From Turbatrix aceti (taxonomy: Eukaryota > Nematoda > Chromadorea > Rhabditida > Panagrolaimidae), in NCBI GenBank assembly GCA_963969345.1, contig OZ017767.1, positions 6,104,739 through 6,168,738 of the forward strand: 64,000 nucleotides of DNA, written 5' to 3'. The position numbers were made by a program, and so were the translations under genes. The notes beneath the pieces were generated by a model. That model worked only from the letters and a program-made list of their open reading frames with translations, did not search any database and was not told where the DNA came from. This document shows, one piece after another, positions 1 through 64,000 of this stretch; the stretch's first letter is position 1, and the number at the start of each line of letters is the position of its first letter.

Positions 1-27
1 TCAACAATGATGTTGCGGATGTTTTAG

Positions 28-1368
28 GGAGGTATGCCGATCCCAAACCGAGTGCCAGCCTACCTGGAGCTCCGGATGACGCCCCAGAGACTCTACGACT
101 CGCCACGATCGAGCGAAGGGGTCAGCCTGAAGAGCATCCAGACCAGCGGCGATTCCGCACCACCGGGGGCCTCGTGCAACGGTCACACGGCCGGCGGCAG
201 CGATCTGCTGATAGCGACGACGACAACCTCGCTCGTGGCACTCGACGTCGTCGACAGTGGTCCTCCAAAATCCACCTCCGACGACCGGCTCAATAATTCT
301 TCGTTTGAACGAAATGTGAGCGTGCTTTCTCTTTTCTTTGTCATTTTTAATCCACTTTTCGTTTTTTTCTGCAGAAATCATTTCCTCTGGCGGAGTTCGC
401 AGCGGATCCACCACTCTGCGTGGATCGTCACCCAGTGGCAGTGCGTTCTTCCCACGGCTCGGCAGCCCAGCTGACCGGTAAGCTGTCACTTGGATCTGCG
501 ACGGGGCCCATCATGCTGCCGATTGGCACGCAGCCCAAGGGCCCCCCACCGGAGCCTCCACCACGGGCGTACAAAGGCCACGCGAGGTCCGCTTCGTTGG
601 ATTTGAATGCGAAACCCGTCGTGGTGGATTTCAAGCGACCGAACGAGATGCGGAGTTTTACGTTACCGGTTGGGACCATGCCGCCGAAGAGTTCGAGTCA
701 ATCGACGACCGCGGGGACTCTTTCGGAGGCTACCGATCGACTGACCACTACGATGACCCATTCGAAGACCATCGGATCGTCTATCATGTCTTCTGATTTT
801 CGTGAGTGGTTTTTGGGGGCGAACAGCCGTTTTTTTTTCGCAAACGAACGCAAAAAATTTTTAAATTTTGCTTGAAGAAACGAATGAACACAAAATTTTT
901 TATTTATATTAAATAATTGTTCATTGTGTTCGCAAATTTTCGTTCGTTTTATCTGTTCGGAGAATTTGATTCTGTTCGCGAACAAAAATTTAAAAAAAAA
1001 ATTTCGAACGAACCCGAACAGAATTTTGCTTTTTTTGGTTTTACGGTCTTTTTTCAGCGTCTTCTTCACTCTCAGACGCCCATCCCCCACCTTCCCAGCC
1101 CCCAGTGTCTACGGCAGCTCCACCGTCTACCGCACCCCCTCCCGTGCCCCCACCAAAGCCGTCAACCGCTCCCGTCGTGCTCAAACCCAACTTCCACAGC
1201 CGATGCACCGTCCTGCGCCAGGTGAATACCGAGCTCGAAGCCAAACTCGCGACTCTTGCCCAGATCAGGCTGCAGCTCAAGCTCCGTCTCGACGAGATCC
1301 AGGGCACGGCTGGGGGCCCGAACGTTATGGTCTCTCCCAGAAAACAGCCTTCCTCCTCTACCAAGTAA
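28..1368 (+). CDS. Pro/Ser-rich protein with C-terminal coiled coil (5' partial)
   Basis: Three exons are read as 28-315, 375-801 and 1058-1368. They give 341 residues ending at TAA; the true start lies left of the window because a TTTTAG acceptor precedes position 28. Junctions are GT-AG and keep one frame. The middle exon is Ser/Pro/Thr-rich with a PPPEPPPRAYKG stretch and basic RSASLDL-like phosphosites. The last exon has PPPVPPPKPS (a possible SH3 or EVH1 ligand) followed by a 35-residue leucine heptad helix (VLRQVNTELEAKLATLAQI). An alternative frame with Gly/Ser-rich coding is also open at 376-477, so the first junction is the least certain. I do not recognise the family; a cytoskeletal or signalling scaffold is only a guess. 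A poly(A) signal AATAAA lies at 1564. Confidence 0.6.
820..1020. repeat. Dispersed GTTCGCGAAC-palindrome repeat inside an intron
   Basis: It fills most of the intron 802-1057 of the first gene. GCGAACAGCCGTTTTTTT and TTCGTTTTATCTGTTCGGA are nearly identical to pieces of the copy at 59215-59640, showing common descent. Confidence 0.55.
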
Positions 1369-1614
1369 CAACCATCCAGACCACGATCGCAGTAGAATTT
1401 ATTATTCTTCCGGGGGTTTCAAGCGCTTTGCAATGTTTGTTTTTGTATCTTCGCGTAACGTGTCATCTTTTTACTTAGACTAGAATCCGTATGGGTTTTT
1501 GCAACGCCGCTCATTGTTGTTGCTCGCCCGACTTAACTTATGGATATTTATGGATGTATCGGGAATAAATGGCAATGGTAGATTGGATCGTAAAAAATAC
1601 GATCATGGGCGAAA

Positions 1615-1915
1615 AAAGGATTTTTTTGTTCGCGAACGAACGAACACAAACATTTTTCAAATCTTGTTTGAAAAATCGAGCGAATGCGAACATTTTTGCT
1701 TGTGTTCGCGAACGAACATCGAACAAATTTTTTTATGAATTGTGCGGGATTTTGTTTCACGGAGTAAAAAAAACGAAAAATTGGGTACATTTTTTCTTTT
1801 CTGAATTTGATGATTTTTTTGCCATTTTTTTTTGTCAAATAACACCAATTTTGACACCGTGTTCGCGTACAAATAAGTAAATAAAAAATTTGTTCGCGAA
1901 CGAACGCAAACCTTC
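1615..1915. repeat. Dispersed GTTCGCGAAC-palindrome repeat, copy at 1.6-1.9 kb
   Basis: Several TTCGCGAACGAAC palindromes flank a core containing GCCATTTTTTTTTGTCAAAT and CAATTTTGACAC. The same core occurs in opposite orientation at about 25925-25960, inside a par-4 intron. Related GTTCG/CGAAC-rich stretches lie at 820-1020, 42640-42905 and 59215-59640. No open reading frame of note, so it is probably a non-autonomous element. Confidence 0.6.
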
Positions 1916-2059
1916 AACCGTGTTTGGAGATAATCTGTCTTTCCGGATCATCCGACGAACACTTGGACGATCGCGAACGCAAAATAATCATAAAATCACT
2001 TGAACACGATCGCTGCAAAAAAAACAGGCTTGTGTGCAAACATGGAAACGGTCAAAAAA

Positions 2060-2083
2060 CATGCGCGCGCGCGCGCGCGCGTA
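2060..2083. repeat. Alternating pyrimidine-purine (GC)n tract
   Basis: Twenty-four bases alternate pyrimidine and purine, centred on a 19-base GCGC run (2063-2081). Such tracts can adopt Z-DNA. It lies about 0.5 kb upstream of the gene starting at 2596. Confidence 0.8.
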
Positions 2084-2595
2084 GGCTGATGCAGCTGTGA
2101 TTGTGATTACACGTTCCTCACCTTCGACACGATCCCGGGTGCTCTGATTGATCACTGTGAGCATAAAAAGCGTATCATTTTGTTGGAACCGGATCTTCTG
2201 GTAGAATGCTGTCTTTTTTTTTGCACGCGTCATGTCATCAGTTGTGACCATCCATGTTAACAGCTCCATCAGCGCGCTCAAAGCTAAAAAAAAACAGTAT
2301 CAGTTGCTATAACATCTGTTCGCGCGATCTCCAGCCACCAGGCGCCTCCGCCGCTAATCTGCCAGAACGAACGAGGGTCTATCCCGGCCGACGACGACGA
2401 CGCGGCGGTGGAACGGGCACCACACCAGCATCGGCGGAGCCTGCGGCAAAACCTGTCCCTCCTCGTGGTGCACCAGCGAGTGATGATCCTTCCTGCGCAG
2501 TTGCAGTTGCAGTTGTGATCGCTCCGCTCATCCTCCTCAGCTCGCGATTGTTTGCATCCATCTGCGTGTTCACTCGAAAAAAAATATCCTCCATC

Positions 2596-3305
2596 ATGCG
2601 CGCGGCTTCTCTTTCCCTCCTGCTCCTCCTCGGGGCTTTATCGGCCGTTGTCGTCATCGTTGGCGCCAAGGAATCCGACGAATCATCAAAGACAACCGAA
2701 GCAGCCCGGGTCGTTCGATTCATCGTCGACTACCCCAACGCCGACGTCTCCCGCATTGGGCATTATTCCAAATGGCAGAGCGTGCTCAAAAAATCTCTCC
2801 TGGCTTCGCTCAGGTTTATTGACAAGCACTGGAAAATCTGTTCTCGCTCCGGAGCGGCTGCTAGCACTAAGGATTCTGACTGTGGGCTGCTCCAGGTCAC
2901 GGGGGAAGTCCTCGGAGAAAAGCATTACCGCGTCAACGCTACTTTCTTCTCTGAACGGTGAGTCCAAGTTCGCGCAGCCTTCCTTTTCTCTCTTTCTGGG
3001 CTGTTTTTTTCCACCGTCATCAATTTTTTTCTAGCGATCCAATCCGCAATATCAACGTCGCAGCAACGTCTACCGTGCTCGGCGTCGTCCAAATCGGCCT
3101 TCGCGGAGGCATTTTCCAGTACACAAACGCGCTCAAGATCCTCGGCAAGCCGTCGACCGAGCTAGGCTACGAAGAGCAGCTTTTCTGTCTTCCAGGCTAC
3201 AAACTCGACAACGACGGATCCTGCTCGGCCAGCCGGCGATCGAAACGCGATATCTACGGTCACGGCGACGGCGTGCGAACTCTGAAGGTCGCCCACGCGA
3301 TCTAA
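2596..3305 (+). CDS. Secreted protein of unknown function, 210 aa
   Basis: Two exons, 2596-2957 and 3035-3305, are joined by a GTGAGT donor and TTTTCTAG acceptor, splitting an Arg codon. The N-terminus is basic followed by a long hydrophobic run (LSLLLLLGALSAVVVIVGA), a clear signal peptide of about 23 residues. The mature part has two close Cys pairs: one after HWKI and one in CLPGYKLDNDGSC, which resembles the end of an EGF module but lacks the other cysteines. A basic RRSKR site lies near the C-terminus (residue about 190) and could be a furin-type cleavage site. I recognise no known domain. The gene converges on the homeobox gene, whose stop is 149 bp away. Confidence 0.75.
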
Positions 3306-3453
3306 CACTTCGCCTACGCTTCTGTGTATGTATTTATCAGAACAAAGTTATTTTTTGATAAAAAAAAGACCGTGAAAAAAATGATGAGCGAATTCGAGGT
3401 CTTCAGGAGAGATCAGGTCACGGGCTGGATGAGTCGGGGTGGCCCCGGGGCCT

Positions 3454-6810
<3,357 letters not shown>

Positions 6811-6884
6811 GATGGTCTTCTTCTTTTCTTTTTTTCTGTTGTTGCCGTGGAATAATCGGCGCGTAGGGCAGACGACAAAGTTAA

Positions 6885-6900
6885 ATTAGCCGCGGCTAAT
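6885..6900. promoter_or_regulatory. 16-bp palindrome with inverted TAAT half-sites
   Basis: ATTAGCCGCGGCTAAT is a perfect palindrome 75 bp upstream of the homeobox gene ATG. Two ATTA/TAAT cores face each other across 8 bp. Binding by a homeodomain dimer, possibly the gene's own product, is inference. Confidence 0.4.
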
Positions 6901-7037
6901 AAATTCTGTTAGACCGGGGTGGTAGTGGTGGAGTAGACAGTTAACGAGACACGGAGATTCTCTTTGACGTCGTCGTCGTCGTCGGTGTCGGCGACTCCTC
7001 CAGCTAGAAGCAGCCCTTAAACGGATAAGTCTAACCA

Positions 7038-7061
7038 AGTTAGGCAACTGACTGCCTAACT
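7038..7061. repeat. 9-bp inverted repeat, 6-nt loop
   Basis: AGTTAGGCA at 7038-7046 and TGCCTAACT at 7053-7061 are exact reverse complements. It lies about 230 bp upstream of the homeobox gene start and may be a dimeric protein site or part of a 5' UTR hairpin. Confidence 0.45.
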
Positions 7062-7878
7062 GAATAAATTCGACGAGATGCAGCGACTCCCTCCCCTGGT
7101 CGTCGCTCATACGCCGGCCGCGCTTCGGCCCGCCCGCCGCGGTCCAGTGCCGTTGCCGCCAGCTGCTACCGTAGACCGAGGGCGGGCGGGCGAGCGCCTG
7201 ATTCGATTAGCTTTCTCTCCCGGCTTTTGCACTTGCGCGGAAGCCGTCTGTCTGCCTAGGCTGGTTATTATCCGCCGTCGTCGTCCGCAACAGTGCCCCT
7301 GGCTGTAGTCCGTGCCGCAGCCGGAGTGTCCGCCTTCAGACATCGTCAACTGTCGTTTCTGGGGATCTGAATTATTTTTTTTTCGAAAAATTCCGTAAAA
7401 TACATTTTTGGCACTTGCAACTTTTAAAAATGAGTAAAAATCTTCTCTGGCATGCAATTTCAAAAATTTTCGTGTCAAAACCAAGCGCAACAATCATCTT
7501 CTTCAAAATTGTTATTTTCGCCCAAAATAACACCCCAGCCAATAAAGCGACACAGTCGGTGTCGCTTACGCCGCCGCCGCCTCCCGAGCCACTCCAGGAT
7601 AGTCAAGAAGGGTGTCAAGCAGATCTATTGCGCAACGAACCTTGTTCGGTCATACGACGCCCCGCGCATCTGCGAAACAAACACCGCCACTTGACCGGGA
7701 TCCTGAACCACAAAAACCGTCAAAGGCTCCTTTGCCGGTTAAAAAACCACTTTATCTCTGATTTTCGGCCTAGAAATACACTGTCAACCAAAATTGAGGA
7801 AGAGGGACAACACGGAAGAAAATCCAGATCCCAGAAGAACAATTTTGTGTCTATTGAAAAATAAACAACGGCAGCATC

Positions 7879-8211
7879 TTAGTCTTCCTTGTAGAGGTCT
7901 GCGACGCCGAACTGCTTGACTCCCTCATCGAAGGGAAGGTTGACGACCTGCATGAGGTAGCGCATCTCGTCCTTGGCGAGCCACTTCTTCTTTTTGGCGG
8001 CTTCCTCGGCGGCGACAACGGCCTTCTCGTGCTGCCACTGACGGATATCAGCGTGGTACTCACGGATCTGGCGGAGACGGATGAAGCCGTAGACAACGCC
8101 GAGGCCCAGAGCAGTCCAGCGAGCAGCGCGGATCAACGGCGAGACGTTGATGGGCTCCGGCAGCACCACCGTCGTCGGGTGAACTGGAGGGTAGCGAGGA
8201 GCGGCTGACAT
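7879..8211 (-). CDS. Mitochondrial ATP synthase subunit e-like
   Basis: Single exon of 110 residues from MSAAPRYPP to VADLYKED. The N-terminal half carries the subunit e signature: a short Pro-rich lead, NVSPLIRAARWTALGLGVVYG with a GxxxG-like membrane helix (about residues 30-47), then a charged helix with KKKKW. Subunit e sits in the F0 membrane part of ATP synthase and helps dimerise the complex on cristae. The usual length is 70-110 residues. The frame stays open upstream, but the chosen Met fits the family and is directly preceded by TTTTTATAG, an acceptor-like sequence suggesting trans-splicing or a 5' UTR intron. It lies 1.4 kb downstream of the phosphatase gene on the same strand. Confidence 0.8.
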   Translation of the reverse strand: MSAAPRYPPVHPTTVVLPEPINVSPLIRAARWTALGLGVVYGFIRLRQIREYHADIRQWQHEKAVVAAEEAAKKKKWLAKDEMRYLMQVVNLPFDEGVKQFGVADLYKED

Positions 8212-9630
8212 GCTATAAAAATTGACATGCCATCGGTATGAGACAGTGCCAAAAAACACAGAAGGCGCGCCGGATAAAATCCTACTTTTCAAAAAATCAC
8301 TGAATTAAAAAAAACTACGCCGCAGACAAAGAACGCGCAATCGGAGAAAAACGTTGCGATCAATAAGCTCAATTTTTGCACGTTACTGAAAAGGGGGGCT
8401 CTTAGCACGAAAATTCTTTGACTTTTGGGGCAACATAAAAACGCGGTTCTTTGTCAAATCTTTGAATATCTTCTGATTGATTTGTTGCTTTTTCATTTTG
8501 ATGCCAGAAAATCAAGCGCACGACATCCGCCAATAAGAACATAACGGCATTTTTCTGCGTGATTTGCAAAAAAAGGCATGCCACCGTGAACAAAAACGGG
8601 TGAACAAATGCGTGCGAGTTTTCAGAACAAAAAAAGTAAAAAAAAAGCCAATTGCCAGCTCTGCTCGATACATTCATTCAGATATGTTACCAAAGTCGAC
8701 AACTTTTTTTGTACCCGATCGATCTGGCACCAATCTCCTTCAAATCCTCAGTGTAAATTGACCAACGATATTTATCGCATACAACAAAGAAAATTCGACG
8801 ACAGAAAAAGAAACCATTTCTTTTATCCTGGAGATTTTGTGGTCGTTTTTGAAGAAATACGGAGAGAAAAAAAAACAGGTGTGTTTGGGTCGGAAAAGAG
8901 AGAGAGAGCACTTTTATTATCTAAAAAACATCAAATAATAAAGGATGGGGTGGGGGCGGTAGGGGGGGACAAATCCAACAACTTTTGGATACTCTTAGCC
9001 GGAATTCAGGAACATCAAGGGAAGAATCAATCAAGTCAATCAGTCAAGTCAAGGAAAAGCGCGACGAACACGATGGATCAAGTCAAGGGCACTACAAGGA
9101 CGCAAAAAACACGATCTTGAGGAGGGCAGGTCTTTTTGATTGTTTGTTGGGGATAAACGACGACATCGGAAAGGAGCTAGCCAGGCTCCAATCGGTTGGT
9201 GGTTGGAGAGCCGTGAAACTACCGATTGCACAGCAGGCTGGAAATGGTGGAAAGATTGTCAGGGATGGGGATTTGGGGGAAGGGAAAGTCAATGTACACG
9301 GCCGTGTTCGTCAAAAAGACACCCTTGGAGTAATTTTAACTACGGGGAGGGGTGACTTCCGTTAAAAAAAAATGGAAAAAGACTCAAGGCACAGAGCCAT
9401 CGAAGCCGGGTATTGTCTAAATACGGCCGAGTGGAGACAAAAAAAAAACAAGGTAAATATTTTTTTCATTTACAACAGAATTAGAAACTTACATAAACTC
9501 CCAAGAAAACGGATAGGATGTGATTTTAGGGGGGAGGGAAAAAGAGACGATCAGGTCAGGAAGTAGTTTTAGTAGTCGTACAAATAAACATTTTGGAAAG
9601 AACTCGCTCCGCCATCATTCATACGTTGTC
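8212..9630. other. Intergenic region, no gene seen
   Basis: Purine-rich on the plus strand, with short open frames of no recognisable content. Contains 3' flank of the PP1 gene. CAATCAGTCAAGTC-type short direct repeats occur near 9028-9055 and a G7 run near 8965. I see nothing else. Confidence 0.4.
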
Positions 9631-11248
<1,618 letters not shown>

Positions 11249-13429
11249 CGTGAGCTCGCTCGATTTGCCCTAAAAACAACGACATAAATAAAGTAAAGAC
11301 CAACAAAAAAGAGCAAACGCATGAAAAACAACGTAGATAACAAAATTTTAGGGCAAACACATAAAAATCACATAAAAACACGCTTTTTTAGGCCAGGGCA
11401 ATTTGTATCATCAGAATGGCATCAATTTGCCTGCAAAAAGAAGGCAATACATCCTGGTAATAGTAATAGGCCAAGTCAGTGTTAACTATCAACAGTGGGA
11501 CGAAAACCATAGGTATAAAGACAAAAAAGTGGATACAAAGTATTGTTATTTACTATTTCGCTCGCTCGGTCACGCAATGAAAATTTGACCTATACAGTTC
11601 CTAGCTGGCTTAAAAAACAAACTTATTACTTTAAAACAATCAATAAACAACAGGGGATGTGATAGTTGCAAAACTGGACGAGAAAAAAGAGTGACGGAAT
11701 GAGAAGAAAAGCAGCAATGGTGAGTGCGACGAAAAAGAAGAGACAGAACTTCGCTGTCGCTGACTATTCGTTCGTCCGTCAGCGTACGCACATCACATAT
11801 CGCACAGCGCAATTTGCCTGTCCGTGTACTCATGTTCAGTGCAGGACCATATGGCGTGTGTTTGAGATCCTAAAATGCGCGCGCGTTCAAAAGATTGAAT
11901 GTGCGTGCTCGCTACGCACGGGCATTATTCAACACGCGTTGTCAGCGCGGTTGTGAGCGAAACAGAGAAAAAAATTCGACGGAGAGAACGTCAACGCCGT
12001 GCGTGGACCGACGCACACATCCCAACATACACGCCACGCCAATCTCGCCGTCGACTCGGACTCGTGCGCCACTTTATCCTTTGTTTTGTTTTTTTTTCTA
12101 TCGCAGCAGAGAGCCCCCGGCCAAGCCGTGGCCGTGGACGATGTGCGTGCTACTCGGGTTTATGTTGTTGTCGTCGTCGTCGTCGTCGTCGACGCAGCTT
12201 GACGTTTTTTGGCTTTTCGCTGGCTGGCCGAAGTGGAATGGATGGGGATGTTGTTGTTCGCTCCGCTTCGTCTCTCACTCGCTCGCTCGCTCTCTCACGG
12301 CCACTCCGCGTGTATGTGTGTACGTACGTCAACAGCGAAAATTATTTTGCGGACTGCACCGACGACGACAACGACGACGACGACGGCGGCGGCGACGACT
12401 ACGATGTCCGTGTCCGCATCTGACTGACTGCCTGCGTAGGGAAGAAGAGAGGAGAGGAAAGCGAGTCCTAGGCCAGCCTCGGACGTAAACGGAAGAGAAG
12501 CGCAAACCATGCAGTTGTTGGTTGTTGTCTGCCTTCCACCACTAAATGCAATCTGTGGCGACAAGAAGCTTACTCGTGCTTCTCACGCCGCCGCCACCGC
12601 CGCCGCCGACCGCCGTCGTCGTCGATGACAACGACGCGTTTGTCTGTTTACTGAGAAGAAGAACGAACTTTTTTTGCTCTCTTTCTCTCTTTTTCGCTCT
12701 CCAAATTGATAGTTTAGTTTTAGTTAGTTTTATATATTTTTTTTTCAAGAAGAAGAAGCCAAAGATTGAGGAAATCTTTTTTTTTTCTTTTATAACTATT
12801 CCGGAGTCGAATTGCATGGGGAAGCAATGAGTTGAGTTTAAATAGTTCGCCTATGCACGTATGTATCTCGCACACGTACATAAGTAACGGTCGTGGTCGT
12901 TTCCTGCGGGTGGATTTATTATACTCGTTAGATAGGGCGTGAAAGTCACGTTTATAACCGAAGCCCGACAGGCCGGCGCCATGACGACGGCTCGGAAAAA
13001 AAAGTAAGAGTAAGAGTAATGGCCGGCGCGAAGATGATCATTCGCATCATCGCGGTCCATCCATGTTGACAGCCTCCGGTGCCCCGGGACCAAAAACGGT
13101 CGCCTGCAGTCGTTGTTTTTTGATCACTGCCCCGAAACAAACTCCGCCATTTTAGTTATTTAGTTTTTGGACTCACTCTCCGACTTTTGCGTAGTTGTCG
13201 AGTTTATTTCTCTCGAGGGCGCTCATACTTTACACGCTTGAGCCATGAACAAAAACCACAAACAAAAAATACACGGAGATACACATAAAAGGACAAAACT
13301 AGTGCCACAATTGAATTGACAATTGAATTGGCACGCTGCTGGGCAGGAGGACGGATTAAAACATGGTGAATACAGTTTTTACAGAGAAGAAGAAGAAAAA
13401 AATGAACTGCTGGTCTTGGCAAATTTTTT
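11249..13429. other. Intergenic region with trinucleotide repeats
   Basis: No supported gene. Contains GTC/CGA microsatellites at about 12167-12197 and 12358-12405, GCC repeats at about 12588-12610, and a poly-T stretch near 12738. The open frames at 11895-12490 are products of GTC repeats and GC-rich composition. It probably contains PP1 promoter sequence on the left. At the right is the poly(A) region of the lectin gene (TTTATT, i.e. AATAAA on the minus strand, at 13203). Confidence 0.45.
12167..12405. repeat. GTC/CGA trinucleotide microsatellites
   Basis: Seven or so GTC units near 12168-12192, and interrupted GAC/GGC units at 12358-12405. They create spurious poly-Val/Ser/Asp open frames. 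Confidence 0.7.
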
Positions 13430-14009
13430 TTACAACCGGAAGAGGAACTTTCGGATCTCGTTGTCCTGAGGAGGCGTGCCCAGGCGCTGGCAGACGTAGG
13501 CTGCCGGCACCTTGCAGCACGACTGCATCCACGTGCCGGTTTCGGCGTCGAGCTTGACGCATTTCTTGCCTCTGTTGAACGAGGGTCGTCTGTAGTTGTG
13601 CTGAGCGTGCCAGTTTTCAAAGTCAACGTTGGTGTGGTCGTTCCAGATGTACTCCGGATCCGATCCGAACTGGGCCATGCCGATCCAGACTGTATTGTAG
13701 CGTCTTGCGATCTCAGCGATGAATTGGTTTTCTACGGCGTTGTGGATCGTGATCTGAGTGCCGCCTTCGAAGGCGCACTTGAATGAAGCGAGGTTCCATC
13801 CGATGTGCTCACCGAAAGCCTTGTAGCAGTTTCCGCTGTGGGGTGAGTAGCGCCACGAGCTGTCGGGACAGCCGTCAGATGCGACTGAAAAGATTTCGTA
13901 TGAAAAACGGCACTTTAGGAGAAGAATGACGGCAATGGCACTTACCCAGCGCAAAGATTGCGGCAACGGTTGCGAAGAAGAGAGATGTCGATTTTCGGGA
14001 AGAAGACAT
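13430..14009 (-). CDS. Secreted C-type lectin domain protein, 172 aa
   Basis: Two exons, 14009-13946 and 13884-13430. The N-terminus MSSSRKSTSLFFATVAAIFA is a signal peptide. The rest is a single C-type lectin domain: CPDSSW...GNCYKAF at the start, WNLASFKCAFEGG and ENQFIAEIA (helix 2), WIGMAQF (the WIGL core motif), EYIWNDHTNVDFENW, then C-VKL-ETGTWMQSCC-VPAAYVCQ at the end. Six or seven cysteines fit the fold. The Ca-binding EPN/QPD tripeptide and WND at the usual second position are not seen (WMQ instead), so sugar binding may be lost or altered. Nematode CTLD proteins are often intestinal and pathogen-induced, but nothing here proves that role. Poly(A) signal at 13203-13208 (minus). Confidence 0.88.
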
Positions 14010-15610
14010 TATCAGGTAAATAGGTAAGAACGGATCGTTCAGGTAAGTAAGTAAAGAAGTGTACTGGACGTTGCACGATACTGCACACCTTCTGCACGGC
14101 GTTACCACCGATTCGAGAGTCTTTTATGAATGCGAAACCGGTCGGTCGACGGGATGGTTAGTTGCCGTTCCCCCCTGTGCTCATGTGTCCACTTCCGGAG
14201 GGGCGGGCGGTACGCGATAGGGCTCCCGACGCCTTGGCGTCGCTCCAGAGAACCCGAATCTCTCTCTTTCTCTTTCTCTGTTGTACGTGGGAGGTGGGAG
14301 GAGCTGACTGATTCCCTCCTTCGTGATTCTTGAGGTTAATTGGACCATTGACCTTCGCGCTTGACTGATCTGATGTTGGTGGTGACCGTTGTACGACGAC
14401 AGACACTTCCTCGAGGAAGTCAAAAGTTTCTCGTTTTTACGGTTTTTTACGAGTCGTAGGAGGACAATCAAATTCTATGGCGCCGACTGATTTTCTATTT
14501 CGCCCACGCGCACTTTGCTTTTTTTTTGATGCGATTTTTTTGTTGATTTCCTGTCAAAAACTGAGTTTTGAGGTCGTTAATGGCCGGCGCACTTCAAGAA
14601 AACTTGAAATCTAAAACTTTCAATTACTTTTTTTTAAACTTTTTTTTGTTCAAGTTGATTTCCTTTATCGAAGGAAAGCGACTTTCCATACAGGTAAATT
14701 GTGTTTCGGCGCCGTGTCTTGATACCCAAAAAAAAAAATAAAACAGGTACCGAGACCCAACCAATTGAAGAAGGTTGTCCATGAATTAGAAACACGCTCG
14801 GTTCAAAGCAATTTACATTTTTTAACGACATCGGAAGTCGCCAGGAGCGAAAGTCAGTGTACATAAGAGTTGAATTAAATTAAAAGAGCGTTTTTTAATC
14901 GGCAACAAAGATTGTCAATCTGTGGTTTTTAGTCATGTGGACGTCGGCGGCCCCGGGATCTACACACTTGTTCCCAGACTGGCGCCAGCCATCTGTCACG
15001 ATCGGGCTCGTAATGACCCGTCTTTTTTCACCGCGCACGCAATGCAAGGTGATTAATTTGACGAAAAAAAAAAACTAAATATCGTTCATCGTTCGTTACT
15101 TCACCGCTGACTGAACGGAAACCGCACTGGGCTGGGTGTATCTACCTGTCGACGGTGGAAATGATTCGGGAGATCACTGGGATGGTCTTTGGAGGGGACC
15201 GTGCAGCTGGTTAATTGGCACCCATGCATGCATGACCCGAAGCTACCCAGGACCATGGCCCATGGAATCGTCATTTGCAAATCAAGTCGCAACGCAATGA
15301 TCACATCATTCTTGACTTGAGTGGTGGTAAATCATGTCGCCTGTCTTTTGACACGACATTTGGGTATTGTAGCAGCCGTGGATAGCAGAAAGCACGGTTT
15401 TGCAACCAACGGCGGAAGAAAAAAAATGAGAAAAAAACTCGTTTATTGCAAAAGTGTTGGCCCAAACCAAAACGAACAAAACAGTACAGCAGTGATCAGA
15501 AAATAATAATAATAAGTAAAATAAATGATCGCAGCGGTGGAATTCATACAAAACGAACACCATCGCCAATCAGGGAAACAAAAAAAGGGCAAGAAACGGC
15601 ATCAACAGGT
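14010..15610. other. Intergenic region, no gene seen
   Basis: Promoter side of the lectin gene on the left; 3' flank of the Cys-rich secreted gene on the right (TTTATT on plus near 15442, AATAAA on minus). Holds the 16-bp palindrome at 14405-14420 and short CT-rich repeats near 14262-14280. No coding sequence supported. Confidence 0.4.
14405..14420. repeat. Perfect 16-bp palindrome ACTTCCTCGAGGAAGT
   Basis: It contains two inverted GAA-type heat-shock-element half-sites (TTCC...GGAA) about 0.4 kb upstream of the lectin ATG. A regulatory role is inference. Confidence 0.35.
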
Positions 15611-17142
15611 CTACGAACAGTGCGGACCCCCGCAGAAGCGCTTAGAACGATCGACCATGGCATCAATGAGGTTATTGACAAAGTCAAAGCCCGTCTTGAG
15701 CTGACCGGTCGCGGTGCCAGAAGTATCGGCAATGACCTTGCGGCAACCGACGTTGAGGAGAGAATCAATGCCCAGAGACTGTCCGGCAGGCTTGTTGCGG
15801 ATGCACGAGTTGAGCGCGTTGTCGATGGTCGCGGCCCAATCGTTGACCGGCGTGATGAGCTGTCGCTTGATATTGGCGACGCACGAGTCCACCTTCGAGC
15901 CGGATCCAATGGCTGGCGAGCTGCCGCGGTTGGATGAAATGGCAGCGTTGATGGCGTCCGCGATGCCGCTGATGCGGGTCTTCAGGTCCTGGCGGGCCTC
16001 GTTGATGCACTCGCACGTCGCGCCCTTCGTCTGCGTCAGCTTGGCCGAGCAGCCGCCGGTCGCGTGAGCGTCACATTCGGCGATCGCTGAAAAGAAAAAT
16101 TTAGACGTAATTTTTAAAAAAACAACGATTTTTACTTTTTACGCGGCAAAAAATTTTAAATAAATACACTTTTAATTAACGATACAGACAGGCGACTTTT
16201 GATCGATCCCCGACTCAAAATAAAAATAAAAAGTCGATCGGTCCTGATCCCTACTCTCACGGGAATAGCGAATCACGAATCAGGAATCACTTATCACGGA
16301 CTCTTTCACCTTTCCGTCCGTCTCTTCCGCAACGTGCCCTGCGGCGCGGCGGATATTGGAGAGCGCGGATTGGTCATCCACCCATTAACCCACTTTTGCA
16401 GTCCTTAATCATCCATAAAAAAACAACGCACCTTGGCAGTGCTTGGCGAAGAAGCCGGGGAAGGGATTCGCGAGGCACTTTCGCGTCGTGAGTGCGCGCT
16501 TTGGTTTTCGCTCGGCGCAGAAGGAAAGTCGGCTGTTGATGAGGATAAAATCAGAGATCGAGTTGATCCTGAAGCGAAAAGATTGATTACAGTGGTTTTG
16601 GGTCTCAAAAAGGGGAAAAATGTAAAAAAAACAACGTACACCTGTTCCTTAGCGTTGAACGAGCCTTCTTCGAGGTCAGGAATATCCGGAACGCCGGGGA
16701 AATCAGCGATCTTCTTCCGAACGCAGTATTCAGCCTCCTTGGCAATTGAGCGGGAAATCTCGCGACGGATGCACTTTTGGTCCTCTGCAGGGGTGGAGAG
16801 AAGGGCTTTGATGGCAGAAGCGGCAAAGGTCCGGCAGATGGAGCAGTCCCTGAGGGGCCCGTTACGGTCCCAGGCCTTGGACTCGAGATCCGAGATCGCC
16901 AGCACGCAGCGATCCTTCGCGTTGGCCTCCGCGATGGTCGGCGCAAAGCAGGATTCGGCTGCGCGTCGGTTGTCGCCCCTGATTTCGTCCTCCAGCGAGA
17001 CGTAATCGTTGTCGACCGCGGATTTGAGACAGGACAGGTACGATCCAAAGACCTGCTTTGTCTCTGCGCCGGACGCGCAGGATTGCGCGGTCGCACCTGC
17101 GACGAGCAGAGCCAATCCGAGGATCATCGACCTGGGCTCCAT
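15611..17142 (-). CDS. Large secreted cysteine-rich protein, unknown family, 371 aa
   Basis: Exons 17142-16640, 16568-16432 and 16086-15611 splice in phase. The first donor used is GTACGT (leaving GT), because the GTGTAC two bases earlier would cause a stop. The start MEPRSMILGLALLVAGATAQ is a signal peptide; a TTTTTGCAG acceptor lies just upstream, so the in-frame ATG further out is probably not used. The mature protein is helix-rich with evenly spaced cysteines: SCASG, LSCLKS, ESCFAP, DRCVLA, CSICRTF, KCIRRE, EYCVRK, then CDAHATGGC, CECINEAR, DSCVAN, NSCIRNK, VGCRK and FCGGPHC. This looks like repeats of an about 45-residue Cys-helix unit found in nematode-specific secreted proteins. I cannot name the family. 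Extracellular, function unknown. Confidence 0.75.
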
Positions 17143-18256
17143 CACTCCTGGCTTCTTCTGCAAAAATCGATCCATGATGACTCGTTCCGTCGTTTCACAA
17201 ATCTCGAAGACAATCGAAAAAAAAATTTTTTAAAAGTAAAAAATCAATGTTCAGTAAAAAGTTTATTGTACACATTTCTCGGCGGCGATCAGAGCCCTGG
17301 GGACATCAATCAACGGTGGGGCTGACGCTGACGTGCGCAACTGTCCACGCACGGGGACCGGTCGGTGGCTGTGATTGCCCATCTATCTCGGGGGGCCCTA
17401 GAGATCAACCGGTGTCAGTTCAACGGGACTCGATTCGGGACGCGCCCGGATCATGAATCGAATCGAATCACAAAAACGTACAACGCTGCTGGTGGTGGTG
17501 GTGCAGTTCGCCGGCCTGTGACGGGTAAATCGTCTCGTTTCGTCTCTCCTACTGCGCAATCGAATCGGACCTGCTCAGGCAGAGGTGAAGGGAAAAACTT
17601 CACCTCGAATACTGCGCAGGTGAAGTTTTTGACTGTGGATGGATGGATGACCTCTCTTCCATTTTCGAGTCTCATCCGAGCACAGCACAAAAACTTCTCT
17701 GTTGCGCGGAATGGGATCGCGCAGTGTGGCCTGGCCACAGAAGACAGACACCACCGACTACGTCACCTGTACATCACATGAACAACCACCACACACCGAT
17801 ACCCGATCCAATCCTCCTGCAAGAACAACCCAACGAACTCCGGGGAAATATTCATTCAGAGTGATTCAACGGAGATCAAATTGATAAAAAAAAATAACAG
17901 CAGTCTTCTCGAGAGACATGGAACATCCAGGGATCCGTCCTATCCGGAGATAACCTCCTTAAACGTTTCCACCTTCGATTGCGCTGATCGCCGCCGCCCC
18001 TTCTCCGACGACCTCGATTTTTAGCAATTTCAGTTGGTTATCCCGCTAAGTTACACCGATTTATGGTGACGGAACAATCACAGGAGACACGGATAGACAA
18101 CGATAACAAAAAAGCAAGAAAAGAGAAAAAATTAACAATCCATTTGTGTATGCATTGACACCGCATCCTCCTCCGCCTTTTTTTGTTGCCGCAGCCTTTC
18201 CAGGCAACGACTACGAAATTGGCAGAAGCAGTAGCGTCAACTGGCCGAAAGTCTCC
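17143..18256. other. Intergenic region, no gene seen
   Basis: Promoter of the Cys-rich secreted gene and 3' flank of eEF1B-gamma. A hairpin-prone block of repeated AGGTGAAG/CTTCACCT lies at about 17580-17630. No supported coding sequence. Confidence 0.4.
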
Positions 18257-19797
18257 TTATTTGAAGATTTTGCCCTGGTTGAATTTCTTGCCACCGAAGT
18301 CGCCCTCCCACAGCCAGTATTCGTTGACGAGTTTCTTCGTCTCCTCAGAGGCGGGGTCAAGCTTCTTCCAGTCGTAGCTTTCGTAGTCGATCGTCCAGTC
18401 AGGGCAAAGAGGGAAGACGAGTTCCTGTCCACGCCAGACCCAGACGCCAGAGATGGTCGAGTTGTTGTCCGTGCCGAAGAGCAAAACGGAGCCGAAGGCG
18501 TGTTTGCGGAGCTTCTCCAGGCGCGTAAACATGCCTAAAAACCAGTTAAAATTAATCCGGTGTATAATGAATGACTCATGCGGATATCGTGTTTGTTGGT
18601 TGTCGGTTACAATGCACACAAACACATTAAAAGAAAGGGCTAAAATCTTTGGCGAAATTACTCACCAGTAATCAGGTTGCAGGACATGAAACTAAGCGTC
18701 AAATCCTGAGGAAACTTGTATTCGGCGTACCAGATGCTGTAGTTGGCAGGATCAAAGTTTTCCCAGAAGTAGGGGATGGCCTTCGTGGCGGTGTCTTCGT
18801 TGGAGTAGACACGCTTCCAGGGGTCCATGGCGAAGGATCTGAAAATTCGAACTGAATACAAAACACAAACTACAGAGAGAAAACAAGAAAACGTGATCGT
18901 AGTCGTGAATCATCCGATAATCACTCCAAACCACGACAAAATCCAAATAAAAGATCAAACATACATACCCAGCGGGGAGCGCAGCAAGAGGATCGACAAA
19001 CTTGGGCTCAGGGGGAGCTCCGGTGTCGTCGTCTTCGGGTTCCTTCTCCTTCTTTTCCTTCTTGGGCTTCTCAGCGGCGGGCTTTTCGGCCTTGGGGGCA
19101 GCTGGCTTGCTGTCGTGCTTCTTTCCAGCGCCGACCAACTTCTCATGGGTAGCGTTGTCGAACTCAGCAACAGTCGTAGCGAGAGTGACGTCGCCAAGGA
19201 TGCTCTTGACCGGAGCCTGGTGGACGATCGTGTTGAACCAGCGAGTGACGTTGACGTACTGCTCGCGTTCCTTCTGCGTGAGAACGTGCTGGAAAGCCGG
19301 GAGAAGGTCGAGAGCCAGGGAAATATCGGCGTACGAAAGACGATTGTTGACGAGGAAAGTCAGGCTCTTGAGCGACAAATCGAGATTGTGGAGTTCGGCA
19401 AGAAGTTCTTTGCGGGCAGTGGTCAACGTGTGGTTGTCAACCTTGGCCGCAGACACAGATGGAAGGACGTAGGCCAGGACGTCGGGCTGGACGCGTTGCT
19501 GACCGTACGAGACCCATTGGAGGACTTCGGCAGACAGAGTGCCACCGAGCAGGTGGGTTGCAATGGCATCCTCACCGGCAAGATGAACCTTGCCTTCAAC
19601 CAGAGCGGGAAGAACGTGATGGGGAACCGGGCCACCGGGAGCGGTGCCGGTGGTGAGAGCGACCTGCTTGCCGGCGAGGGCAGCAGCAGCGAGAACCTTC
19701 TGCGTGCGGAAGCTTGCGGGATTTCCGTACAACTTCTGAAATTCATAAAACCCATTATAAAATCCTTCAGTAGGATAAAACTCACAGCCTGGGTCAT
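18257..19797 (-). CDS. eef-1G: Translation elongation factor 1B gamma
   Basis: Four exons: a 12-nt first coding exon 19797-19786 (MTQA), then 19735-18969, 18838-18666 and 18534-18257, giving 409 residues. The N-terminal half is a glutathione-S-transferase fold ([13 protein letters not shown] at the start, [15 protein letters not shown] in the C-subdomain). A Lys/Pro/Glu-rich linker (about residues 212-250) follows. The C-terminal EF1G domain has [32 protein letters not shown] and the end motif GKIFK. The protein anchors the nucleotide exchange factor that recharges eEF1A with GTP. Known homologues are 400-440 residues, so it is complete. A CATTACAG acceptor lies just before the start, consistent with a trans-spliced leader. 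It is divergent to the zinc-finger gene. Confidence 0.95.
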
Positions 19798-20248
19798 TTT
19801 GGAAACGTTCAACCAACAATGGATGGGTTACCTGTAATGGAAACGATAAAAACAAGTAAAATTGCGTCATCTCGCAACTGGCCTAAACCCGCGCACAATT
19901 ACACAATCGCCAGAGGCCTCATAAACATATTATAACAAAAAACCGACTGCACACAAAAGTCAACAAATGGCAAAATGAGGATTCGACCAGAGCTTTTACA
20001 AAAAAATGATGACTATGGACAAAAAACTACGCACTTTGACGGAGCCAACTGACTACGAAGAAAAACGTGCAAGTGTTCCCGACACCGTTCGACTCCAGAA
20101 ATCGCTTCGAGACGTCCGCGAGCGCACGTAACACTGTTGCGTGCGTGAATGTTGCTTCGCTTTTGTTGTTTTCGCCTAATACACCGTCTTACGCCGTTAC
20201 CGGCAACGTTTTTAACCGTGATTTGTGGATTCTCGTGCCACGCTGGGC
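19798..20248. promoter_or_regulatory. Divergent promoter region, eef-1G / zinc-finger gene
   Basis: 451 bp between two head-to-head ATGs. No coding seen. Acceptor-like CATTACAG on the minus strand is at about 19835. Shared regulation is inference from geometry. Confidence 0.45.
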
Positions 20249-21295
20249 ATGAGGTCGTCTCGCCGAGGTCAGACCCAGTGGAAATGCCATCACTGTGACA
20301 AGTTTTTGTCGTCAAAACGATCCTATCGTGAACACCTGAATGTTCATGAAAATATCCGTCCTTTCAAATGCGAAGAATGCAATTATGCTTCTGGTAAGGT
20401 GTTTTGTTTTTTTCCCGCTGAAAAATATGATTTGCTTAGCCAGCCAGATGACACTCCGTCGACACCGGCTGAGATCGCACATTTCCCGGGCAAAATGGGG
20501 ATATCCTTGTCCTTACTGCACTGAAATTTATATGGAACCTGCCAGCTACCAGCAGCATGTATCGTAAGCGATTTTGCATGCCCACTTTTTTGCACGTGTT
20601 TTTATATTCCATTTTTAGACATAGACATTTCGGACTCTCCTGCACATTTGGCTGCCCCTATGGCAAGTGTAATTTTCAGTCAAAATCCTCAAAATTTTTT
20701 TGCGATCACATATCAAAACACGTAAACGCATCGACGGAGTGCAGCACAGAAGAAGTCATGGCTTACCCCAACAAATATCTGGTAGACGATGAAATCGGAG
20801 CCGGATGGGGAAAACCGCCTCTCGAAGCCGAGATTAAACGATACGAACTATCCGATCTCAGCTTAACCACGCATCGTAAGTTTTTTCCCCTAAAAAAATC
20901 ATAAAAATGGACCTTGGTGTTCTGTAGGAAACCAACCGTCTCGAAACTCCCTGGGTCGCGGTGTCAAGCGAAAAGCACCCCCGGCCGAAGTCGTCTACGT
21001 CGAAGAATCTCAGGGCGAAGTATTGCTCGAGGATGCCGAAGCCGGAGAAATCCTCATCTACAACGATGACGAGTTGGTCTACGCCTATGAATACGAATCC
21101 CCGCCGGATGCGTACGGTGTCATCGAAGACACGGACAACGATATCGATCACGATCACGATAGTAGCAAGTTGTTGAACGTCAAGTCCGAATTCCCCCCTC
21201 CTCCCGCAGCAGCGTCGATCGTAACTACCGTAACCGAAAACGTAGACACGACCAACAGATTGCCCGACGGCCAGGTAGACATAGACCTTGACTGA
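20249..21295 (+). CDS. C2H2 zinc-finger protein, 297 aa
   Basis: Four exons: 20249-20393, 20440-20563, 20619-20875 and 20928-21295. Three standard fingers follow each other: C13-C16-H29-H33, C41-C44-H57-H62, and C72-C75 with H88/H93. A fourth Cys-rich unit (FGCPYGKC...FFCDHISKH) is divergent. The linker ENIRPFKCEEC is the usual TGEKPF-like spacer. The C-terminal half is acidic (DTDNDIDHDHD) with little structure, which could be an activation or interaction region. Probably a nuclear nucleic-acid-binding protein; the orthologue is not recognised. The introns are tiny (46-55 bp), typical of nematodes. AATAAA at about 21392 gives the 3' end. Confidence 0.85.
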
Positions 21296-23534
21296 GGCGA
21301 TGACTGACGATTCAATTGGCTGCGCCAAATCGTTGTTGCAGAGTATTTTTGTTCGTACATCAACATTTCACGAGGATTTTTTAAAATCTTAATAAAACCC
21401 GACATTTTAAAAAATTGACAGTGAAATAGGATGACCCCAAGAAAGAGAAAAAAAAACAACAGCCGGAGAGAAAATCCAAAGATTGGCACGATTCGGCGAG
21501 TCAAAAGGACAGAACAGCCGAAAGGTGGTCATTTGTTTACGGAAAAGAAGGGGACCTAAGCCCGGGTTAAAACGAACAGACGCCCTTGAAAGCCCATCCC
21601 TCGCGCGCAGAGGCTACTCTCGATCAATACGATTAGCTTACCGATTGTCAACTGACTCACTAAAATCGAATTGAGCATCCGAACTCGTAACAAAAAAAAA
21701 GAAATCAACTCGCGAACTTCGTTGCCCAAAAAAAACCATAGTTTTTTTATACGACGACGACTTTTTTATACTCTTGACGCGAAAAAAAGTTGAAAGTATT
21801 CAATTTTTGCGCACGCACGCTGTTTCTCTTTTTTTTTGCTTCACCCGGAGTTGTTTAGCCGCCGGCTAAATGGATAATGTTTTTGTTTATTGCGCTGTCC
21901 TGTTCTCCTGTCCAGGCAGATAGCAACTCCCGTTCGGGACTATAAAGGAAGCAGCTGCATATGAGTATGCGGTGGTTTATATCCGGCGAACGGAGGAGCT
22001 GCTGCTGTTCCGTGTCTGCTGGTGCTTCACAAACTCACCTCGCGTCAGCCTCGGCGGCAGGAGTTTGTCGTTTGCTTGGCTCGTCAGACTTTCTCTTTCT
22101 CTCGAGAGCCAACTGTGACGGCCTATGCCTTTCCTCTGCCTTTTGTTATCCCACTAGCTGGTGGTGGTGGCTCTATTTAGCGATATTGTCTCGATAATTT
22201 GAGTGTTGCGTTGCGTTTATTTTTTTATTCTTGTGGCCTTAGGACCTCTCTGCGAAATCGTCGCTGTTGTTGGTTGTACAATTTTTGTTCGAAACTGCGT
22301 AGACGCAGGCTTAGACCGTCAACCGGGAGTAAGTAGTTGACTGGATGGAAAAAAAAAGTAACAAGGCTGCGCTATACGGCCGGGGAGTTGGTTTTTTGAG
22401 TTGTCGTCCAACCGCGACATGCGCCTTCACCTTTTTTTGCAACTCACGCGCCGATGCGCCATTGTATGAGCGAAATCCGTCTAAATCCGTGTTTCTGGTT
22501 TTTTTCTGGGGTTACGATTAACAATTTCCTAAAAATCGTCTTTTAGGTCAATTTTGACGTTTAAAAAGCTCCAAAGCAGCATAACACACCTACAAAGGCT
22601 AATAGAATTTTTGATTGCGTGCGTGTGTCACGGAAAGTCTCAAAACTGTGCCAGATTTGACATTTCCCGTAGAATTTGTGTTTTTTGTTGCTTTTTGAGC
22701 GGTCAATTTTTTTGTATTTGATTTTGAGTTTTATCGTCTTGAAAAATTTTTTATTTGCCTGATGCATTATTTTTGGTTCAGTACTGATTTTTTGAGGGTT
22801 TTAATGAAAAAAACAGGCCATGAAAAATCACAAAAAGTCGTCTGAAACTTTCATCGCGCAAAAATGACCAATTTCTGACGCAACCCGAAGAATGAAATAA
22901 ATTTCTAGAACGTCCCCGGTGCCCAATCATTGATCACAGCCTGGTCGTAAGTTCATGAATAATTTTTCATTGCAATTGGGTGTTTTGTTTGAAGCGTGTA
23001 CAGATTGGAGATTATTATCAATGCAGCGCGTCTCGAACCGCCTCGAATTGTATTTTATTTTTTTCTTCTGTAAAGAAAACATTTATTTATTTTTTACAGT
23101 GGTTTTCAACCGAATCGAATAAAGTGAGTAATGACTCTCATTTTGTCTAAAATTCCCCGTGATTTACCCCCGGTTTACCTGACCTTTTACCTGCACGCGT
23201 GTTTTTACGCGGAAAAAAAGATGCACGCTAGTTTTAAATTTTCAGTAGCAACCCCAGTATTGCTGATTTTCTTACCGCGCGGAGCTGGCTTCTTTTTATG
23301 GCTGGTGTTTGGTTTGTGTAACTGACTTTTGATAAACCTTTGCATTTATTTTCCTTGTCACCGATATCGTTCACTTTCACGTTTATTTTTGCGTGTTATC
23401 GATCGTTTTCCCGGCCTTGAGCGCGACACTTTTTTTTTCTATTCTTTTTTTTTCAGGCTGGCGGTTGCGGCACAGCGAGGAGCATCGTCGACGTCCGCTG
23501 GTCGCTGCATACAGCTAATTAACTTGACGACGAC
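21296..23534. other. Upstream region of the LKB1-like gene
   Basis: No supported coding. A 3' UTR of the zinc-finger gene (AATAAA at about 21392) is followed by T-rich sequence. A TTTTTTTTCAG acceptor-like site ends near 23456, so a 5' UTR exon from there to the ATG at 23535 is likely. ORFs in it have no recognisable content. Confidence 0.45.
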
Positions 23535-26500
23535 ATGTCCCATCGCAGCGGCGTCCCTGCGGCCTCTCCACCCTTCTCTCCTGGCCAGGAATCCGTGTTA
23601 ACGGTCGACGAGTCGGTGAGTGTTGAATTTGCTTTTCTTTTGTGCTCCTTTCCTCTTCCCAGGCAGGTGTGCCTCTGATCCAGGGGGATGGGCGGGGAGG
23701 AGAAATGAGAACGCTCTACAAAAAAATTTTATGGATTCTGGCGGTTTTAAACGTTCAGTGCGATTCATTTTATTTTATTTTATTGCCAGTGCCAATTTTC
23801 CGACGACGTTAAAATTATACATACACGTCTGGATTTTTCTGGGCTTCAAAAAAATCTTCAATTCCCAGAAAAATCCGGTGATGTCGTCGCGAACTTTATT
23901 TTATTTTTATTTTCTGCGGTAAAACAAATCATTAGGAATTCCTTTCTTATTTATCGCTGGACGAAAGAGTTCTCGATAAATGATTGCGGGCTAGCGATAA
24001 TCCCATTAAGTGGGGTGTGGTGATGATCGACGGGGTCTGGTCTGTCCTCCGACAGCCTTGACGATAGACGATGGACGATATATGTACGTGGCCGTCACCG
24101 AGGCGTCGTAGTCGTCGTCGTTGTCGTCCATCGTCTCAGGGCTGCAATTGCCTCGTTATCGAATATTCCCATCTTGCGTGATGATGGCCGCTTGACTGAC
24201 CATGACCTCCCTTGCCCCCCCCCCCTCCCGCCCCATTGATTGCGGTCGGAGAGAGTGGCATGTATTGCCATCCCCGAGGCCTTGGGGGATGTGACAGGCT
24301 TAAATCTCACGCTCTCCTGCTTTTTTTAGACGCATCAAAACGACATTGCTCTCGCCAATGCACTCTCCAACGATCTCCAGATTTTTCAAATCGTCGATGA
24401 GGACGTGAGTTTTTCTTTTTTCTTGGGGGTTGATAAAATCATATTTTTTGTTTGAAGATCGCGGAGGGCTGGAACACGAAGCCGCCCAAAATCATTGGCA
24501 ATTACATCTTTGGACGCGAGCTGGGCAGCGGGTCGTACAGCAAAGTCAAGGAAGTCTTTCACCGCGACAAGGGCATCAAACGGGCCATCAAGATCATCAA
24601 GGTGCGTTTTTTGATCACTTTGACAATGAATTTTGCCAAAAAAGTTGATTTTACTATGAAAAAAGTTTTTACCGTAAAATTCACTTATCTGTGGCATTTA
24701 ATATCAGAGTTCTTTTTTTTTGTCGGAAACTGCTTTTTTGCCATTTTTGTCGCTTTTTGAAACGTTATAGCAAAAAAAAACTCGACATTTCTAAAGTCAG
24801 GATAAATATTGATGGACGCGATTTTTGATGGAGAATCGAAAAAAAAATTGAAAAAAAAGTTGCTTCTTTAAAAAATGCCGAAAATTGAGTTTAAAAAATA
24901 GTCTCATTTTTGAAGGTGGCAAATATTCTTTTTTGTTCGGATTTTCTATAAAAAATACACTGGCTTTCGAAATACCGTTTTTTAGCTACAAACGTACCAA
25001 AAATTGTCAAAAATGGCAAAAAAAACACGATTTTAGGCCAGTAAATACCTTTCAAAATGCTTATGAAAACATTTTTTTGAAAAATGGTGTTTAGGACAAG
25101 AAAATCAGCAAGATCCCCCAGGGCATCGGAAACATCGAACGCGAGTTCTCGATCCTCTCCAAGCTGAACCACGCGAATGTTATCCGTCTCGTCGAGGCGT
25201 TTCGAGTGGATTCCCGGTGCAAAACGTACATGGTCTTTGAATACTGCGTGGCGACGATACAGATGCTCCTGGACAACGCTGTCTTCCACCGAATGATCGA
25301 GTACCAAGCGCAGTTCTACTTCCGGCAGATGGTCGCTGGCCTCAGCTACCTCCATCGGATAGGCGTCATCCACAAGGACATCAAGCCTGACAACCTCCTC
25401 GTCACCGAAGACAACGTACTCAAAATAGCCGATTTTGGGGTCGCAGAACAACTCGCGAACCCCGATGACGATTCCATCACCGTTTCTATGGGCACTCCGG
25501 CGCTCCAGGCACCGGAAGTCGTCGACGGTGAAGCAAAATCCTTCCACGGCAAATGCGCGGATATTTGGTCGGCGGGAGTCACGCTTTACAGAGTCGTCAT
25601 CGGGAGGTACCCCTTCGACGGGGCTGTGCTCATGAAGCTGTTTGACAACATTATGTCCTCTCCGGTGGCTTTTCCGGATGAGTTACCGCTGTCGAATTCT
25701 TTTGTCGAGCTGATCAAGGGCATGCTCCACAAATCACCCCTCCAGCGATGGACTACGGATAAAATCGAGTCCTGTGAGTGGATGAGTTTGGCACATCCGT
25801 TGGTGAGTTTTTTCGTTTGCAAAAAAAATTCTTTTGGGGTTCGTTCGTGAACAGATTTTTCTAAAATTTATTTGTTCGCGAAAAATATAAAACTAACAAA
25901 ATTTAAAGTAAATTTTGGGTAACGATGTCAAAATTGATGGTATTTGACAAAAAAATGGCAAATAACATTCAGCAAATTTTAACAGGAAAAAATGTAAAAG
26001 GACAACGAAAAACCGTAAACTCCGATTTTTCGTGTTTTGTTTACATTTTTGACCTTGTTTTTCACGTTTTTTTTCGATTTTTTGGGTAAAATTTTTAAAA
26101 TTGTTTTTGTGCGTTCGCGAACAAAAAAACGACTTTGTCGAATAATTTTTGTAATTTTTCAGTCGGACAGCGAAATCGTGCCACTGCCAAAATCGGACAA
26201 CACGTACTTCAAAGACCTGATTGCGGAGATCAACGAAGCCCCCGACGAGGTGCAAATTGAGACGGCGTGCGTGCCCTTCGAAGGGCGCTATCCGGTGAGC
26301 GTTGCTTCACGCGGTCTACTCACGCCCCTAACTGGCAATATACCAGGCAGAGACGTCGCCCTGAGCGACCCAGACCTAGGTCCCCTTGATGGAGCCTACG
26401 ACGATCATCCGCTCATCGGAAGCGGCGGCGGAGACCCGAGGAGCCGATCCCCCGACGCGCAGCCGAGACTCGACAGCAGGGTAACCCGAAAAAAGAAACC

Positions 26501-26552
26501 CAACGTCTTTCTTCAGTGCTTCAGGCTCACCGATCACGGAGCGTCCGATTAA
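23535..26552 (+). CDS. par-4: LKB1/STK11-type serine/threonine kinase
   Basis: Five exons: 23535-23615, 24330-24404, 24458-24601, 25095-25802 and 26163-26552, all phase 0, giving 465 residues. The kinase domain covers about residues 68-340: glycine loop GRELGSGSYSKV, catalytic Lys97 in AIK, HKDIKPDN at 193-200, DFG at 213-215 and QAPE in the activation segment. HKD in place of HRD and VAEQL after DFG are typical of LKB1, the master kinase that activates AMPK-related kinases with STRAD and MO25; in worms PAR-4 acts in embryo polarity and energy control. The C-terminal tail (337-465) is short compared with the about 617-residue C. elegans form and has no clear CAAX box; it ends after a basic KKKPNVFLQCF. 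The intron 25803-26162 carries a dispersed repeat. Confidence 0.88.
24215..24234 (-). repeat. Poly-C tract (11 C) in a par-4 intron
   Basis: Eleven Cs followed by TCCCGCCCC; G-quadruplex capable on the minus strand. It lies in the first intron of the LKB1-like gene. Confidence 0.6.
25845..26125. repeat. Dispersed GTTCGCGAAC-palindrome repeat inside par-4 intron
   Basis: Bounded by TTCGTTCGTGAAC and GTTCGCGAAC. The segment ATGTCAAAATTGATGGTATT followed by TGACAAAAAAATGGC is the reverse complement of the core at about 1810-1858, so this copy is inverted relative to that one. Confidence 0.6.
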
Positions 26553-27233
26553 CTTTTTTCTAACTTCACTAGTAGGCTTTTTTGGTGGTTTGGGGGAATT
26601 AAAAAAATTTATTTAGGGTGTTTTTCAGTTTTTATGTATTTACGGGTCATCATGCACCGGCAAGGAGGTCTACGGGGCTGACTCACCACCGTGAATGCCC
26701 CTTGGCTGTCCTGTCGTCGTCGCAGACCCGGGCCAAGGCCTATCCCACCCCGTTGGCGCTGGCGGCCCTCTCTGTCATCGTGTCAGAAGCCTCGACACAC
26801 TTGCTATCATCATTCATGCAACAACGTACACACTTGTTCTTCTCTTCTCTTTTTCCCCGACTATATCTGTAACGTTCGTCGACGGGTAGCTTGCAATGCA
26901 GAAAAAAAAGAATATTTGATCAAACCCGTGGAATTCGGTGATTCATGATTGAAGGCGTACCTGTCGCCTGGATTCATACCTTTTTGGGACTTTTTTGGGT
27001 AATGGGAGGGGTTTTGGTGCTATTTTACGTGTCCACGCTGTTTTTGACAGCATCGAACGGTGTTCGACTGAATTCATCGTGTCGTGGAATTTGCGTGTTC
27101 TATTTTGACGCGTTGTTGACTGAAGCATTTTTGGGTGATTGCAGGTGCATGAATAACACTCCCGTATAACGGGCAGGTGCGCAGGTAGCCATTCTTTCAT
27201 CATAATTCAAATAATTTCCGTCCTAAAACAAGC
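26553..27233. other. Intergenic region between par-4 and EB1 genes
   Basis: 681 bp. The open frame at 26945-27169 looks hydrophobic but has no start context or family resemblance. Probably par-4 3' UTR and EB1 promoter. Confidence 0.4.
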
Positions 27234-28203
27234 ATGGCTGTGAACGTCTTTTCAACGTCGTCTACGACGGAGAATCTCTCTCGACACGAAATGCTCATGT
27301 GGGTTAACGATACCCTTCAGTCTCAATTCAGTAAAGTCGAAGAACTCCACACAGGTGCTGGCTATTGTCTGGTAAGTCGTTTTACGGGTCTTACGTGGGG
27401 TTTGGTGGCTGAACACTGTTTTCTTTCAGTTTATGGAAATCCTCTTCCCCGGCGTGGTGCCACTGAAGCGGGTCAAGTGGAACTCCAAAAACGAACTTGA
27501 CTGGCTGTCGAATTGGAAAATTGTGCTCAATGCCTTTCATGACGTACAGGTCGACAAGCAGATTCAAGTCGAGAGACTTATCAAGGGAAAATTTCAGGTT
27601 GGTGTTTTTTAAAACGGAAAAAAAACATGAAACAAAAAATGTAAAAAATTTTCGTTGCAGGACAACTTTGAATTTCTGCAATGGTTCAAAAAATTCTTCG
27701 ACGCGAACTACGATGGACACGAATATTCGCCGACTGAGTACCGCGGAGGCGAGCCGTTGCCTACCGATGCCAAAACTCCCTCTGCGGCTATGAAGAGAGC
27801 CTCGAACACGTCACTAAACCGATCTGCGCCCACGGCTGCGAGGACGCTGCCCACCAGGAAGCCCCTGGCTCCCTCAACGACGACCTACACCCCTTCCAGA
27901 CCGGTTGGCAAGTCCGCCCCTGCCACCCGACCGCCGCCAGCCAGCCTGAACAACAACGGCACGCACGTGACGAAGCTGGAGAAGGAACTCGAAGAGGCGA
28001 GGCTCCAGATGGCGGACATGGACGAGGCCATCGTGGCTCTCGAAAAGGAACGCGACTTCTATTTCAGCAAATTGCGCACAATCGAAGTCATGTGCCAGGA
28101 CGCGGAAGGCGAGGGCCTGATGGACGTCCAGAAACTGCTCAACGTGCTCTACGAAACCGAGGAAGGCTTCGCAGTGCCCGCCGAAGACGAAGTAGCTCAG
28201 TGA
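27234..28203 (+). CDS. ebp-2: Microtubule plus-end-binding protein EB1
   Basis: Three exons: 27234-27371, 27430-27597 and 27661-28203, phase 0 throughout, 282 residues. The N-terminal calponin-homology domain (about 15-120) has [39 protein letters not shown]-type [40 protein letters not shown] Ser/Thr/Pro/Lys-rich linker (residues about 140-215) follows. The C-terminal coiled coil and EB-homology motif ([20 protein letters not shown]) end before an acidic tail. The last residues are EVAQ, not EEY/EEF, so the CAP-Gly-binding end is absent. EB1 tracks growing microtubule tips and recruits partners. Which nematode paralogue (ebp-1, -2 or -3) is unclear. Confidence 0.92.
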
Positions 28204-29629
28204 GCTCGAATTGACTCTTTTGTATCGACGAAAAGAATGAAGAAGATTTGTGCAATCAAGGTCCAGCTTTACACTCACCCAACAAACACCGTTTGTTCGT
28301 TCGTTCCTTCAGTTCAGTCTATTTTTGCACGCACGCGTCAGTCAACTTGCCGCCCCTTCCCCTCCCTTATCCCAGTTTTGGCATTTTTGTGCTCTTCCAA
28401 AGACGGATGATTGTTGTTTATCGTCGTCGTCTAAATCGTATACGTGATGTCTGTCACCTGATATTACCGTTTGTATTCGTTCTTCTTTTTTTCCCCGCAG
28501 CTCGAAGCTTGCTTCTGATAGAGTTTTATCTACGTACAATTTTCGTAATTGGATAAAATATTTATTCTAGACTTACATGTGTACACAGAGACGATCGGAA
28601 CCTGTCGTATCAGACAACGCGATCTTTACGATCACTTTTTCGGTGTTGCGATCACTAAGACATTGCAAATTAAGCCAGGATGTCAAGAGGAGTCCCGGAA
28701 CAAAAGACTCGCCTCAACTCGACTCATGCGCTTTTTTTTTGTTTTTTTTTGAGCGCGGGCAAAAAAAACCAGTCACCCAAGTGGTTGGACTAGATTTGTG
28801 GAGGAGTGCAGATTTGCTAAAGCCCACCGACGATTCCGGGTCGCGTGGAAAAAGAAAACAACGTGTTTACAGGTGAACAAAAAACATGTTGTCGCTGAAG
28901 TGGTGCGTTGCAACTCGATTTCCCCGGGTTTTTGACGCTGAGGGCTGATGTGAGGAAAAACGAGCGCGTGAACTTTAGAAATCGTATAAACGCATATTGA
29001 CACGAACACACCAACAAAACAGAATCAAACACAACCTCAGGGCGTCCAATGTAGTCTCGCGCATCATCCGAGACCTCGGCCGCCGAGGCCGTAACCAAAA
29101 AGCTTAATGAGCTTATGTCCCCCAAAACCCGGGTAACTGTTTGTCTAGAATCCATCTTCTACCTCTTTTTTTACCGGGAGAAGATTAAAATCAGTGACAC
29201 AACGCCAGCAAGTTCAGGATGAAGCCGACGGGTCGTATCAGTTGTGAACGTGAGAAATCAATCAACAAACAAAGATTCCTTCGTACTCGTACTCGTACTC
29301 CCGCGGGAGAGAGGCTAGGCTCCATAGCGGGTAGCCAGTTAGTTACGAGTCACTTCGTAGCGAGGTAACGAGTCACTTGACGGCTTGCGGATGCGTAAGA
29401 CAGGGGGGGGGGGAGGGAGGGTAGGCAACATTACGGTGTTGTCGTCGAGTGTTTGCTGTTGGCTTCCGGGTGATCCGCGCGGTAAACCCGGGTTGCTGGC
29501 GTATCAGTGTTTACCCTTACGCCGGGGATCCGCCTAGCGGAGATTTCTTTAAATTCCGAAGCGACCTGGGACCCTGATACCACAGTCGTCACACTCACAT
29601 ACTTTCCTTCTTCCGATCACACATCAGTC
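28204..29629. other. Intergenic region with G-rich tract
   Basis: No supported gene. EB1 3' UTR at the left. Short direct repeats: CGTACT repeated near 29281-29300, and TACGAGTCACTT/AACGAGTCACTT near 29344-29378. An 11-G tract with GGGAGGG follow-up lies at 29403-29421. Confidence 0.45.
29403..29421 (+). repeat. Poly-G tract, G-quadruplex capable
   Basis: Eleven Gs, then A-GGG-A-GGG. It has enough G-runs for an intramolecular quadruplex. Confidence 0.6.
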
Positions 29630-29991
29630 ATGCGATCCCTCATCATTGTTGCTGCTTTCTGCGCCGTTGCCGCCCTTGGACAGGTGATAATTGGGTTTTT
29701 TTTCATTCATTAATCATTGTTTTTTTTTTGCAGTACACAACCGCCAGCTACGGCACAGGATACAACCAGAACGCCGGCTACGGCACGACCGCAGGTTACG
29801 GTACCGGGTACGGTACCAACCAGGGCTATGGCACGACCGGCTACAACACTGGCTACGGACAGTACAGCACCTTCGGCACCCCCAATGCCTACCAGTACGA
29901 TGCGAACGGCCGTTTCTACAACAGCGCTCCGTCGGTCTCCGCGGTAGCAGCCATCTTCAGCGCCGTCGCCGCCATCGCCCTTGCGTACTGA
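29630..29991 (+). CDS. Small secreted Gly/Tyr-rich protein, 103 aa
   Basis: Two exons, 29630-29683 and 29734-29991. Exon 1 encodes a signal peptide (MRSLIIVAAFCAVAALGQ) and the intron sits at its end. The mature part has tandem GYGT/GYN units (residues about 22-62) followed by YQYDANGRFYNSAP and a hydrophobic tail (SAVAAIFSAVAAIALAY). The tail could be a GPI-anchor signal or membrane segment. Composition recalls nematode YGG-rich cuticle or caenacin/NLP-type antimicrobial peptides, but the dibasic processing sites expected for those are missing. Poly(A) signal AATAAA near 30096. Confidence 0.75.
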
Positions 29992-30590
29992 GCCTGCCTG
30001 CCTGCCTGATTATCCTTCCAATACTAAATACAAGACAACAATGCGCAACATACAGTCACTGTATTTGTCATATTTTCGAAATACTGTGTGTTGAAATAAA
30101 CATGTTGCTTGACTGGACGTTTGTGAAACAAAAAACCAAGCCGACCGGGGGGATTAGGCGGGCGGATGTTGATGCATCACAGTGCTTGGTTTCCTTTTTT
30201 TTCCCTTTTCCGCGTGTTTTTTGTTGTTTTTTTTGTACAAAGCACACATAAAAGTTAAAACCGGCCATAATCTATCTTTCCGGGACGAAGACGAAAAAGT
30301 GTTTAGCAAGTCCTCCGAGTGGCGTGATGGATGGCGCCGGAGGTCAGCCTGCCTGCCCGGGCCCTGGATGTGACCAAAATGGGACAACAAAACCATGCAA
30401 GACCAAATACTGAGTCCCTCGAGACTCTACAGTTGCGAAGAATGACACGGCTGCGGTCATAGAACGCTGTCAAAGCCAAGATGAACGCTCTGATATGCCT
30501 TATCACCCCTCCGATCACGTGGGATTCCTCAAAAAAACCATTTCTCAATGTCCCTTTCTTCCAGAAAAAATTGTTTATTTTTCCATTTTT
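29992..30590. other. Intergenic region between convergent genes
   Basis: CCTG tetranucleotide repeats at about 29994-30008, then AATAAA near 30096. The rest holds no recognised feature. Confidence 0.4.
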
Positions 30591-31143
30591 TTATTGCCTG
30601 TTTTTGGCCACCAGAAAATCGTACATTTCGCGACTCCTCCTCTCCAAGTCGAGGATTTCGTTGCACATGCGGTATTTTTCGAGCTCGAGCAGGCGCTGTT
30701 TTGGGTGGGGGCGGTGCGGGGGCACGGGAGGAGGCCTGTCTACGATTCTCTCCTGCTCTGGGCCGGGGGAAGGCGCGGTGGACGATGAAGACGATGAAGA
30801 GGTCGACAAAGAAGGCGCCTTGGGCACCACAGAGGCCCCCGGAGGCCCGAAATAGTCGCGCAACTGGCGGTTTTTCTGCTCGATGAGTGCGTGCTTCGAC
30901 TCGGACTCCAGCGGGCTCAGGAGCTCGTCGTAGGCAGATGGGGATGCTGAGCTTGAGGAAGCGGCCAGGGAAAGCACGGGAAGCTGGAAGCGTCGCATGT
31001 ACGGGGACGGATTATGCACCGTTGCTGAAAAGGTCATTTTAGAATGTTTTGGAGCGTTCGTTTTCAAAAAAATGAAAAAAATGATATGACATCACCAAAG
31101 CAAAATTTAGGAAAAACAAACCTCGTTTCTGGACCTTTGACAT
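30591..31143 (-). CDS. Pro/Ser-rich protein with C-terminal helix, 151 aa
   Basis: Two exons: a 22-nt first exon 31143-31122 (MSKVQKR) and 31024-30591. The GTTTGT donor and TTTTCAG acceptor keep the frame. Poly-Ser runs (SSSSSSS, about residues 89-95), DYFGPPG, and RPPPVPPHRPHP (a class II SH3-ligand-like stretch) precede a charged helix, KQRLLELEKYRMCNEILDL. No domain is recognised. The architecture (low-complexity Pro/Ser then a short coiled coil) is like that of the first gene of the window, although they are not obviously homologous. The in-frame Met upstream in the unspliced reading belongs to the intron. Confidence 0.6.
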
Positions 31144-34100
31144 TTTAGGAATCAAATAACGACCGGTAAGAATTCACTCGTTCTCTGAAAACTGAATAAC
31201 TTGGTTATTTTGAAAAAAACGCGATTTCCAGCCCTCGAGGCAAGTCACGTCACGCACGCAAGAAGTATGTATTTACACCAAGAAGCAAATCAAGTTGTCC
31301 TCCCTGCAACTTGTGGCACACCAGAAATAAGGACAATTATCGAGACGTGCCACTGGCAAGAATTATTACCACCCTGCACGACACAAAAAAAAAGATTCAT
31401 AGCAAATGCATAAAACACGAAACCGGCAACCGACAACCGACAACCGGCAAACAAAAAATTAATCCCAAGCAGCAAAGGGATTAACTCTGTTTCCGTGTGC
31501 AAGCGGCCGAAGTGCCATCAACCGGAGCAACATGTGCTTCAAAAAAAAAGTGTCACGGAAGCGCAGGGTCTGGGAAGGCTTAATGCCTGGTAATGGACGA
31601 CCTTCTGGGGCCATCACGGCAAAAAATAAATATATATGCGCCGTCAATCGTTAGATGGCAAAAAAGCACGGAATAAAGGCATTTCACATTTTATTTTTTT
31701 TCATTGGTCCTATAAAGGCCCGCTGAAAATTTTTATTACTACCCCATCGAAGGGGAGGAAATTACGGAGGAAATTACATGCCATTATGCAGAGAGGTGAT
31801 TGACCTCCTCCGACGATGGCGGTGCGTTTTGTTCTTTGCGAGGGCCTAGACCAGACTACTTGGGGTAGAAAACAACGATATGAGTGCCATCTGTTGACAA
31901 AATAAACCAAGCTCTGCTTTGAGGCCTGACTTCTTGACCGCACACGCGACTGTGCCGGATTGCCAGGCTGACAGGACAGCGACAGCGGCACGGCACACGC
32001 GGCTAAGATTTCGAAGCAACAGCAACGGCAACAACGGCCGTGGCCGTGGTGGTATATAGATAGGAGGCCAGCGTACATGTACACAAAGCGACGCGAGAGT
32101 TTGGATGAATGGCTGAACTGTCACGAACACAGACCCCTGCGCCGACGCCGACGACGCCGACGATGCCAACGACGGCAGAAGGCGGTTGATGAAGAGACCG
32201 CGCCGGAATACGCCCAATGGCCAATGACTTTTATGACAAAGCACGAACTACAACCACAACCGCGAACCACGAACCATAAGGCCGAGCCGGGCCGGGCGGC
32301 GGCCGCTTTTGCAGCTTGTCTTTCGCAGAAACCACAAAAGAACCGGTCTGTCGGAAGAAGAAGAATTCGGTCCGATGCGAAACACGAACATCACCGTGCC
32401 GTCCGTGTCTGTCCTATGTGCCGGGACAGGGGGCATCAATTAATCAACCCCGAGGCGGCGATAAACAATGAACATGTTTCTGTTCCTAGCCAGGAAGAAG
32501 AAAAAGTGTCCAGGAAGAAGTGTCGCTCAAAAAGTTGCGAGTAATTCCTTATAAGGCCTGAATTTGGAATGCAGACCCTTTCGTCCACGAACCAGCGTCC
32601 GTTGTCTACGAACAATGCCTGTGACACTTTTGACGTGTGCTGGATGGCCGAATGTGGCACCCAATAGGCCTCGGTCGCATCGCAGACAGTTCAAGAAAGC
32701 GCAATAAAAAAAGATACCACGAAGAGATAAAAAAAACCGAAGCAGATCACGAACTCACCCTCTTTTCCAAAAAAATAAAAATAAAGCGAAACAGAGACAT
32801 CTGCGGTGACCGACCGGCGAGGAGGCCCTCCGGGACCATAAAATGCCTTTATTCAACTCGCTTTGACATTCAATTCTCATCCGACCCTCTTTACCTCTCT
32901 ATATAGTAAGGTGTTTTTACAAAGACACAATTTTAATTTTACGGTATGTATATTCGATAAAATCCAAATTTTACGCTGATAACGGTTTGGCGGGCCATTA
33001 GGTCCGGAGCCATTGATTTGAAAAAGATAATGCACGCTTTATCATAATTGTCAAAATAGTCAATGGCGAAAGCGCGATAGAGGGAGGAGGCGGCGCGCAG
33101 GGTCAAGTGGGTGAGTGTGAGCGAGCGAGCGATAGCGCAAGGACGATTGCGTAAGACAAAAAAATGATTCTGTTAAATTAATTTTAAAAATGTTGAAAAA
33201 AATATTTTTGAATTCCTCGGAAATAGGCAATCATAATGATGGGTCATTTGACAATCAAAAATCAAAAATGAACAAATTTGAATTTTTGATTTTAAAAAAA
33301 ATAATTTTTGCTAGATACTGGGGTAGGGGCAAATGTGATATCAATAGCATTGACATTTTTTGCTGCGTATGAAAAACATTTTTTCAACATTTTAAAAATT
33401 AATTTGAATAATTCAATTTTTTGATCTCTCAGAAAATGAAATCCATGGTGAGTGGGCGGAACAGACAGCGGGTGCAGAGACGGACGGCGCACATGCCATC
33501 AGTCGAGAGAACCGCAACGGCGGTGACAGTGGGCGATTGGGTGATGGCGAAAGATGGCAAAACAAGAGATTGTTGTTATTAATTTTGATGATTTATGTAT
33601 CACATAATTTTATGATTTTTGTTAAATTGCTATTTTTCCTGGGCCCCAGTGTTAGTGTTAGTACATATTCTTTGAATATTTTTTTGTGTTTGGTGTTATG
33701 CTTTGAAACGGGTCAATAAGCGATTGCAGCGGGCGAGGATTTATTAGGCGATGGCGAAAGATGCGCGATATTGAAAAGCAACATTATTACTTATGTTTTA
33801 CAAAAGCGTCAAACAAATTACATGGGGCCCCAAAGGGGCCCCCATTGTATTTATGTATTCCAATATTTTTAAAGCGGGTCAAAAAACGATTATATGTATT
33901 TGATCTGATTTTGATAATATGCAAATTATCGGTTATTCTAAAAGATAATAACAAAAAATAATTATTTTCTATCGGTAAAATTATGATCGGCAAAAGATAA
34001 ACGAAAAACGGGCAAAAAGAAAATAAACAACAAAACGATAAACGATCCTTTTCGATTTTACGATCCTTCTGATCCTTCCTTGATACCTTTACCTTGCCTT

Positions 34101-34688
34101 CCCCTTCCTTCCTTTTCCCTTCCTGGGGCCCCCGTAGGGGGCCCCCCCTTTAGCCTTGTTGGTCCTGAAACACGCGAATTGCAACAACTTTGGTGTCAAC
34201 TCTTTTTTTTGCACAGTAGTAATCTCTAAGAGTGCTCGACAGGTTTGCATGCATTTTTCTTGGTCAACAAACGGTACCGAAAATAAATTACAAGTAATAG
34301 TTAGGTATGGGAATGTGATAACATTATAATAAGCTTACCGACAGCATAACAAGATTTTTTCGCACGAAAATGACTACAACAACTTTGTAGCCATTTTCAG
34401 AACTCGCAGACAGACCTGTGGTTTGCCTGCCTGGTGAACCTTTGATTTTAATTTATTGTTTTTGTTTCACATGTACCTTGCGGAGGAAATTAGATGTTAT
34501 TGAAAAAAGTGTACATCTGCTATAGCAAAATGCGTCCAACTACGTCTAACCTACCTTTACAGGTTCCTGCTTGCTAATAAGCATAAAGTGACGTCTGCTC
34601 TTTGAATTGAAACGTTCCCAGTGTTCATAACGAGTCTGAACAGACCGTAGTCTCACAATTTGTAAGCTTATAAGCCAGACGAGCTTTC
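31144..34688. other. Gene-poor region with tandem and GGGGCCCC repeats
   Basis: 3.5 kb without supported coding. Contains CGACAACCGACAACC short repeats near 31423-31450, a GACGCCGACGCCG repeat near 32145-32165, a pair of divergent tandem units at about 33541-33893, and GGGGCCCC-type palindromes (33825-33842, 34123-34148). AT content rises from 32.9 to 34.4 kb. It ends with the promoter of the serpentine receptor. Confidence 0.5.
33541..33893. repeat. Divergent tandem duplication with GGCCCC motifs
   Basis: Unit 1 (about 33541-33726) and unit 2 (about 33749-33893) both start with GCGATGGCGAAAGATG or GTGATGGCGAAAGATG. They share in order an ATT-rich core, GGGCCCC, a CCAATATTTTT/TTGAATATTTTT element and end GGGTCAA-AA-CGATT. 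Unit 2 is shorter. No terminal repeats were found. Confidence 0.5.
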
Positions 34689-35669
34689 ATGGCGTCTCTC
34701 AACGCGCGGACCATCATCAACCACACCGAATCCGTTACAACGTGCGCAGCTTTGGCTTTCAACTTCTATTTTCTCTACGTGGTGGTGCGTCACACCCCTC
34801 AAGTTCTCAGGCCGTATCGACCGATCCTGATGCAAACGTGTCTCGTCGACATTCTCTACTCCATCATCAACGGCGTCACCAAGGCCCACGTCGACGCCAA
34901 AGGCGGCTACTTCATCGTTCTGATGCAGGGCGTCTTTGTGGATTCACCGACGCCATATAACCTGATTCTGATGTCTTCGTGGGTGTTCTCGTTGTTCTAC
35001 TGCATGACCACGGTCCCCGTGCCCTTTGTCTATCGCTACATCCTCATCGTGGCCAATCGGAAAATCACGTCGGTGCAGTACATGTACCTGTTGCTGCCCT
35101 CATTCATCTCAGCTCTCATCTACGCGGTCTACGGAGGCTGGATTTATTATCCGAACGTCCAAATGGTTCGTGAAACTGCAAAGCTGCTGCAGAAAGACGA
35201 AATGTACGCTCAGCAGCGTCTGAATTTCATAACAGCCAGCATCCAAGATCGAAGGCTTCTCGTCCTCTTTGGATACTGCTATGTGCTCGTAACTGCTTCC
35301 TACTGCGTGACCATCTTCGCAGGCTACCAGGTGTGGGTACACCTGAAAACTGTCTGCGACGGAGCAACGGTGAGAGTGATAAAGGTGCACCAGCAGCTCA
35401 CCTGGACGCTTTGTCTCCAGGCCACGCTGCCGGTTGTCTTCATCATGCTCCCCTGCGCGGCAGTCGTAACCGCGACCTTTTTGGGGGACGCTCCAGCGGG
35501 CGCTTTGACCTACTGTAGCCTTCTGTGGGGTCTGTTGCCGGTCGCTAACCCTCTGTTGTCCATGCTCATCATCAGACACTACCGCCGATGGCTGAGGCAC
35601 CCCTGTTCAAAGCCCAAAGTCCCCATGATGACGGCCACTGGCTCCAACATCGCCGAAGCCAGAACGTGA
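34689..35669 (+). CDS. Serpentine (seven-transmembrane) chemoreceptor-like protein
   Basis: Intronless, 326 residues. Seven hydrophobic segments lie at about 15-34, 46-63, 91-112, 130-152, 189-212, 237-263 and 273-297. The N-terminus carries two possible N-glycosylation sites (NHT at residue 11). RPYRPILMQTCLVDILYS between TM1 and TM2, RYILI after TM3, and VANPLLSMLIIRHYRRW at the end of TM7 match the Srd/Str/Srh group of nematode chemoreceptors; I favour Srd-like but cannot separate them without a profile search. Such receptors detect odours or pheromones in ciliated sensory neurons. A single exon is unusual for this class and could mean retroposition or intron loss. AATAAA at about 35723. 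Confidence 0.8.
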   Translation: MASLNARTIINHTESVTTCAALAFNFYFLYVVVRHTPQVLRPYRPILMQTCLVDILYSIINGVTKAHVDAKGGYFIVLMQGVFVDSPTPYNLILMSSWVFSLFYCMTTVPVPFVYRYILIVANRKITSVQYMYLLLPSFISALIYAVYGGWIYYPNVQMVRETAKLLQKDEMYAQQRLNFITASIQDRRLLVLFGYCYVLVTASYCVTIFAGYQVWVHLKTVCDGATVRVIKVHQQLTWTLCLQATLPVVFIMLPCAAVVTATFLGDAPAGALTYCSLLWGLLPVANPLLSMLIIRHYRRWLRHPCSKPKVPMMTATGSNIAEART

Positions 35670-35807
35670 CAAATTCGGCAACACCGGCGCAAACATGCAA
35701 ATTCAGCAACACCCATATTTTATGAATAAAAGGCGCAAACGTGCCGGAAAGAAGGACAGACGTGCTTTGTTCCTTGCGCGTTCCCATTCCTCTCCTGCGT
35801 CGAAGTC

Positions 35808-36195
35808 ATGGCCGCCCTCGCTGTTGATCCTGCTGCTGGCCAGGTTCCCGCCGCCGGTGGTGTCGTCACGCACAACCTCGCCAATTCGGGTGCGTCGCGT
35901 CTGGCCTTCAAGGTCAAGTCGTCCAACAACAACGAGTACCGTCTCAAGCCCGTCTTTGGCTTCGTCGAACCCGGTGCTTCGGCTCCGCTCGAGATTACTC
36001 GTCTTGTGAGTTGTCTTTGGAGGTGCTCTGATGGAAATTACGTGCGTGTTGGGTTGGTTGTAGGCTGGCCCGCCGAAGGATGACAAACTCGTCATCCAGT
36101 TCGCCGAAGTACCTGCCGATGCCGCTGACGCTCAGGCTCCGTTCAAGGCTGGTCCTCCTGCTGGCGAAGTCGTCCTTCCCATTTCTGCCCAGTGA
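35808..36195 (+). CDS. Single-domain MSP-like sperm protein (SSP type), 109 aa
   Basis: Two exons, 35808-36005 and 36064-36195. The whole protein is one MSP domain: VDPAAGQVPAAGGVVTHNLAN, LAFKVKSSNNNEYRLKP, GFVEPGASAPLEITRLAGPPKDDKLVIQFAEVPAD. Length (about 108) and the KDDKLVIQFAEVPAD string match the small nematode SSP family rather than full MSP (127 aa). MSP-type proteins form the filament system that moves amoeboid sperm; SSP proteins are sperm-enriched with less clear roles. Its presence is the strongest single pointer to a nematode. AATAAA at about 36207. Confidence 0.93.
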
Positions 36196-36654
36196 GCGAG
36201 CCCCTCTGAATAAAGCACCGGCATCCGGAATCTTGAAAAAAAAAACAGTGAGACGCTAATCAAAATGTGTTTTCGCGTCGAGACCCAAATCTAAACAGTT
36301 TTCGCTTCGTATCCCAAATCGAAACATTTTTCGTGTCGGGACCCAAATCGAAATGTTTTTCGCGTCGGGACCCAAATTGAAAAATTTTTCCCTCATCAAA
36401 TTATTTTTCGCGTCGAGACCCTAATCAAATTATTTTTCGCGTCGGGACCTAAATCGAAATTTTCGCGTCAAGACAAATCAAAAATTAAGCAAACTTTATT
36501 TAGGAAACAGACAAAAAAACAAGCGGAGAAAAAAAGGCGCAAACAAACACTGTAGCAAATGATTCTGTCTGCTGCAACGCGGGGATGAATCGTGTTGTGC
36601 CACCGCGGGTTATGAGGATCGATAAAAGTAGGCCAGGAATCCATAATCCCTCTC
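36196..36654. other. Convergent intergenic region with minisatellite
   Basis: It separates the 3' ends of the MSP-like gene and cct-5. Poly(A) signals on both strands (36207 plus; TTTATT at about 36495 for the minus gene) flank the minisatellite at 36248-36482. Confidence 0.6.
36248..36482. repeat. Minisatellite, about 7 copies of a 30-36 bp unit
   Basis: Unit resembles TTTTTCGCGTCGGGACCCAA followed by ATCGAAA or ATCAAATTA. CGCGTCGAGACC or CGTGTCGGGACC recurs every 30-36 bp, with copies differing by point changes. Copies towards both ends are more degraded. Confidence 0.85.
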
Positions 36655-39600
36655 TCACATGCCGTAGCTCCTCTCATCGTCGGGAACGCGAACGTCGTCG
36701 ATCTTGAGAATCATGCGGACGACCTGGGTGGCGAGGCAGAGTTGCTGACGCTTGGAAGTCAGCGTCTCGACGACGCCCTGCTCCTTCATGTCGTTGGTGC
36801 CGATGTTGAGTCCATCGACGCCGAGGGCGGGGTTATTTTGCTCAACCTGGGCCGACTTGAGCTGGGTGACGGTATCGATGGGGGAGAAGCCGCTGTTTTG
36901 GGCCAGGGCCATCGGGATGGCGTCCAGGGCGTCGGAGAAGGCGCGGAACGCGTACTGCTCGAGGCCGGTGATCTTGTCGGCTTCCTTGGCAACCGCGATG
37001 GAGCACGCGAGCTCCGAAGAGCCGCCGCCGTAGACGACTTTGTCGTCGCGGACGAGATTGCGCACAACGCACATTGCGTCGTGGAGGGCGCGTTTGGTTT
37101 CTTCAATCACCTGGAAAATATTTTTGTTGATAAAATCGACTCGCAAAAATTTAAAACAACAATTTAAAAATTTTTTTAAATGAAAACCTACGGCATGGGT
37201 GGAAGCGCGGATGAAGACAGTGACAGCCCGAGTGTTGGGGCAATTCTCGATGACCAGGTAATGATCGCGACCGGTGCCAAACTGTAGTTCACGAACTTTC
37301 CCGGACTGACCGAGTTTCTCGGGAGTGAGTTCGCTGAAGCGCGGCACAATGCGGCCCTTCGTGGCCATGGCGATGAGCTCGATATCGGGTCCACCGACCC
37401 ATCTCACCGCCGGGAGCTTGTGGTGGTATAGGAGGTGGTTGGCCTCGTCATCGAAGCCCCACTGACAGATAGCAAGGTTGGCACCGCTGTCTTTGACCTG
37501 CTTGATCATGGTCTCGAAGGTCGTGCGCTCGTACTGTCTGAGGTCTTCGTAGTCCTTCTGCGAGGTGATTTCGAGCTTGACTGCGTTCTTCGGCTTCGGT
37601 GGCTCGAAGGGACAGGTGAGAATCGCGATCTTGGCATCCTCGATGACGCGTGGCATTTGAGGGTGGGACATGGTCTTGTCGATGACCACGCCCTTGATGA
37701 GGACGGTGTCCTCGAGGCGGCCACCGGGCTTGCCGATGACTTTGATGAGGTCAAAGTTGACGTCTCGTAGATCGTTGTCGGCGACTGCGAGCACGGCATC
37801 GACAGCGATTTCTGCCAATTGCTCGAGGCATCGGTTCACGCTGAAAAAACGCAAAAAAATAATTTTTAAAAGCCTGTCTGTGACAGGATTTTGGACCGGC
37901 GACCCCGTGAAAAAACAACTTCAAATGTTTTTAACCAAAGTTGTAGGCACCCCTATAGGATTGTTAAAAAAAATTATGAAAAATTTTTCAGATGCCGGAT
38001 TCTGGAGATTTGGCTTCTGAAATGTTTTTTCGTTTTGAATTTTCAACTCAATTCTTAATAGAAGCAAAAATCTGAATTTAATTTGACAAAGGTATTTTGG
38101 CACGCGGAATCGATTCCCGCACTCAGATTCCACAAAAAACATCTGTCCGCCCGGCAATTATGTTTTTTTTGTTTTTGTATTCATATTTTCAGCCAAAACA
38201 TGCCTATTTCGTCCGAGGGGGAGGGCAAGGCATACCCTATCTTGAAGCCCGTTTTTTTTGGCATCGGATGAGCAAAAACACAAAAAATTCTATGTCGGTC
38301 CCGGTGACCAAAACACGGAAAAACCCGTCAAAACGGTCAAAAAACGACTACGCGCTCACTACGCGAAAAAATCCCGACACGAAGCGCGTGCGCATTTTTG
38401 CGCGTTTTTTTGAAAGTGATGTCTATTTGGCGTCATTTTTCGGGTATTCATAATTTTTTCTTAGTTTTGCCATTCACCACTCTTAACAAACAAAGTCCGA
38501 CAATTCAAATGCATTTTTGACCTAATTGATAACTCATCAGAGCGCTGCGCTACAACGCAGAGAAAATGCTATTGCATGAAAAAACCGTTGTGCCTTTCTC
38601 AAAACTGGGAAAGTTATTCCGTATTTTGGCATTCTACGCACCTTCTACACACTCATTGATTAAGTTTGAGCCCATGGTGGTGATACTTGTATCGATCACT
38701 TTGGTGATATAACGGTTTACAATTTGCCCCTTTTGACGTGTGTCGTCGGGACCACCGGAGTACAGCGATAATGCCCCAAATGCATTTTATTGTACTCATT
38801 TGGCCCCGCGGGGCTCAAATAACAAAAAAAAGTATGTGGCAATAGTGATATTGAAGTTCTCGTCGACGTACTCCTTTTGCTTCATAAAAACCTAGGGTAA
38901 CACTATGCACGCGTGCGCGCAGAGTGTTCCTTGTTCTACCATAGGGTATCCTTGCCTTTAGGCATCATTGATTAGTGATATATGGCTAGTTTTTTTTGTT
39001 ATTTGAGCCCCGCGGGGCCAAATGAGTACAATAAAATGCATTTGGGGCATTATCGCTGTACTCCGGTGGTCCCGACGACACACGTCAAAAGGGGCAAATT
39101 GTAAACCGTTATATCACCAAAGTGATCGATACAAGTATCACCACCATGGGCTCAAACTTAATCAATGAGTGTGTAGAAGGTGCGTAGAATGCCAAAATAC
39201 GGAATAACTTTCCCAGTTTTGAGAAAGGCACAACGGTTTTTTCATGCAATAGCATTTTCTCTGCGTTGTAGCGCAGCGCTCTGATGAGTTATCAATTAGG
39301 TCAAAAATGCATTTGAATTGTCGGACTTTGTTTGTTAAGAGTGGTGAATGGCAAAACTAAGAAAAAATTATGAATACCCGAAAAATGACGCCAAATAGAC
39401 ATCACTTTCAAAAAAACGCGCAAAAATGCGCACGCGCTTCGTGTCGGGATTTTTTCGCGTAGTGCGCGCTGCGCGCATCGCGATGCGCACGCGGCGACTT
39501 TTGGTGTGCTTTGCGTCCTCGTTGTTTTTTAACGACAATTTTGACGGGTTTTTCCTTGTTTTGGTCACCGGGACCGACATAGAATTTTTTGTGTTTTTGC

Positions 39601-40763
39601 TCATCCGATGCCAAAAAAAACGGGCTTCAAGATAGGGTATGCCTTGCCCTCCCCCTCGGACGAAATAGGCATGTTTTGGCGGAAAATATGAAAACAAAAA
39701 CAAAAAAACAATAATTGCCAGGCGGACAGATGTTTTTTGTGGAATCTGAGTGCGGGAATCGATTCCTCGTGCCAAAATACCTTTGTCAAATTAAATTCAG
39801 ATTTTTGCTTCTATTAAGAATTGAGTTGAAAATTCAAAACGAAAAAACATTTCAGAAGCCAAATCTCCAGAATCCGGCATCTGAAAAATTTTTCATAATT
39901 TTTTTTAACAATCCTATAGGGGTGCCTACAACTTTGGTTAAAAACATTTGAAGTTGTTTTTTCACGGGGTCGCACTCTCCACCTTAATCCAAAATCCTGT
40001 CACAGACTCCCTCTTAACAATTCATTTCCAAAAATTATGGCCCAAAATGGGCCTAAAAAACTAAAAAAAGGACAAAAAACAAAAATTTAGATTTTTTGCA
40101 TCGTTCGCATTTTTTCTCGGTAAATTTCAGCACTTTTTACACAAAAAAAGTTGTTAGATGACAAAAAAAATTGAAAACGTACATTTTCGATCCAAGCGAG
40201 GTGACAGCAGATTTGATGAGTTCATCCTTCTGCTCCAGTGGGAAACGGTTAGCAATGGTGTTCAACACCTCGACCGACTTCTTGCACGCCAGTTCAAAGC
40301 CGTCCGAAATCTTTGACGGGTGAATGCCCTTGTTGAGCAGGAGTTCAGCCTGTTCGAGCAGTGCGCCCGCGAGAACTGAAAAAAAAGAACAATAAAAACA
40401 TTGACACAAAAAAAATAAAAACAAAAACCAACCAATAACACCGGTAGTGCCGTCGCCAATCTCATCATCCTGAGCAGTGGAGAGCTCAACCATGAGCTTG
40501 GCAATGCGATGATCGACGTCCATGGATTTCATGATGGTGGCGCCGTCGTTGGTGATCGTAACGTCGCCATCGGGACTGACAAGCATCTTGTCCAGACCCC
40601 GTGGGCCCAGCGAGGTCTTCATCGTCGCGGCAACTGCACGAGCGGCGAGAATGTGAGACTTCAACGCCTCGATACCGGTCTGGCGACGGCGTTCGTGTTC
40701 CTCAATGACGAGGAAAGGTACGCCAGTATCGTCAAAAACAAGATGTCCAGTTGAATCCGCCAT
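36655..40763 (-). CDS. cct-5: Chaperonin TCP-1/CCT subunit epsilon (CCT5)
   Basis: Four exons: 40763-40433, 40375-40183, 37840-37192 and 37110-36655, giving 542 residues in phase, against 541 in human CCT5. Group II chaperonin motifs are intact: TSLGPRG (50-56), NDGATI (72-77), GDGTTG (103-108) for ATP binding and hydrolysis, then the apical domain. [13 protein letters not shown] and [13 protein letters not shown] are diagnostic of the epsilon subunit. YGGGSSE and [14 protein letters not shown] (NPALGVDG) lie in the C-terminal equatorial part. The protein is one of eight subunits of the cytosolic CCT ring that folds actin and tubulin. Intron 3 (37841-40182, 2342 bp) contains a 2.1-kb foldback element; all other introns are small. 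The ATG follows an acceptor-like GTCTTCAG, 293 bp after the CENP-X-like stop. Confidence 0.96.
37876..40007. mobile_element. 2.1-kb foldback element (long inverted repeat) in cct-5 intron 3
   Basis: Left arm 37876-38831 (956 bp) and right arm 38990-40007 (1018 bp) are near-identical reverse complements around a 158-bp loop. The tip is GTCTGTGACAGG on both sides. The arms differ mainly by two gaps: about 14 bp near the outer end and about 51 bp near 38335/39480. Each arm has a matching open frame (38097-38453 plus, 39368-39775 minus). No clear target-site duplication was seen at the outer ends. No transposase is encoded. It lies between acceptor 37841 and donor 40182, so the whole element would be transcribed in the cct-5 pre-mRNA. 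Confidence 0.9.
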
Positions 40764-41055
40764 TTCTGTGCTGCTGAAGACTTTGAAACGATTATCCAAC
40801 AAAAAAGAATCCTAAAGGTGGGATAAGGACACGAAAAAACGCAGAAAGCAAATGGCAGCAATTGTTCGAGAACTTTGGGAAATCTTCGTCCAGAAACGTT
40901 TGTCACACTTTGCCAATTTTTGGTAAGTGTTTGAGTTTGTTTGTTTTTTATGTGGCCTCCGCTGTCATCCACCCTACGCATGCCGGTTTTTGTACCTACC
41001 TACATATTTATTTGATACACAAAAGTGAAGGTCGCAATTTATACAGGTGAATGAG
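40764..41055 (-). other. Inter-gene spacer, CENP-X-like to cct-5
   Basis: 292 bp on the minus strand between stop and start. TTTATT at about 41008 (AATAAA on minus) marks the upstream 3' end. Acceptor-like CTTTAG and GTCTTCAG sites precede the cct-5 ATG. The geometry fits a nematode operon spacer. Confidence 0.45.
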
Positions 41056-41352
41056 TCAAAAATGCATAATTACATAGGGAAATACTCGTTTGACGTGTTC
41101 TTCTCGGACGACATCGCTGCCCTCGATCCGGGCTTCGTTGGCAGCTGCTTCCGCGAGGCAGCGAATCAACTCGTCGAAAGCGATGGAAAGCAGCGGAGCG
41201 ACGGTCTTCTTCATCGTCTTGAGATTGGGTCGATTCTGATGTAGGAGCTCGAGGACCAGTGGAGAGGCCTGGGCAGCGTTGGAGGGTGCGCCAACGGGTG
41301 CAGGTGCCGGACCGTCATTCGGGGGCTCTGCCTGTCGTTTTTTGGGTGGCAT
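41056..41352 (-). CDS. CENP-X/MHF2-like histone-fold protein, 98 aa
   Basis: Single exon. After a basic, Pro/Ala-rich lead (MPPKKRQAEPP), the last about 70 residues form a histone-fold-like helix set: LVLELLHQNRPNLKTMKKTV, LLSIAFDELIRCLAEAAANEA, then VVREEHVKRVFPYVIMHF. The final motif resembles the V-x-x-x-L-E-K-V-L-P-Q-L-L-L-D-F ending of CENP-X (MHF2/STRA13). CENP-X pairs with CENP-S at centromeres and at stalled replication forks with FANCM. The assignment rests on helix pattern and that C-terminal motif; another small histone-fold subunit is possible. It is head to head with the TAF10-like gene and upstream of cct-5 on the same strand. Confidence 0.65.
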   Translation of the reverse strand: MPPKKRQAEPPNDGPAPAPVGAPSNAAQASPLVLELLHQNRPNLKTMKKTVAPLLSIAFDELIRCLAEAAANEARIEGSDVVREEHVKRVFPYVIMHF

Positions 41353-41589
41353 TGGGTGAAATACGGTACTTGAAAGATCTTATGACGACAATTTTATTTG
41401 AAGTTTCATGAAAACGCAAAAAAACTACGCTTCCGGATTTCGTGCTGAGAGTATCGATAACCCGCTTTTTTTTGTTATTTCGAATTGTCATTCAAAAATT
41501 ATTCTTTCAATTGTATCTTTTTTTTCCAACAGTCTCTTTTTTGTTGTTCTTTTTTTCATGTTTCAGTTTTAGTTTCTGTTTACCGCATC
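41353..41589. promoter_or_regulatory. Bidirectional promoter region, CENP-X-like / TAF10-like
   Basis: 237 bp between two divergent ATGs of histone-fold genes. T-rich on plus near 41460-41560; no coding. Shared control is inference from geometry. Confidence 0.45.
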
Positions 41590-41916
41590 ATGTCAAATCC
41601 GGCCAAGCCCCGCATTACGCAGAAGGCAGTGATGGACTCGATGGTCGATCTACGGGCCTACCTCCTCGCGCTCTCCGCCAAAAATACGATGCCCACGTCC
41701 GACAAAGTCATCGACTACATGCTCAAGCGCGAAGGCATCATAGCCTCTGAAGCCGCCGTCCATCTCGTCAACGTTGCCGGCCATAAGTTCATCACTGACG
41801 TCCTCGGCGACGCCAATCTGCTTCTCGAGAATCGAGGACGCAGCAACCCAAACGCCAAACAGGCGATGGACGCCGTCAAAAAAGTTCTCGCCGAGCGATC
41901 TTTGTCTTTGCCCTAA
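41590..41916 (+). CDS. taf-10: TAF10-like TFIID subunit, 108 aa
   Basis: Single exon. The core MPTSDKVIDYMLKREGIIAS followed by EAAVHLVNVAGHKFITDVLGDA matches the TAF10 histone fold (IPD..T.YYLN.AGFE.SD.RI.RLI.LAAQKFI.DI..DA). The loop AKQAMDAVKK and the short basic end correspond to the third helix. TAF10 is a histone-fold subunit of TFIID and SAGA that pairs with TAF3, TAF8 or SPT7. The protein is short (vertebrate TAF10 about 218) because the disordered N-terminus is missing; nematode forms are also small. The start is the first ATG after a pyrimidine-rich stretch. Confidence 0.8.
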   Translation: MSNPAKPRITQKAVMDSMVDLRAYLLALSAKNTMPTSDKVIDYMLKREGIIASEAAVHLVNVAGHKFITDVLGDANLLLENRGRSNPNAKQAMDAVKKVLAERSLSLP

Positions 41917-43303
41917 TCCGAGCTTGAATTTACTAATTTTTGGACCTCATTTTGTTTTTGATCTCTGTTTTTGATGTTTTGCCTGATCCATGAAACTTTT
42001 TGTCTGTTTGCAAAACAAAGTTGTTTTTGAAAGTGTTTTTTTTGTAAAAACCGTTGTTTGACTTTCGTGGTCCTTTTTTGCTTTTTTTAGGCACGTGTTA
42101 TTTTCACTTTTTTTTGATCCGCGAGGTTTTCCGGACCTCCACCAGCTGTTGCCTACTACGTCACATTTTTTACAACTCCATTCATCCAGGCTCGTTCAAT
42201 CTCTCTCTTCTCTTTTTTTTGCAATATCCATCTGGCCTACGTGCACAAAAAAGCGTAAATAAGTGACACACTGCACTTTTCAGCATCCAGGTACCGTATG
42301 CTTTATATGGGGATCGGTGCCGTGCTGTGTAAATATTTCAAACCTTTGCAAGCCATATTAGGTGCGTCAGTATTTACTGAGTTATCTGGAATCGTAAAAA
42401 AAGCCGTTGGAGAGAGACTAAAAAACGTAAAAAAAAACGGTGCAGGCTTGTTTTTGTCCGGGTAGTTCGACCAGCTTGTACATAAAAAATGTTTGTTTGA
42501 TCTTCCAAGCCTTTGTTTATGCCGAACATCTTTGTGTGTTTTTTGGCGTATGTTTTTGAGCCGCAGCAAAAATGATCAGGTTCGATTCGTGGTGTTTTGT
42601 GAACCTGCTGGGGATACGGTGCGGATCAGGGATGAGGTGAACACTCGGTTTTTTTTGCAAATGAACGGATGATAATCATTATAATATTTTTACCATTTAG
42701 GCCAAATTTTGTTCATCCTGGCATTTTTTATGTATTTTTTTCAAAAAAACAGCATTTTTGAAATCATTTTTTTCAAGATATCCAAAATTTGTGCCCAATT
42801 TTGTTCGTTTTATCCGTTCAAAAAATTTAGAAATGTTTATGAACGAAAATGGACAATAAATTTTGAATTTGTTCGCGAACGAACACGAACATTCACCCCT
42901 CCCCGGTGCGGATCTTTGCGTGTGGGGTACGTCATCATCCCTGACATTGGAAACAAAAAGGATGAGTTCCAACTGTTTTTAACATGTTTAGAGAAACTCC
43001 GTTAACCTATCTCCGCTTTCACCCAACTGACACCTGCTTTCGGACGTTTTTTGCGTGGTGTCACTCCTCTCTCGCCCGCCCTTCCGGTTAGTCGGTCGGC
43101 CGAGCCCCCATGACTGGGTGAGTGCGGTGCAAAAGACATTCATCGGGAACGAGGAACGACTGCCCGCCACGGAAGAAGAGGAGGAAGGGTTTTGGTTGAT
43201 CATCATCGACGACGACGGCGGCGACGGTTTGCATGTATCCCTGTCCCTAGCTCAGTTCAGTTCACTGTGAACCCCGGTGCAAGGCTGCTGAATTTTGTTA
43301 GCT
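41917..43303. other. Intergenic region with dispersed repeat
   Basis: No supported gene. T-rich 3' flank of the TAF10-like gene, a dispersed-repeat copy (42640-42905), and 5' flank of the transporter gene with GGAAGAAGAGGAGGAAGG purine-rich sequence near 43170. Confidence 0.45.
42640..42905. repeat. Dispersed GTTCGCGAAC-palindrome repeat
   Basis: Shares TTTTGTTCGTTTTATCCGTTC and TTGTTCGCGAACGAACACGA with the copies at 820-1020 and 59215-59640, followed by ACATTCACCC. Confidence 0.6.
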
Positions 43304-45955
43304 ATGAAGTTCGGCGGGATGCAAGATGACCCGGTGGCCCTGCTACTCAGCCGGCTGCCACCCAAGCTCCGACCTGTGCCTGTGATCTTCGGCGCAGTGC
43401 TTATCCATCTCTCGCTCGGCACATACCATACTTTTGGCAACATGCTTCCCTACATCGCCTCCTACATGCGTCTTCGAAACAAGGACATGACCTACGAGCA
43501 ACTCATGTGGATTCCGACCTTTCAAGGCTGTTTTCCTTTTGCCATGATCGTCGGGGGCTTTCTCGCGCTCCGACTTACCCCTCGGGTGGCCGCGTTCATC
43601 GGATGTGCGTTCATGAGCGGAGGCGTTTTTCTCTCCTACTTGACAGTTCAGTCGTCGATTGGACTGTTCATGCTCACCTACGGGGTCATGTTCGGATTCG
43701 GTCAGGGCGTAGCGTACGTCATCGCGGTTTCCTGCGTGATCAACTGGACTCCGAGGAACGTCGGCGTCTCCAGCGGACTCGTAGCAGGGGCTTTCGGCGT
43801 CTCAGCGGCCATTTTTACGCCAATTCAGACGAGTATCGTCAATCCTGAGAATTTTGTGGTTGACAGTCAGGGGTGAGTCAATGACCGATTTTTTCCCCTT
43901 CTAGTAAAATATGTATTGAATTAAAGTCAATAATGTATTTTATGGAATACATATATGTATAATTGAAAAACATTTTTAAGACATTTATGTATAAAATTTA
44001 ATACATATATCACTTCATTTATACATTTTTTTATTCAAGGTACTTCACAGAATCGGTCCTTCTGGACCGCGTGCCCCCACTCTTCCGCACGCTCTCATTC
44101 ATCTACGCGGCCATGCAGACGATCGGCCTGATTTTCATCTGCGATCCCCCGGACGGTCTCATTGACCCTCGCCGTCGCGGTGTTCGTCGCTGTATTTCCG
44201 ACTCCATCGGAGTCGACGTGAGCTGGCGGTGGCTGGGCACGACGACTTCAGGAATGCGGAATCGTCGGCGTACTGTAAGTTTTTTTTGTTTTTTGAAAAT
44301 CTATGCATAATATATGTGCATAATCGACTCAATCGACTTTGGGTCACTAAAACCAGCACGCATCACACTTCCACAGATGTGTGATGCTTGTTTTTGTTTT
44401 TTACCAGATTACAAAGATCGGATCAGATCAGGAAAGATAAAACAGTGATCACCGCTCCGGTCGTTGTTTTTCAGAAGAATCCGAGGGCCACGGCGGTTGC
44501 CACCACGACGGTCGCTACGGTCGGCTTGACCGAAGAGGAAAAGGCCAAGCTCGTCGAGACCGACATTGAGTACAGCGAGGATCACCTCGCGGATCTCAGC
44601 GCCGATGGCATCGACGTCATCCCGACTGACGTGCTCCGGAGCGGAGCTTTTTACGCGCTGTTTGTCACGCTCTTTTGCTGCAGCTTCTATGGCAACCTTT
44701 ACTACAACCTCTACAAAGTATGTGTTTTTTGTTCTACCGTACCCATACCGTAACGAATAATTTTATTTAGACCTTCGCCACACAATTCATCCTGGATGAC
44801 ATGTTCATGGCCGTTGCATTCAGCGTCGGAACAGTCGCTAACGCGTGCGCTCGAATTTTCTGGGGCTTCATCGCGGATAAATTCAGCTTCCAGGTAGGGT
44901 ATATTTTTTGATCAAACATAATGGAGTCTCGAAACCGTGACTCACGTCTAAAAAATGGTGGCTGAGTAAATTAAACCGTAAATTTGTTTTTGCAGCTTGC
45001 CCTGGTTTCGGCTACGTCGTTCGCTGCCTTTCTGCTGTTTACGATGCCGCTGACGGCTTACGGTGGAAAGCCTATGTACATGGTCTGGGTAAGTCACTGT
45101 TTACTCTGTTCCCGATGTTTGCGGGATCCAATCACTGATTGTTGCCTACACAAATTGGTTTTAAAGTTTAATCCTTTGAAACCGAACCGGTAAGCTCCAG
45201 TGTCAACATTTTTGGCACCGGTGCGGGGTCGGTAGACTGGTTTTTGCACCCGATGTTTTTATCCTCAGATCATCGACTGAGGATGTTTGTTTATTTTTTT
45301 ATCTGATTTTTTTAAATTGTTTTTGGGCCATCTATTTTTTATTTTTAAAATTTTTTAAAGTAAATTATGTATAAATTTTTTTAAGCTCATCCTCATGTTC
45401 GTCTGTATCGCGGCCAACCAGACCCTGTTTATCACGGCGGCGGTCAAGTGCTTCGGCAGCAAGCACAAGGCCATCAACTATGGCATGCTCATCTTCTCGA
45501 CGGTCTGTTTGACGCCATTTTGTTAATTGTTATTAATCTGGTATGATTTCAGACGATCAGCGGCATAATCCTGTCGGCCATCTGTCAAACGCTGCTCAGC
45601 AAGGTCGGATACACAGTCATGTTCACCGCTGCTGGAATCGCTGCTTTAGTCGGTAGGTGACAAATCGACGACGAAAGCTGAACAATGCACTGACAGATGA
45701 CTGACAATTAAATACGATTCACCTTCCGCATTGTACATACCTATTTATTTCTGATATTTTTCAGGATTTGGAGCCGCAGTTGTCACCCGATTCACCGAAC
45801 GGGGACGCAACGTACGCATCAAGAAACGAGCTGCGCTCAACTTTTTCCGCATCATCACGCTTCGGCCTCCGATCGTTGGAGCACCGGAGTACAAGCAGTT
45901 TGACACCCCTACGCACAGCGAGAAGGACATCGACGTAGAAGCCGAAAAAAGCTAG
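43304..45955 (+). CDS. Major facilitator superfamily transporter (MCT/OFA-like)
   Basis: Eight exons: 43304-43872, 44040-44274, 44475-44717, 44771-44893, 44996-45088, 45386-45502, 45553-45652 and 45765-45955; about 556 residues. The N-terminal half has six membrane segments with FGNMLPYIASYMR, a Gly-rich SYLTVQSSIGLF-LTYGVMFGFGQGVAY helix and NWTPRNVGVSSGLVAGAFG, a pattern typical of the oxalate/formate antiporter-like (monocarboxylate) MFS group. A charged cytosolic loop follows, then six more segments (ending AAGIAALVGFGAAVV). The C-tail is hydrophilic and charged. The junction after exon 2 could also use the GTGAGC donor at 44218, which removes 19 residues. Substrate unknown; an anion such as a carboxylate is the family expectation. 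Membrane, polytopic. Confidence 0.82.
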
Positions 45956-47319
45956 TCAGCCTCATGTCAGTGTTGACCGATGCAATGATACGAACGACCC
46001 GGGTCCCCTGCAGATGTACATATTTAGTAACTAAGCACCAAGGCATAAAATCCGGCCGGCCGGCCGCAAAAGCCGGCACGGCCGGCCGGCCGCGGCCGGC
46101 TGCGGGCCGGCTTTTCGATTCAAGGCCGGCCGAAAAAGCCGGGAAAAGCCGGAAAAATATTCGAAAGTTGATTTTTTTCGAAAAAAGTATGATTTTCTGA
46201 CGTTTTTGTGCTTCATTCGTCTTTTTTTTACTTTTTACCACAGGGGAATTTATTATTATGCATTTTTCCATAATATTAGGTTGTTTCCAAAAAAAATTTT
46301 TTTCTAAATTTGGTCAAATTTTGCGAAAATAACCCTAAAATAAAGCACGAAATTTTTTTCAAAAAAAAGGCCGCGGCCGCGGCCGGCCCGGCTTCGGCCT
46401 GAAAATTTAGGCCGGCCGCAAGCCGGCCGGCGGCCTGATTTTTAGGCCGGTTTTATGCCTTGCTAAGCACCCAACTACCGCAAATCCAAATATTATCCCG
46501 TGCACGCACGCAATCTATCGTTTCACGTTATACTACGGCTAGTACACCGTTTTCAGGAGGATGGGGGGCAAGCATTTCAGAAACGTGTTTTTTATCGTAA
46601 TTTAGTTAAAATTTTAAAATTTAATCATCCGGCCAACGAGTTGTTTTTTAGTCGATTCGCCATTTTTTTAAACGAACAAAAACCGTGTATAATCATTTGT
46701 ATAATTGAATTTTGAATAAATAAATATGCGACGATCGATCGTTGTTCTTTGTTTGTCCCTTGTTTTTTGTTTTTTGTTTTTTGTTCCTTGGTTTTCCTGG
46801 AACAGGTGAAACGAACATTCAAAACGGGCGTGTATAATTCCAGGAATTTGACCAAATAAAATGTAGGGTTGAACGCGATAAGTTTTTTGGTCAATCAAAA
46901 AAAAGTGAACAAAATAAAAAGTGTTGATCGCGTCTGACAGCAAAAATTGAATTCAACTGAACCGAAGCGCCCAACTTTGGAACAACAAGATATTTACCGC
47001 GGAAACAAAAACAAACAATGTGCTTTATTTGTTATGGTCTGGTTTGTAAAGTATGAACAACTGTGATTGATGGGAGAAGAGCAGATATGGGTACAATGCG
47101 GAATGAAGTCTTTTTCTCGACTGACTAGACTATGGTACAAAGTTCGCTGACTGCAGCAGGCGTTCAACAGGGAACTATATGGCTAACGAGGGTGGTGAAT
47201 GAGTGGGAGGAAAGATTTAAAAAAAATGAATTGAAAGGTGTATAGGGTGTAAAACCGGTATTGAGCGATCGAAAAATGGGTCGGGTTGTCCACGGAATTT
47301 ATTCTTCTGTTCCTCAGAC
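45956..47319. other. Intergenic region with hAT-like MITE
   Basis: The MITE occupies 46039-46462, shortly after the transporter stop, so it may lie within that gene's 3' UTR. AATAAA clusters occur near 46712-46722. TTTTTTG/TTTTTTTG short repeats lie near 46764-46790. TTTATT at about 47298 is the ChaC poly(A) signal (minus). Confidence 0.5.
46039..46462. mobile_element. GC-rich MITE with 12-bp TIRs and 8-bp TSD (hAT-like)
   Basis: CAAGGCATAAAA (46039-46050) and TTTTATGCCTTG (46451-46462) are perfect terminal inverted repeats. The element is flanked by the direct repeat CTAAGCAC (46031-46038 and 46463-46470). An 8-bp duplication and a CA..TG terminus are hallmarks of hAT elements. Inside both ends are dense CCGGCC/GGCCGG blocks, which can fold into strong hairpins; the middle is AT-rich. 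No transposase is present, so it depends on another element for movement. Confidence 0.88.
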
Positions 47320-48129
47320 CTATCCACGTCGCGAGGACCCGTTGACGACCTGCAATCTGCGAAGCGGCATCGCCGATGACGTCGTTGACGACGACAGCGG
47401 TACGGCACCGGTTTTGAGCGAGATTGGCACGATGGGAAGTCGATCGTCGCGTTTCTCTTCGGCGGGAAGATTTTCCTCGAAAGCCGAGAGATAAGGCATC
47501 CGGTGTCCCAGCTTGAGCAGGATTGAATCCTGCACCTGCAACCGAGCGCATGCTTCGAGCAGGAGTTCCTCGAGAGTGAACAGGTGATCATCCCGGAAGT
47601 AGGGTGCCATTCGGCGCTGGCAGTCTGCGAGGCGAAGGGCGTACTCGAGATTCGTGCCGGATCTGCCTTTTGAGGTTACGATCTGTAAAATGTTGGGGTA
47701 AACGACTGTTAATTTTGTTTATGGAGATTTACTCACCGTACGAACGATATCACTCATATCCGCAGGTCCCGCGTGATACGGGTTATCCGCGTGCTCGAGA
47801 CTGATGTAGACGCAGAGATCGAAGGGCTCAGAGCCGTCATCCGGGTTGAAGCGAACCTTCTCGCAGCGATATCCAGCGCGCTCCCGAAAATCGAGATAAG
47901 CGAAGGTGGACTCGATGGCCTCGTCGGGGATTTTGTATGCCAGGCCCCAGGCTTGACCGTTCTCGCTGGGCACGAGGGTCACGGTACGGCCCGGCTTATC
48001 CGGGGTACCGCGGTGGTCCGGCGAGTGCTGCCAGAAGCGACGCACATATCCGTGGACGACCCCGGGAATGGCGTGGACGTACGGGAAATCCGTGTACCAT
48101 AGAAGAGAGCCGTATCCAAAAACGTACAT
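47320..48129 (-). CDS. ChaC-like gamma-glutamylcyclotransferase
   Basis: Two exons, 48129-47737 and 47682-47320, 251 residues. The N-terminus is MYVFGYGSLLWYTDFP, the glutamylcyclotransferase P-loop-like YGSLLW motif. GYVRRFWQHSPDHRGTPDKPGRTVTL is the ChaC signature, and Glu83 in YLDFRERAGY is the expected catalytic acid. ChaC enzymes break glutathione into 5-oxoproline and Cys-Gly, lowering cellular GSH during stress. The second exon supplies GTNLEYALRLADCQRRM, matching the ChaC C-terminal helices, and then a longer Ser/Thr-rich tail than the human enzyme (about 184-222 residues), possibly a nematode extension. The start codon opens directly at the YGSLLW strand, as in the family. Poly(A) signal 18-24 bp after the stop, an unusually short 3' UTR. 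Confidence 0.9.
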
Positions 48130-51100
48130 CTTGAAGTGATTGAAAAAATAGTGCGCAAGTGGCGGAATCGCTGGTTATGTACTGGTCCTCCTGGCGGGGC
48201 GAGTCGGCAGGAAAAGAGAGAAGAGAGATGAGAAGAAAGACCTGGAACAAAGAAGAAGCAAATCAGTAGGCGAGTCAGGGCAGATAAGTCGCGCAAAATG
48301 CGAAAAGTCGATCGATTGTCGCGATATGCAAAAACACAGACATAAACACTGGCAAAGGCTACCACTGGATAAACAACCCACCCACCGCAAAGGTTATCGA
48401 CGCAGGTTAAGCGGGGTGTTTCCAGAAAACTTCATTACCTGGGTGGTCCAGGTGGTTGGGCTAAATCGGGATCAGAGAGATAGATCATTGGGTTCGATCA
48501 TTGTGGTGGGTTGGTTGAAGTTCAAAAGAGGGTATTGCACCAAACTGGGCTTTCCTGACCCCCAATGCGCCACTGTCTCCTTCACGGGGCTCTTTTATAC
48601 GCGGCAACGAAGGGGGGGGGGAGAAGACGAGGGAGCACCGCCCGTAGCAGCAAACGGGTGATGCAATTCGCAGGCGCGCGTCGATCAGCTGCGATCATCG
48701 TGGTGTCTGTCGGCTGGCTGGGGCCCGTACATACGTCCCTTGTCGCAAAAAAAACGCAAAGTCTGGCTTCTTTCCATCATCCATGCTTGAGCAAAGCACA
48801 CGAACGAACGATCGACGAAGAGGCAACTTTCACTATCGTTTGTTTGGATTTTTTCTTTCTTTTCTATCAACAACGCAAAATGCGCCTTTACGATAGAGAT
48901 GCATCATGACGAACAAAAAACAACAACGCTGTCGGCAGGCAATGATGCAAGAGGGGCAGTGTTCCAGTGCAGGAGGGAGTCATCGCCTGCTGTAATGCCT
49001 TGCAGATGACTGACTGACTTACTGGGACCACGTCAAAGCGGAGGCCGTGAAAGACAGTATACCACAGCATAGCAAAAAAGTCCGGTTGTAAAGTGAAAGG
49101 GAAATGGGGAAGAAGCGAGGACAAAGGGCATTATCTTGGAAACTCTGGCAGGCAGACAGGTGTGATCGCAATTGAAACAAAGGACAGCTGAACTTTTTGT
49201 TTTTTGTGGAGGGATAAAAAAACACGAACTCATTCAATGCCGGCTGAGCAACGTGGAAACGTGGCAACGGGCTGCGAAAAGAACGCGAGAGGAAGGCGGC
49301 AGAGGGGTTCTACTAAATCGGAACAGATGTAGCCTCTTACTCGACTTCCTTTGCCGGCCTCAAACAAGCACTTCCTGTCGGCCGGGATAAACACTTTCTC
49401 GATACGTGTGCGCGACTGACGACAAAACGATGTCAACGATGCAGGCCAAGGACCATTTTTTTTAGATTTGCCGGAGGAAAAATGGGAAAAAGTTTCTCAG
49501 GTGTTTTTAAAAAACGCTTCCCTCATCGCTGAGGGACACCCTGTTTTCCGTCCTCCGGTATGTTTTTTTTTTGGATTTCAAGTTGCAAGCTCACACGTGA
49601 CACTCACGCGCGAGTTCTAAATTAAATAAACGGCAACGCCTGAACGCCGAGCTTGCATTTTGAGCTAAAGTGCTTTTCCAAGATGTTTGTTTGCAGGTAA
49701 GCTCCAGATGACGGCAGGTGTACGGTTAACCAGTTCACTCCAAGCGGTAAAAGTGTGCGCCTTGCCTTTACCGCCTCGATTGACGTTCAATAACACAGCA
49801 ACGTACCTGCACAGGACCAATAACAAAAAATACATTAGCAAATATTGAGGGGGGGTTTTTGAGCAAACTCACATCAGAGAAGCAACAAGCCAACGACACT
49901 CCGTGTGTGTTCGGGGTCAAACAGTCCGACTAATTCCTAGGCACAATTTTTATTAAAATGCCGGGGGCAGACGACGAGACACGGCTCAAAGTACAGACAG
50001 CCTATAGGCCAAGGGGCGTCTGTCGTTGCTTTTTACGGCCCCCGTAAAAAGCAAGTCAAGAAGCCATAGATTGACGCGTGCGTTGGATGGTTGTTCCTCG
50101 TCATAAGTGCTAAAGGGTCGTGGAATATGTAAAACAAGGTTTATCAGGCAAAAAACTGCGAGTTAGACAATACAAAATTTTCTTGCAAAAAAAATGAGTT
50201 AGCATCTGGGAAAATGAGTGTCCTAACGAGGATAAAACAAACGACTGCTGGCTAACTGAGTGAGCAAGCACGGGGATACCCCGGCCACTCTCGGTGAGGA
50301 GGACTGTTTGCCTTGCTTGCGCGAACGAACGGACGGGATGGGACGAGATGGACGACGCGGATACCTGTTCTCTAAGCAGACGGTAGTCTCGAGCGCACCA
50401 ACCGTTTGGATAATCACAACGGCTCTCGTGGTCACCTGGGCGACGCACAAAACAGGTTTTAGCTTGTTTTCAGTCTCGCTTATCTGCAATCTGAGTCTGA
50501 GAGCCAGCAGCTCAGAAATTGAGGATCGAGGATCGAGAATCTGAGATGAAAAATGCAAAAGGGTTTCCTTTCGACAGTTCAACTTTTTGGTCGGTACTAC
50601 AAAAAAACTAGCTTATCCCATTTAGCAAAACTCCGCTCTCCCGTGGTGCTCTTTTTTTTCATGACGCAATTCTAAACCCCTAATTCGAAGCATCTTACGT
50701 CATTGGGTGCATCAGCTCGGGTGCTGGGCAAGAAAATATACCAGTCGTCCATAGCAGTGAACGAACGACCGAAAAAAAAGTAAGTAAACTTCGAAGACAC
50801 CCCATTTTTTAAATTTTTTTACGGAACTGTACGATGCGATGCGTTCGTGAGCGCAGCGCAGTGCAGGGTACACTCAATGGCTACTCTGGCAGCTAGCCAG
50901 CGGCAAGTCACATGTTTTTGAGAGAAAGCCCCATGGACGAGGGAATTGCCTCGTGCGAGCCATGTGAGCAAGCATTTTCCTGCAGAGCTGTCCTCTCCCT
51001 CGTGCCTCTTCTGGCAACGCGGATGCTGGCGGAGGACAAAAAATGGCTCTGCACGCGCTACTATACGAAACGCCAGATGAGCGAGTTCTGCTCAACCCCA

Positions 51101-51297
51101 AGACACAAAACGAAGAAAGGTTCATGTTTATCAAACACTTCAGAAAAATCATGAAAAAAAATCAAAAACATGTCGAACAATAAAAAATCTGGATAAAGCG
51201 CGCCAACCGTCCGTTAAGTGTATGGGACTTAGAAAGCGGCCTATATTAAATAATAAGCTCCAGCAAACGCAAAAAATTAAAAAAAAACCTGTTTGAG
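48130..51297. other. Intergenic region, no gene seen
   Basis: 3.2 kb. Contains a G10 tract (48612-48621) and short AT-rich simple sequence. The many short open frames show no start context, domain or codon pattern. May hold promoters of the ChaC gene and of genes not recognisable from sequence alone, or non-coding RNAs. Confidence 0.4.
48612..48621 (+). repeat. Poly-G tract (10 G)
   Basis: Ten consecutive Gs, then AGAAGACGAGGG. One of four long G/C runs in this window. Confidence 0.6.
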
Positions 51298-52328
51298 TCA
51301 GATCAGATATCCGACGAGGTCACGATCGAAGTAGACAGACGTGGTGTCGGTGATGAAGAGGCAGTTCGGCTTGGAGGCGAAAACCCGTTCGCGAGGGCAC
51401 CGGGAGTTGTGGATGTTGTCGTAGTGAAAGTAGACCGAGTCGTGGAATCGCTTGGCAGTTGCCACGATGCCGTCCTGACCGAGGATGTCCTGCTTGACGG
51501 CGGCCGCGCACTGCAGGCACTTGTAGAAGATGGCGTGACGCGATGTGTTGTACCGCTTGAATTCGATGTTCTTAAGAATGAGGCCGAAGCGGATTTCCCA
51601 GAAGACATCGGAGGGTTGCTTGAAGTAGGCGGCCTGAAAAAATGATTTTTTGTAAATTTTGTTTTGCTAAAAATACCTACCTTGATCGTAGCCATCGGAC
51701 GATAGGGATTCATGCGAGGCGTCGAAGAAGAGAACGAAAAAGTTTTTCGTCCGCGCATCTTGGAGGGTCCGGCGGCATTCTGGGGCACCTGAGGCGGATG
51801 CTGGAGCGCAGGCGGAGGGCTGAGACCCGAGGTCGCTGGCCGCGGAGGTGTTCGCATGACGACATCAGCCTCGGGATCAGAAGGAGCCGGCGTCGGAAGA
51901 AGTGGAGTGATCGGGCGGAACTTGAAAACAGGGTCCTCGCTGGTAAACGACTGATTTTGGTACTCGGTGTCCTGGGGAGTGCTGGTGTACGATGGCTGGA
52001 AATGCTCCTTCCGCGCTTCATCCGACGAAGACGACTGAGCGCAGGAGAGCTTGAATTCCTGGCGATTCTCGTCCGATGAAGAAGACGACTGAGAGTAGCA
52101 AAACCACGGCACAGAAGATTCCTGGTGGTTCATTTGGGACGAATAAGGATTTTCGCCGATGCGTTCGTCCGACGAAGAAGATGGAAGATTCCCGCGGTTT
52201 TCGAAGGGCCTGGAGCGACGCAGCATGTCCGAGAGAGTTCCCGAGTGAGCTTCAGACTTGGCAAATCTCTTGGGTTCAGGCTCGATGGGAGACAGGTTGG
52301 AGTCGTAAGCAAAGACGGGGCGATCCAT
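51298..52328 (-). CDS. Ser/Asp/Glu-rich protein with conserved-looking Cys/His C-terminal domain, 327 aa
   Basis: Two exons, 52328-51681 and 51633-51298. The first half is disordered: three SSSSDE clusters (strong CK2-type phosphosites), PPRPATSGLSPPP and many Ser/Pro. After MRGRKTFSFSSSTPRMNPYR the C-terminal 120 residues are ordered: TIKAAYFKQPSDVFWEIRFG, FKRYNTSRHAIFYKCLQCAA, then TAKRFHDSVYFHYDNIHNSRCPRERVF, ending DTTSVYFDRDLVGYLI. The order Y-C-x2-C ... H-x-H/H-x(4)-H is reminiscent of a zinc-binding fold of the FLYWCH/WRKY kind, but the spacing does not match exactly. The ATG follows an acceptor-like TTTGCCAG. Unknown function; a nuclear DNA- or protein-binding role is a guess. Confidence 0.7.
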
Positions 52329-54211
52329 GGCGGAGACGACAAACTTTTCAACTGGCAAAGGAGAGCAGGAAAACAGCAAGAGTACCAAACTCGGTGATGC
52401 CAAGAAAAGTACACTGATTCAAAAACAGACTTTGCAACAACCTGGATTGTGTTTCGGTTGACAAATCGACGATCCGCCTCATTTTTTTCGCCTCGCTCGT
52501 CGGTCTACCGGCGTGAACGGTGCCGCAGAGGGTGTTCAAGTTGACGGCTTGTTCTCACAGGGTCGCGCGGTCTTCAAACTGCGTCTACGGCAGCGAGTCG
52601 CGGCCATCGCGCGGCGCGCATGGTCTACGCGGCCATCGCATGACCCCGCTTTCTTCTGCCGTTTTTTTCCGATCGTCCGAAAATAAGACTTGTCCCTATC
52701 GTTTTGCAAAAAATGTCAAAATGTCAAAAAAATCAACGATCCTTTAAAAAAAAGGTTAACAGTTATCAGTTGTTTTAATGGAAAGAAAAAACCTGTATTT
52801 AACGTTTCTTGAGATTTCACAGGATCACATGAAAACAGATGGGTTAATCGGGTCAGATCAGTCAGTCAGTTAGTCGATTTGTTAGCTAATAACGATCTCC
52901 CCCAAAAAATATATATTGTGGGAAAGCTCTGGATTGCAGGATGGATAAATTGCGTTCTGTTTTTTTTCTTCCCTTCGCTTTTTGAAATTATGATTTAATC
53001 GGGGGAAAATCGTGGTTTCTAATATTATAATTGGCATTTTGATTCTGTCACCTGTCGTTTGCAGACACCGTATGTCACGCACAATTGAATTTTGACGATA
53101 GTAATATAAACTTTCTGGATGCGTTTCAAATTTGATTTTTCCTCAAAAAACTGCTTTTCTTTTTTTTTTTGAAATCCTGGAAACGCCATTCTGCCTGATT
53201 TGGTTCGAAAAGGAAAATGTGGTACTAATTTGCTGTGAATCAGCGAAGTGAAACTTTTTCACTTTTTTCTTAGACGATAAACATGTTGATCACTATTTTT
53301 CACTTTTCGGATAAATGGACTTTCCTGTTTTTTTATGCCATCTAAAAAAGGCGTCGCCTCGTCATCATCCCCGGCGGCGGCTGCAATCAACGGTCATCAT
53401 CTATGTTGTATGTTCAATGATGACTCACGCGTCCAGTCCGTCCAGCCACGCAACCAGAATCCAGAAGAAAGTTGGGCGGTAGACTTCTCTTGGAAACGCT
53501 TACGTTTTTCTTGCTTACGATTCCTAATGACACCTGCGGATCGGATCGGATCTTCCAGGGAGGGCGGCGTCTGGAAGAAGGGAAGAAAAGTCGACTGCTC
53601 GAACAACCAAAAAAGGAAACACAGAAAGAGAGAGAGGCAATTTTGGAGCGCAGTGTTTTTGTTACGGCTTGCGGGAAGAACGAGAGCGGTCAGTAAGGCT
53701 GCGGTTGACAAAGAAAATCAAAGTGGGTCAGTTCATTCGTTTTTTTTTTCAGGTGTAAGACGTGTGTGGAGGTTGTTTTCTGCGAGCATACACATACATA
53801 CACCTGCCTTGTATGCTGCTGCACCTGTATTGCATGCACATTCTTACGCATGATTCCTCCAATCGACCTCCGATACTTTTTCTCATGGTTTTCATAACTG
53901 TACCTCTGGGGGAGGAATAAATCGTCCCAGAGGAGTATTCTCCTCATTTTTCTCATCAACGCGTTTTTCGGATTGTAAATAGATTCTTGTTTGCCGAAGA
54001 ATCTATAAATTTATCTATTTCTATTTCGGCCCCTGCCTGCCTGCCTGCCCTTTCGGTTACTTTGATCTACTCTCTTCGAGCCCCCGCACACGCACGACCA
54101 CGCCGGGTCAAGGGGGTTCGAGTGCCCTCGGAGTCCGCGTCGGGTCACTTTAGCCTCTTCGATGTTGCTCTGAATTCTAGTGAATCCTCGTTTTCTGCAG
54201 ATTACCCAGAG
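52329..54211. other. Intergenic region, no gene seen
   Basis: 1.9 kb. CCTG repeats at about 54033-54047. A TTTTCTGCAG acceptor lies 12 bp before the warthog-like ATG, so its first exon or trans-splice site is near 54200. ORFs at 53335-53850 are Lys/Ser-rich, without domain. Confidence 0.4.
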
Positions 54212-57200
54212 ATGGTAGCGGCGTCAGAATCGCTGCTTCTGGCCCTGGCCCTGCTCGGGGTCGTCAGCGTCGTTGATGCACTCTCGTACAGGTGCGAGAA
54301 CAACCAGGTGCTCATCGTTCAGTCTTTCGGGAACGATACAATTCGAATGCACTGTCAGCGACTCAATTTATGTGGTGTCAAAAATTTGGTATGTTTTTTC
54401 TTTTGTGTTTTTAGATACATATTTAATTTATGGATGCAATGAATTTTTTTTTAAATTGACAACCTTGGATTTTGGGGTTTGTAGAAATGCAATTACGACC
54501 ACGATCAACCTTCTTGTGGCGGCAAAAACAACTTTGTCACGCATGTCAACCAGGTGACGACCACTGGCCCGTAAGTTTAAAAAAAATGGCGACTTGATTT
54601 ATCCAATGCAATTTCAGAGTGACCCACACGTGCTGTCAGCTGCAACACTCCCAGGACACGTCGATCGCTGGTCACGACGGAAACGACTGTTTCGTCTACG
54701 AACTTCCCGACGGCTCTCACCCCTCAAACGTCGCCCGCACCCGGAAAATCCACTCTGTGGATTACAATGAGCAGATTACGGTGCTCCAGAACGTCGGCCA
54801 GATCCCAGAACAATTCGCGGACGGTTCCACGGGTTACAGAATGCGACTTTTCATGCTCAAGAACAAATCTCCGCCGTCGCTCGTCGTCAAAGCCATCGAA
54901 CGTCTTCCGTGAGTGTCCTGAAAAAACAGCCCCCCCACCTGGGTAGCGTACCTGCTGAGTTTGGTCGATCCAAGTTGTAGTTGCATAATGACGACCGACT
55001 CGCAATTAGGTAGATCTTGTTTAATTCCAAGTACCGCCGGAGTACTTTTTTTTTCATCCATCCTTTTTTTGTCAACGCGCGCAGACAAATTTCTGGAAAG
55101 CGAAGAAATCTAGGGCGTGTAATGAATGAGCACCTTTGGGCAAGAATACATCAGTCTTTTTTGCGCGCAGCATGACCTTTTTTGGTTTTGCGTCCGTTTT
55201 GCGTCGTCATCAAGAACGCCCGTTTTTCAGGGATGGCTACCGCGTTACGATCTGTCGGCCTCGGTGCGGCAACTTTGATCGGGAGGGAAATTCGGAATTT
55301 GTGGTCAACGAAAAAGAAGTCAGCGGCGAGGTTAATTCGAAGAAGCCTGGCGGCGCCTGGACCGCTGCCAGCTGGTCTTCGTGGTCATCCAGCAGGTCAG
55401 TGGGGAGTACAAAGCACGCAGGAGCACGAGGGCACCGTTAAAACGGACATCCAACAATTTATTGTGCAATTTAACGGCGCTTTTGCGATGATTGCACTTT
55501 TGTTGCGACGTCAGATTGAAATTACGGTTAAATGACGCACGCGTCGATTTCAGTTGGTCATCTTGGAGTTCTACCCGTCTCGCCGGAGGAAAGGAATCGG
55601 AGACATCAGGTCGCGGAACGACCCGAGGCGATCGCACCCGGGTGGGAGAAGGCGACGGAGCTGCTGGAGCTGCGGGAGCTGGCAACGGCACCGATGACGG
55701 TGGTGCTGAGGGTGCTACAAAGACGCACGGAGACAAAACTGTCGCCGTCGATGGTTAGTTGATTATGGAGTATCGAAAAGGCGTTTGAACGCAAATCATG
55801 TTTTTTTTCAGAAATCGAAACAGGTGTCAAGACCGTTTCCGGGCCCAAAACGATCGTCAGTAGCCCTTCGCACCCCGGCGATGAGCACGAAGAAACAAAC
55901 GGCGGCAGTGGTACTGGCGCTGGAACCGGAACCGGAAACAAATCGATTGGCCCAGTGAATACTGGCAGCGGAGATAAGTCTGCCGGCTCTGGTGGATCCG
56001 GTGACGGTAAAGGTGATGGCAAAGGCGACGGCGATGGAAAAGGTCATGGCAAGGGCGATGGCAAAGACGACGGTCATGGTCACGGCCACGGCAAAGACGG
56101 CACAGACGGCGACGGTGACGGCGACAACAAGAATAAAAACGGTGACGGCAAAGGCGGTGACGGAAACGGCAACGGAGACGGAGGCGGAGACGGAAGCGGC
56201 AAAGCTTCTGGCAAAGGTTCCGGTAAAGGCACCGGTTCTGGTGACGGCGGCGATGTCGATGGCGGTGATGGAAACGCCAGCGGATCAGGCAACGGTAAAG
56301 GAAAAGGAAAAGGAGATGGCTCGTCTGAAGGCGGCGACGGCTCCGGCGACGGCTCCGGTAACAGTTCCAAGAGCGCTGGTAGCGGAACTGGTAACGGCGA
56401 TGGCGCTGGCGATGGCGGTGACAAACCCAAAGACAATGGCAGTGGCGATGGACATGGCGATGGCCACGGCGATGGCAGCGGTGACGGTAAAGGCAGCGGT
56501 CATGGTGACGGCGATGGCCACGAAGACGGTCATGGCCACGGCAAGGGCGATGGCGAAGGCGACGGCAATAGTTCCGGCGGCAGCACCAGCAACAAAAGCA
56601 GTGGCTCTGGGCCATCTGACGGTGACGGCAGCGGTTCTGGAGACGCATCTTCCACTACTTCAAGTTCTGGAAGCGTTGAAACGAGTACCACTATCACTGG
56701 TGGCTTCCACCAAGGCGGCGGTGACGGAGATGGCGACGGCGATGGAGGCAGCAGCGGCGACGGAAATCCCGTATCTGACCCCCAAAGTAGTGAAACACCA
56801 ACCGGAACTGGCTCAGGAAGCGGTACTGGTACTGGTACCGGTACCGGTGCCGGTGCAGGCACTACTACCAAATCTGGTTCAGCTTCTGGAACTGGTACTA
56901 GTGCTGTCACTGGTGGCGGTAATGGCAACGGTGGCGACGGCGGCAGCGGCGGCGACAATGATGATGACGGCACCAGTGGAGGTGACAGCAGCGAAGAAGA
57001 CACGAGTGACGACTACGCGACTGGTGACCAGTTGCACAAACCGCTCCGAGCCGAAGCAGCCAGTTCTGAAGCAGCTGCTGACACATCGGGTTCATCGGGT
57101 TCTTCGGGATCGTCGGGATCATCGGGATCGACGGCATCGGACAGTGGATCCAGCGGTGCCCAGGCTGATGCTGCTGCCAGCGATAGTGGCAGTAGCAGCA

Positions 57201-57918
57201 GCAGCAGCGGTGGCGGAGCGGCGAGGAACTGCTTCAGCGCCGACGCTCTGGTCACGACAATGAGTGGCACAAAGCGCATGGATGAGCTCGAAATCGGGGA
57301 TTTGGTCCTCGTGCCCGCCGGAGGAAATCTTCTCAAGTTTGAGAAGGTCGAGATGTTCTACCACCGCGAGCCCGAGACTCCGGCCAAGTTTGTTAAGATT
57401 ATGACGGCTTCCGGGAAGGAACTGGACCTTACAGGTAAGTCCTGCGGGCTGTACTGTTTTCACGGTGACCTAAAAACCTTTCAGCACTCCATCTTCTTCC
57501 TTTCGGCGACTGTTCAACGCTCTCAAAGCAAACCGAATCCATGGAACACGTCCACGAACTCATGCAGCAGTCCCGCTTTGCGCACAGAGTCAATGTCGGC
57601 GACTGCGTGCTCGCTGTGGCTGAAAACGGCACACTCCACGCAGATCGGGTTGTGCGGGTCTCGCGACGCATCTCGAAGGGCATCTACTCGCCAATGACGG
57701 TTGAAGGCTCAGTGATCGCAAACGGCGTCCTGGCATCTTGTTTCTCGCAAATTGAATCGCATTCCGTGCAGAAGCTGGCGTACGACGTGCTGGTCCGCTT
57801 CTACGGCCTCTTCGGCTACATGCAGAACGTCGTCACGCTGCCCTACCAGGAGATTCCGTCGATGCTCAACTACGTTCACGTCCTCAGCAGACACGTTCTG
57901 CCGTTTGCCAAGTTCTGA
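54212..57918 (+). CDS. Hedgehog-related warthog-like protein with large Gly/Asp/Ser linker, 991 aa
   Basis: Seven exons: 54212-54388, 54485-54570, 54618-54908, 55231-55395, 55554-55753, 55812-57434 and 57485-57918. A signal peptide (about 1-24) leads a Wart-like domain (about 25-185) with SYRCENNQVLIVQSFGN, MHCQRLNLCG and paired CC (HTCCQLQ). WSSWSSS motifs follow around residues 234-250. Residues about 320-775 are a low-complexity GDG/GKGDG-rich region. The C-terminus is a Hint domain: Cys780 in ARNCFSADALV, EIGDLVLVPAG, and T847-A-L-H850 (LTALHLLPF), the TxxH motif seen in hedgehog; the C-to-H spacing (70) matches. Hint domains self-cleave before the Cys and in hedgehog attach a sterol. The linker is far longer than in typical worm wrt genes. 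Expected extracellular, probably cuticle/epidermal; the role is inferred. Confidence 0.88.
55955..57170 (+). repeat. Low-complexity GDG/GSG coding repeat
   Basis: Degenerate hexanucleotide GGCGATGGC/GACGGTGAC coding repeat inside exon 6 of the warthog-like gene. It encodes GDG, GKG, GSG and later GTGTGT/SGS units. It makes long spurious frames on the opposite strand. Confidence 0.8.
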
Positions 57919-58046
57919 GCTCTTGCCAGTGCAATCCGTACGAGTATCCTCCATAGCCACCCTCTAATTATTTTATTCGTTATTTATTCCCCGTCCATGA
58001 AAAATTAAATAAATTATTTTGTTCTTCTTGCTTTTAAAAAAAAGCT

Positions 58047-59775
58047 TCAGTAGTTCTGGCTTTCGATAAAAGCGTCTCTGTAGGATATGAAGAGCTCAAG
58101 CATCCCTCTGTCCCGTGGAAAAACAAATTTCAAAAACCCGAGAAGCGGATCATTCGCTCCTCGGGGCGCCAAATCTGCCGGGAGCCTGATCTCGTCGTAG
58201 TCAAAAATCGTGACTTTCGAAAAAAAATTGAGTTGTCTAAAGTGTCTTTTTGTGATTGCGCGAGGCCGAAATTTGATGAGTCTCGTCCCAGAAATACGGT
58301 TTGCAGGCAGTCTAAAACTTTTGGGTTCGCTGAACGGTGCAGAAATCCCAAAACACTCACCGTTTGTCGAATTGATCGATTCTGTAGCTGAGCAAAGCGT
58401 GCGTCGCGATTTTTGTGGAATTTAAAAAGTCCGTGGAATCTATGAATTCGAAATAGTGCTCTCCAAAAATTGACAGAAGATTTTCCCGGATGTCTTCTGC
58501 CGAGTAAATTTTGTCATCATCCAAAAGCATGATTCTACGCCACGTCGGAGTCTGAGCTGCGTTCGTCGCCGCTGGACGCTGAATTACCGGCTTTTTACCT
58601 GGCAAGGCGACATTTCCGCAGCAGAAGGGGTTGTACAGGTGAAGTGGCGTGATCCACGGCCGAACGTGGTGCTGAGCGTGAAGGGGGATGAAATCGACGT
58701 CTGATATCACGAGCGTCCAGTGCTCGAGGTGCCGCGCGAAGGGCAGGCCGCTGGCGTACAGGCGGATTAGCTGCAAAAATAACCCAATGAATACTAGAAA
58801 AATCTTTGGGTACAAACCGAAGCAAAAGCATCCGCCGGGATGGAAGGGACTTTTGGCAGAAATACAACATGCGCGGAAAAGTGATCAAAGAGCTCCAAAG
58901 TCCATCGGCCGAGTTCGGTAGATCGGAAGAGATCCTCGCTTCCGACGAGCAGGACAACGCTCGGCATGCCCAGCTTTGCCCAGGCAGCTACCGTGATGGG
59001 AAGCCGGAAGACGTCGGCTCTGTTGTCCGCTGCTGCGGCGAGGATGACAGCATGGCGGTGGAAGTCGGAGATGAATTTTGGCGTTGGCGAGGTGTTTGGG
59101 GTTAGACTGGAAATTTGGAATATTTGGAAAAAAATTGACTCCCGACTTTCAAATTAGAGAATTCTGAACAAGAAATACTCAAAATAAAAAAAAAGTAAAT
59201 TTTATTCAAAAAAATCGCGACCAGGGATGAGCGAACAGCCGTTTTTTTGTTCTCGAACGAACACGAACATTTTGTTAATTTTGTTCGAAAAATTGAACGA
59301 ACGCGATCATTTTTGTCAGTGTTTGCGAACGAGCATCAAAACTGGGCATAAAAACGCAAACTTCAGTACTACGCGTGTTCACAGTTTTTGGTGACAGTTT
59401 TCCTACACCTTTTATTGCCAAAGGCAATTGACGCCATTTGTCAATTTTGATAAAATAAAATCAATTTCGGCACCATTAAACTGATTTTACCTAAATTTTT
59501 GTTCGTTTTATCTGTTTGGAAAATTTATCTTTGTTCGCGAACGAACTCGAACAAAGCAGATCTGTTCTTGAACGAACACGGACGCAAAAATTTGAATTTG
59601 TTTGCCAACGAACACAAATGTTCGCCCATCGCGATTCTTCGGAAACAACTTTTTAGAAAAAAATATCGACTCCGCCTGCCCCAACGCCCGGCCCAACATA
59701 CCTGAGGCAAATCCATACGACGGCAGAAAAAGCGAATCCGAGGTAGACGAGTTGCCTCTTTTCGGTACGACTCAT
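58047..59775 (-). CDS. Type II membrane glycosyltransferase-like protein, 345 aa
   Basis: Four exons: 59775-59702, 59106-58818, 58770-58361 and 58311-58047. The N-terminus MSRTEKRQLVYLGFAFSAVVWICLS is a short cytoplasmic tail plus signal anchor, typical of Golgi enzymes. The lumenal part has KFISDFHRHAVILAAAADN, AWAKLGMPSVVLLVGSED, and WTLVISDVDFIPL with D145-V-D147 as the probable metal-binding DxD. Later come MLLDDDKIYSAEDIR and FDYDEIRLPADLAPRG. I do not recognise a named enzyme; the DxD, size and topology suggest a nucleotide-sugar glycosyltransferase of the GT-A fold. The last exon uses a TTTTAG acceptor to keep frame; the nearer CAG would leave a 31-nt intron and a stop. The intron 59107-59701 contains a dispersed repeat. 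It follows the SRCAP gene on the same strand by 283 bp. Confidence 0.75.
59215..59640. repeat. Dispersed GTTCGCGAAC-palindrome repeat
   Basis: Located in the first intron of the glycosyltransferase-like gene. GCGAACAGCCGTTTTTTTGTT, TTCGTTTTATCTGTTTGGA and many CGAACGAAC units match the copies at 820-1020 and 42640-42905. Confidence 0.65.
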
Positions 59776-60058
59776 GCCTGCAGGAGTGAGTGTTGTCTGC
59801 AGGAGTGTGATCTGATGTGAGCCTGCAGACATCCTCAGGCCCCTCCTCGGCTGTCGCTCGCTCACACGTTCACATACGCGCCGCGCAGGTGGACCAACAA
59901 CGTCCGCAGCGCAGCGTCCAGCGCGCCCCTCCCGGCGAATACAGGCTCCCAAAATCCCCAAAAATTGTATCAAAGCAACTCAAAGCCTTTATTTTCACGC
60001 TGCGATCCTCAATCAATCACACCAATGAGATCGATACGAACTACGGAGACAGACGTAG
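59776..60058 (-). other. Inter-gene spacer, SRCAP to glycosyltransferase (operon-like)
   Basis: 283 bp. On the minus strand an AATAAA (plus TTTATT at about 59987) follows the SRCAP stop. CACTCCTGCAG is duplicated just before the ATG, the inner copy being 2 bp from it. This fits 3' end formation followed by trans-splicing. Confidence 0.5.
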
Positions 60059-63000
60059 CTACGGGGACAGAAAACGCGCTCTCTTGGCGGTCCGTCCCTC
60101 AGCCACCCTTGAAGTCCTTCTTCTGCTGCGACCCGGAGTCATCAACTGTGATTCTTCTGCAAATGTCATCTGTGGAAATACGTTCCGCCGCGGTAACGCC
60201 TTTGACGGCATTTCTCGCTTTGCCGATGCCGGAGTCGATTTTTTCACGGCCGCTGTGGATTTCTTCACGTCAGCCGAAGCCTTGGAGTTCTGCTTTGCGA
60301 GTTCTGCGTCTGCTGCTGCCTAAAAAACAAAATACACAAAATTTAAATTTTTTTGTTTATTGAGTCAAACAAACCTCAGCAGCCATTATCCTGGCTTCAA
60401 TTTCGTCTTCACGCTCGGCGCGATACGAATTGAAGGCGAGAATCTCGATTGGCGAGAGCTCAGAGATGACAGCGGTCATGAAATCGTCTGGCGAGAGGCG
60501 CTCCGACACTCCGCCGAGCTCCTTGTTCACCTCGAGGGCCGCGGCAGCGTCTGCTGCGTCTTCCACCCGTAACATGACCTGAAAAGCCACGCATGTTGCA
60601 TGAAAAACAATTTTTTTAATGCTCACGAAAACCAAAATCACCCCAAAAAAAGGTAAAAAAAATTTAAATTAAAAAAATCGTAATTTTTTACGCTATTTTT
60701 GAATTTTAATAAAATTAACACAAAATATGTATTTTTTTTGACCCAATGCCGCCCGTTTTAAACCCCGGCAAATGCCACAAAAAATTTCGAAAACCTCGCT
60801 CAAAACCCCACCTTTTCCAAATCCGTAGAATCCACGTTTGGCAACGCGCAGCCGTCGAGGACGTCTCTTAGAGCATCTTCGCCGTCGAAGAGCTCCCGCA
60901 CGTTGGTTACATCTGAGAACCCGGGCGTGAATGATCCCTCGTCGAGCGCCATTTCACCTAGCCGTCGTTTGTGGTGCGCCTTCTTGAGAATGTTCTCCTC
61001 AATTGTGTGCGTTGATATGAGTCTGTAGATCGTAACGTCCCTCGTTTGTCCAATCTAAAACACTCTTTGTACACTCCAAGCAATCCAGAAAAAATAAAAC
61101 TCACTCGATGGCATCGATCCTGAGCCTGGGCATCCATAGTCGGATTCCAATCTGAATCGTAGAAAATAACGGTGTCCGCACCGGTCAAATTCATGCCAAT
61201 GCCACCGGATCTGGTCGAAAGGATAAAAACAAAAATTCTGTCGTCATAGTTAAACCTGTCCATGAGGATTTGTCTTTTCTGGATGCCCGTAGAGCCGTCG
61301 AGTCGGAAGTACGTGTACTTGTGATACGACAAAAACGTTTCAAGGATATCCAGCATCTTGGACATCTGCGTGAAGATGAGACACCTGTGACCGGTGGAGT
61401 ACAGCTGCGCGAGGAGTTTGGCCAGCGTTCTTAGCTTTCCGCAGTCGAGTTCGACGAGGGAAGCGTTGGGTTGCTCGATGAACGTCGACGCGTAGACTGT
61501 GCTTGCGAGGGGTTCTTCAACTTCGCAGGCAATGTCGCAGAGAACCTCGTCGGCTTCAGTCGGTCGTTCTGCCACGTTGCTCGATGGCAGTTCGGCTATG
61601 GCGAAGGGAGCGGAAAAGACCGAACTGAAATCAAATTTTTATAAAAAAATTGTTTACCAAAAAAAATTTATTTGAAAGAATAAAAAACGGAAAAAAAAAT
61701 GTTTTAAAAAAAAAAAAATTAAATATAAAAAAATAAGAAAACAAAATTTAAAAAAAATTTAAAAATAAGAAAACAAAATTTAAAAAAAAATTTTAAAAAT
61801 ATAAAACAAAAATATAAAAAATGATAAACATTATAAAACAAAATTTGAAAAAAAATAAAAAAATTAATTAACTTAAAAATTTGAAAAAAAAAAACAAAAA
61901 ACATTTATTCGAATAAAAAATTTCAATCTTGAAAAAAAATTATAAAAAATTTATAAAACAATAAAATTAACGTCTTAGTTAATTTTTTTTATTTAATAAA
62001 ATGTAACTTCAAAAATAAAACAAATTTTTTTTTAAATAAATCAATTAAATAAAAAAAAATTAAAAGTAGTAAAAAAATTAAATTTAACGTAAAAAAATAA
62101 AAAAAAACTCACTGAAAAACTTCTTTCCTCGCGATAGCGTGCGTCCGGGCAGCGACGGCTTCAAAGACGTCGTCTTCCTCGTTGCCTTCGTGCTCGGCCA
62201 CCAGCGCCTGTCTGATAGGCAGCGTAAGCCTCCACAAATTGCGCAGCCTCGTCGTTATTTTTTCCTCATCATCCGAAAATTTCGTCTTCACCACACTCAC
62301 CGCAAATCTTCTCGGAATTTGAAGCTCGACCGGGACTTCTGGTTTCGGTGCCCTGATAAAGTATTCTTCATTGCAAGTGACCGTCTCAGAAGGATAAAGC
62401 GCGAGATCCTCGTCTTCCTAAAAAAAATAACCCTTTTAAAACAGTCAAAATGTGTGCTTAAACCCACGTAATCCGGAATATCGGCTTTCATGATTCGGAG
62501 AAATCTTCGAGCTTCCTGGACTTCGATTGGGTCGTCGACGATGAGGCTGGGGAAATGGATGGAGAGTCGGGGCGCCGTATACGGCGAGCGGAAGACCGAT
62601 GGCAGGAAGAGGTTTGGGTGGTTGCAGCACTTTCGGAGCTGCATAACGATGTTCATCACCGACACCGCTGAGCCGCCTTTGATGCTGTCGATCGTGCTGG
62701 AAAAAAATTTTTAAAAATTAAAAAAAAAATATTCGCGCAAAATTTTTTCCATCATAAAAAAATTAAAATTAGAAAAATAAATTTTTACTTTATTTTATTA
62801 AAAAAAATAAACTTTTTAGAAAAATAAAATTTTAATAAAGTAACCAAAATTTTACAATCATTGAAACTAATAAAAAAAATATTATGAAAACAAAAGTGAA
62901 TTTCACCCAAAAAAAGGTACATTTTCTTCAAAACAGTCACGAATCTTCAGAGTGGACTTAAAAAAAAAATTGCCAACTCTCAACTCCGAAGCCAAAAGTT

Positions 63001-64000
63001 CGTAAAACACGGCTCAAAAACCCCCCAAAAAAAACTCACGATTTCTGTCGAATAAACTGATTGTACATATTCCTCTGTATCCTCGCAAGCGGGCAGTACA
63101 CGACCTTTTCCACCTTCTGCGGCATCTGTTTCTCGACTTCAGCCTTCAGCCTACGCAGGATGAAAGGTCGAAGAACCGTGTGAAGCTTCTTGACGATCCT
63201 CGTGTTGTACTCAGCCGATCCCTCGGCCATCGCGCTCATCGGATCACTGAACCAATTTTTGAAGTCATCCTGTGAGCCAAAAACCGACGGCATGAGGAAG
63301 TATAGCAGCGACCAGAGTTCCATGAGATTGTTCTGCAGCGGTGTACCGGTGAGCAGCAGTCGAAATCGGGAACGAAGAGACAAAAGTTTGTTCCAGCGTA
63401 GAGATTTGCTGTTTTTGATGTTGTGCGCTTCGTCGAGGATGAGTGCCTGCCACGCGCGCCATTTGAACATACGCGTATCCCGGATGTACAGATCGTACGA
63501 CGTGATACATACGTTGAAGGCATTTGCCCGTTTCCAGCCTTTTCGCTTCTCCGCGCGTTCTTTTGTCGATCCGTAGTACGTCAGAATCTGCAGCGAGGGG
63601 CAGAATCTCTTGAATTCGCGTTCCCAATTCAACAAAACAGAAGTTGGAACAACAATGAGGTGAGGACCCCAGTTTTGTTCCATCTCAGCCAGGTAGGCCA
63701 CAAATGCGATCGTCTGAACAGTCTTGCCGAGACCCATTTCATCAGCGAGGATGCCATTGAGTCGATTCGCGTACAGCGAAACCAACCAGTCAAGGCCAAT
63801 GTGCTGGTACTCTCGCAGCGTACAAGTCAGGAGTTTCGGCACGATTGTTCGCACGTTGGCGGTATCGTAGGTATTTCCCGTAGGCTGGAAGCTCTGAGCG
63901 ACGTTGACGAGGTCATTAACCTCGTCGTCGTTTTTCTTGTTCGCTTCGACGCCGGAATCGGACGATACAGCCCTCGCGGGTTCTTTCACGATGGTCGTTT
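60059..64000 (-). CDS. ssl-1: SWR1/SRCAP-family chromatin remodelling ATPase (5' partial)
   Basis: Seven exons read so far: (64000)-63040, 62696-62468, 62417-62113, 61624-61105, 61054-60812, 60578-60375 and 60319-60059; frames agree. The reading is open to the window edge, so the N-terminus is missing. The Snf2 ATPase is split as in SRCAP/SWR1/INO80: REYQHIGLDWLVSLY, LADEMGLGKTVQTI (Walker A), LILDEAHNIKN (DEAH box), TGTPLQNNLMELW, QLRKCCNHPNLFLPS, a long insertion, then CGKLRTLAKLLAQL, STRSGGIGMNLTGADTVIFYDSDWNP and QAQDRCHRIGQTRDV. FFHP-type NAFNVCITSY and KVEKVVYCPL are closest to SRCAP. It exchanges H2A.Z into nucleosomes. After the helicase the protein ends in a basic AT-hook-poor tail. 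Orthologue in C. elegans would be SSL-1. Confidence 0.93.
61625..62112. other. Very AT-rich intron of the SRCAP gene
   Basis: 488 bp, almost entirely A and T with A-rich runs on the plus strand (T-rich in the sense strand). The neighbouring intron 62697-63039 is similarly AT-rich. Nothing else is seen in it. Confidence 0.6.

Follow-up and report, generated by a model that had tools for sequence, protein, structure and literature searches.

Palindromic repeats flanked by TTAA, the PALTTAA elements, belong to Caenorhabditis, and piggyBac transposons combine a TTAA target-site duplication (TSD) with 5'-CCY termini. The association of the same TTAA TSD with 5'-RR termini is said to separate Kolobok from piggyBac, and Kolobok elements have been recorded in nematodes (PMC9587614); PALTTAA2/PiggyBac occurs as a label in a repeat-domain study (PMC1431705). 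In Meloidogyne, an inverted-repeat element of 936 bp with a 7-bp TSD was described nested inside another one (PMC3169594). Target duplications of 6 bp are given for fungal IS3EU, which ends in TAYGG...CCRTA, and for hAT6, the latter through a title in the reference list of the same paper (PMC12730594). Those of Dada measure 6-7 bp; Dada-U6 and Dada-U1 are without TIRs, and the Dada elements with definable ends lie in small-RNA genes (PMC3706591).

The window (the whole stretch of 64,000 nucleotides of Turbatrix aceti DNA analysed here) holds an inverted repeat at 37866-40017 that almost certainly results from two independent insertions of nested palindromic MITEs, an outer element A and then an inner element B. 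The repeat is real and strong in self-comparison and in RNAfold, in agreement with the preliminary description, and it lies wholly inside one intron of a minus-strand CCT epsilon gene (cct-5). The gene model, a four-exon CDS, was built in this analysis from translation and homology, the best normal-length CCT5 matches being 82% (metagenome records), 81% (Panagrellus redivivus) and 80% (Panagrolaimus sp. JU765), which by this protein puts the host close to Panagrolaimidae. The hairpin had been placed in the third cct-5 intron; the gene was right, but the intron is the second coding one, an extra intron in the 5'UTR being possible. It runs from a GTACGT donor at 40182 to a TTTTTTCAG acceptor ending at 37841, and A leaves the tract of this acceptor intact. 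The features are as follows.

37841..40182, minus strand: host cct-5 intron, 2342 bp, or about 194 bp without both elements
40183..40375, minus strand: upstream exon of cct-5 (coding exon 2 as read), from translation and homology
37192..37840, minus strand: downstream exon of cct-5 (coding exon 3 as read), from translation and homology
37866..37869, unstranded: left TTAA TSD of A (TTAA at both ends in 10/10 other A copies tested)
37870..38356, plus strand: left part of the outer palindromic MITE A, starting 5'-AAGCCTGTCTGTGACAGGATTTTGGA and cut by B, its last 6 bases being the left TSD of B
38351..38356, unstranded: left TSD copy of B, CGCGCT, from flank comparison
38357..39464, plus strand: inner palindromic MITE B, 1108 bp, termini CACTACGCGAAAAAATCCCGACACGAA
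38357..38834, plus strand: left arm of B (inverted repeat)
38835..38986, unstranded: loop of B, 152 nt, between the B arms
38987..39464, minus strand: right arm of B, reverse complement of its left arm
39465..39470, unstranded: right TSD copy of B, CGCGCT, from flank comparison
39471..40013, minus strand: right part of A (most of the loop, then the right arm), ending ...TCCAAAATCCTGTCACAGACTCCCTC-3'
40014..40017, unstranded: right TTAA TSD of A, from flank comparison

The arms do not form one continuous pair. The inner ones (38352-38834 and 38987-39469) measure 483 nt, are reported as 100% identical and enclose 152 nt, so that the loop announced between them is present but shorter than the 158 nt it had been given; the outer ones (37899-38352 and 39520-39973) measure 454 nt at 97%. 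About 50 bp (39470-39519) occur in the right arm only and correspond to the loop of A, and outside the TTAA sites partial pairing extends over only about 10 AT-rich bases. What had been taken for one hairpin element with one pair of arms and without TSD is thus two nested elements with different TSDs, TTAA at 37866-37869 and 40014-40017 for A and CGCGCT at 38351-38356 and 39465-39470 for B. In RNAfold, the 2152-nt segment on the transcript strand has a predicted energy of -1791.9 kcal/mol, against -543 to -568 for three mononucleotide shuffles; 984 of the 1011 predicted pairs are roughly symmetric about the centre, and the predicted uninterrupted helices reach 475 (the longest), 206 and 124 bp.

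Both elements were searched for in their own assembly (59.9 Mb, 28 contigs), and the insertion of A is judged within this one assembly. The left arm yielded two almost disjoint sets of matches, covering about positions 1-481 and 480-960 of the query, and separate searches with each part delineated two different dispersed palindromic families that separate at the A/B junction. Their matches fall on five contigs of 11.4-12.7 Mb (contigs C1, C2, C4, C5 and C6); the parts being multicopy, the single-copy, non-inverted locus named beforehand as a contrary outcome was absent from these searches. Family A comprises at least 74 matches at no fewer than 38 loci; at least 34 of these loci have more than one arm match. 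A subfamily A2, about 80-82% alike, is counted within these A-type loci. In the window the element reads AAGCCTGTCTGTGACAGGATTTTGGA ... TCCAAAATCCTGTCACAGACTCCCTC between its TTAA sites, with minor variants at 11 other loci read. All 10 A copies tested have TTAA at both ends, and RR (AA or GA) follows it in 60 of the 60 zero-mismatch matches listed, a set in which TTAA is part of the search pattern and two matches are the window's own ends. Empty copies of A span 1034-1039 bp, with 1038 bp in 7 of 10 (TTAA sites included). A and B are both short and non-coding, with TIRs, uniform size, constant TSD length and many copies, as is usual for MITEs. From the TTAA TSD and the 5'-RR termini we infer that A is a Kolobok-like non-autonomous element; piggyBac was rejected, since the ends (AAGCC, GAGGG and variants) are not 5'-CCY.

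Terminal matches of B, at least 14 forward and at least 14 reverse, form 12 pairs about 1.1 kb apart and leave 4 single ends. The 12 full copies measure 1096-1110 bp (the one in the window has the termini CACTACGCGAAAAAATCCC) and 11 of them show an exact 6-bp TSD, the exception, L007, having no matching TSD. A related family, C, is 73-83% similar to B over the matching parts and has CACTA ends (CACTAAGG); an exact 6-bp TSD flanks 7 of the 9 full-length C copies with both ends found, the other 2 being without a matching TSD. A single mismatch separates the B of the window from the copy at L003, and a single gap from that at L004; in the 9 further copies compared there are 4 to 53 mismatches, plus gaps. 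As judged by sequence comparison, the insertion of B is recent, because its nearest copies differ from it by a single change, a count that homogenised arms lower. The recent insertion proposed earlier is thus upheld for B, although the arm identity then invoked is by itself no proof of recency. As to its superfamily, B has the 6-bp TSD of IS3EU, but its ends, CACTACGCG, are not TAYGG...CCRTA as given for the fungal members. The features of Dada do not fit, B having long TIRs and a tRNA gene being found in 0 of 12 rejoined B targets, a count that disposes equally of the idea, suggested by the TSD TTCGAG, that B targets tRNA genes.

The order of insertion can be read from the empty copies. Once B and one copy of its TSD are subtracted, the A of the window measures 1038 bp, which is the commonest empty length. 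Of the 10 empty A copies, 8 carry the target ACTACGCGCTGCGCGCATC unbroken; the other two, L027 and L028, have an interior whose orientation is opposite to that of the ends, as would follow from recombination between the arms. The match in length and the unbroken target show that B came after A, at the edge of the latter's loop of about 50 bp. Among the A-type loci listed (at least 38), that of the window alone coincides with a B copy. On this reading, a TTAA-targeting A (1038 bp with its TTAA sites) inserted first, in the cct-5 intron at a distance of 25 bp from the 3' splice site. An unrelated B of 1108 bp later inserted at the edge of the GC-rich loop of A with a 6-bp duplication. Because B, itself a palindrome, sits near the centre of palindrome A, the two stack into what looks like a single unbroken stem, about 1 kb long. 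The transposases that would have moved both would be encoded elsewhere, and we infer such cut-and-paste movement in trans from the TIRs, the constant TSD length and the absence of recognised coding capacity.

The hairpin had been presented as mobile without a transposase of its own, which is borne out by its multicopy parts and by a Pfam scan of the 4 ORFs in its arms, where no domain exceeded Pfam's cut-off. An autonomous partner of A or B was not found among the loci, ORFs and domain matches examined. Genome profile searches with PF13843 and THAP gave no match and are uninformative, because no control genome gave one either. The domain matches in the genome comprise 9 to MULE and 17 to hAT, none of them at the B termini listed and none linked to A ends; the only hAT pair whose ends could be read (L063/L064) terminates in CAGAG and is flanked by 8-9 matching bases. 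On contig C1, a hAT match and an A copy are about 2 kb apart (1855012 and 1857119).

Seven loci with odd spacing or single A-type ends (L055, L056, L058-L062) were read for ORFs, and 8 of these ORFs, scanned against Pfam, matched no transposase family. The locus L055 on contig C5, with a TIR pair spanning 6.6 kb, was rejected as a partner of A, consisting of a full A-type element and an A end piece around other sequence; the latter is probably host gene sequence, since one ORF in it matches MBOAT (E 1.6e-5, which narrowly misses Pfam's cut-off). Two more palindromic elements whose ends resemble those of A are present at L056 and L058, the former adjoining an ORF with a PDZ domain, and L061 holds a full A2 copy adjoining an ORF with DUF3591. 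L060 and L062 hold short fragments of A ends. At L059 a single A-like arm is accompanied, 2.4 kb off, by a weak TIR-like motif (5 mismatches allowed), and the 2 ORFs scanned there gave no Pfam match. Similarly, L057 was rejected as a partner of B, the 3279 bp between its C-type ends giving no Pfam match in the 2 ORFs scanned; it is counted apart from the C copies and failed the 6-bp TSD test though 7 flanking bases match.

If a palindrome is born once and then spreads, the two arms of one copy are not expected to resemble each other more closely than arms taken from the same side of different copies. In A (10 fetched loci and the window, L025 being left out because it shares its flanking sequence with L024), identity is 96.8% within copies and 97.3% between same-side arms, and 21 of 22 arms are closest to a same-side arm of another copy. 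In C (9 of 10 fetched copies; L067 is without one recognisable end), the values are 91.9% and 98.8%, with 32 arm-fixed differences. A thus fits the expectation roughly and C better. The opposite is seen in the 12 copies of B, with 99.6% within copies vs 97.1% between copies, and in 32 of its 41 variable gap-free columns there are at least two alleles that each occupy both arms of some copy. In A, too, two alleles are found in the symmetric state in 18 of the 60 variable columns. When right arms were dealt to other copies, B showed 18 within-copy mismatches against a shuffle mean of 146 (0 of 2000 shuffles as low), A 160 against 201 (1 of 2000) and C 336 against 346 (0 of 500); A2, in 5 of 7 copies (L079 and L081 have no match for one end), showed 101 against 99 expected (319 of 500 as low) and has no excess of within-copy symmetry. 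Minor alleles in B, counted over alignment columns 40-469 only and with L044 added despite its damaged outer left end, include 29 that are shared and always on both arms, 7 that are private and on both arms (6 of them in L044), 9 that are private and confined to one arm, 4 that are shared but confined to one arm, and 4 of mixed state; the same classes number 1, 1, 27, 17 and 17 in A.

The arm differences in A, and more so in C, are therefore mostly inherited from master copies, the slight excess of within-copy symmetry in both showing that some exchange between arms occurs there too, whereas the pattern of B implies that its arms have been corrected against each other repeatedly. Gene conversion had been proposed from the identity of the arms, which by itself is no proof; strong arm homogenisation is found only in B. 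We tentatively suggest, as a possibility that we consider rather doubtful, that the movement of its lineage restores B each time to a palindrome that is nearly perfect, one arm being rewritten from the other in each active copy, either by synthesis on a hairpin template or by mismatch repair acting on a folded strand. The arms of B would then evolve in concert within each copy while the copies diverge, and A and C, which are of similar size and in the same genome, would mostly keep their inherited arm differences. Such correction may take place at transposition or while the element is resident.

The nascent cct-5 RNA could form a long intronic dsRNA stem, as had been put forward in principle, the longest predicted helix being 475 bp, and its processing by siRNA or ADAR pathways is plausible. 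About 25% of expressed genes in C. elegans have an inverted repeat in an intron longer than 1 kb, which suggests that such a load is tolerated in a nematode, and inverted repeats and/or transposons were present in over 98% of the edited regions found in that species (PMC4282642). These data, with the strong predicted fold adjoining the 3' splice site, are what would speak for the stem having been adopted as a functional intronic source of dsRNA or siRNA or as a regulator of cct-5 splicing, a reading that we nevertheless hold to be improbable: B is nearly identical to other copies and looks too young for selection to show, and among the features examined the window copy is distinguished from others only by its nesting. 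A functional role of the RNA hairpin in cct-5 may thus be offered as a hypothesis only.

That the continuous, near-perfect stem is a single hairpin transposon of 2.1 kb, or a de novo inverted duplication of the intron kept identical by gene conversion, is very improbable, as its parts are members of two distinct dispersed families whose TSDs differ in length, as B is present at no other A-type locus listed, and as pairing all but ceases outside the TTAA sites; the single element without TSD is ruled out by the TSD tests of A and B. Long perfect palindromes are prone to sequencing error, yet a fold-back read or a collapsed palindrome is just as hard to credit in the face of two TSDs that are both correct and independent of each other, the agreement in empty-site length, the similar copies spread over five large contigs and the arm differences retained by families A and C in the same assembly.

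With A and B read as two successive insertions, the giant hairpin becomes a clean case of a palindromic MITE within a palindromic MITE, and boundaries, TSDs and family definitions are gained for three hairpin families (A, B and C) of a nematode genome. The concerted arms of B, set against the mostly independent arms of C, raise a testable question, namely whether the movement of palindromic transposons involves copying them anew by way of a folded intermediate. Our literature search found no paper joining inverted repeat, palindromic, TTAA, MITE and nematode, and none of the titles or abstracts on arm conversion in palindromic transposons presented the B pattern, which we do not claim to be unpublished. 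Nested palindromic MITEs are of a known kind; the concerted evolution of the arms of B may be new.

Among known systems, A resembles the non-autonomous members of Kolobok in its TTAA duplication and 5'-RR termini (PMC9587614), and differs from the description of Kolobok available to us in being almost wholly a palindrome with a loop of about 50 bp, known here without a transposase. It can also be likened to the palindromic, TTAA-flanked PALTTAA elements of Caenorhabditis, by name and not by sequence. B shares its 6-bp target duplication with IS3EU and hAT6 (PMC12730594) and with Dada (PMC3706591); it departs from IS3EU, as there described, in its 5'-CACTACGCG ends, and from Dada in its long TIRs and lack of tRNA-gene targets. 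Together, A and B recall the Tm1 Mutator/foldback elements of Meloidogyne, which offer a precedent in a nematode for long inverted repeats and for nesting. In the account available, however, Tm1 has a 9-bp TSD and composite tandem-repeat termini, whereas the TSDs of A and B are 4 and 6 bp and their inner palindrome is placed at the loop of the outer one (PMC3169594).

Elements resembling A, the outer palindromic MITE of the nested pair carried by the minus-strand gene cct-5, belong to a broader group of TTAA hairpin families in the host genome, represented by two further long palindromic elements on contig C1 of its assembly that end in A's terminal motif. The first (L056, G000:C1:9637500-9641200) presents TTAA at its right end, the end seen, and the second (L058, G000:C1:26450-28000) at both ends; their interiors are barely related or unrelated, the terminal motif being common with A. 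Two copies of A itself (L027, G000:C1:1307470-1308507, and L028, G000:C6:9653514-9654551) have the loop and interior flipped relative to their asymmetric ends, an inversion that suggests recombination within each copy between the A arms. Two others are found about 6.8 kb apart on G000:C5 (L024 near 3889.7 kb, L025 near 3882.9 kb), and their flanks are identical on both sides over the sequence displayed: a local duplication that took in the element.

For B, the inner MITE, the outer part of the aligned arms spans 133 columns; only 4 of its 121 gap-free columns were variable, compared with 37 of 333 farther inward. This part of the arms overlaps a segment common to B and related families and is a candidate transposase-binding region. 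A 3.28-kb element with a long interior and ends of the B-related family C (L057, G000:C1:11945400-11948850) harbors inverted arms of 480 bp (89%) and flanks matching over 7 bases; a Pfam scan of two of its ORFs returned no match. Directly downstream of cct-5, a short, degenerate, tandem-like repeat of unit TTTTCGCGTCGGGACCCAAATCGAAA was spotted by eye (window 36270-36475).

A hAT-domain match (G000:C1:1855012-1855248) and a copy of A (1857119-1858152) are separated by about 2 kb and are probably chance neighbours. Elsewhere, two copies of a hAT element of 2.9 kb (L063, G000:C4:104000-108500; L064, G000:C5:2247000-2251500) terminate in CAGAGTTGTCGAC and contain a hAT dimerisation domain. They are 99.93% identical, with flanks matching over 8-9 bases, and the element looks recently active.
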